NCBI GenBank assembly: GCA_902595375.1
Contig: CACJPW010000005.1
Span: forward strand, 1-42,309
DNA: 42,309 nucleotides
Source of the DNA: an uncultured Pelagibacteraceae bacterium
GTDB taxonomy: Bacteria; Pseudomonadota; Alphaproteobacteria; Pelagibacterales; Pelagibacteraceae
Direction: 5' to 3'
In this document: in pieces, positions 1-42,309 of the stretch
Layout: each line of letters begins with the position of its first letter
How positions within the stretch are numbered: the stretch's first letter is position 1
Notes under the pieces: model-generated
What the model was told of the DNA's origin: nothing
The model's input: only the letters and a program-made list of their open reading frames with translations
Database searches by the model: none
Made by a program: the position numbers and the translations under genes

Positions 1-576
1 GGTTTAGGATTATTTGGTGTTGCCGTCGCTCTAGGAGCACAAGATTTATTTAAAAATTTAATCTCAGGCATATTAGTTCTTGTTGAAAAAAGATTTAAAG
101 TTGGAGACTGGATATATGTAGAAGATGTAATTGAAGGCACAGTTGAGTCAATAGGTTTTAGATCTACAGTTGTCAGGAGGTTTGATAAATCTTTAGCTAC
201 TATTCCTAACTTTCAGTTTGCAGAAAAAGCAGTAATAAATAACTCACTAATAACTAATAGAAGGATTAATTGGATTATAGGTTTAGAGTATAGAACAACA
301 AGCAAACAGTTAACAGATATTAAACAACAAATAGAGGATTTTATAAAAAGTAGTGAATTATTTTCAAAATCAGAAAATACTATGCTATCAGTGAAGATCG
401 ATCAATTTGCTGCAAGCTCAATAGATATTAAATTAATATGTTTTACTAAAACAACAAAATACTTAGAGTGGATGAAAGTAAAAGACCTTTTGGCAGTAGA
501 GATAAAAAATATAGTAGAAAAAAATAATGCTTCTTTTGCTTTCCCAAGCACATCAGTTTATGTGGAGAAAAATTAA
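1..576 (+). CDS. MscS-family mechanosensitive channel, C-terminal part (5' truncated by window)
   Basis: The frame is open from base 1 to the TAA at 574-576, giving the last 191 residues of a protein that starts outside the window. The first residues, GLGLFGVAVALGAQDLFKNL, match the pore-lining TM3 helix of small-conductance mechanosensitive channels. The following segment, with FKVGDWIYVEDVIEGTVESI and then RFDKSLATIPNFQFAEK, matches the MscS beta domain. The rest is the cytoplasmic alpha/beta domain. Proteins of this family sit in the inner membrane and release solutes on hypo-osmotic shock. The stop shares one base with the ATG of the yggT-like gene, so the two are probably co-transcribed. 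The missing N-terminus prevents assignment to MscS, YnaI or YbdG-type subfamilies. Confidence 0.88.
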   Translation, partial: GLGLFGVAVALGAQDLFKNLISGILVLVEKRFKVGDWIYVEDVIEGTVESIGFRSTVVRRFDKSLATIPNFQFAEKAVINNSLITNRRINWIIGLEYRTTSKQLTDIKQQIEDFIKSSELFSKSENTMLSVKIDQFAASSIDIKLICFTKTTKYLEWMKVKDLLAVEIKNIVEKNNASFAFPSTSVYVEKN

Positions 577-872
577 TGAAATCAGTTTTAATTTTATTTG
601 ACAATGTGGTGAGCCTTTACATATGGATATTAATAATTCATGTAATATTTAGCTGGTTAGTTGCTTTTAATGTTTTAAATACAGGCAATAGATTTGTCTA
701 TTCTGTTTTAGATATTTCTTACAAACTTACATCACCTCCTTTAAATTTCATCAGAAAATTTCTACCTAATTTAGGCTCTATTGATATTTCGCCAGTTATT
801 CTAATTTTAGGTTTAATGTTTTTCAGAAATTTAGTTTTTGAAATGCTTGCACCAGGATTATTTTTAAGATGA
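576..872 (+). CDS. YggT family membrane protein
   Basis: This 98-residue protein has two hydrophobic segments, at about residues 8-30 and 72-93. Between them lies the YggT signature: a loop with SPPLNFIRKFLP at about 53-64, followed by IDISPVILILG. YggT proteins are small inner-membrane proteins of unclear role, linked in some bacteria to osmotic tolerance and division-site factors. The start codon overlaps the stop of the channel gene by one base and the stop overlaps folD by four bases (ATGA), so the three genes form one translationally coupled unit. Length and layout are normal for the family. Confidence 0.85.
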   Translation: MKSVLILFDNVVSLYIWILIIHVIFSWLVAFNVLNTGNRFVYSVLDISYKLTSPPLNFIRKFLPNLGSIDISPVILILGLMFFRNLVFEMLAPGLFLR

Positions 873-1711
873 TTATTGATGGTAAAAAAGAGGCAGAAAT
901 TATTCGAAATGAGATTAAAAAGGAAATTTCAGTTTTAAAAATGAAAAATAATAAGATACCTAGTTTAGCAGTAATTTTGATAGGGGATTATGTTCCAAGC
1001 CAAATATATGTTAAAAATAAAGAAAAAAATGCTAAAGAAGTTGGGATAAATTCCCAAATTATTAAATATCCAAAAACTGTGAGTGAAAAAGAAGTTTTGA
1101 ATAAAATTGAAGAATTAAACAAAAATATAAATATGTCTGGTATATTGGTTCAGCTCCCATTACCCAATCAAATAAGTAAAGAAAAAATTATAAATGCTAT
1201 ACATCCATCAAAAGATGTTGATGGATTCCATCCCGTTAATGTTGGAAATCTCTCTTCAGGTTACGAATCAATTATTCCTTGCACCCCATTAGGATGTTTA
1301 TTATTAATTAAAAAGATTGAGCCAAATCTATCAGGAAAGCATGCTGTTATTATTGGAAGATCTAATTTAAACGGCAAACCTATGGCGCAATTATTATTAA
1401 AAGAAAACTGCACAGTAACAATTGTTCATTCGAAAACAAATAATTTACAAAGTGAATGTCTTAAAGCAGATATTCTTGTTGCAGCCGCTGGAGTTCCTAA
1501 TTTAGTTAAGAAAGATTGGATAAAAAAAGACGTAATTGTTATTGATGTTGGTATCAATAAAGTAGGAGAAAAAATTATTGGAGACGTAAATTTTGATGAA
1601 TTAAAAGATAAAGCAAAAGCAATTACGCCTGTTCCTGGTGGTGTGGGTCCGATGACAATAGCTTGTTTGTTAAAAAACACTTTAAAGTGTTTTAAAGCTC
1701 ATTTGACCTAG
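869..1711 (+). CDS. folD: Bifunctional methylenetetrahydrofolate dehydrogenase / methenyl-THF cyclohydrolase
   Basis: FolD interconverts 5,10-methylene-THF, methenyl-THF and 10-formyl-THF in the cytoplasm using NADP, supplying one-carbon units for purines and fMet. The 280-residue length is normal. The catalytic Tyr47 and Lys51 lie in QIYVKNKEKNAKEVGI, Gln95 in GILVQLPLP, and Asp118 in DVDGFHPVN. The Rossmann nucleotide site is GRSNLNGKPMAQLLL, and the C-terminal signature TPVPGGVGPMT is intact. The gene overlaps yggT by four bases. Its last 20 bases overlap the 3' end of the convergent PsiE-like gene, and a 20-bp palindrome lies in this overlap. The product is unmistakable. Confidence 0.97.
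   Translation: MIIDGKKEAEIIRNEIKKEISVLKMKNNKIPSLAVILIGDYVPSQIYVKNKEKNAKEVGINSQIIKYPKTVSEKEVLNKIEELNKNINMSGILVQLPLPNQISKEKIINAIHPSKDVDGFHPVNVGNLSSGYESIIPCTPLGCLLLIKKIEPNLSGKHAVIIGRSNLNGKPMAQLLLKENCTVTIVHSKTNNLQSECLKADILVAAAGVPNLVKKDWIKKDVIVIDVGINKVGEKIIGDVNFDELKDKAKAITPVPGGVGPMTIACLLKNTLKCFKAHLT
1674..1693. terminator. Possible bidirectional terminator at folD / psiE convergence
   Basis: A perfect 20-bp palindrome, AAAACACTTTAAAGTGTTTT, spans the last codons of folD and abuts the stop of the minus-strand gene. Read on the minus strand the stem ends in six T residues (1677-1672), as expected for an intrinsic terminator of the PsiE-like gene. On the plus strand only four T residues follow. The stem is AT-rich and so weak; the function is inferred. 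Confidence 0.4.
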
Positions 1712-2078
1712 ACCTTTCAATTTTCAAGTATTTACTGTTTCTAAATCTAATAATGACTGTTGCTACAGCTACAATTAAAATAGCCAAAGATATGTATATG
1801 AGATTAGCAGGGTCGCTTTCTTTATCCTGTAAAATGATAAATCGCGCTAGCGCTGTTATAGCTATTATTAGAGGGTAAGTTATTCTAACAGACTGAGTTT
1901 CCCAATAAGAGCGCACTAATCCAATAACCTCAATATAAATAAACATCAAAAGCAAATCTGCTAAAGTAATATCTCTATTTTCGTACATCTCTCTCATTTC
2001 AAGAAAGAAAGCAATTATGGTTGACACAAGAACAACTATCACTGCCACAAGTTGAATGTTTCGAATCGAACTATTCAT
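1692..2078 (-). CDS. PsiE-like (phosphate-starvation-inducible E) membrane protein
   Basis: This 128-residue protein has four hydrophobic helices (about 8-26, 38-58, 66-84 and 92-110). The central region reads LADLLLMFIYIEVIGLVRSY and then ITYPLIIAITALARFII, which matches the PsiE family pattern of an acidic LLLxFxYxE helix followed by ITALxR. PsiE proteins are inner-membrane proteins of unknown biochemical function, phosphate-regulated in E. coli; no Pho box is evident to me here. It lies 22 bp downstream of argG on the same strand and is probably its last co-transcribed gene. Its 3' end overlaps folD by 20 bp. The family call is from the motif pattern alone. Confidence 0.7.
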   Translation of the reverse strand: MNSSIRNIQLVAVIVVLVSTIIAFFLEMREMYENRDITLADLLLMFIYIEVIGLVRSYWETQSVRITYPLIIAITALARFIILQDKESDPANLIYISLAILIVAVATVIIRFRNSKYLKIERSRSNEL

Positions 2079-2100
2079 TTAATTATAATCTATCAAAAAT

Positions 2101-3285
2101 TTAACCTTTGTTTAACTGTTTAGAGTGATATTTTATAAAATCCTCTACTTTTTTTTTATTAAATGTTTTATTTTCTTCAAATGATACTTTTTTCATAGAA
2201 TAAGCTTTGTTTTTTGTCCTTCTGGATAAAATAGTAATATTTCCCTTATATAAACCTAAAATTATATCACCTGAAACTTTGCTTTTATTCTTATCAATTA
2301 TTTTTTGTAATTTTAATCTCTTTTTAGAAAACCAATATCCGTTATAAACAAGCTCCGCATATTTTGGCATTATCCTCTCTTTTTCATGAGCAGTTTTTTT
2401 GTCAAGTGTAACAGATTCCATTGCTCTATGAGCAGCATATAGCAATGTTCCACCTGGAGTTTCATAAACACCCCTAGATTTTATTCCAATAAATCTGTTT
2501 TCAACCAGATCAACTCTACCAATACCGTTTTTACCAGCCAGAGAATTTAATTTTTGTAAAATTTTCTCAGGACTTAATTTTTTTCCATTAATGGATACCG
2601 GGTCACTATTTTTGAAAGTTATTTTGACTCTAGATATTTTATCTGGCGCTTTTTTTGGCGATTTAGTTCTTTGAAAAATAAATTCTGGTGCAGAATTTTT
2701 TGGGTCTTCTAAAATTTTACCTTCAGTGGAGGTGTGAAAAACATTATCATCTACAGAAAATGGAGGCGCACCTTTTCTATCTTTTGGGATACTAATTTTA
2801 TTTTTTTTTGCGTATTTAATTAGATCTGCTCTCGACTCTAATTTCCATTCTCTCCAAGGCGCAATTACTTTAATTTTTTTTCCACCAAAAAAGGAGTATC
2901 CAAGTTCGAATCTTACTTGATCATTTCCTTTTCCTGTCGCTCCATGAGAAACTGCAAATGCTTTGTATTTTTTAGCTATTGCGATTTGTCTTTTAGCTAT
3001 CAAAGGTCTCGCTATAGATGTACCAAGCAAATATACACCCTCGTAGACTGCATGGGCTCTGACCATAGGAAAAATATATTCTTTAATAAAAACATTTCTT
3101 AGATCTTCGATAATTATATTTTTTACGCCCAACTTTTTAGCGTTTCTAATAATTTTCTTTTTATCCAATATCTGGCCAATATCTGATGTATAAGCTATTA
3201 CTTCAGCTTTATAATTTTCTTGTAACCATCTTAAAATTATTGAAGTATCTAATCCGCCAGAATAGGCTAGTACAATTTTTTTCAT
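2101..3285 (-). CDS. argG: Argininosuccinate synthase
   Basis: ArgG joins citrulline and aspartate with ATP to give argininosuccinate, the penultimate step of arginine synthesis, in the cytoplasm. The 394-residue protein starts MKKIVLAYSGGLDTSI, with the ATP pyrophosphatase P-loop SGGLDT at residues 9-14. Further family signatures are SHGATGKGNDQVRFE, binding citrulline and aspartate, and GRVDLVENRFIGIKSRG near residues 257-273. Length and motifs are complete. The ATG directly abuts the stop of the upstream IalB-like gene with no spacer, suggesting translational coupling. argH is not in the window. Confidence 0.97.
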   Translation of the reverse strand: MKKIVLAYSGGLDTSIILRWLQENYKAEVIAYTSDIGQILDKKKIIRNAKKLGVKNIIIEDLRNVFIKEYIFPMVRAHAVYEGVYLLGTSIARPLIAKRQIAIAKKYKAFAVSHGATGKGNDQVRFELGYSFFGGKKIKVIAPWREWKLESRADLIKYAKKNKISIPKDRKGAPPFSVDDNVFHTSTEGKILEDPKNSAPEFIFQRTKSPKKAPDKISRVKITFKNSDPVSINGKKLSPEKILQKLNSLAGKNGIGRVDLVENRFIGIKSRGVYETPGGTLLYAAHRAMESVTLDKKTAHEKERIMPKYAELVYNGYWFSKKRLKLQKIIDKNKSKVSGDIILGLYKGNITILSRRTKNKAYSMKKVSFEENKTFNKKKVEDFIKYHSKQLNKG

Positions 3286-3786
3286 CTAGCTGCAGGTTTT
3301 TTTTGCAGTATTATACGCTTTAGTAAATCCCATCATGGAATAATGATCAGTTGTTTCTGCACCTTTCATAGTTCTAGCTTTTACGATTATACTAGTTGCT
3401 CTTTTCATAAGCTTGATAAATTTTTTTTCCTCTTGATCATCCAAAAGCCAAGCAAAATTTTTCTGAGAGAAGAAAGAGTATCTTCTTTTACCTGAAGTGG
3501 CAGTTACACTTGAAGTTTTGTAATCGTGGCCACTCGTTAAACTAACTTCATCTTTGATTTCTTCTGTAGGTCTGAACGTTACAAATAATTTTGATACATC
3601 TCTCTTTACTGCTGCTGGTGCTCTCTTAATTGGAACCGTTTGAGCAAAACAAATTTTTCCTTTATTCGTCTCAGCAACGAAGCTTTCCCAATTTTTATAT
3701 TTTCCAGTAGATCTTGGAGTAACAGCTAAAGCGTTAAAAGAATACATAATCAAAATAAACATTATAAAAATTTTTTTCATAAACAT
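3286..3786 (-). CDS. IalB-like (invasion-associated locus B family) secreted protein
   Basis: This 166-residue protein has an N-terminal signal peptide (hydrophobic residues about 5-19, likely cleavage after NALA) and is predicted to be periplasmic. The mature part shows the alphaproteobacterial IalB layout: a Trp at about 33, a first Cys at 46 (GKICFAQ), a central beta-rich part with RRYSFFSQKNFAWLLDD, and a C-terminal TTDHYSMMGFTKAY followed by a final Cys165. The two Cys could form the family's disulphide. Despite the name, the family is widespread in free-living species and its general function is unknown. The start could be two codons downstream (3780, MKKIF). The stop abuts the argG start with no gap. 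Confidence 0.68.
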   Translation of the reverse strand: MFMKKIFIMFILIMYSFNALAVTPRSTGKYKNWESFVAETNKGKICFAQTVPIKRAPAAVKRDVSKLFVTFRPTEEIKDEVSLTSGHDYKTSSVTATSGKRRYSFFSQKNFAWLLDDQEEKKFIKLMKRATSIIVKARTMKGAETTDHYSMMGFTKAYNTAKKTCS

Positions 3787-3829
3787 AATTTATTTTTATA
3801 CTAAAAAATATCTATTTCAATGCTTTGAA

Positions 3830-4867
3830 TTAAGGAGATGGATTCGGATTATTATTATGAATATCATCAATTCTCTTTAAAATTTCATCTGACAATTCAA
3901 TATTTACACTACCTATATTTTCTTTTAATTGTTCCATAGTTGTTGCTCCAATAATATTACTAGTAACAAATGGCCTTGTATTCACAAATGCCTGAGCTAG
4001 TTGAGCCATAGTCATGTTGTATTCTTTTGCTAAATTAAAATATTCGTCATAAGCTTTCATTGCTAATGGATTCAAATGTCTTTCCCAACCCTTGAACAAA
4101 GCCTGTCTTGAATTTTTCGGCATTTTACCATTTCTATATTTTCCTGATAAAGCTCCTGTTGCTAAGGGATAGTAAACTAATAGACCACACTTTTCTCTAA
4201 TTGAAATTTCAGACATTCCTATCTCATAAGTCCTGTTCACCAAGTTGTAAGGATTTTGAACGGACATCATTCTGGGTAAATGTTTATTTTTTGAAAGTTC
4301 TATATATCTTGATAAACCATAAGGAGTTTCATTAGACAGACCTACATATCTTATCTTTCCATTTTTGATAAATTTTTTTAAAGCCTCCAATACACTTTCA
4401 AAGCTGTTCCAGTCACCTTCCTGATTATCAACAGTATAATCTCTCTTACCAAAAAAATTTGTTGATCTTTCAGGCCAATGCAACTGGTATAAATCAATAT
4501 AATCGGTTTTAAGCCTTTTAAGGCTTCCATCAATTGCTTCCCCGATTTTTTTTTCATCAAAATTATTTCCACCTCCTCTTATCCAATTACAACCAGGGCC
4601 CGCAACTTTTGAGGCTAAAATTATCTTTTCTCTATTTTTTCTTTTTTCAAACCAATTACCAATCATTACTTCAGTTTTTCCGTAGGAGTCTGAGTTTGGA
4701 GGAACCGAATACAATTCTGCAGTATCAAAAAAATTTATCCCTTTAGAAAGAGAGTAGTCCATCTGCTCAAAAGCATCTTTCTCTGTATTTTGAGTCCCCC
4801 ATGTCATAGTTCCGAGGCATATCAAACTTACGTCTATGTCAGTTGTACCTAATTTTTTAAATTTCAT
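3830..4867 (-). CDS. Tas-like NADP(H)-dependent aldo/keto reductase
   Basis: This 345-residue TIM-barrel oxidoreductase reduces or oxidises a small carbonyl or alcohol with NADP(H); the substrate is unknown. The catalytic tetrad is visible as Asp48 and Tyr53 (FFDTAELY), Lys87 (LASKVAGPG) and His130 (LYQLHWPER). The sequence follows E. coli Tas closely: LGTMTWGTQN near the start, RYVGLSNETPYG in the middle, and the cofactor segment NIIGATTMEQLKENI near the end. I chose the ATG at 4867. A TTG three codons upstream would add only MHF. It lies 43 bp upstream of the IalB-like gene on the same strand. Confidence 0.9.
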   Translation of the reverse strand: MKFKKLGTTDIDVSLICLGTMTWGTQNTEKDAFEQMDYSLSKGINFFDTAELYSVPPNSDSYGKTEVMIGNWFEKRKNREKIILASKVAGPGCNWIRGGGNNFDEKKIGEAIDGSLKRLKTDYIDLYQLHWPERSTNFFGKRDYTVDNQEGDWNSFESVLEALKKFIKNGKIRYVGLSNETPYGLSRYIELSKNKHLPRMMSVQNPYNLVNRTYEIGMSEISIREKCGLLVYYPLATGALSGKYRNGKMPKNSRQALFKGWERHLNPLAMKAYDEYFNLAKEYNMTMAQLAQAFVNTRPFVTSNIIGATTMEQLKENIGSVNIELSDEILKRIDDIHNNNPNPSP

Positions 4868-4946
4868 AAAATGCAATATTTATAATAGTTTTTTAGGTCA
4901 ATTTTTGCCTATTGAAAAGTGTTTAAAAAAACTTATATATTTGGTT

Positions 4947-5699
4947 ATGGAATTAAATAAACAAACTTCTACCGTAAGATCATCTGCTTCTGACGCTATT
5001 ATAGATCAGGGATTGAGGTCATATATGCTTAAAGTCTATAACTATATGGCTTCAGGTGTATTACTAACCGGTTTTGTGGCTTTGCTATTTTTTAAGATGT
5101 CGGTAGTTACCTCTGCTGAAGGTCAGATTATAGGATTAACAAACTTCGGAAATACGATTTATGCTTCAGGATTAAAATGGGTAATAATGCTAGCCCCACT
5201 TGCGATTGTATTTTATATGAGTTTTGGAATTGCAAAAATGTCTGCAACTAAAGCTCAAACAACTTTTTGGATATTCGCAGCTTTAATGGGAGCATCGCTT
5301 TCTTCAATTTTTCTTATTTATACCGGAGCAAGTATTACCAGAGTATTTTTTATCACAGCTGGTACATTCGGGGCTATGAGTATATACGGTTACACAACGA
5401 AAAAGGATTTAACAAAGTTAGGTTCATTTTTAATGATGGGACTTTTCGGAATAATTATTGCATCATTAGTTAATATTTTCATGAAATCAACAATGATGTA
5501 TTTTGTAATATCAATTATAGGTGTATTAGTTTTTGTTGGTTTAACTGCTTATGATACTCAGAAGATTAAAAACATGTATTTAGTAAGCGATAGCGGTGAA
5601 CTAATTGGAAAAAAGGCTGTGATGGGCGCATTAACGCTATACTTAGACTTTATAAATCTATTTATAATGCTTTTAAGGCTTTTTGGTCAAAGAAGATAA
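4947..5699 (+). CDS. Bax inhibitor-1 / YccA family membrane protein
   Basis: The 250-residue protein has a short polar N-terminus followed by about seven hydrophobic helices. The family features are LRSYMLKVYNYMASGVLLTG in the first helix, FGAMSIYGYTTKKDLTKLGS in the middle, and a C-terminal YDTQKIKNMY followed by LYLDFINLFIMLLRLFG. Bacterial members such as YccA and YbhL act as inner-membrane ion-leak channels or FtsH modulators; the role here is not determined. The frame is open further upstream, but the ATG at 4947 gives the expected N-terminus, so I reject the longer version. Its TAA is directly followed by the stop of the convergent DUF2794 gene. Confidence 0.88.
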   Translation: MELNKQTSTVRSSASDAIIDQGLRSYMLKVYNYMASGVLLTGFVALLFFKMSVVTSAEGQIIGLTNFGNTIYASGLKWVIMLAPLAIVFYMSFGIAKMSATKAQTTFWIFAALMGASLSSIFLIYTGASITRVFFITAGTFGAMSIYGYTTKKDLTKLGSFLMMGLFGIIIASLVNIFMKSTMMYFVISIIGVLVFVGLTAYDTQKIKNMYLVSDSGELIGKKAVMGALTLYLDFINLFIMLLRLFGQRR

Positions 5700-6047
5700 T
5701 TATTTAATTAATTTTAATTTATTCCAGCTCGTTTTATTAATCAATGAGCTAAGATTTTCAGACTTGTTTAAGACCATTCCGTTTTTATCCTTTAGAAAAT
5801 ACTTTTCATTAAAATATTGGGGCTTTAAACTTTTTGTTATTCTTAAAACTGGTTTGTCAGAAGCTCTCTGGTAAACATCAAAAGAAACTTCTTTGGTGCA
5901 AGATGACAAGGAGTAATCTTTCCAAGATCCATTAGATACCATTTTTGCGTACAAATTTAAGATGCACTGAAGCTCTTTTTTTATAAAAAAAACATCTTTA
6001 TAATTATTTATATAATTATTATTTATTATTAGTCTCATTTTTTTCAT
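5700..6047 (-). CDS. DUF2794 family protein
   Basis: This 115-residue soluble protein carries the alphaproteobacterial DUF2794 pattern: LNLYAKMVSNGSWKDYSLS at about 30-48, then FDVYQRASDKPVLRITKS at about 55-72. Its function is unknown. Its ATG overlaps the stop of the yciB-like gene by four bases (6044-6047), so the two are translationally coupled. Its 3' end meets the BI-1 gene tail to tail with no spacer, leaving no room for a conventional terminator outside the coding regions. The N-terminus (residues 1-20) is not conserved and an internal start cannot be excluded. Confidence 0.75.
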   Translation of the reverse strand: MKKMRLIINNNYINNYKDVFFIKKELQCILNLYAKMVSNGSWKDYSLSSCTKEVSFDVYQRASDKPVLRITKSLKPQYFNEKYFLKDKNGMVLNKSENLSSLINKTSWNKLKLIK

Positions 6048-6589
6048 ATTTTATGACTTTTAATTAAAGGAACTTGTAGTGCAGTATATATAAATGTAAT
6101 TGGCAAAATACCCCACACTTTAAAATTAACCCAAGTGGCCTCTGGTTGTGTTCTCCATACTATTTCATTTAACAAAGCTAAAAAAATGAAAAAATAAGCC
6201 CACCTAAAGTTTAATTTATCCCAACCAATTTCACTTAACTGAAAAGCACTTTGTAAAAAAAATTTAAGAAAATTTTTTTGAAAAAAAATTTTACTAATAA
6301 TTAATATTAATGCAAAAATTATATTTACTATTGTCGGTTTCATATAAATAAATATTGGATTATTAAAGTATAAAGTTAAACCACCAAATATTGTAATGAT
6401 GACTCCTCCTAAAAGTGGAATATAGGGAATTTTCTTCTCAACGAAATACATAACTATAACAGCTATTATAGTGGCAACAATCAATGGAGGAATAGCTATG
6501 ATTAGATTTTCTCCACTTTTATTATATATTATGAAAAAAATTAGTAGAGGTCCAAAGTCAGTAATAAATTTCAAAAGTGACTTATTCAC
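6044..6589 (-). CDS. yciB: YciB / septation protein A family inner-membrane protein
   Basis: The 181-residue protein has about six hydrophobic segments and starts with the family signature FITDFGPLLIFFIIY. The later region with QLSEIGWDKLNFRWAYFF and NEIVWRTQPEATWVNFKVWG is diagnostic for YciB (also called IspZ or septation protein A), which affects cell-envelope synthesis and division in E. coli. The start is a GTG at 6589-6587; no earlier ATG fits. In many alphaproteobacteria yciB follows ftsY, but here it is about 19 kb from ftsY and paired with DUF2794, which its stop overlaps by four bases. Confidence 0.88.
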   Translation of the reverse strand: MNKSLLKFITDFGPLLIFFIIYNKSGENLIIAIPPLIVATIIAVIVMYFVEKKIPYIPLLGGVIITIFGGLTLYFNNPIFIYMKPTIVNIIFALILIISKIFFQKNFLKFFLQSAFQLSEIGWDKLNFRWAYFFIFLALLNEIVWRTQPEATWVNFKVWGILPITFIYTALQVPLIKSHKI

Positions 6590-6611
6590 AAATAATAGAT
6601 TAACATATAAT
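6585..6611 (+). promoter_or_regulatory. Candidate sigma-70-type promoter for hspQ
   Basis: TTCACA (6585-6590, five of six matches to TTGACA) is followed after 15 bp by a perfect TATAAT at 6606-6611. The spacer is shorter than the ideal 17 bp. The 77-bp gap between the divergent yciB and hspQ genes must hold promoters for both. In such AT-rich DNA this match could be chance. Confidence 0.3.
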
Positions 6612-6666
6612 AAACTTTAAACAAATTAGATATTGATTTTAACGTAAAAATTACTAACTATGAGTC

Positions 6667-6990
6667 ATGGCAATAAGCAATAAAGCAAAGTTCTCAATCG
6701 GTGAGGTTGTGAAACATAGACATTTTGACTTCAGAGGCGTTATTTACGATGTTGATTTTGAATTTAATAATTCCGAGGAATGGTATCAATCAATTCCTAA
6801 AGAAGTAAGACCGAGAAAAGATCAACCATTTTATCATTTGTTAGCTGAAAGCAATGAGGTAACTTACGAGGCATACGTTTCTGAGCAAAACCTTCTATTA
6901 GATAATTCAAATGAACCTCTTAAACATCCTCTTATCGAGGAGATTTTTTCTGGAAAAAAAGGGTCAAGTTACCTAAAAATATCCAATTAA
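6667..6990 (+). CDS. hspQ: HspQ family heat shock protein (YccV-like, hemimethylated-DNA-binding fold)
   Basis: The 107-residue protein matches HspQ/YccV: FSIGEVVKHRHFDFRGVIYD near the N-terminus, then DVDFEFNNSEEWY, and a long insert ending in DQPFYHLLAE and YVSEQNLL. HspQ binds hemimethylated DNA in vitro and in E. coli acts as an adaptor and substrate of the Lon protease. The ATG at 6667 gives the usual start. An out-of-frame seven-codon open frame (6660-6683) overlaps the start. The gene stands alone, divergent from yciB and 173 bp upstream of ccmC. Confidence 0.88.
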   Translation: MAISNKAKFSIGEVVKHRHFDFRGVIYDVDFEFNNSEEWYQSIPKEVRPRKDQPFYHLLAESNEVTYEAYVSEQNLLLDNSNEPLKHPLIEEIFSGKKGSSYLKISN

Positions 6991-7026
6991 TCACTGGTCG
7001 CCCAAAATTTAACATTTTTTCCTCAA

Positions 7027-7116
7027 ATCTGTGACATACAGATAACCTAATATTTTAAAGTTATAGCCCAATTAGGAAAAAATTCTTATTTACTCCCTCC
7101 CTTTCTTAGTTGGGCT
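7027..7116 (+). ncRNA. Candidate structured RNA / ccm leader with a C-rich loop
   Basis: The 173-bp gap 6991-7163 between hspQ and ccmC holds two hairpins. The first is ATCTGT/ACAGAT (7027-7032 with 7038-7043) with a 5-nt loop. The second pairs 7065-7079 with 7102-7116, 15 bp counting G-T pairs, with core AGCCCAA / TTGGGCT. Its loop carries ACTCCCTCCC, which resembles the anti-Shine-Dalgarno CCTCC of 16S rRNA. No T run follows, so it is not an intrinsic terminator. It could be a leader of the ccm operon or a small RNA with an anti-SD loop; a known family was not recognised. Confidence 0.4.
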
Positions 7117-7163
7117 CAAAATGGAACTTCACAAAAAAATATTATTATAGTAGATAAAAACCT

Positions 7164-7871
7164 ATGATTAAATTTTTTTCTAATAGCAATATATTTTTTT
7201 GGATTGAAAAATTAACAAATTTTATCAATTCAATATTTTTTATAGTCCTTTTAGTTGCAATAAGTTTTGCATTAATCTTATCTCCCCCAGATTACTTGCA
7301 GGGTGACAGTGTTAGAATTATGTATGTGCATGTACCGGCTGCGTGGATAGGTCTAGCATCTTTTTTTTGTATTGCTTTGCTATCCTTAGTAAATTTTATA
7401 TTTAAAATTAAAAATTTTAATTTGATTTCTAAAAGTATAGCACCGATTGGTTTGGTGTTTACCTGTCTTGCAATTATTACAGGTTCCTTATGGGGACAAC
7501 CAACTTGGGGAACATTTTGGGTTTGGGATGCAAGGATTACATCCATGTTAATACTTGCTATATTTTATATAATTTTCATATTAAGCTATAAGTTAATTTC
7601 TGATCAAAAAAAAGCTGATAAAATTTCTAGTTTTGTAGCCATAATTGGATCAATTAATTTACCAATTATTAAGTACTCAGTTGATTGGTGGAATACCCTT
7701 CATCAACCTGCAAGTATTAAAATTCTCGGCGCAAGTTCAATACATTCATCAATGTTAGTGCCTTTATTTCTAATGTTTTTTGTGTTGATACTGTATTGTG
7801 CGTTAATTTTTCTAATGAAATATAAGACAGAAATCATTAGAATAAAGAAAAAAAATTTAAAAAGATTATGA
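7164..7871 (+). CDS. ccmC: Heme exporter / apo-CcmE heme-loading protein CcmC
   Basis: CcmC is the inner-membrane protein that loads heme onto CcmE at the periplasmic face during System I cytochrome c maturation. The 235-residue protein has six predicted helices. The tryptophan-rich WWD motif is at residues 110-126 (WGQPTWGTFWVWDARIT). The flanking heme-ligand histidines are His55 (MYVHVPAAW) and His180 (DWWNTLHQPAS). It is the first gene of a tight operon and overlaps ccmD by four bases (ATGA). ccmA and ccmB, usually just upstream, are absent from the window; hspQ sits there instead. Confidence 0.96.
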   Translation: MIKFFSNSNIFFWIEKLTNFINSIFFIVLLVAISFALILSPPDYLQGDSVRIMYVHVPAAWIGLASFFCIALLSLVNFIFKIKNFNLISKSIAPIGLVFTCLAIITGSLWGQPTWGTFWVWDARITSMLILAIFYIIFILSYKLISDQKKADKISSFVAIIGSINLPIIKYSVDWWNTLHQPASIKILGASSIHSSMLVPLFLMFFVLILYCALIFLMKYKTEIIRIKKKNLKRL

Positions 7872-8101
7872 TTTCAAATTTATTTTCAATGGGCAATTAT
7901 GGATTTTTCGTTTGGTCGTCATTTTTTACCACTCTTTTAGTTTGCGCAATATTTTATATCAGAACTCGTAAGACACTAAAAAAATACGAAAAAGAGTTCG
8001 CTAAAGAAATAGAAGATCTCTCAGTAGAGCAAAAGAAGGTAATTTTAGAAAATTCAAAAATTGCTTCCCAGGTTTTATCTTCCTATAATAAATCAATCTA
8101 A
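7868..8101 (+). CDS. ccmD: Heme exporter protein CcmD
   Basis: CcmD is a small single-pass membrane protein that stabilises the CcmC-CcmE complex and helps release holo-CcmE. This 77-residue version has one hydrophobic helix (about 11-32, preceded by MGNYGFFVWSSF, a typical CcmD start) and a charged cytoplasmic tail predicted to be helical. It lies between ccmC (4-bp overlap) and ccmE (8-bp gap), the standard position. It is somewhat longer than many CcmD proteins; the extra length is in the polar tail. The call rests on position and layout more than on sequence. Confidence 0.85.
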   Translation: MISNLFSMGNYGFFVWSSFFTTLLVCAIFYIRTRKTLKKYEKEFAKEIEDLSVEQKKVILENSKIASQVLSSYNKSI

Positions 8102-8109
8102 AGCATTTA

Positions 8110-8538
8110 ATGCTAACTAAAAAAGTCAAAAAAAGAGTTTCTCTTTTATCCTTAGTTCTTATTCTATCTGTAATTTCGATTTTTTTAATTCTTAGGTCTT
8201 TAACAAGCAACATTTTATATTTTCAGTCGCCCACTGATATAAAAAATAATAATGATATAAATTTTAATAAAAAAATGAGAGTCGGGGGAATGGTTAAAAA
8301 AAATTCTATTACAATTAACGACAAAGAGATAAAATTCATAATAACCGATTTTGACAACGAATTAAAAGTTAGTTATAGCGGCACTGTTCCCAATTTATTT
8401 TCTGAAGAAAAAGGTGTAGTTGCTGAGGGAAGACTACAGGATAAAAAATTTTTTGTTGCTGATAGAATTTTGGCAAAGCATGATGAAAATTATATGCCAC
8501 CAGAACTGAAAGAAATAATTAAAAAAGATGTTAAGTAA
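8110..8538 (+). CDS. ccmE: Periplasmic heme chaperone CcmE
   Basis: CcmE carries heme covalently on a histidine from CcmC to the CcmFH ligase. The 142-residue protein has an N-terminal membrane anchor (about 11-28) and a beta-barrel domain with MRVGGMVKKNSI and VSYSGTVPNLFSEEKGVVAEG. The heme-binding His124 and Tyr128 are in LAKHDENYMPPE, the canonical HxxxY motif. It overlaps ccmF by 11 bases. Length and key residues are complete. Confidence 0.96.
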   Translation: MLTKKVKKRVSLLSLVLILSVISIFLILRSLTSNILYFQSPTDIKNNNDINFNKKMRVGGMVKKNSITINDKEIKFIITDFDNELKVSYSGTVPNLFSEEKGVVAEGRLQDKKFFVADRILAKHDENYMPPELKEIIKKDVK

Positions 8539-10411
8539 TCTAGGAAATTTCTTATTATTTTTAAATATTCTTTTAAGTTTCACTGTAATTTATTTTTCAT
8601 TAGCGAGTTTAAAATCAGCGGAGAAAATAATTTTTAGAAAAATTTACAACATCAGTTTGGCCCAAAGCACGATAGTTCTAGTTTGTTTTTTTACTTTAAT
8701 TGCTGCTTATATTACTTCTGACTTTTCACTAATTAATGTTTATCAAAACTCACACTCTACAAAGCCAACCTTTTATAAAATCTCTGGGACTTGGGGTAAC
8801 CACGAGGGGAGCCTACTATTATGGGTAATTATTTTAACAATATTTTCATTTCTGTTTTTAATAATTAATAAAAATCATTCAAAAAATTACAGACTATATA
8901 CGTTGATTGTACAAAATATTTTGATTTTAGGATTTTTATTTTTTATATTAATCAACTCAAATCCATTTTTATCTATTTCACCAGTTCCCAAAGAGGGACT
9001 TGGTTTAAATCCAATTCTGCAAGACCCGGCATTAGCAATTCACCCGCCATTACTTTATTTAGGATTTGTTGGATCCTCAATTTATTTTTCTGCTGCTATT
9101 GCATCTTTACTTACAAATTATTCTGAAAGAGCATTTGCAAAATCAATAAAAAACTGGATTTTAGTTTCTTGGATTTTTCAAACTTTGGGAATTACTGTCG
9201 GATCTATATGGGCATATTACGAGTTAGGATGGGGAGGATTTTGGTTTTGGGACCCGGTTGAAAATGCATCTTTATTACCTTGGTTTGCTATGACCGCTCT
9301 ATTTCACTCAGTAGTAGTTTTAGAAAAAAGAAATTTGTTATATTTTTGGGTAATTATTCTTTGTTTAATAACTTTTACCTTAAGTGTTACCGGAACTTTT
9401 TTGGTTAGATCTGGTATATTAAATTCAGTTCATACTTTTGCGAGCGACCCTAGCAGAGGGCTTTATATTTTAGCTTTTTTAAGTATTATGATTTTCAGTT
9501 CAATCTTTTTGCTGTTTAAAAAATACTATAACAAAGATTATATTATCAATTCCAATAGCAAAGAAACATTCGTTCTAATTAATAATTGGTTTATGATGTT
9601 TTATCTACTGACTGTTTTAATAGGTACACTTTATCCAATATTTACAGATGCAATTACTAATAATAAAATTTCAGTTGGCCCCCCATTTTATAATGCAGTC
9701 ATAATACCGGTAGTAATTGTATTTTTAATTTTTATGGCTGTTGGGCCAAACACAAAGTGGATCAAGAATAGGTTCGTTGATATAAAAAAATATATCTTAA
9801 TTTTTATTTCCGCTTTGATCATAAACTTTTTGATAGGATATTTTTTTAAAAGTTTAACTATACTTACTAATCTAATAATTATATCTTCATTATTTTTAAT
9901 AATTTCTTCAACTTTTGATTTAATAAAATCTATAACCGAAGATAGAATAGATTTCGCAAGAATTGTTTCTCATTTATCCTTTGGCTTCCTAATTTTTTTT
10001 ATTGGTTTAAACCATAACTTTTCTATCGAAAAAGATTTCAATATGAAAGTTGGTGAAACGAAGAACTTTGATAACTATAAAATAGAATTTAAAAAGTTAG
10101 AACTTAAAAATTTTAAAAATTATAAATCGATTGTAGGAGATCTGAAGATTAGTGATAATAAATTTGGTGAAGAAAGAACATTAAATCCTGAAATAAGAAT
10201 TTACGACAGTCCTAAAACTTTGACTTATGAGGCAGCAATTAAAACAAACTTAATTAAAGACTACTATTTGACCATGAGCAATATTGATAGATCAGAATAC
10301 TATAATATCAAGTTTCAAAAAAAACCATTAATGTTATGGATATGGATATCAGTTTTTGCTTTGACTTTTGGTGGATTTTTAAGAATTTTTAAAAATGCAA
10401 AAAATAATTAA
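8528..10411 (+). CDS. ccmF: Cytochrome c heme lyase subunit CcmF
   Basis: CcmF is the large inner-membrane component of the heme ligase that attaches heme to apocytochrome CXXCH motifs. The 627-residue protein is highly hydrophobic with a C-terminal periplasmic domain from about residue 500. Recognisable segments are SGTWGNHEGSLLLW (86-99), DPALAIHPPLLYLGF with His172, the WWD motif WAYYELGWGGFWFWDP (228-243), His260, and LVRSGILNSVHTFASDP with a further His. It overlaps ccmE by 11 and ccmG by 17 bases. All expected catalytic and heme-contact residues appear present. Confidence 0.97.
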   Translation: MLSNLGNFLLFLNILLSFTVIYFSLASLKSAEKIIFRKIYNISLAQSTIVLVCFFTLIAAYITSDFSLINVYQNSHSTKPTFYKISGTWGNHEGSLLLWVIILTIFSFLFLIINKNHSKNYRLYTLIVQNILILGFLFFILINSNPFLSISPVPKEGLGLNPILQDPALAIHPPLLYLGFVGSSIYFSAAIASLLTNYSERAFAKSIKNWILVSWIFQTLGITVGSIWAYYELGWGGFWFWDPVENASLLPWFAMTALFHSVVVLEKRNLLYFWVIILCLITFTLSVTGTFLVRSGILNSVHTFASDPSRGLYILAFLSIMIFSSIFLLFKKYYNKDYIINSNSKETFVLINNWFMMFYLLTVLIGTLYPIFTDAITNNKISVGPPFYNAVIIPVVIVFLIFMAVGPNTKWIKNRFVDIKKYILIFISALIINFLIGYFFKSLTILTNLIIISSLFLIISSTFDLIKSITEDRIDFARIVSHLSFGFLIFFIGLNHNFSIEKDFNMKVGETKNFDNYKIEFKKLELKNFKNYKSIVGDLKISDNKFGEERTLNPEIRIYDSPKTLTYEAAIKTNLIKDYYLTMSNIDRSEYYNIKFQKKPLMLWIWISVFALTFGGFLRIFKNAKNN

Positions 10412-10916
10412 AATTATAACAATATCAATATCTACTGCAATAATATTTGTTTTTTATTTAAGTTTAAACAAAGATAATAACTACAATACTGAAAGTCAGA
10501 TCGGAAAAAAATTAAATTTCGACAAAATTGAGAGCATCGATGAAGATAAATATTTGTACATTAAAGAACTTAAAGGTAAAAATTTTGTATTGATAAATTT
10601 TTGGGCTTCTTGGTGCGGTCCTTGTAGAAGTGAACATCCTATGTTGATGAAATTAAAATCTGAGAAAAAACTAAAATTAATTGGAATTAATTTTAAGGAT
10701 AAAAAAAGCAATGCAAAAATTTTTTTAAAAGAATTAGGTAATCCATATTATTTTATTGGAAAAGATGAAGTAGGGAAATTATCAATTAATTTTGGTGTAT
10801 ATGGAATTCCTGAAAGCATACTTGTTGACGAACAGTTAACTATTTTACAAAAATTTATCGGTCCTTTAGATAATCAAGATTTAGATGATATATTAAAGAA
10901 AATTAATAAAGTATGA
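10395..10916 (+). CDS. ccmG: Thiol:disulfide oxidoreductase CcmG (DsbE)
   Basis: CcmG is a membrane-anchored periplasmic thioredoxin that reduces the CXXCH cysteines of apocytochrome c or CcmH. The 173-residue protein has an N-terminal anchor (about 4-22) and the active site FWASWCGPCR with Cys74 and Cys77. The thioredoxin cis-Pro is in YGIPESILVD. The fold continues to the C-terminus at normal length. It overlaps ccmF by 17 bases and ccmH by four. The position between ccmF and ccmH confirms CcmG rather than a general thioredoxin. Confidence 0.95.
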   Translation: MQKIIKIITISISTAIIFVFYLSLNKDNNYNTESQIGKKLNFDKIESIDEDKYLYIKELKGKNFVLINFWASWCGPCRSEHPMLMKLKSEKKLKLIGINFKDKKSNAKIFLKELGNPYYFIGKDEVGKLSINFGVYGIPESILVDEQLTILQKFIGPLDNQDLDDILKKINKV

Positions 10917-11281
10917 AATTAAAAATTTTAATAATTATTTTTATATTTAAATTATCCATTTTGAAATCTGCAGAAAATATTGTGGAGCCAAATCATATTC
11001 ACAAAAACCTTAGGTGTCTAGTTTGCCAAGGACAATCGATTTCCGACTCAAATTCAGATTTTGCTCAGACAGTAAAGTTAGTTGTGAAAGATTTGATTGA
11101 ACAGGGTAAATCAGAGGAGGAGATTTACTCATTCATGGCGGAAAAATACGGAGATTGGATCGTTTACAAACCTCAACTCAATAAAGAAAACTTTTTACTT
11201 TGGTTTTTGCCTTACTTCATTTTATCATTCGGAGGGTTTATTATTTTCCGTCTATTGAAAAAAAAAACGCAAAAAACGTAA
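10913..11281 (+). CDS. ccmH: Cytochrome c biogenesis protein CcmH (CcmH/CycL N-terminal type)
   Basis: The 122-residue protein has a signal peptide (1-20), the LRCLVC motif with Cys35 and Cys38 (KNLRCLVCQGQSI), the typical ERYGDW-like segment MAEKYGDWIVYKPQL, and one C-terminal transmembrane helix (about 99-117). CcmH presents reduced apocytochrome to CcmF. It is the short form without the TPR domain; a separate ccmI does not follow in this operon. It overlaps ccmG by four bases and ends the operon. A weak intergenic gap of 43 bp precedes the PagL-like gene. Confidence 0.95.
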   Translation: MKLKILIIIFIFKLSILKSAENIVEPNHIHKNLRCLVCQGQSISDSNSDFAQTVKLVVKDLIEQGKSEEEIYSFMAEKYGDWIVYKPQLNKENFLLWFLPYFILSFGGFIIFRLLKKKTQKT

Positions 11282-11324
11282 AAGTAACCTGTACATATTA
11301 AGTATTTAATTGTATTTTTTAAAT

Positions 11325-11828
11325 ATGAGAAAATTTTTTTTAATATATTTAATTTTAATATTTTTACCTGTATTAAGTTTATTTGCAGATGAGAGTAACA
11401 GTGAAGTATCTTTTTACACTGGAACTTTTGATGTTATAGATAAAGAGGGTGATGACCAAACGAGTTTATTTGGAGTTGAGCATAAAAATCCTGATTTATT
11501 TAGAGACACTTTTTTGGGAAAATTCAAGCCGATAACTGGAGGATTTATTACAGGAGATAGTTCAATTTATCTTTACACTGGTATTGAAGGCCAGTATGGA
11601 CTTGGACCTCTAAAAATCTTGCCAAGTTTTTCTCCCGGCTACTATGAAAAAGGAGATGGAAAGGATTTAGGTAGTGTATTTGAATTCAAAAGTGAAATTA
11701 AATTTGGGCTAGATGTTTTTGATAATTCAAAATTAAGTTATAGCTACAGCCATATATCTAACAATGATTGGGGCGACAGCAACCCTGGAACAGATAATCA
11801 ACAAATTACTTTCTCAAGAAACTTTTAA
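11325..11828 (+). CDS. PagL-like (lipid A 3-O-deacylase / acyloxyacyl hydrolase family) outer-membrane protein
   Basis: The 167-residue protein has a signal peptide (about 1-20) and alternating beta strands that suggest a small outer-membrane barrel ending in an aromatic Phe (QITFSRNF). The C-terminal motif SYSHISNNDWGDSNPGTDN matches the PagL active-site region: His143, Ser145 and Asn146 in the H-x-S-N core and the NPG turn at about 153-155. In PagL a Glu lies 12 residues after the catalytic Ser; here that position is Asp157. PagL removes the 3-O acyl chain of lipid A. Activity here is unproven. I chose ATG 11325 over a TTG at 11310. It may be co-transcribed with the 2-hydroxyacid dehydrogenase gene 5 bp downstream. 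Confidence 0.65.
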   Translation: MRKFFLIYLILIFLPVLSLFADESNSEVSFYTGTFDVIDKEGDDQTSLFGVEHKNPDLFRDTFLGKFKPITGGFITGDSSIYLYTGIEGQYGLGPLKILPSFSPGYYEKGDGKDLGSVFEFKSEIKFGLDVFDNSKLSYSYSHISNNDWGDSNPGTDNQQITFSRNF

Positions 11829-11833
11829 TAACA

Positions 11834-12982
11834 ATGACTTTAAATGATTGTTATAATTTTGATGATTTTAGAAAATTAGCAAAAAAAAAACTACCAGCTC
11901 CCATATTTCATTATATAGATGGAGGCGCAGATGATGAAACAACATTAAAAAGAAACACCGAGTCTTTTTTAAAATGTGATTTAGTTCCAAATATATTGGC
12001 TAGTGTTGGAGAACCAGATTTGTCCACAAATGTTTTTGGACAAAATATAGATATGCCAATTTTTTTGTCCCCAACAGCAATGCAAAGACTTTATCATCAT
12101 GATGGAGACAAAGCTTCAGCTAGAGCAGCAGAAAAATTCGGAACTTTTTATAGCATGTCAACAATGGCAACTTCATCTATTGAGGAAATTGCAAATATTT
12201 CTGGAGGACCAAAATTATTTCAATTGTATATTCATAAGGACCAAGGATTAACTGATAATCTAATCGACCGATGCAAAAGTTCAGGATTTAAAGCTATGTG
12301 CCTAACTGTAGATACAGTTGTAGCAGGTAACAGAGAAAGGGATCATAGATGGGGTTTCACAACTCCGCCAAAATTAACTTTAAAAAGTCTTTTAAGTTTC
12401 GCTACTCACCCTAAATGGGCTTATAATTACTTAACTCATGAAAAGTTTCAATTAGCTAATGTTTCTCATTGGACTAAAAAGGGATCAAGTATAGCTAAAG
12501 GGGTAATGGATTACATAAATGAACAATATGATCCAGCAATGAGCTGGAAGGATGCAGAATACGTTATAAAAAAATGGGGAGGACCATTTGCTCTAAAAGG
12601 TGTGATGTCAGTTGAAGATGCTAAGAGAGCAGTACAAGTTGGTGCTTCTGCGATAATGCTTTCAAATCATGGAGGCAGACAGCTTGATGGATCTAGATCG
12701 CCTTTTGATCAGTTACCAGCAATTGCAGATGCTGTAGGAGGTAAAATAGAAATTATTTTAGATGGTGGAATTCGAAGAGGGACTCATGTTCTTAAAGCAT
12801 TGTCTCTTGGAGCTACTGCATGCAGTTTTGGTAAAGGTTTTTTATTTGCATTAGGGGCAGGAGGTCAAAAAGGTGTGGAGCAAATTTTAACAAGAATGAG
12901 AGATGAAATTAGAAGAGATATGATTTTATTAGGGTGTAAAAGCATAAAAGAGCTAAATAAAACAAAAATTGCCTATAGGTGA
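11834..12982 (+). CDS. FMN-dependent 2-hydroxyacid dehydrogenase / oxidase (LldD / glycolate oxidase family)
   Basis: The 382-residue TIM-barrel flavoenzyme oxidises an L-2-hydroxyacid (lactate, glycolate or similar) to the 2-oxoacid. The active-site signature SNHGGRQLDG gives catalytic His279 and Arg282. Tyr27 (HYIDGGADDE), Tyr132 (LFQLYIHKD), Lys255 (ALKGV) and the FMN phosphate site LDGGIRRG at 309-316 are present. Residues 180-225 form the variable loop, which in LldD-type enzymes contacts the membrane; I cannot tell acceptor or substrate from sequence. It heads a cluster with an aminotransferase and glcDEF, which favours glycolate or lactate as substrate. It lies 5 bp after the PagL-like gene. 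Confidence 0.9.
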   Translation: MTLNDCYNFDDFRKLAKKKLPAPIFHYIDGGADDETTLKRNTESFLKCDLVPNILASVGEPDLSTNVFGQNIDMPIFLSPTAMQRLYHHDGDKASARAAEKFGTFYSMSTMATSSIEEIANISGGPKLFQLYIHKDQGLTDNLIDRCKSSGFKAMCLTVDTVVAGNRERDHRWGFTTPPKLTLKSLLSFATHPKWAYNYLTHEKFQLANVSHWTKKGSSIAKGVMDYINEQYDPAMSWKDAEYVIKKWGGPFALKGVMSVEDAKRAVQVGASAIMLSNHGGRQLDGSRSPFDQLPAIADAVGGKIEIILDGGIRRGTHVLKALSLGATACSFGKGFLFALGAGGQKGVEQILTRMRDEIRRDMILLGCKSIKELNKTKIAYR

Positions 12983-13031
12983 TGCAAAAAAACTAGTTTT
13001 CAAATGTAACAATAAATATTAGGTTAAAAAA

Positions 13032-14195
13032 ATGAAATTAGCAAAAAACTTGGATAGACTTGGAACAGAAACAGCTTTTAGTGTCCTAGCTGAAGCAAAA
13101 AAACTTGAAGCTCAGGGTAAAGAAATGATTCACTTAGGTTTAGGTCAGCCAGATTTTATGACACCAAAACATATCATGGACGCTGCAAAAAAAGCTATTG
13201 ACGATGGACATCATGGATATGTTTTAGCAAACGGGATTGCGGAATGCAGGCAAGCTGTATCAAGAAAAATTAAAAGTTTATACAAAAAAGATGTAAGTCC
13301 TGATCGGATTATGATTATGCCAGGTGGCAAACCCACAATGTATTTTGCAATTCAAATGATCGGCGAGCCTGGAGCGGAAATAGTTCATCCAACACCTGGT
13401 TTTCCAATTTATGAATCCATGATAAATTATACAGGTGCTAAAGCAGTTCCATACGATTTAACAAAAGAGAAAGAATTAAAGTTTGATCCTGAAAAAATTT
13501 TATCTTTAATAACAGATAAGACTCGTCTTGTTATTTTAATCAATCCTAATAATCCTACAGGAAGTTTTGTTGAAAAACCAGCGATCGACTATTTAGCTGA
13601 GGGTTTAAAGAAACATCCGCATGTTACAATACTAAGCGATGAAATTTATAGTAGACAAATTTTTGATGGAAAAGAAATGCCAACTTTTTTTAATTATCCT
13701 GACTTACAGGAAAGGTTAATAGTTTTAGACGGATGGAGTAAAGCATATTCCATGACTGGGTGGAGAATGGGTTGGAGTGTGTGGCCAGAAAAATTAATTC
13801 CTCACGTAACCAAATTAGCAATTAATAGCTTCTCTTGTGTAAATGCACCATCTCAGTTTGCTGGAATAGCAGCATTAGATGGACCCGATGACTCTATCCA
13901 CCACATGATGGAAAAATTTGATCAAAGAAGAAAGTTAATTCACAAAGGATTAAATGATTTACCTGGTGTAGAATGCAGTATGCCAGGCGGTGCGTTTTAT
14001 GCTTTTCCAAATGTAAAGGGAACTGGTATGAATGGAGCTGAATTTTCGAAGAAATGTATGCATGAAGCTGGTGTGGCAATTGTACCTGGAACAGCTTTTG
14101 GTAAAACATCAACAGATTATGTCCGTTTTAGCTTTGCCGCATCGAGGGATAACATTCAAAAAGCACTAGAAAAAATTTCAAAAATGCTTAAGTAG
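13032..14195 (+). CDS. PLP-dependent class I aminotransferase (aspartate aminotransferase fold)
   Basis: The 387-residue fold-type I aminotransferase has the expected residues: NPNNPTG at 171-177, Asp203 and Tyr206 in LSDEIYSRQIF, the PLP Lys237 in GWSKAYSMTGWRMGW, Arg245 for phosphate contact, and a C-terminal Arg in DYVRFSFA for the substrate carboxylate. It transfers an amino group between an amino acid and a 2-oxoacid. Its place between a 2-hydroxyacid oxidase and glycolate oxidase suggests glyoxylate or pyruvate as acceptor, giving glycine or alanine; that is inference. A 49-bp gap separates it from the upstream gene, and glcD follows after 8 bp. Confidence 0.9.
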   Translation: MKLAKNLDRLGTETAFSVLAEAKKLEAQGKEMIHLGLGQPDFMTPKHIMDAAKKAIDDGHHGYVLANGIAECRQAVSRKIKSLYKKDVSPDRIMIMPGGKPTMYFAIQMIGEPGAEIVHPTPGFPIYESMINYTGAKAVPYDLTKEKELKFDPEKILSLITDKTRLVILINPNNPTGSFVEKPAIDYLAEGLKKHPHVTILSDEIYSRQIFDGKEMPTFFNYPDLQERLIVLDGWSKAYSMTGWRMGWSVWPEKLIPHVTKLAINSFSCVNAPSQFAGIAALDGPDDSIHHMMEKFDQRRKLIHKGLNDLPGVECSMPGGAFYAFPNVKGTGMNGAEFSKKCMHEAGVAIVPGTAFGKTSTDYVRFSFAASRDNIQKALEKISKMLK

Positions 14196-14203
14196 GATTG
14201 ATT

Positions 14204-15700
14204 ATGAGTTCTTTACAAATGCCAAAAGTTGATAACGCAATTATGTCTAAAAAAGACAAAATTGCTTCAGATCTTCGTAGGATTATAAATTCTAAAAATG
14301 TTCTTTCGAACCCTGATGAATTAAGACCATTTGAAACTGACGGCTTGACGGCTTATAGACAAATGCCTCTTATAGTAGTCATGCCTGAGAGTGTTGAAGA
14401 AGTTAGTCAAATTTTAAAATATTGTAATGAAAATAAAGTTAAAGTTGTTCCAAGAGGAGCTGGAACAGGTTTATCTGGTGGTTCGATGCCCTTAGAAGAT
14501 TGCGTTTTAATGGCAATGGGAAAATTTAACAAGATTATTGAAATTGATTATGAAAACAGATGTGTAGTTACCCAACCATGTGTAACAAATTTGGCAATTA
14601 CCCATGCTGTTCAAGATAAAGGTTTTTATTATGCCCCAGATCCATCAAGTCAAATTGCATGCTCCATAGGTGGGAACGTAGCTGAAAATTCCGGCGGAGT
14701 TCACTCTCTTAAATACGGTGCTACTACCAATAACCTTTTGGGGATTGAAGTAGTTTTAATGGATGGAACTATAACTAAATTTGGGGGCAAAGCTATGGAC
14801 TCCGAGGGATATGATTTCTTAGGCTTAATGACTGGCTCGGAAGGTTTGCTTGGTGTTATCACAGAGGTAACTGTAAAAATTTTAAAGTCACCTGAAGTTG
14901 TTAAAGCAGCTTTAGTAGGCTTTCCTTCAATTGAAGACGCGGGAAACTGTGTTGCTCAAATAATTGCAGAGGGATGTATACCAGCTGGAATGGAAATAAT
15001 GGATAAAGCTTTAACGAAAGCAACTAACGATTATTCAAAAGCAGGATATCCAACTGATGCTGAAGCAATGATGATTGTAGAATTTGATGGAACAGAGCAT
15101 GAAGTTGAGGCTTATATTCAAAAGACAAAAGAAATTGCTGAAAAAAATAATTCATCAAGCTTGAAAATAAGCAAATCAAATGAGGAGAGATTGAAATTTT
15201 GGGCTGGCAGAAAAGCAGCTTTCCCAGCTTGTGGAGTTCTAGCTCCTGATTATATGTGTATGGATGGTTCAATTCCTAGAGGAAAACTTGCTGAGGTTTT
15301 AAATGAAATATCAAGACTGTCTAAAAAATATAATTTACCAGTAGCTAATGCATTTCATGCTGGAGATGGTAACCTTCATCCTTTAATTATGTTTGATGCT
15401 AATGATAAAGAGTCTTTAAGAAAATGTGAAGAGTTTGGAGCTGATATCTTAAAATATTGTGTAAAAGTCGGCGGCGCGTTAACAGGTGAACACGGAGTTG
15501 GTATAGAGAAAAGAGAGTTAATGTGCGAAGCTTTCAATGATAAAGACATCCAACAGCAATTAACTATTAAAGTAGCATTAGATCCAAATTCTTTATTAAA
15601 TCCAGGCAAAGTTTATCCAATACTTAGAAAATGTGCTGAGGAAGGAAGAGTTCATGTCCATGGAGGAAAAACAAAATTCCCAGACATCCCTAGATTTTAA
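14204..15700 (+). CDS. glcD: Glycolate oxidase FAD-linked subunit GlcD
   Basis: GlcD is the FAD-binding catalytic subunit of glycolate dehydrogenase, oxidising glycolate (and often D-lactate) to glyoxylate. The 498-residue protein has the FAD_binding_4 domain with PRGAGTGLSGGSMPLED at about 84-100, the second FAD segment SIGGNVAENSGGVHSLKYGA, and the C-terminal FAD-oxidase domain with NAFHAGDGNLHPL and GGALTGEHGVGIEKR. I chose the ATG at 14204; a TTG at 14198 would add two residues. It overlaps glcE by 47 bases and is translationally linked to it. Neighbouring glcE and glcF distinguish it from D-lactate dehydrogenase Dld-type proteins. Confidence 0.95.
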   Translation: MSSLQMPKVDNAIMSKKDKIASDLRRIINSKNVLSNPDELRPFETDGLTAYRQMPLIVVMPESVEEVSQILKYCNENKVKVVPRGAGTGLSGGSMPLEDCVLMAMGKFNKIIEIDYENRCVVTQPCVTNLAITHAVQDKGFYYAPDPSSQIACSIGGNVAENSGGVHSLKYGATTNNLLGIEVVLMDGTITKFGGKAMDSEGYDFLGLMTGSEGLLGVITEVTVKILKSPEVVKAALVGFPSIEDAGNCVAQIIAEGCIPAGMEIMDKALTKATNDYSKAGYPTDAEAMMIVEFDGTEHEVEAYIQKTKEIAEKNNSSSLKISKSNEERLKFWAGRKAAFPACGVLAPDYMCMDGSIPRGKLAEVLNEISRLSKKYNLPVANAFHAGDGNLHPLIMFDANDKESLRKCEEFGADILKYCVKVGGALTGEHGVGIEKRELMCEAFNDKDIQQQLTIKVALDPNSLLNPGKVYPILRKCAEEGRVHVHGGKTKFPDIPRF

Positions 15701-16913
15701 TCAAAATATTTATAAGCCTACTTCTAGAGAAGAAATAGTCGAAATAGTTAAAAATTGTTACAAAAAAAATATACCTCTAGAAATCAATGGACTAAAATCA
15801 AAAAATAAAATTGGAAGAAATTTTCAATCTGAAAAAACTTTAAATTTATCAGATTATAAGGGTATAATTGATTACAAGCCAGAAGAGCTTTATATAAAAG
15901 TCAAAGCAGGCACACCGTTAAGAGAAATAATAGAAGAACTAGATAAAAATAATCAACAATTAGCTTTTGAACCAAATGATTTTGGTTATCTCTTTTCTGG
16001 AGAAAGTAATAGTGGTTCCATTGGCGGAGTTGTCTCTTGTAATTTTGCTGGGTCACGAAGATTTAAAGTTGGTAGTGTGCGAGATCACATACTTGGATTT
16101 CAAGGAATTAACGGCAAAGGTGAAACTATTAAATCTGGGGGAACAGTCGTCAAAAATGTTACTGGTTATGATTTGAGTAAATTAATATCAGGATCTTTTG
16201 GAACACTTACAATATTAACCGAGCTATCAATAAAAGTATTACCAAAACCAGAGACAAGTAAAACTTTGGTGATAAAAAATCCTCACCTAAAAAAATCTTT
16301 AGACTATTTAGGAAAAGCACTATCATCTTCAACTGATCCATCCGGTGGAGTATTTTATCCAGATTATTTTGGAAAAAATTTTGTTTTGAACGATCTCACA
16401 TACGATGGAGGTTTAACTGCTGTTAGAATTGAAGGTCCAACTAATTCTGTTGGTCAAAGAGTAGGTAGATTATCTAAAGAATTAAGTCTCCTAGACCAAG
16501 AGTTTTCAATCTTGGACAATGAGCAAAGTAATATTTTTTGGAATAGAACAAAAAATTTGGAGGTTTTCAAAAGTTTAAAAAGTAATTTATTAAGAATAGT
16601 CCTACCGGTAAGTGAAACTTTGCAGGTTATCCAAAAACTTAAAAATTATGAGATCAAATATTTTATTGATTGGGGAGGGAGTCTAATTTGGGCCTCTTTT
16701 GATCATCTAAACATTAAAATACTCAGTGAAATTAGGGATATAGTAAAAAAACACCACGGTTATACTACTTTAATAAAAATTGAGGATGATTTAAAGGCAT
16801 CAGCTGATATTTTTACAATAGATCCAATTAAGTATAAAATAAGTGAAAAAATTAAAAGGAGTTTTGATCCAAAAAGGATTTTTAATCCAGGAAAAATGTA
16901 TACAGGAATTTAA
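15654..16913 (+). CDS. glcE: Glycolate oxidase FAD-binding subunit GlcE
   Basis: GlcE is the second FAD-binding subunit of the GlcDEF complex. The roughly 419-residue protein carries a PCMH-type FAD domain with NLSDYKGIIDYKPEELYIKV, GSIGGVVSCNFAGSRRF and GTVVKNVTGYDLSKLISGSF, the last being typical of GlcE. The C-terminus RIFNPGKMYTG matches the family end. The start is ambiguous: ATG 15654 and ATG 15660 are both preceded by GGAAGAG at 15644-15650, and the gene begins within the last 47 bases of glcD. The glcF ATG follows the stop with no gap. Confidence 0.93.
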   Translation: MSMEEKQNSQTSLDFNQNIYKPTSREEIVEIVKNCYKKNIPLEINGLKSKNKIGRNFQSEKTLNLSDYKGIIDYKPEELYIKVKAGTPLREIIEELDKNNQQLAFEPNDFGYLFSGESNSGSIGGVVSCNFAGSRRFKVGSVRDHILGFQGINGKGETIKSGGTVVKNVTGYDLSKLISGSFGTLTILTELSIKVLPKPETSKTLVIKNPHLKKSLDYLGKALSSSTDPSGGVFYPDYFGKNFVLNDLTYDGGLTAVRIEGPTNSVGQRVGRLSKELSLLDQEFSILDNEQSNIFWNRTKNLEVFKSLKSNLLRIVLPVSETLQVIQKLKNYEIKYFIDWGGSLIWASFDHLNIKILSEIRDIVKKHHGYTTLIKIEDDLKASADIFTIDPIKYKISEKIKRSFDPKRIFNPGKMYTGI

Positions 16914-18212
16914 ATGCAGACATCGTTTACTGAAAAACAACTTCAAGATAAAGACAATAAAACCAGTGAAACAATAATCAGGAAATGTGTTCACTGTGGA
17001 ATGTGTAATGCTACTTGCCCTACTTATCAAATAAATGGTGAGGAACTAGAGGGACCAAGAGGAAGAATATATCTTATAAAAGATATGTTAGAAAATAAGA
17101 AACCAGCCACGAAAGAAATCGCAAAACACATAGATAGTTGTTTATCCTGTTACTCATGTATGACGACTTGCCCTTCTGGGGTGAACTACATGCATTTAAT
17201 TGATCATGGTAGAAACTATGTTGAAGAAACTTACAAAAGACCTTTTTTGGATAGAGCGTTTAGAAACATACTTTCGTTTGTTTTACCACGACCAAAAGTA
17301 TTTTTGTTAATGGCTTTATCCTCTAAATTAATAAAACCATTTAGTTTTTTATTTCCAAAATTTATAAGAAATGCATTAAATTTAATGCCAGATAAAATTC
17401 CAGGAAAACAACTTAAAGAACAAAAAGTTTACGAAGTTAATAAAGGTAAGAAGGTTTCAAGAGTCGCTTTATTGACTGGTTGTGTTCAAAGAGTTATTTC
17501 TCCAGAAATAAATGAAGCTACTATAAGACTTTTAAATAGGCATAATGTTGAAGTTGTAGTAATGCCAGACATCAATTGTTGTGGATCTTTAAATCATCAT
17601 TTGGGTAAACAAAAATTAGCACACGAGTCATTTAAGAATAATATTGAGAGTTGGCATGAAGAATATCTTAAAAATGGATTGGATGCGATAATAAGTAATA
17701 CATCTGGATGCGGCACAACATTAAAAGACTATGGGCATATTTTTAAAAACGATAAAGACCTAAAAAAGAAAGCCAAGAAAATCTCGGAATTAACCAAAGA
17801 TATTACTGAGTATCTTGATGAAAACTTAAAGCTAAATGTAAATTTAAACTCTGAAAAAAAATATAAAATAGCCTATCATTCTGCATGCTCAATGCAGCAT
17901 GGGCAGAAAGTTCACGATCAACCAAAAGATTTAATTGCAAAAACTGGAAATGAAGTATTAGATATTCCTGAGGGACATTTGTGTTGTGGTTCCGCAGGGA
18001 CTTACAATATTTTACACCAAAAAATGGCAAAATCACTTTTAAAGAATAAAGTAAATAATATAGAAAAAATTTCACCTGATTTTATTTCAACAGGCAATAT
18101 TGGGTGTATGACTCAAATTTCAGCTGGCACTCGAATACCAATTATTCATACTGTAGAATTACTTGATTGGTTTACCGGAGGTCCTAAGCCATATAAATTA
18201 AATCATTTCTAA
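16914..18212 (+). CDS. glcF: Glycolate oxidase iron-sulfur subunit GlcF
   Basis: GlcF passes electrons from the GlcDE flavins to the quinone pool. The 432-residue protein has two 4Fe-4S motifs: Cys25, 28, 31 and 35 in CVHCGMCNATCP, and Cys76, 79, 82 and 86 in CLSCYSCMTTCPSGV. Two cysteine-rich CCG domains follow, with INCCGSLNHHLG in the first and LCCGSAGTYN in the second. All cluster ligands are intact and the length is normal. The ATG abuts the glcE stop; the hydroxyacid dehydrogenase gene starts one base after its own stop, so the operon continues. Confidence 0.96.
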   Translation: MQTSFTEKQLQDKDNKTSETIIRKCVHCGMCNATCPTYQINGEELEGPRGRIYLIKDMLENKKPATKEIAKHIDSCLSCYSCMTTCPSGVNYMHLIDHGRNYVEETYKRPFLDRAFRNILSFVLPRPKVFLLMALSSKLIKPFSFLFPKFIRNALNLMPDKIPGKQLKEQKVYEVNKGKKVSRVALLTGCVQRVISPEINEATIRLLNRHNVEVVVMPDINCCGSLNHHLGKQKLAHESFKNNIESWHEEYLKNGLDAIISNTSGCGTTLKDYGHIFKNDKDLKKKAKKISELTKDITEYLDENLKLNVNLNSEKKYKIAYHSACSMQHGQKVHDQPKDLIAKTGNEVLDIPEGHLCCGSAGTYNILHQKMAKSLLKNKVNNIEKISPDFISTGNIGCMTQISAGTRIPIIHTVELLDWFTGGPKPYKLNHF

Positions 18213-18213
18213 A

Positions 18214-19170
18214 ATGAAAAAAAAAGTTTTTGTTACTAGAAGACTGCTCAAAGAAAATGAGGAGAAACTTAAAGAATTATTTGAAGTTACTTTAAATGAA
18301 GATGATAAGATTTATAATCCTCAGGAAATAATAGATGGTTCTAAAAATCATGATGGAATACTAAGCTCTGTTTCTGATCTAATTAATGCCGATACTATTT
18401 CTAAACTTTCAAGCTCCATAAAAATTATTGCTAATGGTGCAGTTGGTTTTGGAAATATAAACATTAAAGCTGCAAAAGAAAAAGGAATTACTATAACAAA
18501 TACACCAAATGTACTTACAGACGCCACAGCAGATATTCAGATTTTACTTTTACTGGGTGCCTCAAGAAAAGCATATGAAGGACGAATAGCAGCTGAAACC
18601 CAAAACTGGAAATGGTCTTGGGATTTTTTATTGGGAAAACAAATGTCTAATAAAAGATTAGGAATACTAGGAATGGGCAGAATAGGAAGAGCAGTCGCAA
18701 AAAGAGCCAAAGCATTTAATATGGAAATTCATTATCACAATAGATCTAAGCTTTCACCAGATCTTGAAGACGGTGCAATCTATCATAAAGACTTGAAAAG
18801 CCTTTTTGAGCAAAGTGAATTTTTATCAATTAATTGTCCTGCTTCCCCTGAGACAACAAAGCTTGTAAATCAAGAAACACTCAGTTATTTAAAAGAAAAT
18901 ACTGTGGTAGGTAACGCCGCTAGAGGAGATATAGTAGATGATGATGCTATGATAGAAGCATTAAAAAGTGGAAAAGTATTTGCTTACGGTTTAGATGTTT
19001 ATAATGGCGAGCCTAAAATTCATCCTGAATATTTGAAATTAAAAAATATTTTTTTACTTCCACATTTAGGTAGTGCAACAAAAAGAACCAGGTGGGATAT
19101 GGCATTTAGGGCCACAAAAAATTTGGAAGACTTTTTTTCTGGTAGAAAACCACAAGATCAGGTTAATTAA
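18214..19170 (+). CDS. D-2-hydroxyacid dehydrogenase (glyoxylate / hydroxypyruvate reductase type)
   Basis: The 318-residue NAD(P)-dependent enzyme has a substrate domain, a Rossmann domain with GMGRIG at 153-158, and the catalytic triad Arg237 (NAARGDIVD), Glu266 (YNGEP) and His284 (LLPHLGSAT). The family interconverts 2-oxoacids and D-2-hydroxyacids. Coupled to glcDEF, it most plausibly reduces glyoxylate or hydroxypyruvate, or oxidises a D-hydroxyacid; the specificity cannot be read from sequence. The Asn-Arg-Ser (NRS, 176-178) after the Rossmann beta strand suggests NADP preference, as in GRHPR enzymes. It lies one base after glcF and ends this part of the cluster. Confidence 0.9.
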   Translation: MKKKVFVTRRLLKENEEKLKELFEVTLNEDDKIYNPQEIIDGSKNHDGILSSVSDLINADTISKLSSSIKIIANGAVGFGNINIKAAKEKGITITNTPNVLTDATADIQILLLLGASRKAYEGRIAAETQNWKWSWDFLLGKQMSNKRLGILGMGRIGRAVAKRAKAFNMEIHYHNRSKLSPDLEDGAIYHKDLKSLFEQSEFLSINCPASPETTKLVNQETLSYLKENTVVGNAARGDIVDDDAMIEALKSGKVFAYGLDVYNGEPKIHPEYLKLKNIFLLPHLGSATKRTRWDMAFRATKNLEDFFSGRKPQDQVN

Positions 19171-19263
19171 TACACCTCCAGATTGTATCTAGAGTTTAAA
19201 ATAATTCTAAATAAATCGAGACTCTGAATTCAGTTTATGCTTAAATCTTTGAAGTTAACTAAC

Positions 19264-19270
19264 GAGGAGG
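19264..19270 (+). promoter_or_regulatory. Strong Shine-Dalgarno site of the TRAP binding-protein gene
   Basis: GAGGAGG lies 4 bases before the ATG at 19275. It is the best match to the 16S anti-SD that I noticed in the window, where most genes have weak or overlapping sites. It fits high translation of a periplasmic binding protein. The 104-bp gap 19171-19274 also holds a 10-bp palindrome, CTGAATTCAG, at 19224-19233, which could be an operator; this is weak evidence. Confidence 0.65.
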
Positions 19271-19274
19271 ACAT

Positions 19275-20423
19275 ATGTCAAAAATAAAAAAAGGAGTAAA
19301 AACTCCATCAAGACGTAAGTTCTTTAAAGCAGCAGCAGCTACGGGTGCTGCAGCAGCAGCAACAGTTGCAATGCCTAACGTTGCATTTGGTGCTCCGCAA
19401 ACTTTAAAGATGCAAGCGGCTTGGCCGTCAGGCGCTAACATTTTCTTTGAAATGGCTGGCGACTACGCAAAAATGGTAGGCGACATGTCTGGAGGTGAAT
19501 TAAAAATTGATCTTCAGCCAGTTGGAGCTGTAGTTAAGACTTCGGAGATTGGACAAGCAGTAAGCTCAGGTGTACTAGATATGGGGCACTGGGTAACAGC
19601 TTACTGGTATGGAAAAAATCCAGCAGCATCACTATTCGGTACTGGTCCGTCATACGGAATGTCATCCCAAGAAATTATGGGATGGATTGAGTATGGTGGA
19701 GGTAGAAAACTTTATGATGAAACACTTGCGAAAGTTGGTTTCGACTATATTGGTTTCTTCCATATGCCAATGCCTGCACAGCCTTTTGGATGGTTCAAAA
19801 AGAACGTAACAAAAGTATCTGATGTAAAAGGTATGAAGTACAGAACAGTAGGACTAGCTACAAACGTATTGACTGCAATGGGAATGGTTGTAAGACAATT
19901 ACCAGGCGGTGAAATTCAACCTGCAATGAAGACAGGTTTGATTGAAGCTGCTGAGTTTAACAACCCAACATCAGACTCTCAATTTGGTATGCAAGATGTT
20001 TCTAAGCATTATCACTTAGGAAGCTTCCACCAATCACAAGAGATGTTTGAAATCCCAGTAAATAAGAAGACATTTAATGGATTATCGCCTAAACATCAGG
20101 CTATCTTAAAAAATGCTGCTTATGCTGCGAACAGTGATAACTACTTTAAAGCATTAGTAAGATACTCAGCTGACTTATCTAAATTGATGAACCAGCACAA
20201 AGTAAATGTGTATCAAACGTCAGATGCGATCTTAGCTCAACAATTAAAAGGTTGGGATAAAGTAATCGGTGATTTCAATAAGAAAGATCCATTCTTTAAA
20301 AAGATTGTAGACTCGCAAAAAGCTTATGCAAAGAGAGTTATGAAATACTTACTCATGAACCAACCTAATTATAAGTTGGCTTACGAGAATGAGTTCGGTT
20401 CAATAGGAAAAGTTAAAATTTAA
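19275..20423 (+). CDS. dctP: TRAP transporter substrate-binding protein (DctP family, TakP-like), Tat-exported
   Basis: This 382-residue periplasmic binding protein feeds a TRAP transporter. The N-terminus has a twin-arginine signal, SRRKFFK at 12-18, followed by an alanine-rich hydrophobic stretch and a likely cleavage site at AFGA near residue 40. The mature part starts LKMQAAWPSGANIFFEMA, the typical DctP opening of the TakP group, with the ligand-contact region RTVGLATNVLTAMG and EAAEFNNPTSD. TakP relatives bind 2-oxoacids or lactate. Linkage to glycolate oxidation suggests a hydroxy or oxo acid ligand here, by inference. Base composition is visibly less AT-rich than its neighbours, as expected for a highly expressed gene. 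A strong terminator follows. Confidence 0.92.
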   Translation: MSKIKKGVKTPSRRKFFKAAAATGAAAAATVAMPNVAFGAPQTLKMQAAWPSGANIFFEMAGDYAKMVGDMSGGELKIDLQPVGAVVKTSEIGQAVSSGVLDMGHWVTAYWYGKNPAASLFGTGPSYGMSSQEIMGWIEYGGGRKLYDETLAKVGFDYIGFFHMPMPAQPFGWFKKNVTKVSDVKGMKYRTVGLATNVLTAMGMVVRQLPGGEIQPAMKTGLIEAAEFNNPTSDSQFGMQDVSKHYHLGSFHQSQEMFEIPVNKKTFNGLSPKHQAILKNAAYAANSDNYFKALVRYSADLSKLMNQHKVNVYQTSDAILAQQLKGWDKVIGDFNKKDPFFKKIVDSQKAYAKRVMKYLLMNQPNYKLAYENEFGSIGKVKI

Positions 20424-20438
20424 TTATATTTTAAACAT

Positions 20439-20469
20439 AAAAGGGGGCGTAAAAACGCCCCCTTTTTTT
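20439..20469 (+). terminator. Intrinsic terminator between dctP and dctQ
   Basis: GGGGGCGT (20443-20450), a 4-base A loop and ACGCCCCC (20455-20462) form an 8-bp GC-rich stem, flanked by an A run and seven T residues (20463-20469). This is the clearest rho-independent terminator in the window and lies in the gap between the binding-protein gene and the membrane subunits. It probably lowers dctQM expression relative to dctP by partial read-through. Confidence 0.93.
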
Positions 20470-20507
20470 ATGGAAATTATAAAAAAATTAGAATACTTTA
20501 AAACTTC

Positions 20508-21092
20508 ATGAGGGGATTTATTCATTTTGCTGATCAGCTATCAACTTCGGTTGGAAAAGCTTTTTCATGGCTTATTGTTATTTTAATGGGCGGAACGTGT
20601 TATGAAGTTGTAATGGCTTACGCTTTTAATGCTCCAACTTTATGGAATTTCGATTTTAGTTTACAGATGTACGGTGCGATTTTTATGATGGCAGGTGCTT
20701 ACACTTTATCTACAGAGGCTCACGTCAGAGGTGATGTAATTTATAGACTTTTCAAACCAAGAACACAAGGTTATATCGATTTAGTTTTATATTTTATATT
20801 CTTCTTTCCAGGTGTACTTGCTTTAGCTTTTTACGGATATGAATATGCCTCACTTGCTTGGAAGATAAAAGAAACAAGTTGGAACAGTCCAGCTCAAATC
20901 CAAATTTATATGGCCAAATCTTTAATACCTGCAGCAGGAATTTTATTAGTCATTCAAGGTATAAGCGAAGTATTTAGATCTATTATTTGTATTCAAACTG
21001 GTCACTGGCCAGCAAGAATGGTGGTAGCAGAGGAAACAGAAAAAATATTAATGAGAACTTCTCAAGACGAGGATCAAAAAGATGTTATTTAG
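20508..21092 (+). CDS. dctQ: TRAP transporter small permease subunit (DctQ family)
   Basis: The 194-residue inner-membrane protein has about four hydrophobic helices (roughly 14-36, 50-68, 92-113 and 138-160), the DctQ arrangement. Family features include the central acidic-histidine segment LSTEAHVRGDVIYRLF at about 67-82. DctQ joins DctM to form the secondary, sodium-driven TRAP permease that takes substrate from DctP. The gene starts 38 bp after the terminator and overlaps dctM by 11 bases. Confidence 0.92.
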   Translation: MRGFIHFADQLSTSVGKAFSWLIVILMGGTCYEVVMAYAFNAPTLWNFDFSLQMYGAIFMMAGAYTLSTEAHVRGDVIYRLFKPRTQGYIDLVLYFIFFFPGVLALAFYGYEYASLAWKIKETSWNSPAQIQIYMAKSLIPAAGILLVIQGISEVFRSIICIQTGHWPARMVVAEETEKILMRTSQDEDQKDVI

Positions 21093-22443
21093 TTTAACAA
21101 ATCCTGAAATTGCAATTTTAATGATGGGTATATTTCTATTTGCAGTGCTACTTGGTTTTCCAATAGCTTTCACACTAATGGCAATGGGTGTTGGATTTGG
21201 TTATTACGCTTACTTTGATCCTTCAAGAATGGAACATCTCCTAGACAACAGGATTTTCCAATTATTTGTTCAGAACACATATACAGTGATGGACAACACA
21301 GTTTTGACCGCCGTCCCACTCTTTTTATTCATGGGTTACTTAGTTGAAAGAGCAGGAATAGTTTCTAGATTATTTTTTGCCATAAGATTAGCTTCTCATG
21401 GTTTACCAGCATCAATGGCTGTTGCTGCACTGATTACATGTGCATTATTTTCAACAGCAACAGGAATAATAGGAGCTGTTGTAACTTTAATGGGCTTATT
21501 GGCTTGGCCGGCTATGGTTAAAGCTGGATATGACAAAAAATTTGCATCAGGTGTTATTTGTTCAGGAGGTTGCTTAGGTATACTTATACCGCCAAGTATA
21601 ATGTTAATTGTTTACTCGGTTATAGCTCAACTTTCACCACTTAGATTATTTGCAGCTGCAATATTTCCCGGATTATTATTAGCTGGTTTATATATTGGAT
21701 ATGCAATTACACTGGCTTATTTTAATCCATCAATTGCACCTAAACCTCCTAAAGAGGAGATACCACCTAGATCTGTAATTATTAGAGAGGTTCTAGTATC
21801 CTTCCTTCCACTTTTCTCTTTAATAATATTAGTTTTAGGAACAATATTAGGCGGACTGGCAACACCAGCTGAAGCTGCAGCAGTTGGAGCAGCAGGGGCA
21901 TTAGTTCTGTCATATTTTTACAAAACACTTAAATGGAAAAACTTTAAGGAATCAGTTTTCCTAACAGCCAAAACTACAGCAATGATTATGTGGTTGTTTA
22001 TTGGATCTTGGACATTTGCATCTGTTTTTTCATATCTAGGTGGACATGAGGTTTTTGAGCATTTCTTTAAATCTATGAATTTGCAACCATGGCAATTCTT
22101 AGTTATCACTCAAATAATCATTTTCTTATTAGGTTGGCCATTAGAGTGGACAGAGATATTAATTATATTCGTACCAATTTTTTTACCTTTGGTAGCTTTC
22201 TTTGAAGTCAATCCTTATTTTTTTGCAATGCTTATCGCATTAAATTTACAAACTTCATTTTTAACACCCCCCATGGCGATGTCAGCCTATTATCTAAAAG
22301 GAGTACAGACTAAAAATGTTGAATTAATGGAAATTTTTAGAGGTATAATGCCTTTCCTAGCTATAGTAATTCTAGCAATGTTTTTAATGTACATGTTTCC
22401 AGGTATTGCATTATGGTTACCTGACCTCTTATTCGCAAATTAA
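21082..22443 (+). CDS. dctM: TRAP transporter large permease subunit (DctM family)
   Basis: The 453-residue protein is a polytopic inner-membrane permease with about 12 hydrophobic segments. DctM features are GFPIAFTLMAMGVGFG near the N-terminus, TAVPLFLFMGYLVERAGIV, GILIPPSIMLIVYSV, and GGLATPAEAAAVGAAGAL. It couples sodium entry to uptake of the carboxylate delivered by DctP. The gene overlaps dctQ by 11 bases and is followed after 8 bp by an amidase, so the transcription unit continues. All motifs are intact. Confidence 0.95.
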   Translation: MLFSLTNPEIAILMMGIFLFAVLLGFPIAFTLMAMGVGFGYYAYFDPSRMEHLLDNRIFQLFVQNTYTVMDNTVLTAVPLFLFMGYLVERAGIVSRLFFAIRLASHGLPASMAVAALITCALFSTATGIIGAVVTLMGLLAWPAMVKAGYDKKFASGVICSGGCLGILIPPSIMLIVYSVIAQLSPLRLFAAAIFPGLLLAGLYIGYAITLAYFNPSIAPKPPKEEIPPRSVIIREVLVSFLPLFSLIILVLGTILGGLATPAEAAAVGAAGALVLSYFYKTLKWKNFKESVFLTAKTTAMIMWLFIGSWTFASVFSYLGGHEVFEHFFKSMNLQPWQFLVITQIIIFLLGWPLEWTEILIIFVPIFLPLVAFFEVNPYFFAMLIALNLQTSFLTPPMAMSAYYLKGVQTKNVELMEIFRGIMPFLAIVILAMFLMYMFPGIALWLPDLLFAN

Positions 22444-22451
22444 AAACTAAA

Positions 22452-23786
22452 ATGATTGATGTATCTAATTTAACAGCTAACGAGTTAGCAACCAAATTAA
22501 AATCTGGCGAATTATCATCTGTTGATCTTTGTAATAAATATCTTGAAAGGATAAAAAAATTTGAGCCAGAAGTTAAGGCTTGGGCGCATTTAGATAAAAA
22601 ACTTCTTTTAGAAAAAGCAGAAGAAGCAGACAATTATAGAAAGTCAGGAAAACCACTAGGACCTCTCCACGGTATGCCCGTTGCAATCAAAGATATAATT
22701 GGTACTTATGATATGCCTACTGAATGTGGAACTGTTTTTAGAAAAAAAATGTCAAGTTCTCAAGACTCTGAAATTGTAAATCTTTTAAAAAATTCTGGTG
22801 CAATTATTATGGGTAAGACCGCGACAACTGAACTAGCTTATATACATCCTTGCAAAACTACAAATCCTCACGACTACACAAGAACACCTGGAGGTTCATC
22901 AAGTGGATCTGCAGCAGTGATTGCTTCTCATATGGCTCACCTTTCTATAGGTTCTCAGACTGCAGGTTCAACAATTAGACCAGCATCATATTGTGGCGTT
23001 GTTGGTTACAAACCATCTTATGGATTAATATCTAGGTCCGGAGTTTTAAAAGTCTCAGACAAATTAGATACAATTGGATTATTTGGTAAAACAGTAAAGG
23101 ATGTTGCATTATTAGCAAAATGCTTAATTAAAAAAGACTTACATGATCCTGCTACTGTATATTTTTCAGCGGATGATATTTTGGAAGTATGTGATAAAGG
23201 ACCAGTATTCGAGCCAAAATTCATTTTTTACAAAACTGATAAATGGAAAGACATAAACAAAAAATCTCAACAAGCTTTTGAGTTTTTGATAAAAAATTTT
23301 AAAAAAAATATTGAAGTATTTGATACCCCTTCTTATTTCAAAGATATCCCAAGGTATTTACAAATAATTCACGAGACTGATATGGCTAATAATTTTCAAG
23401 TTTATTACAAAAAAGACAAGACTAAACTTTCTAAAGAAATGAGAGAAGCAATTAGCAGAGGCATGAAATACTCTGCTAAAGAATATGCTGATGCATCAGA
23501 TTTCATGCAACAAAGTTATGATTCATATAGCGAAGTATTTGAAGATTATCACGGAGTAATTACTCCGTCATCCAGCGGTGTTGCTGACAAAGGTCTTAAA
23601 TCAACTGGAAGTTCAGACTTTCAAAAGAATTGGACTTATATGGGTCTTCCAGCAATTTCATTGCCTTTACTTACTGGGGAAAATGACTTACCATTAGGTG
23701 TTCAATTGGTAGGCAATAAACTAGATGACCTTCGATTTCTGGGAACTGCTAATTGGTTGGAAAAAAATTGTAAAGATGAAGGATAA
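22452..23786 (+). CDS. Amidase-signature family hydrolase
   Basis: The 444-residue enzyme has the Ser-cisSer-Lys triad of the amidase signature family: Lys80 (PVAIKDIIG), cis-Ser149 (TPGGSSSGSAA) and nucleophile Ser173 (GSQTAGSTIRPAS). The spacing of 24 residues between the two serines is as in the family. It hydrolyses an amide or related bond; the substrate is unknown. GatA is unlikely because no gatB or gatC is nearby and the C-terminus is short. It follows dctM by 8 bp, which suggests that the transported compound, or one made from it, may be an amide. It overlaps the next small gene by 11 bases. Confidence 0.88.
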   Translation: MIDVSNLTANELATKLKSGELSSVDLCNKYLERIKKFEPEVKAWAHLDKKLLLEKAEEADNYRKSGKPLGPLHGMPVAIKDIIGTYDMPTECGTVFRKKMSSSQDSEIVNLLKNSGAIIMGKTATTELAYIHPCKTTNPHDYTRTPGGSSSGSAAVIASHMAHLSIGSQTAGSTIRPASYCGVVGYKPSYGLISRSGVLKVSDKLDTIGLFGKTVKDVALLAKCLIKKDLHDPATVYFSADDILEVCDKGPVFEPKFIFYKTDKWKDINKKSQQAFEFLIKNFKKNIEVFDTPSYFKDIPRYLQIIHETDMANNFQVYYKKDKTKLSKEMREAISRGMKYSAKEYADASDFMQQSYDSYSEVFEDYHGVITPSSSGVADKGLKSTGSSDFQKNWTYMGLPAISLPLLTGENDLPLGVQLVGNKLDDLRFLGTANWLEKNCKDEG

Positions 23787-23958
23787 ACTAACAATTATAG
23801 TAGGCGTCGCTATTTGCACAGCCTTTTTATTAGGACTTGCAACAACTTTGACAAGATCCATGATGATTGGTTTTTTTGATGTGCTTCCTGTTTATATATT
23901 AATGGGTATAGTAATTGCGATGATGTTTTATGAAGCCTTCTTCGATAACAAAAAGTAA
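23776..23958 (+). CDS. Small two-helix membrane protein, unknown function
   Basis: This 60-residue product has a short charged start (MKDKL), a first hydrophobic helix at about 6-22, a second at about 34-52 (FDVLPVYILMGIVIAMMFYE), and a charged end FFDNKK. I do not recognise the family. The ATG at 23776 overlaps the amidase end by 11 bases, and the last 29 bases overlap the start of the EamA gene. A longer frame to 23725 would lie inside the amidase and is rejected. The position argues for a real, translationally coupled gene, perhaps an accessory membrane subunit, but this is inference. Confidence 0.6.
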   Translation: MKDKLTIIVGVAICTAFLLGLATTLTRSMMIGFFDVLPVYILMGIVIAMMFYEAFFDNKK

Positions 23959-24832
23959 TTATTTTCCATACATACTACTATTTATTCAGCCTATTTTTAT
24001 GGCTACCAACACAATTGTTGCAAGAGGAGGTGTTGAGTCAGTGCCTCCAATTTCATTAGCTTTCTGGAGATGGTTTACGGTATTCATTATACTTTTTCCA
24101 TTTTATTTTGATGAAATTTTTAAAAATAAAAGGGAGTTTAATAAAGAGTTTTTTAAACTCTTTTTCTTAGGCTCAATGGGTTGTGGTATATGTGGGGCTT
24201 TTCCAAATCTTGCAGGTATGACAACAACTATGGCAAATATTGGTATCATCTATACATCTTCACCAGTAATTATAATCTTTTTATCAATTTTATTCTTTAA
24301 AGAAAAAATTAACCTTTTTAGAGTATCGGGTTTATTAATTTGTATTGTAGGTGTTTTTACAATTATATCTAAAGGTAATTTAGATTTTTTAATTAACTTA
24401 AATTTTACAATAGGTGATTTATGGGTCCTGGGGGCAGCTTTAGGCTGGGCTCTATACTCAATATATTTATTGAACTGGAAATCAAAATTTAGCTTAATGG
24501 CCCGATTTACCTTAATTGCAATGTTTGGATTTATATCGCTTTTCCCATTTTTTATTTTAGAAAATATTTACTTTGCTAAGACAAACTATAATCAGACATT
24601 TTTGTTCTGGATTATATTTGCAGCTATTTCTCCTAGTATTATTGCTTTCTCATTATATACACGTTTACAAAAATATGTAGGTGCATCCTTTGCCGGGTTC
24701 ACTTTATATTTATTCGCAGTTTATGGGTCAATTTTTGGAATTATTATTTTTGAAGAACCACTTCTTGGTTTTCATTATTTAGGTGGCTTATTGGTTTTTA
24801 CAGGAGTTTATTTCGCTAGAAAAAAAGCATGA
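23930..24832 (+). CDS. EamA / DMT-superfamily transporter
   Basis: The 300-residue protein has ten predicted transmembrane helices in two EamA repeats. The first begins LFIQPIFMATNTIVARG; the second is marked by GDLWVLGAALGWALYSIYL. A typical EamA end is LGFHYLGGLLVFTGVYFA. The family exports metabolites, often amino acids or nucleosides; the substrate is unknown. The start overlaps the small membrane-protein gene by 29 bases; an alternative ATG at 23999 would remove part of the first helix, so 23930 is preferred. It overlaps the alpha/beta hydrolase by four bases. Confidence 0.88.
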   Translation: MKPSSITKSNYFPYILLFIQPIFMATNTIVARGGVESVPPISLAFWRWFTVFIILFPFYFDEIFKNKREFNKEFFKLFFLGSMGCGICGAFPNLAGMTTTMANIGIIYTSSPVIIIFLSILFFKEKINLFRVSGLLICIVGVFTIISKGNLDFLINLNFTIGDLWVLGAALGWALYSIYLLNWKSKFSLMARFTLIAMFGFISLFPFFILENIYFAKTNYNQTFLFWIIFAAISPSIIAFSLYTRLQKYVGASFAGFTLYLFAVYGSIFGIIIFEEPLLGFHYLGGLLVFTGVYFARKKA

Positions 24833-25632
24833 AGTATCTTTATTTAGTATTATCATCTATTTTATTAGCATATATAATAATTGTACTTTTCACTTATTTG
24901 TATCAAAGAAAATTACTTTATCACCCAAGTGAAAATAATTATACGGGAGACGAAATTCAATTTGAGTATAAAGAAGTTTTTATTGAGGTAGATAAAGATA
25001 TAAAACTTAAATCATGGTTTTTAGAAAAAAACGTAAAAAAAAATAAAACAATTTTATACTTTCATGGCAATGCAGGTGATCTAACTAATAGAGTTCATAA
25101 GCTTAATGAATTAAATAAATTAAATGTAAATATTCTCATTATTTCATGGAGAGGGTTCAGCGGAAATCCAGGCAAACCAACAGAGAAAAATTTGTATAAT
25201 GACGCTAGAAAATCAGTTGAATGGCTTAATAGTACTGGAATTGAAAATAAAAATATAATCTTATATGGCGAGTCATTGGGTACAGGTGTAGCTACAGAGT
25301 TAGGCCAAGACAATTTATTTGCTGGAATTGTTTTAGAGTCACCTTTTACCTCAATCGCTAATGCAGCAAAAATTTATTATCCTTATTTACCTATCGATTT
25401 ATTGATTAAAGACAGATACGATTCTTTAAAAAAGATTAAGAATATAAATATTCCTATTTTGATTATGCACGGTAAGAAAGACGATGTTGTTCCTTTTAAG
25501 ATGGGTGTAGACCTATTTGAGAAGGCTAATAAACCAAAATTCAGTTATTTTTCTGATAACGATGATCATATGATGGAATTTAATGATCAACTAATGAATG
25601 CTTTGAGAAAGTTTTTAGGCTTCAATACCTAA
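24829..25632 (+). CDS. Alpha/beta hydrolase (membrane-anchored, BEM46/YfhR-like)
   Basis: The 267-residue protein has an N-terminal membrane anchor (about 4-23) followed by an alpha/beta-hydrolase domain. The oxyanion-hole segment is YFHGNAGD, the nucleophile elbow GESLGTG gives Ser149, and the remaining triad members are Asp219 (HGKKDDVVPF) and His247 (NDDHMMEF). This layout matches the BEM46/YfhR group of serine hydrolases with unknown substrates. The gene overlaps the EamA gene by four bases, ends the operon, and overlaps the convergent ftsY by 18 bases. Confidence 0.85.
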   Translation: MKYLYLVLSSILLAYIIIVLFTYLYQRKLLYHPSENNYTGDEIQFEYKEVFIEVDKDIKLKSWFLEKNVKKNKTILYFHGNAGDLTNRVHKLNELNKLNVNILIISWRGFSGNPGKPTEKNLYNDARKSVEWLNSTGIENKNIILYGESLGTGVATELGQDNLFAGIVLESPFTSIANAAKIYYPYLPIDLLIKDRYDSLKKIKNINIPILIMHGKKDDVVPFKMGVDLFEKANKPKFSYFSDNDDHMMEFNDQLMNALRKFLGFNT

Positions 25633-26535
25633 AAGAGCTTTTGAAAAATATTCAGCACTGAAAGGTTGTAAGTCATCTTCTTTTTCTCCCATTCCGATTG
25701 CAACAATAGGTAAATTATATTTCTTACAAATAGCAAGTACTACCCCACCTTTTGCAGTGCTATCAAGTTTTGTAATTATAAGCCCCGTTAGATTATGTAT
25801 TTTACTAAACTCTTCAACTTGATTTAATGCATTTTGGCCAGTAGTTGCATCAAGAACTAGAATTACTTCGTTTGGAAAAGACTCATCAATTTTTTTCAGG
25901 ACATTTATAATTTTTTTGTATTCTTCCATTAGATTTTTTTTATTTTGCAGTCTTCCTGCTGTATCAATCAAAGCGACATCAATTTCATTTTTTTTAGCAA
26001 ATTCAGCAGTTTTAAAAGCAACAGAAGCCGGGTCACTATTTATTTCTGACTTGATTATATCTACTTTTACTTTTGCAGCCCAAACTTGTAGCTGATCTAT
26101 GGCTGCTGCTCTAAAAGTATCTGCAGCTCCAAAGACAACAGATCTATTATTATCTTTAAAATATTTTCCAAGTTTGCCAATACTTGTCGTTTTTCCGACA
26201 CCGTTCACACCAGATACAACAATTACAGCAGATTTTGCATTCCCCATCAGACTTAAATCTTTTTCGTATTTTTGCAGATTTATTGCTAACTTATCTGCTA
26301 AGAGTTTCAAAATCTCTTTGTGATCATCTAATTTTTTATCAACCTTTAAGCTTTCGAAATCTTTTCTAAGCTCTTTTGCTACATCAACACCAGCATCAGA
26401 TGAAATGAGTAATTCTTCGAATTCTTCAAGAATAGTTGAATCAATCTTTTTTTTTGAAAAAATATTTTTAAGGCCGTCTGTAAGATTTGATGAACTTTTT
26501 TCAAGTCCTGATTTAAACTTATCAAAAATTCCCAT
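25615..26535 (-). CDS. ftsY: Signal recognition particle receptor FtsY
   Basis: FtsY is the membrane-associated GTPase that receives SRP-ribosome complexes through Ffh. The 306-residue protein contains the N domain (about 1-95) and the G domain with GVNGVGKTT (109-117), DTFRAAA (139-145), DTAGR (191-195) and TKLDSTAKGG near the C-terminus. It lacks the long acidic A domain found at the N-terminus of E. coli FtsY, leaving only about 25 residues before the N domain, as in many alphaproteobacteria. The ATG lies one base after the dapF stop. ffh, its partner, starts about 1 kb away on the opposite strand. Confidence 0.96.
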   Translation of the reverse strand: MGIFDKFKSGLEKSSSNLTDGLKNIFSKKKIDSTILEEFEELLISSDAGVDVAKELRKDFESLKVDKKLDDHKEILKLLADKLAINLQKYEKDLSLMGNAKSAVIVVSGVNGVGKTTSIGKLGKYFKDNNRSVVFGAADTFRAAAIDQLQVWAAKVKVDIIKSEINSDPASVAFKTAEFAKKNEIDVALIDTAGRLQNKKNLMEEYKKIINVLKKIDESFPNEVILVLDATTGQNALNQVEEFSKIHNLTGLIITKLDSTAKGGVVLAICKKYNLPIVAIGMGEKEDDLQPFSAEYFSKALLGIEA

Positions 26536-26536
26536 T

Positions 26537-27355
26537 TTATATTTCTATTTCTATGTTCTTTATTTCTGACACTGGCCCAGTCATAAATATATTATTTTTT
26601 TCATCTAAAACTATATTTAGGACTCCCTTTTCAAATTTAATAGCAACTTTGTTTTCTACTAATTTATTTTTGTGTCCAGCAACAGCGGTCGCGCAAGCTG
26701 CTGTTCCGCATGCTTTAGTAAGCCCAGCACCTCTTTCCCAAACATTTATTAAAATATTTTTTTTATCTAAAATTTGAGCAAATGTTACATTAGTTTTTTC
26801 AGGAAATAATTTATGATTTTCAATTAAAGGTCCTATTACTTTCAAATCATATTTAAAACAATCATCTACAAAAAAAACTATGTGGGGGTTTCCTACATTT
26901 AGACAAAATCCACCAGTAAACTTTTTGTCTTTTATATCTAATGAGACATCAGCAGGATTTTCTATTTTTGATAACGGAATATCCTCAAAATCAAATAAAG
27001 GTTTTCCCATTTCAAGTTCTACCATTAAATTATCAACAATTTTGGCATTAAGAACCCGATTACTTGTTTTTAATTTAATTTGTTTCACATTTAAATCTTT
27101 ACTCAAAAGATAGGCAACACATCTCGAACCGTTGCCACAGGCACTTACTTCACCACCGTCAGAATTAAAAATTGTTATCGGAAAAGAATTCTCTATTTCT
27201 TTTTCGATAAAAATTATTTGATCAAAACCAATATTATTCCTTTTTCCCAACTCAATAATTTTATCTTTGGTCAAGTTGATAGTACTTAATCTTCTATCAA
27301 TTATAATGAAATCATTACCCAATCCATCCATTTTATATGCGTTAATCGTTGCCAT
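26537..27355 (-). CDS. dapF: Diaminopimelate epimerase
   Basis: DapF converts LL-diaminopimelate to meso-diaminopimelate for lysine and peptidoglycan. The 272-residue protein has both catalytic cysteines, Cys73 in SACGNGSRCVA and Cys216 in KACGTAACATA, and the start INAYKMDGLGNDFIIID. The segment ERGAGLTKACGTAA is a strict family mark. dapF and ftsY are neighbours in many alphaproteobacteria, often with mtaB between them; mtaB is absent here and only one base separates the two genes. The start is the ATG at 27355. Confidence 0.97.
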   Translation of the reverse strand: MATINAYKMDGLGNDFIIIDRRLSTINLTKDKIIELGKRNNIGFDQIIFIEKEIENSFPITIFNSDGGEVSACGNGSRCVAYLLSKDLNVKQIKLKTSNRVLNAKIVDNLMVELEMGKPLFDFEDIPLSKIENPADVSLDIKDKKFTGGFCLNVGNPHIVFFVDDCFKYDLKVIGPLIENHKLFPEKTNVTFAQILDKKNILINVWERGAGLTKACGTAACATAVAGHKNKLVENKVAIKFEKGVLNIVLDEKNNIFMTGPVSEIKNIEIEI

Positions 27356-27417
27356 AATTGATTAGTATAATTATTCATTGACTTTTAAAACCCCAAATTG
27401 TAGTTTCCACAAACTTT

Positions 27418-27510
27418 CCGCAAATACACTTGTTTTTGCGGTGCTCTTGAAATCAAGAGTGTCGACACTAGTCAGCGAAGGTTCGCCCACTAGTGCGATA
27501 GGTGTTGGAA
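27418..27510 (+). ncRNA. Structured leader upstream of ffh (candidate cis-regulatory RNA)
   Basis: The 164-bp gap between divergent dapF and ffh is less AT-rich than its surroundings and contains consecutive hairpins. Stem A pairs CCGCAAA (27418-27424) with TTTGCGG (27435-27441). Stem B pairs CTCTTG (27444-27449) with CAAGAG (27454-27459) around AAAT. Stem C pairs CACTAGT (27466-27472) with ACTAGTG (27489-27495), enclosing GCGA/TCGC (27475-27478, 27483-27486). CGACAC (27463-27468) could instead pair with GTGTTG (27502-27507) next to the ribosome binding site. A possible -35, TTGACT, is at 27378-27383. It does not show SRP RNA core motifs. I recall, without being able to verify it, a comparative-genomics RNA motif named after ffh in SAR11; that should be checked first. 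Confidence 0.55.
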
Positions 27511-27519
27511 GTTATAAAA

Positions 27520-28872
27520 ATGTTTGAAAATTTAACAAATAAATTAGAAAGTATTTTTTCTAAGCTTAAAAGCGCTCCCTCATTGACTCAGGAGCAAGTT
27601 GACTCTGGCTTAAAAGAGATAAGATTAGCTTTATTAGAGGCTGATGTAGCTCTTCCTGTCACTAAAGAGTTTATAGCCAATGTAAAACCAAAAGCTATTG
27701 GTAAAGAAATTATAAAATCAACATCTGCTGGCCAGATGATAATTAAAATTGTTTATGATGAACTAGTCAATATTTTAGGCTCTAAAAATGAAGAGCTAAA
27801 CTTCAAAGCTGTTCCACCAGTTTCACTTTTATTAGTTGGATTACAGGGTTCAGGTAAAACTACGTCTGCAGCAAAGTTAGCAAAAAATATAGAGAAGAAT
27901 TACAAAAAAAAAGTGATGGTAGTCAGTTTAGATGTTTATAGGCCAGCTGCTCAAGAACAACTTAAATTACTTGCTGAAGCAAATGGAATTCAATGTTTGC
28001 CTATTGTTGAAAAGCAACAACCGATAGACATTTCTAAAAGAGCACTAAACGCGGCCAACCTTAATGGTTCAGATGTTGTTATATTTGATACAGCTGGAAG
28101 AACTCAAATAGATTTACCAATGATGACTGAGATTAAGCAAATAAAAGATATTACAAAACCAGCTGAAACAATTTTAGTAGCCGACTCGTTAACAGGACAA
28201 ATAGCTGTGAATGTTGCAAAAGAATTTGACACCGTTGTTAATCTTTCTGGAATCATTCTTACAAGAGTTGATGGTGATGCACGAGGTGGTGCAGCATTAA
28301 GTATGAAGCATGTAACAGGTAAACCAATTAAATATATTGGTGTTGGAGAAAAAATTACTGATCTTGAACTTTTCCATCCTGACCGATTAGCCAATAGAAT
28401 CTTGGGAATGGGTGACGTAGTAACTTTAGTAGAGAAAGCTCAACAAGATTTAAGTGAGGAAAAAATTAAAGAAACAGAGGATGAATTAAAAAAAGGAATT
28501 TTTACTATGGACTCATATCTGTCGCAGTTAAGGCAAATGAAAAAAATGGGCGGAATGGAAGGGGTTATGTCTATGTTACCAGGAGTGAATAAAATGAAAA
28601 CAAAAATGGACCAAGCAAATATAGATGAAAAAATGTTAGTGGAGAATGAAGCAATTATTTTATCAATGACTAAAAGTGAGAGAGAAAACCCAAAAATTGT
28701 TAGCGGATCAAGACGTAAAAGAATTTCTAAAGGAGCTGGTGTAGATGTGTCAAAAATTAATAAACTATTAAAACAATTTAAAATGATGTCAGATATGATG
28801 AAAAAAATGTCTCAAGGAAAAAAAATTCCATCTGGGATGATTCCAGATGAAATGTTAAATCAACTTAAATGA
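27520..28872 (+). CDS. ffh: Signal recognition particle protein Ffh
   Basis: Ffh binds 4.5S RNA and signal peptides and pairs with FtsY in co-translational targeting. The 450-residue protein starts [16 protein letters not shown], the usual Ffh start; an in-frame GTG at 27502 would add six residues and is rejected. The N domain is followed by the G domain with GLQGSGKTT at 107-115, [16 protein letters not shown] and [13 protein letters not shown]. The methionine-rich M domain contains [17 protein letters not shown] and [13 protein letters not shown], the RNA-binding helix-turn-helix. It is preceded by a structured leader and followed after 10 bp by rpsP. Confidence 0.97.
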
Positions 28873-28882
28873 AAGGTATAAA

Positions 28883-29407
28883 ATGTTAAGAATAAGACTA
28901 TCTATGGGAGGCGTAAAAAAAAGACCCATTTATAAAATTGTAATTGCTGACAGTAGATATCCAAGAGATGGAAAATTTATTGAAAAAATTGGTTATTATA
29001 ATCCATTACTTCCAAAAGATAAAAAGGAAAGACTTAAAGTAGAAGCTGAAAGAGTAAAATATTGGATGAGCAAAGGAGCTCAGCCAACAATGAGAGTCTC
29101 TAGATTATTAGGAGAGGTGCAGTTAATGCCAATGCCAAAACCTAGAAACAACCCTCAAAAGGCGATTCCTAAAAAAGATAGAAAAAAAGCTGAAGGAGAT
29201 AAAAAAGAGGAAACTAAGAAGGACGCCCCATCAGTTGATAGTAAAAAGCCAGATCAAAAAGTCGATGCAAAAAAAGAAGAACCTAAAAAGGAACAACCTA
29301 AAGCAGAAACTAAAAAAGAAGAGCCGAAGAAGGAAGAACCTAAAAAGGAACAACCTAAAGCAGAAACTAAAAAAGAAGAGCCAAAGAAGGAAGAGAAAAA
29401 AGCTTAA
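28883..29407 (+). CDS. rpsP: 30S ribosomal protein S16 with long Lys/Glu-rich C-terminal extension
   Basis: Residues 1 to about 85 are a standard S16 domain, starting [19 protein letters not shown] and including [19 protein letters not shown] and [13 protein letters not shown]16 proteins are commonly about 80-90 residues; this one has 174. The extension is rich in Lys, Glu, Pro and Gln, probably disordered, and ends in a 19-residue unit ([19 protein letters not shown]) present twice in tandem. S16 binds 16S rRNA and aids 30S assembly; the tail's role is unknown. It is 10 bp after ffh, and trmD follows after 16 bp with no rimM between. Confidence 0.95.
29276..29389 (+). repeat. Two tandem 57-bp repeats inside the rpsP tail
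   Basis: Units 29276-29332 and 29333-29389 are identical except for one third-codon base (CCG versus CCA near the end of each unit). Each encodes 19 residues beginning [11 protein letters not shown]. The high DNA identity suggests a recent in-frame duplication, probably by slippage or unequal recombination. Copy number may vary between strains. It is not a CRISPR: there are no spacers. Confidence 0.93.
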
Positions 29408-29423
29408 AAAAAGGTGATTATAG

Positions 29424-30125
29424 ATGTTAGAGATAAAAATTTTTACTTTATATCCCGATATATTCCCTGGTCCATTAGATATAGGGATATTTAAAAAGGC
29501 AAAAAAAAACAAAATATGGAATTTAAAAGTAATTAATATTAGAGATTATTCAAAAAATAATCATGGTACAGTAGACGACACTCCTTTTGGAGGAGGAAGT
29601 GGAATGCTTTTACGTCCTGATATATTAGCATCAGCACTAGATAAGAATATAAAAAAAGGTGAAAAAACTATCTACCTATCTCCTAGAGGTAAAAAATTTG
29701 ATCAAAATGTAGCTAGATCTTTAAGTAAAGAAAAAAATATAAACCTTATCTGTGGTCATTTTGAGGGTGTTGATCAAAGACTTTTAGAAACAAGAAATAT
29801 TGAAGAATATAGTTTGGGTGACTTTGTTCTATCAGGCGGAGAACCAGCTTGTTTTGTATTAATTGACGCTTTAGTTCGATTATTACCTGGAGTGCTTGGA
29901 AATAAAGATTCTGTCAAAGAAGAAAGTTTTGAAAATCACCTTCTAGAATATCCTCAATATACTAAACCAAGAGAATGGGAAGGCAAAAGCCCACCAGACG
30001 TCTTATTTTCAGGAGATCATGCTAAAATTAAGGGGTGGCGTTTATCTCAATCTGAGGCTATAACACGTCGCCAGAGGCCTGATCTTTGGAAAAAATATTT
30101 AGAAAAAAAAAATGAAAAATATTGA
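29424..30125 (+). CDS. trmD: tRNA (guanine-N1)-methyltransferase TrmD
   Basis: TrmD methylates G37 next to the anticodon of several tRNAs, using SAM, to prevent frameshifting. The 233-residue SPOUT-fold protein has the start [36 protein letters not shown] at about 52-67, [23 protein letters not shown], and the trefoil-knot SAM site [14 protein letters not shown] at about 132-145. A good ribosome binding site, AGGTGA, lies before the ATG. It overlaps rplS by 14 bases. Length and motifs are complete. Confidence 0.97.
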
Positions 30126-30621
30126 AGATATAAATAAAGCATCTATAAGAAAAATTATCGAGAATAAAAAGATCACTGATTTTTCACCAGGAGATACCAT
30201 TAAAGTGGGAGTTAAAATAATTGAAGGTAAAAGAGAGAGAATACAATATTTCGAGGGAGTATGCATAGCAAAAAAAAATAGAGATATAAACTCTTCTTTT
30301 ACTGTGAGAAAAATCTCTTTTGGAGAAGGAGTAGAGAGAACTTTTGCACTTTACAGTCCTAATGTTGCCTCAGTTAAAGTTATTAGAACTGGTAAAGTTC
30401 GAAGAGCTAAACTTTATTATTTAAGAGATCGTAAAGGAAAATCAGCTAGAATTGCAGAAAAAATTAAGAAAAAAATTGGTATTGATGTATCTGTTAAAAC
30501 TGAAGAGTCAAAGGAAAAATTAATAGAACCTAAAACAGAAAATTTAGCAAAAGATGAAGTGTCAAAAAAATCCACAAAAAAAGATACAGAAGATAAAATA
30601 ACGAAAGCTGAAAAAAAATAA
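30112..30621 (+). CDS. rplS: 50S ribosomal protein L19 with Lys/Glu-rich C-terminal extension
   Basis: Residues 1 to about 118 match L19: [57 protein letters not shown], and [21 protein letters not shown]19 lies at the 30S-50S interface. The protein is 169 residues, about 50 longer than typical, and its tail is rich in Lys, Glu, Ser and Thr, probably disordered. The tail differs in sequence from that of S16 but has the same character. The start overlaps trmD by 14 bases; leuC follows after 4 bp. Confidence 0.95.
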
Positions 30622-30625
30622 TTTA

Positions 30626-32026
30626 ATGCCGAAAACTTTATACGACAAGCTTTGGGAAAAAAATTTAGTTGATAAACAGGATGACGGAACATGTTTAATT
30701 TATGTTGATCGACATTTAGTTCATGAAGTTACTAGCCCTCAAGCCTTTGAAGGCTTAAGATTACAAAATAGAAAAGTGAGAAGACCTGACCTTACTTTGG
30801 CTGTTCCAGACCATAATATTCCTACTACAGATAGATCAAAAGGTATAGATGATAAAGAAGCAAAAGTTCAAATTGAAACCTTAAGAAAAAATTGTAAATA
30901 TTTTGGTGTAGAACTGTTTGATGTAAATGACAAAAGACAAGGAATAGTACACATAATAGGTCCAGAGCAAGGTTTCACTCAACCAGGTTCAGTAATAGTT
31001 TGTGGAGATAGCCATACCGCTACCCATGGAGCATTTGGAGCTTTAGCATTTGGAATAGGGACTTCGGAGGTCGAACATGTGCTTGCAACTCAAACATTAA
31101 TGCAAAAAAAATCGAAAAATCTAAGAATAAATATTAATGGGAAACTACCAAAAGGTGTAACAGCGAAAGATGTTATTTTAAAAATTATTGGGACTATTTC
31201 TACTGCCGGAGGAACTGGCTATGTTATTGAGTACGCAGGGGAAGTTATAAAAAGTTTCAGTATGGAAGAAAGAATGACAGTTTGTAATATGACTATTGAG
31301 GCGGGCGCTAGAGCAGGATTAATAGCTCCTGATGAAAAAACTTTCAAATATCTTGAAGGAAAAAAAATGTCTCCCTCAGGTGATAATTGGAACAAAGCCA
31401 TCAAATACTGGGAAACATTATATTCGGATAAAGAATGTACCTTTGACAAAGAGATAAATATAAATGGTCAGGATATTGAACCTCTTGTTACCTGGGGAAC
31501 TTCACCACATGATGTATCGCCTGTTAGTGGCCTAATACCCGATCCTGATAAAGAGACAAATCAAGATAGAAAAATGGCAATAAGAAGATCCTTAGATTAT
31601 ATGGGTTTAAAACCCAACACTAAAATATCTGATATTAAGGTAGATAAAATTTTCATAGGTAGTTGTACTAATGGTAGAATAGAAGATCTTAGATTAGCTG
31701 CAGAACTTTTAAAAGGAAAAAAAATTGCTGATCATGTAAGCGCAATGGTAGTTCCAGGATCTGGTTTAGTAAAGCAGCAAGCTGAAAAAGAGGGATTGGA
31801 TGTAATCTTTAAAAATGCAGGTTTCGAGTGGAGAGAGCCAGGTTGTTCAATGTGCCTTGGAATGAATCCTGATCAGTTAAAACCAAAAGAAAGATGTGCC
31901 TCAACATCTAATAGAAACTTCGAGGGTAGACAAGGAAGAGGAGGTAGAACTCATTTAGTGAGTCCGGGTATGGCCGTAGCAGCTGCTATAAAAGGACATT
32001 TAACCGATGTGAGAGAAATACAATAA
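30626..32026 (+). CDS. leuC: 3-isopropylmalate dehydratase large subunit
   Basis: LeuC with LeuD isomerises 2-isopropylmalate to 3-isopropylmalate in leucine synthesis. The 466-residue aconitase-family protein has all three 4Fe-4S ligands: Cys347 (GSCTNGR), Cys407 and Cys410 ([10 protein letters not shown]). Other signatures are [20 protein letters not shown] at 126-145 and [19 protein letters not shown] near the C-terminus. It starts 4 bp after rplS, linking leucine synthesis to the ribosomal operon, and shares one base with leuD. Confidence 0.97.
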
Positions 32027-32634
32027 TGAAAAAGTTTTTAAATGTGAAATCAATACCTTCATATATATCTTTACAAAATATCGATACCGATATGATAGTT
32101 CCGAAGCAGTTTTTAAAAACTATTAAAAGAACAGGTCTTGGCAAAGGTTTGTTTTATGAAATGCGTTACGATGAAAATGGGAATATAATAAAAGATTTTA
32201 TATTAAACAAAGATCCTTACAATAAATCTAAGATACTAATCGCAGGAAAAAATTTTGGTTGTGGTTCTTCTAGAGAACACGCTCCTTGGGCTTTATTAGA
32301 TTTCGGAATAAGTTGTGTAATTAGTTCCAGTTTTGCTGATATATTTTATAATAATTGTTTTAAGAATGGAATCTTACCTATAAAAATTGAGGAAGAAACA
32401 GTACAAGAACTTTCTGCGTACTCATCTAGAAAAGAAGAAATTGAAATAAATTTAGAAAATCAAGAAATTATCTTTGGTAATAAAGTTAAAAAATTTGAGG
32501 TTGATGCATTTAAAAAAAAGTGCTTGATGGAAGGATTAGACGATATAGCTCTATCAATGAAAAAAATAAATTTAATTGACAATTTTGAAAAAAAAATAAA
32601 ACAAGATAGGCCTTGGCTATTGAAAAATGATTAA
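32026..32634 (+). CDS. leuD: 3-isopropylmalate dehydratase small subunit
   Basis: The 202-residue swivel-domain subunit contributes substrate-recognition residues to the LeuCD isomerase. Its signatures are [15 protein letters not shown] at about 18-32, [17 protein letters not shown] at about 74-90, and [19 protein letters not shown]. Length is normal for LeuD of this type. It shares one base with leuC and overlaps leuB by eight bases, so the three leu genes are translationally coupled. Confidence 0.97.
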
Positions 32635-33733
32635 GGTAAAAGATAGAAAACTTTTACTCTTGCCAGGAGATGGTATTGGACCAGAAGTAGTAAGGGAAGT
32701 AAGAAAAATAATTGAATGGTTCAACAAAAATAAATCATTAGATTTTAAAATTGAGGAAGATTTAGTAGGCGGTGCATCATACGATAAACACAAAAGTCCA
32801 ATAACTGACGAGGTTTTTTATAAAGCATTAGAAAGTGAGGCAGTTATTTTAGGCGCTGTTGGTGGACCAAGGTATGACAATCTTGAATTCTCAAAGCGTC
32901 CTGAGAGAGCATTATTAAAATTAAGAAAAGAATTAAAACTTTTTGCAAATTTACGACCTGCAATATGTTTTAAACAGTTAGTTGATGCATCATCTTTAAA
33001 ACCAGAAATTATTTCTGGATTAGACATCATGATAGTAAGAGAACTTACTGGGGGAATTTATTTTGGTGAACCTAGAGGAATCGAACCTATTGAGAATAAT
33101 GAGAGAAAAGGATTAAATACTCATACTTATACAACACATGAAATACAAAGAGTAGCTAGAGTAGCTTTTGATTTAGCAAAAAAAAGAAAAAATAAAGTTA
33201 CGTCATGTGAAAAATCTAATGTTATGGAGGCAGGTGTGTTGTGGAGAGAGGAAGTTCAATCTTTAAAGGATAAAGAATATAAAAATTTAGAACTTGAACA
33301 TATGTTAGCAGATAACTGTGCAATGCAACTATTAAGAAATCCAAAGCAATTCGATGTGATTGTCACTGATAATTTGTTTGGAGATATACTTTCAGATGAG
33401 GCTGCAATGCTTACAGGTTCTTTAGGTCTTTTGCCATCAGCTTCATTAGGTGCAAAAGATAAAAATGGAAAGGTCAGATCAATGTACGAACCTGTGCATG
33501 GTTCAGCACCAGATATTGCTGGCAAAAATTTAGCTAATCCAATAGCTACTATTTTAAGTCTATCAATGGCTTTAAGATATTCATTAGATCTTGATAAAGA
33601 GGCAAATCAGCTTGATAAAGCAGTTCAAAATGTTCTTGATGACGGGCTAAGAACAAAAGATATAATGTCAAAAAACATGAAAGAGGTTTCAACATCAGAC
33701 ATGGGTGATGCAATTATTTCTAAATTGAAATAA
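32627..33733 (+). CDS. leuB: 3-isopropylmalate dehydrogenase
   Basis: LeuB oxidatively decarboxylates 3-isopropylmalate to 2-oxoisocaproate with NAD. The 368-residue protein has [18 protein letters not shown] at the start, the substrate-helix [20 protein letters not shown], the [17 protein letters not shown]-like segment at about 134-150, the metal-site [17 protein letters not shown], and [18 protein letters not shown], where the NAD-specific Asp lies. It overlaps leuD by eight bases; asd follows after 11 bp. The set leuC-leuD-leuB is complete apart from leuA, which is not in the window. Confidence 0.97.
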
Positions 33734-33744
33734 TATAAGCAACT

Positions 33745-34737
33745 ATGAATTTAGCAATTATTGGAGCATCTGGAAATGTAGGCAGAAAAACACTAGAGAT
33801 TTTGGAGAAATCAAAACTGCCGATTAAAAAACTATATCTAGTAGCTTCTTCCAAAAGCGCTGGGAAGATCATCAAATTTAGAAATGAAGATATTAAAATT
33901 GAAAAATTAGAGACCTTTGATTTTTCAAAAGCTAAAATTACTATATTCGCTGCAGGAAGTCTAATTGCAAAAGATTGGGTTCCCAAAGCAGCAAAAAAAA
34001 CTTTAGTTATTGATAACTCTAGTTTTTTCAGAATGCAAAAAGATGTGCCTTTAGTAGTGCCAGAGGTTAATGGTGAGGCTTTAAGAAAACATAATAATAT
34101 TATTGCTAATCCTAATTGTTCCACTATTCAAATGGTTTTAGCATTAAAACCATTACACGATGAATATAGGATCAAACGAGTTATAGTATCGACTTACCAA
34201 GCTGTGTCGGGTGCAGGTAAATCCTCGATGGATGAGCTTTTAGAACAGACTAAACAATATTTAGATGGGAAAAAAATAATATCAAAAAATTTTACAAAAC
34301 AAATTGCGTTTAATTTAATTCCGCATATCGATAATTTTGATAAAGGTGGTTACACAAAAGAAGAATTGAAAATGACTAACGAAACAAAGAAAATACTTGA
34401 TGAAAAAATTAATGTTACTGCAACTTGTGTTAGGGTTCCAATTAAAACTGGACACTCAGAGTCTATAAATATTGAATTTGAGAATTCATTTAATTTTGAT
34501 AATATCATTAAGATTTTAAAAGATGCTCCTGGCTGTAAGTTAATAGATGAACAAAAAGACGGAGGATATATTACACCGTTAGAAGCAGAGGGAGAGTATA
34601 CAACCTTTATTTCAAGATTAAGAAAAGACAATTCTAATATAAATGCTATTAATTTATGGGTTGTATCTGATAATTTGCTTAAAGGCGCGGCCTTAAATAC
34701 TGTGCAAATTGTCGAGACTCTGATGAAAAATTCTTAA
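33745..34737 (+). CDS. asd: Aspartate-semialdehyde dehydrogenase
   Basis: Asd reduces aspartyl phosphate to aspartate semialdehyde with NADPH, leading to lysine/DAP, threonine and methionine. The 330-residue protein has GASGNVGRKTLEIL for NADP binding (7-20), the catalytic Cys125 in NPNCSTIQM, and STYQAVSGAGKSSMDEL. The substrate-binding RVPIKTGHSESINIEF region carries the catalytic His. Length is normal. It is the last gene of the ffh-leu-asd run, with sdhC following after 20 bp. A 134-codon open frame on the opposite strand is a shadow. Confidence 0.97.
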   Translation: MNLAIIGASGNVGRKTLEILEKSKLPIKKLYLVASSKSAGKIIKFRNEDIKIEKLETFDFSKAKITIFAAGSLIAKDWVPKAAKKTLVIDNSSFFRMQKDVPLVVPEVNGEALRKHNNIIANPNCSTIQMVLALKPLHDEYRIKRVIVSTYQAVSGAGKSSMDELLEQTKQYLDGKKIISKNFTKQIAFNLIPHIDNFDKGGYTKEELKMTNETKKILDEKINVTATCVRVPIKTGHSESINIEFENSFNFDNIIKILKDAPGCKLIDEQKDGGYITPLEAEGEYTTFISRLRKDNSNINAINLWVVSDNLLKGAALNTVQIVETLMKNS

Positions 34738-34757
34738 AGTTCGTTTATAAGTCTTAT

Positions 34758-35144
34758 ATGCATAATAAAAATAATCCACTTAGTCCTCATCTGCAAATTT
34801 ATAGATGGCAAATATCTTCGTTGCTATCTATTACTCACCGTATAGTGGGCGTTATAAACGCAATTATTATTTCTTTTATTTGTTTATGGGTTTTATATTT
34901 ACTTCTCGGAGAAAACTCTTACAAAGTCTTAAATATTTTTCTTAATTCTTTTTTTGGAAAATTTCTGTCTCTTGCTTTCTGTTGGACTTTTAGCTTTCAA
35001 ATTTTAAATGAGATAAGACATTTAGCTTGGGATTTTGGTCTTGGATTTGACTTAAAAATATCAAAAATTACCGGTGTTTTAGTTTTTTTTGGATCATTTG
35101 TACTTACAATAATATTTTATTTTATAGGTAAAAACTTTATTTGA
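34758..35144 (+). CDS. sdhC: Succinate dehydrogenase cytochrome b556 subunit
   Basis: SdhC is one of the two membrane anchors of complex II and contributes to heme b and quinone binding. The 128-residue protein has the family start PLSPHLQIYRWQISSLLSIT, including the Ser/Arg quinone-site region SITHRIVGVINA, then three helices and the heme-ligand His in ILNEIRHLAWDFGLG. Position ahead of sdhD-A-B confirms it. The sdhD ATG starts two bases after its stop. Confidence 0.95.
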   Translation: MHNKNNPLSPHLQIYRWQISSLLSITHRIVGVINAIIISFICLWVLYLLLGENSYKVLNIFLNSFFGKFLSLAFCWTFSFQILNEIRHLAWDFGLGFDLKISKITGVLVFFGSFVLTIIFYFIGKNFI

Positions 35145-35146
35145 TT

Positions 35147-35470
35147 ATGCACACATCAACAAAAAAATGGATATTTACTAAAATTAGTTCATTAATTTTA
35201 ATTCCCTTTATGATCTGGTTTATAATTAATTTTGTTTCAATTTACGACCAAAGTTATTCAAAAGTGTTGTTATTTTTTTCAACGCAACCCTCAAAAATTC
35301 TATTCTCATTTTTTATTGTTAATGGGTTCTTTTTCTTCGCATTGACAATTAGTGAGATTTTTGAGGACTATATTAGCAATGAAAAATTCAAAAATGTCGC
35401 AAATAAATTCCTGAATTTATTTGCTATAACTATTTCATTAATGACAATAATAGGTATATATAATTTATGA
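35147..35470 (+). CDS. sdhD: Succinate dehydrogenase membrane anchor subunit
   Basis: The 107-residue protein has three hydrophobic helices (about 14-32, 45-67 and 85-105), as expected for SdhD. Sequence conservation is low, as is usual; [19 protein letters not shown] and the position between sdhC and sdhA support the call. The usual helix-2 heme-ligand His is not obvious to me, and the corresponding region reads [15 protein letters not shown] chose ATG 35147; a TTG at 35141 would add two residues. It overlaps sdhA by four bases. Confidence 0.85.
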
Positions 35471-37242
35471 AAGCTTATAAAATTATAGATCATAAATACG
35501 ACGTTGTAGTGCTTGGTGCAGGTGGATCTGGACTAAGAGCTGCTGTGGGATTATCAGAGGCTGGATTAAAAACAGCTTGTATATCAAAAGTTTTTCCAAC
35601 AAGAAGTCATACCTCTGCAGCACAGGGCGGGATATCCGCTGCATTAGGAAACATGGGTGAAGATGATTGGAGATGGCACATGTATGATACGGTTAAAGGT
35701 TCAGATTGGCTTGGAGACCAAGATGCAATTGAATACTTATGTAAAGAAGCTCCTAGGGCTGTTGTTGAGTTAGAAAGATATGGAGTTCCATTCAGTAGAA
35801 CTGAGGATGGTAAAATTTATCAAAGGCCTTTTGGGGGAATGACAAAAAATTACGGAAATGGAACTGCTCAAAGAACTTGCGCAGCTGCTGATAGAACAGG
35901 TCATGCAATTTTACACACATTATATGGCCAAGCCTTAAAACAAAACACAGAATTTTTTATTGAATATTTTGCTTTAGATTTAATTATGAAAAATGGGGAA
36001 TGCAAAGGTGTAATAGCTTGGAATTTAACTGACGGAACTATTCATAGATTTAGGTCACACATTACAATTATAGCAACAGGTGGATACGGAAAAGTTTATT
36101 ATTCTGCTACTTCAGCTCACACATGCACTGGTGATGGAAATGCTATGGTTTTAAGAGCAGGCTTACCCTTGCAAGATATGGAATTTGTTCAATTTCATCC
36201 AACCGGAATTTATGGTGTAGGATGTTTGATTACAGAGGGAGTTAGAGGTGAAGGCGGATTTCTTGTTAATGACAAAGGTGAGAGATTTATGGAAAGGTAC
36301 GCACCAAATGCTAAAGACTTGGCCTCAAGAGATGTTGTAAGTAGATCAATGGAAATGGAGATTAATGAAGGAAGAGGTGTTGGAAAAAACAAAGATCATA
36401 TTAATTTACATTTAGATCACTTAGATAAAAAAGTCATAGAGGAAAGATTACCAGGAATTTCGGAGGCTGCAAAAACTTTTGCGAATGTTGATGTAAGTAA
36501 AGAACCAATTCCAGTAGTGCCCACTGTACATTATAATATGGGAGGTATACCAACTAATTATAAAGCTGAGGTTCTTACTCTAAATGGCTCAGAAAAAACA
36601 GTGCCAGGGTTAATGGCTATAGGTGAAGCAGCATGTGTGTCAGTTCATGGAGCTAACCGTTTAGGCTCTAATTCATTAATTGATTTAGTAGTATTCGGAA
36701 GAGCTGCAGCAAAAAGAGCAGCAGAGTTAGTCAAACCAGGATCTCCTCATGAAGAAGTTGCAGATGTTGAGACAGACAAATGTTTAAACAGATTTGATAA
36801 AATAAGAAATTCAAGTGGTTCTACTTTGACGTCAGAACTAAGATTGAAAATGCAAAAAACTATGCAAACAAAGTGCGCAGTATTTAGAACTGAAAAAACA
36901 TTACAAGAGGGTGTTGATCAAATTAGAAAACCATATGAAGGTATGAACGACGTTTCTGTCAAAGATAAGTCCTTATTATTCAATACAGATTTAGTTGAAA
37001 CTTTGGAATTTGATAATTTGATTAGTCAAGCACTTACAACAATGGACTCCGCTTATAACAGAAAAGAAAGTAGAGGAGCACATGCAAGAGAAGATTATAC
37101 AAAAAGGGATGATAAAAACTTTATGAAACATACCTTAGCTTGGCAAGAAGGCAAAGAAGTGAAAATAAAGTATAGAGATGTGCACTCAAGAACTCTAACT
37201 AACGATGTTCAATATTTTCCACCAAAAGAGAGAGTTTATTAA
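35467..37242 (+). CDS. sdhA: Succinate dehydrogenase flavoprotein subunit
   Basis: SdhA oxidises succinate to fumarate with covalent FAD and passes electrons to SdhB. The 591-residue protein has the dinucleotide fold [10 protein letters not shown] (17-26), the FAD-linked His48 in [16 protein letters not shown], the active-site regions QFHPTGIYG and [18 protein letters not shown], and [20 protein letters not shown] near residue 400. All family motifs are intact. It overlaps sdhD by four bases and is followed by sdhB after 3 bp. Confidence 0.98.
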
Positions 37243-37245
37243 GAT

Positions 37246-38022
37246 ATGGTTAAATTTAACCTACCACAAAATTCAAAAATCGAGGTAGGTAAGTATTACA
37301 AAGATCAAACTAATTCTAAAAATATAAAGAAGATACATATATACAGATGGGATCCCTCTAATAACGAAAATCCAAGAGTAGATACTTTTGAAGTTGATTT
37401 AGATAATTGTGGCCCCAAGGTGCTCGACATACTTTTTAAAATTAAAAATGAAATCGACCCTTCTTTAACATTTAGAAGATCTTGCGCACATGGAGTTTGT
37501 GGTTCTTGTGCAATGAATATCGACGGTGTTAATACACTAGCATGTATAAAATCACATATGGACATTAATGGTGATCTGAATATTTACCCTTTACCTCATT
37601 TAAAAGTTGTTAAGGATTTGATTGGCGATTTGACCACACTTTATAAACAGTATGAGTCAATTCAACCTTGGTTAAAGATTAATCAAACTGGACAAGAAAA
37701 AACAGAATTAAAGCAATCTCAAAAAGATAGAGAAAAATTAGACGGTTATTATGAGTGCATCTTATGTGCGTGCTGCTCAACTTCTTGTCCTAGTTATTGG
37801 TGGAACGGTGACAAGTATTTGGGTCCCGCAGTCTTACTTCAGGCCTACAGGTGGATAAACGATAGTAGAGATGGTGAAAAACAAGAAAGATTAAAAAAAG
37901 TTGCGGATGAGCTTAAACTCTACAGGTGTCATACTATTATGAATTGTACAAATTCTTGTCCTAAAGGCCTTAATCCAGCTAAAGCTATAGGATCGATAAA
38001 AAAAATGCTTGCAACAAGCTAA
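37246..38022 (+). CDS. sdhB: Succinate dehydrogenase iron-sulfur subunit
   Basis: SdhB carries the three iron-sulfur clusters that lead electrons to quinone. The 258-residue protein has the 2Fe-2S ligands Cys80, Cys85, Cys88 and Cys100 ([14 protein letters not shown] and LAC), then the 4Fe-4S motif with Cys171, 174 and 177 in [13 protein letters not shown], and the 3Fe-4S region [17 protein letters not shown]. The sdhCDAB order and spacing are standard. mmsA starts 23 bp downstream. Confidence 0.98.
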
Positions 38023-38045
38023 AACCTTATTTATTCAATTACATC

Positions 38046-40503
<2,458 letters not shown>

Positions 40504-41310
40504 TTAATTTTTTGTAAGAACCAACTGCCTACCCATACAAAATATACTTGGAAAAAATCTTACCAAAATTTTATCTATACGATGAAGAATATTTAAAAAA
40601 AAATTATTCATAGGAATACATTTCGTTTTAGAAGTTACCCCCCCTGAATTTAAAAAGATTAAACATTCGGTAAACTTTTCGTGTTCTATTTTAAAATATT
40701 TTCCTAAATTTTCTTCAAATTTTTTTCGATCATCAAATATTAAGTGGGGAACAGCAATATTCCCGTGCCACGCATTTGTTTCATCGCTTTTTGGTTCTCT
40801 TTCATCCCAAACATTAAGAGTAAAATCGAAACCCTCATGCTTCATTAAAATTGTAGCTAGCTGAAAAACTAGAGAACAGTAAGACTCAAAAATAATTAAC
40901 TTACCTTTCTTTTTTAAAATACGATTCATCTCTTTGAAAAATTTTATAGGAAATGGAATGTGATGTACCATATTAGATGCGATTACATAATCGAAGCTGT
41001 CATTGCCAAATCCTGTGCTCTGAGCGTCAATATTTTTAAAATCTAGATGATCATCTTCTCCTAAATCTGATAATTTAAAGTTTTTATTTAAAATAAATTC
41101 CCTAGAAAACCCAGCTCCAGATCCCACCTCAATTCCAACATCATTTTCTTCAATAAAATTATTCATCCAAGAAAATCTTTTATTTAATAGAAATTGAACA
41201 TTTTTTGAGTTTGAGGAATAATACAATTCTCTTGCTATTTTCGTGTTAGCGATAGATTTCATTCGATTCTCATCATTAGAAAACTGAATTTTTTTAAAAA
41301 ATTTGATCAT
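40504..41310 (-). CDS. Class I SAM-dependent methyltransferase
   Basis: The 268-residue protein has a Rossmann-fold methyltransferase domain: motif I IEVGSGAGFS at 60-69, an acidic post-I segment, motif IV FDYVIASNMVHHIPFP at about 105-120, and LKKKGKLIIFES after it. The acceptor is unknown. The C-terminal region (about 200-268) is specific, with CLIFLNSGGVTSKTKCIPMN. Its partner upstream on the opposite strand is a glycosyltransferase-like membrane protein, so a role in polysaccharide or lipid modification is possible, by inference. It meets mdh tail to tail with no spacer. Confidence 0.83.
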   Translation of the reverse strand: MIKFFKKIQFSNDENRMKSIANTKIARELYYSSNSKNVQFLLNKRFSWMNNFIEENDVGIEVGSGAGFSREFILNKNFKLSDLGEDDHLDFKNIDAQSTGFGNDSFDYVIASNMVHHIPFPIKFFKEMNRILKKKGKLIIFESYCSLVFQLATILMKHEGFDFTLNVWDEREPKSDETNAWHGNIAVPHLIFDDRKKFEENLGKYFKIEHEKFTECLIFLNSGGVTSKTKCIPMNNFFLNILHRIDKILVRFFPSIFCMGRQLVLTKN

Positions 41311-41327
41311 CTTTTCAATTATATAAA

Positions 41328-41356
41328 TTTAAAAAAAACTGATATGAGTTTATAAT
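41328..41356 (+). promoter_or_regulatory. Candidate promoter for the membrane glycosyltransferase-like gene
   Basis: TTTAAA (41328-41333) and a perfect TATAAT (41351-41356) are 17 bp apart, in the 66-bp gap between the divergent methyltransferase and membrane-protein genes. The -35 matches only four of six bases, and the region is very AT-rich, so chance is possible. Confidence 0.3.
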
Positions 41357-41376
41357 ACTGTCAATCTTTTCAAAAC

Positions 41377-42309
41377 ATGTTTTTAAAAAAAAACACAACC
41401 AAAGAAGTTCTAATTATTATAGGAATTTCTATTTACGCTTTTTATGTAAATTGGATAAGTGGTAATATTGGAGTTATACCGATTGACTCTTTCGGTTTTT
41501 TAGACACTGGCTACAGCATTTTAAATGGAAAATTACCAATAAGAGATTTTTGGATATTTACTGGTCTAGTTGTTGATTACATGGAAGCAGGCTTTATTTA
41601 TATTTTTGGAAATAATTGGAATAGCCATTTAATTCATTCATCATTTATGAATATTTTAGCTACATACATTTTTTATATTTTTTTTAAAGAATTCGAATTA
41701 GAAAAAAAATATCTAATAATTTATTGTCTTTCTTTCGCAACTCTATGCTACCCTGTTTCTGGTACACCATTCGCGTACTTACACTCATATATTTTTTCTC
41801 TCATTGCTATAATGTTTTTTATACTAGCTTTAAAAAACGGTAAAAAAACTACTTGGTTCGCTTTACCTTTTATAGCTTTTCTAGCTTTCTTCTCAATGCA
41901 AACTCCCTCAGCTTTTATTTTGTTGATCCTTTTTTTTGCATTAGCAACTAATTTTTATTATAAAAAAAAAATTAAAAATTTTAACTTTTTTATATTTGGT
42001 TGTTTATCGACTTCAATTATTTTTTTTCTCTTTTTATTTATAACAAAAACTGAATTAATAAATTTTGTATATCAGTATATTTTGTTTCCATTATCAATAG
42101 GAGAAGGCAGAGTTGCAAGTAGTGAAGTGGCTTATGTAAGTTTAATTGACCAACTTAACTTAAAAAGATTATTTGGTGATTTCAAATTTATACATATTTT
42201 ATTTATCCCATTGATAATTTTTACTATTAAAAATTTAAAAAAAAAAAATGCTATTCTAAATCTCTTGAATTTAACTTTCATTTTTTCTATTTTAGGTTTT
42301 TTGTTTAAT
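41377..42309 (+). CDS. Polytopic membrane protein, GT-C glycosyltransferase-like, 3' truncated by window
   Basis: The frame starts at ATG 41377 and stays open for 311 codons to the window end, so the C-terminus is missing. After a first hydrophobic helix (about 11-27), residues 40-60 read DSFGFLDTGYSILNGKLPIR followed by DFW. This D-x-x-Y/F-x-L-x-x-G-x-x-P-x-R-D-F pattern is seen in GT-C type glycosyltransferases such as the ArnT/PMT and O-mannosyltransferase groups, which use polyprenyl-phosphate sugars. At least seven further hydrophobic segments follow. It may begin a surface-polysaccharide gene set. The family call is tentative. Confidence 0.55.
   Translation, partial: MFLKKNTTKEVLIIIGISIYAFYVNWISGNIGVIPIDSFGFLDTGYSILNGKLPIRDFWIFTGLVVDYMEAGFIYIFGNNWNSHLIHSSFMNILATYIFYIFFKEFELEKKYLIIYCLSFATLCYPVSGTPFAYLHSYIFSLIAIMFFILALKNGKKTTWFALPFIAFLAFFSMQTPSAFILLILFFALATNFYYKKKIKNFNFFIFGCLSTSIIFFLFLFITKTELINFVYQYILFPLSIGEGRVASSEVAYVSLIDQLNLKRLFGDFKFIHILFIPLIIFTIKNLKKKNAILNLLNLTFIFSILGFLFN

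Follow-up and report, generated by a model that had tools for sequence, protein, structure and literature searches.

A conserved hairpin with an anti-Shine-Dalgarno loop downstream of hspQ in the Pelagibacteraceae, a putative small RNA with proteorhodopsin as a candidate target

What might be the role of a long hairpin that stands between hspQ and the ccm operon of a SAR11-like bacterium? The window, by which we mean the whole stretch of 42,309 nt that was analysed (positions 1 to 42,309 of contig CACJPW010000005.1, assembly GCA_902595375.1), belongs to a SAR11-like bin of 858,590 bases that is 68% complete; the named relatives of its genus (g1 in our numbering of genera) are Pelagibacteraceae, including HIMB058. 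The hairpin is flanked by hspQ (6667–6990, + strand; identified by the Pfam YccV-like domain and by synteny) and by ccmC (7164–7871, + strand; Pfam Cytochrom_C_asm), which lie on the same strand. A preliminary description, made from the letters alone, had offered three readings of the element: a free small RNA, a processed 3' end of hspQ, or a leader of ccmCDEFGH responding to heme or iron.

The hairpin occupies positions 7065–7116 of the + strand, with arms at 7065–7079 and 7102–7116, and is real: its 15-bp stem, described from the start as containing G-T pairs, consists of 13 Watson-Crick and 2 G-U pairs, and it folds at -18.5 kcal/mol, as against a mean of -8.2 for shuffled sequences, with none of 200 shuffles equalling it (z -4.66). 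That z value refers to the + strand of a 62-nt stretch, the - strand of which gave -2.49. The loop (7080–7101) is 22 nt long and contains ACTCCCTCCC, within which the anti-Shine-Dalgarno-like seed CTCCCTC lies at 7093–7099. No T run follows the stem, as had been noted at the outset; a scan of 6990–7200 gave no terminator-like site, and an intrinsic terminator of hspQ, with a GC-rich stem and a T run, was rejected on that ground. No 3' end is visible for the hairpin RNA, which might also run on into the operon downstream.

Conservation was followed first through ccmC and then through hspQ. The search for ccmC covered 61 genomes and succeeded in 50; of the 30 loci read, 29 were from g1 and one was from another family, which had no hspQ at the corresponding place. 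All 29 g1 gaps, 165–194 nt in length, have the hairpin after hspQ, and 28 have the loop sequence CTCCCT, the exception being CTCACT (locus L028). In an alignment of 25 distinct g1 rows, 98.9% of the stem cells are paired and 5 of 14 pairs have changed on both sides, while structures slid by 1–3 columns pair in at most 60%. Searching for hspQ in 60 genomes of the family gave 55 with the gene, of which 52 loci were read (G090, G525 and G537 were left out). The hairpin is present in 52/52, spread over 14 genera, and its loop reads CTCCCT in 51 and ATCCCT in one, so that the anti-Shine-Dalgarno-like character first ascribed to the loop of a single genome extends to the family. In one genome (G514, genus g181) the stem was missed by the automatic fold and its arms were recognised by eye.

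For the cross-genus alignment we used the 26 of 31 hairpins that had computed coordinates, excluding five with over-long or hand-set arms. Here 98.5% of 328 cells are paired (286 Watson-Crick, 37 G-U, and 5 neither, of which two are A-C), compared with at most 51% for slid structures. All 13 pairs have changed on both sides, and the 70 double-change cells stand against a shuffled mean of 21.2, a value as high being reached in 0 of 500 shuffles. The excess of G-U over A-C cells (37 versus 2) identifies the + strand as the conserved one. This is the covariance analysis across SAR11 relatives that the preliminary description had proposed, together with the remark that a stem not conserved in relatives would speak against the element; the stem is conserved, through compensatory change. 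It has been freely rewritten across genera while the loop core CUCCCU has stayed nearly fixed, and we regard it as practically certain that the hairpin is a selected RNA structure. Among the best 80 of 574 named relatives, 79 have a hairpin holding TCCC in its loop; the hairpin is absent from L316 (AG-439-F03), where another reading frame follows hspQ. Twelve loci with stems of the type found in genus g6 read CUCCCC rather than CUCCCU in the loop (L328, L332, L335, L336, L340–L343, L346–L348 and L352).

The hairpin appears to be a feature of this family. In another sampled family of the order (f2), no such hairpin could be seen by eye in 12 of 12 hspQ loci, and in all 12 the next gene starts no more than a few tens of bases past the end of hspQ. 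The class sample comprised 142 genomes, 57 of them with hspQ, and the 28 hspQ loci outside the family that were inspected by eye had no hairpin of this kind. Distant second hspQ paralogues (40–45% identity) in g178 genomes (L168, L169) likewise have no such hairpin by eye. A model trained on g1 gave, in 190 genomes of the class, 13 matches at E ≤1 besides the window's own, the best at 0.0022 (L062); neither L062 nor a further match, L063, has hspQ. In 297 genomes of the order, strong matches (E <0.001) to this model were confined to g1 and g9, and four g1 genomes gave weak or no matches (G079, G220, G010 and G229, the first also without an hspQ match); in genera other than g1 and g9 the hairpin was located through hspQ and not through the model. 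Two exact g6-type stem patterns had no match in viral contigs, a weak test of phage carriage as stems vary.

The reading that we prefer, with a probability of roughly 0.6, is that the hairpin is a separately started small RNA that pairs at Shine-Dalgarno sites without Hfq, with proteorhodopsin as its best-supported target. Transcription would begin at a dedicated promoter in the gap between hspQ and the following operon, and would place the 5' end of the RNA at the foot of the hairpin or close to it; the stem would serve as a scaffold, and the loop core CUCCCU as an antisense seed for purine-rich Shine-Dalgarno sites, pairing without Hfq and lowering translation. The AGGGAG of the proteorhodopsin mRNA, which in several genera is exposed by a leader hairpin in its loop, would suit a loop-loop contact. 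Hfq (PF17209) could not be detected in any of 14 genomes (13 of the family and one of f2), while the same search matched 5 of 14 control genomes, including E. coli and Caulobacter. That the RNA is a regulator acting in trans on Shine-Dalgarno sites is, on the sequence evidence, rather probable. We offer only tentatively the fuller version, in which an Hfq-independent small RNA controls proteorhodopsin through loop-loop pairing at the ribosome binding site (RBS), a joint change of loop and RBS has occurred in at least one genus, and a response regulator acts on the promoter.

Since the loop reads CUCCCUC, genomes were searched for GAGGGAG followed at 3–12 nt by ATG, which takes up an earlier suggestion to look for targets near start codons. 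Eight g1 genomes gave 80 matches and the reversed control 51; ten g6 genomes gave 109, compared with 80, a modest excess in both genera. Among these 189 matches, 100 loci were opened. One start recurred, as GAGGGAGGTTTTC-ATG in 7/8 g1 genomes and as GAGGGAGTTTTTT-ATG in 10/10 g6 genomes, and where opened it was that of a rhodopsin (Pfam Bac_rhodopsin; 7/7 in g1 and 8/10 in g6, the unopened ones being G073 and G084). Thus GAGGGAG is found in the proteorhodopsin RBS of 17 of the 18 genomes of g1 and g6. Other plausible GAGGGAG starts were each found in a single genome only; we take them to be dapD-like, ctaD-like and iron-binding-protein-like genes and a few transporters and enzymes.

Rhodopsin was found in 49 of 60 family genomes, and 48 leaders were read. 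AGGGAG is present in 29 of these proteorhodopsin-like leaders, namely in all of those from g1 (7/7), g9 (6/6), g6 (6/6), g8 (5/5), g179 (3/3), g183 (1/1) and g184 (1/1), and in none from g5 (0/5), g7 (0/7, six of which have AGGGGAT), g178 (0/5), g10 (0/1) or g181 (0/1). As background we took the first ATG of open reading frames of at least 100 aa, a crude call, from the window together with 20 stretches of 20 kb; AGGGAG occurs at 1 of these 391 starts. Shine-Dalgarno cores look rare there in general, with GGAG no more than 20 nt away from the first ATG at 17 of the 391. The predicted duplex of the rhodopsin RBS with the loop of its own genome is stronger than those of 383/391 background starts and ranks first in 16 of 21 genomes; other high-scoring duplex starts, when inspected, lay mostly inside overlapping coding sequence. 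Loops shuffled at equal composition matched the RBS as well in at most 5% of 200 cases for g1, g6, g7, g179, g181, g183, g184 and three of four g8 genomes, in 9–14% for g9, and at higher rates in g5, g10 and g178. In g1, g6, g9 and g184 a small hairpin of the leader carries the Shine-Dalgarno sequence of proteorhodopsin in its loop (L208–L230; stems GAAAAC/GUUUUC or AAAAAC/GUUUUU), and it is possible that this leader hairpin is itself a control element. Nested co-folding of the two RNAs gave -23.5, as against -18.0 and -5.3 separately, almost no gain under a model that excludes kissing contacts.

The strongest of the alternatives is that the hairpin is a small RNA aimed broadly at the Shine-Dalgarno sites of many mRNAs, and that proteorhodopsin is matched only for its rare strong Shine-Dalgarno sequence. 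Several observations fit this. The excess of GAGGGAG starts over the reversed control is no more than modest, and such starts also open other genes in single genomes. Over the background starts, pairing energies with the loop and with what we take to be the 16S tail sequence are correlated (r 0.78), and in g1, g5 and g9 the proteorhodopsin RBS fits the 16S tail as well as or better than the loop, the loop match in g5 being weak. The hairpin is also kept in eight loci whose genomes gave no rhodopsin match (G264, G310, G513, G515, G518, G529, G532 and G538, all incomplete bins), and in genomes of g10, g178 and g181 in which the leader of proteorhodopsin is without the site, which means that other targets matter or that the target claim is wrong. 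Against it speak the genera g6, g7, g8, g179 and g184, whose RBS has moved away from the 16S tail in the direction of the loop and clearly fits the loop better, and the rarity of AGGGAG among background starts. Against it, too, stands g7, where the loop reads AUCCCC and the RBS GGGGAU, with a duplex energy of -13.6 kcal/mol with its own loop versus -7.6 to -9.2 with those of other genera, so that loop and RBS appear to have changed together. Swapping loops among 12 genera was not significant (2326 of 20000 permutations were as good), as is expected where the seed hardly varies; yet this result gives no support either. On balance the broad reading seems to us unlikely. Returning to the reading with a preferred target, proteorhodopsin appears to be the best candidate where its gene carries the site, with a strong loop match in seven genera, the apparent co-change in g7, and no match in g10, g178 and g181; we would put the chance that it is truly among the targets somewhat short of even. 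The twelve loci with CUCCCC loops provide a natural test of target co-variation.

A second question is whether the hairpin RNA is started on its own account. Upstream of it, an array of the form AACA-N9-CA-N7-GACA-N11-TA could be anchored between the hspQ stop codon and the hairpin in 52/52 gaps, a count that is partly due to construction as the anchoring relied on the first three boxes or gave them preference. In the window these boxes lie on the + strand at 7011–7014 (AACA), 7024–7025 (CA) and 7033–7036 (GACA), a possible activator site spanning 7011–7036, and are followed 11 nt after GACA by the -10-like hexamer TAATAT (7048–7053). The positions independent of the anchor are also conserved when weighted by genus: TT at array positions 7–8 (93% and 99%), A at 27 (93%) and TA at 37–38 (92%). 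CA repeats every 11 bp, and the last CA stands 11 nt before TA, which we take to be the geometry of PhoB/OmpR-type promoters. The foot of the hairpin lies 5–12 nt past the TA hexamer in most sequences. From this spacing and the fixed array we infer a promoter with a start near 7060–7065 (+ strand), and it is likely that the hairpin RNA has a promoter of its own, although a sigma-70-consensus promoter was not found in 6990–7200. A regulon sharing the array was looked for and rejected: when the window was scanned together with 20 further stretches of 20 kb, no copy other than that of the window exceeded the lowest training score (17.9; the next was 16.3). A second hairpin had been proposed upstream, at 7027–7043. 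It does fold in the window genome (-5.5 kcal/mol), but a fold of at least 5 pairs at -3 kcal/mol or better is found in only 5/29 g1 gaps; as a conserved element it was rejected, and what is conserved at this site is the GACA box.

The array bears directly on the next alternative, namely that the hairpin lacks a separate promoter and belongs to the 3' end of the hspQ mRNA, where it would stabilise the message, act as a non-canonical terminator or be processed into a 3'-UTR small RNA. In the loci read, the hairpin is always downstream of hspQ and on the same strand, as such an element would be. Yet a fixed-spacing array with a -10-like TA, lying between the stop codon and the hairpin, would then need another reason; the T run is missing; and a stabiliser would need no fixed loop. 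We consider this explanation improbable as a whole, and a processed hspQ 3' end, as the preliminary description had it, is less likely than the free small RNA it also proposed, which the upstream array favours.

The idea of a heme- or iron-sensing ccm leader finds some footing in the position of ccmC, which is the next gene in most genera and could be reached by read-through in the absence of a terminator. A conserved box, CTTCACA..TATTATAGTAGT, is seen between the hairpin and ccmC in most g1 gaps (window ~7126–7154) and is perhaps the ccm promoter; genera other than g1 look different in this region. Synteny breaks in three genera contradict a ccm leader or riboswitch. In 11 loci, five each from g10 and g178 and one from g180 (L084, L089–L092, L095, L097, L100 and L103–L105), ccmC is absent after the hairpin, and the next genes resemble, by eye, the PagL-family and FMN-dehydrogenase genes found downstream of the ccm operon in the window; the hairpin is retained in 11/11. 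Eight of these 11 genomes have ccmC elsewhere, and the CTCCC motif is missing upstream of it, on the gene strand, in 8/8. The hairpin, judged by gene order, is thus independent of ccm, and the leader reading is left without support and highly improbable. Just as improbable is a hairpin whose loop is recognised by an RNA-binding protein rather than by base pairing, which would suit a near-fixed single-stranded motif on a freely changing stem, as well as a second pyrimidine motif, ACTTCTT, that is common in g1 loops, but leaves both the complement at the proteorhodopsin start and the g7 co-change unexplained.

As in the preliminary description, no known RNA family could be recognised. At the gathering score, Rfam (release 15) matched nothing in the window hairpin or in 11 related loci. 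The only match in the window was an ffh RNA motif (RF01793; 27451–27503, + strand, 43.4 bits), 20 kb from the hairpin. A permissive scan of 6600–7400 gave four sub-threshold matches; one, to a CRISPR repeat model (17.2 bits versus a cut-off of 39), fell on the loop's minus strand and was taken as chance. The published literature that was searched gave no account of an hspQ-linked SAR11 hairpin RNA. Marine small RNAs were reportedly described by Shi et al. in 2009. Closest in lineage are the structured RNAs of 'Ca. Pelagibacter ubique' (Meyer et al. 2009, PMC2704228), which are likewise conserved and intergenic and share the ffh motif with the window. In the parts of that report consulted, Table 1 had no row naming hspQ or ccm (rows marked 'hyp. 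protein' are ambiguous), and no motif described there fits. The regions listed there were longer than 100 bp and above about 26% GC (PMC2704228), and six measured g6 gaps have 23–32% GC, so that some would fall below that cut. The word hspQ is absent from the main text, as far as consulted, of a Red Sea RNA-seq study of 5' ends (PMC5069720).

By analogy, the hairpin may work like other RNAs with anti-Shine-Dalgarno loops, with which it shares a C-rich motif in an accessible hairpin loop (52/52 loci; CTCCCT, once ATCCCT). The alpha-r14 sRNAs, such as NfeR1 of Sinorhizobium meliloti, have ultraconserved anti-Shine-Dalgarno motifs in hairpin loops on differing stems and act at translation start sites, including those of ABC-transporter mRNAs (PMC10746234). 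They have, however, three hairpins, each with CCUCCUCCC in an unpaired region (PMC10746234), whereas the SAR11 RNA has one, with CUCCCU; the alpha-r14 motif (as DNA, CCTCCTCCC) is found in 0/52 gaps, and membership of that family was rejected on both motif and hairpin number. SisA-D of Caulobacter (alpha-R8) use a short anti-Shine-Dalgarno seed and repress many mRNAs, with pairing aided by Hfq (PMC12559287), a protein that was not detected in the 14 genomes of the SAR11 order. RNAIII and the Rsa RNAs of Staphylococcus aureus have accessible UCCC loops aimed at Shine-Dalgarno sequences and form loop-loop pairs with mRNA (PMC3861533); they belong to an unrelated lineage and RNAIII has several hairpins, and we claim no shared ancestry.

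SAR11 bacteria have been described as dominating the aerobic heterotrophs of marine surface waters (PMC2704228); they are said to possess relatively few transcriptional regulators (PMC13198564), and protein changes unmatched by transcript changes have been reported for them (PMC2864753). A family-wide structured RNA with an anti-Shine-Dalgarno loop is a concrete candidate for post-transcriptional control in bacteria that seem to have no Hfq. If the hairpin acts on proteorhodopsin, post-transcriptional tuning of a light-driven proton pump would become directly testable, and the hairpin might prove to be a switch of protein synthesis, so far undescribed, in some very abundant bacteria of the ocean.
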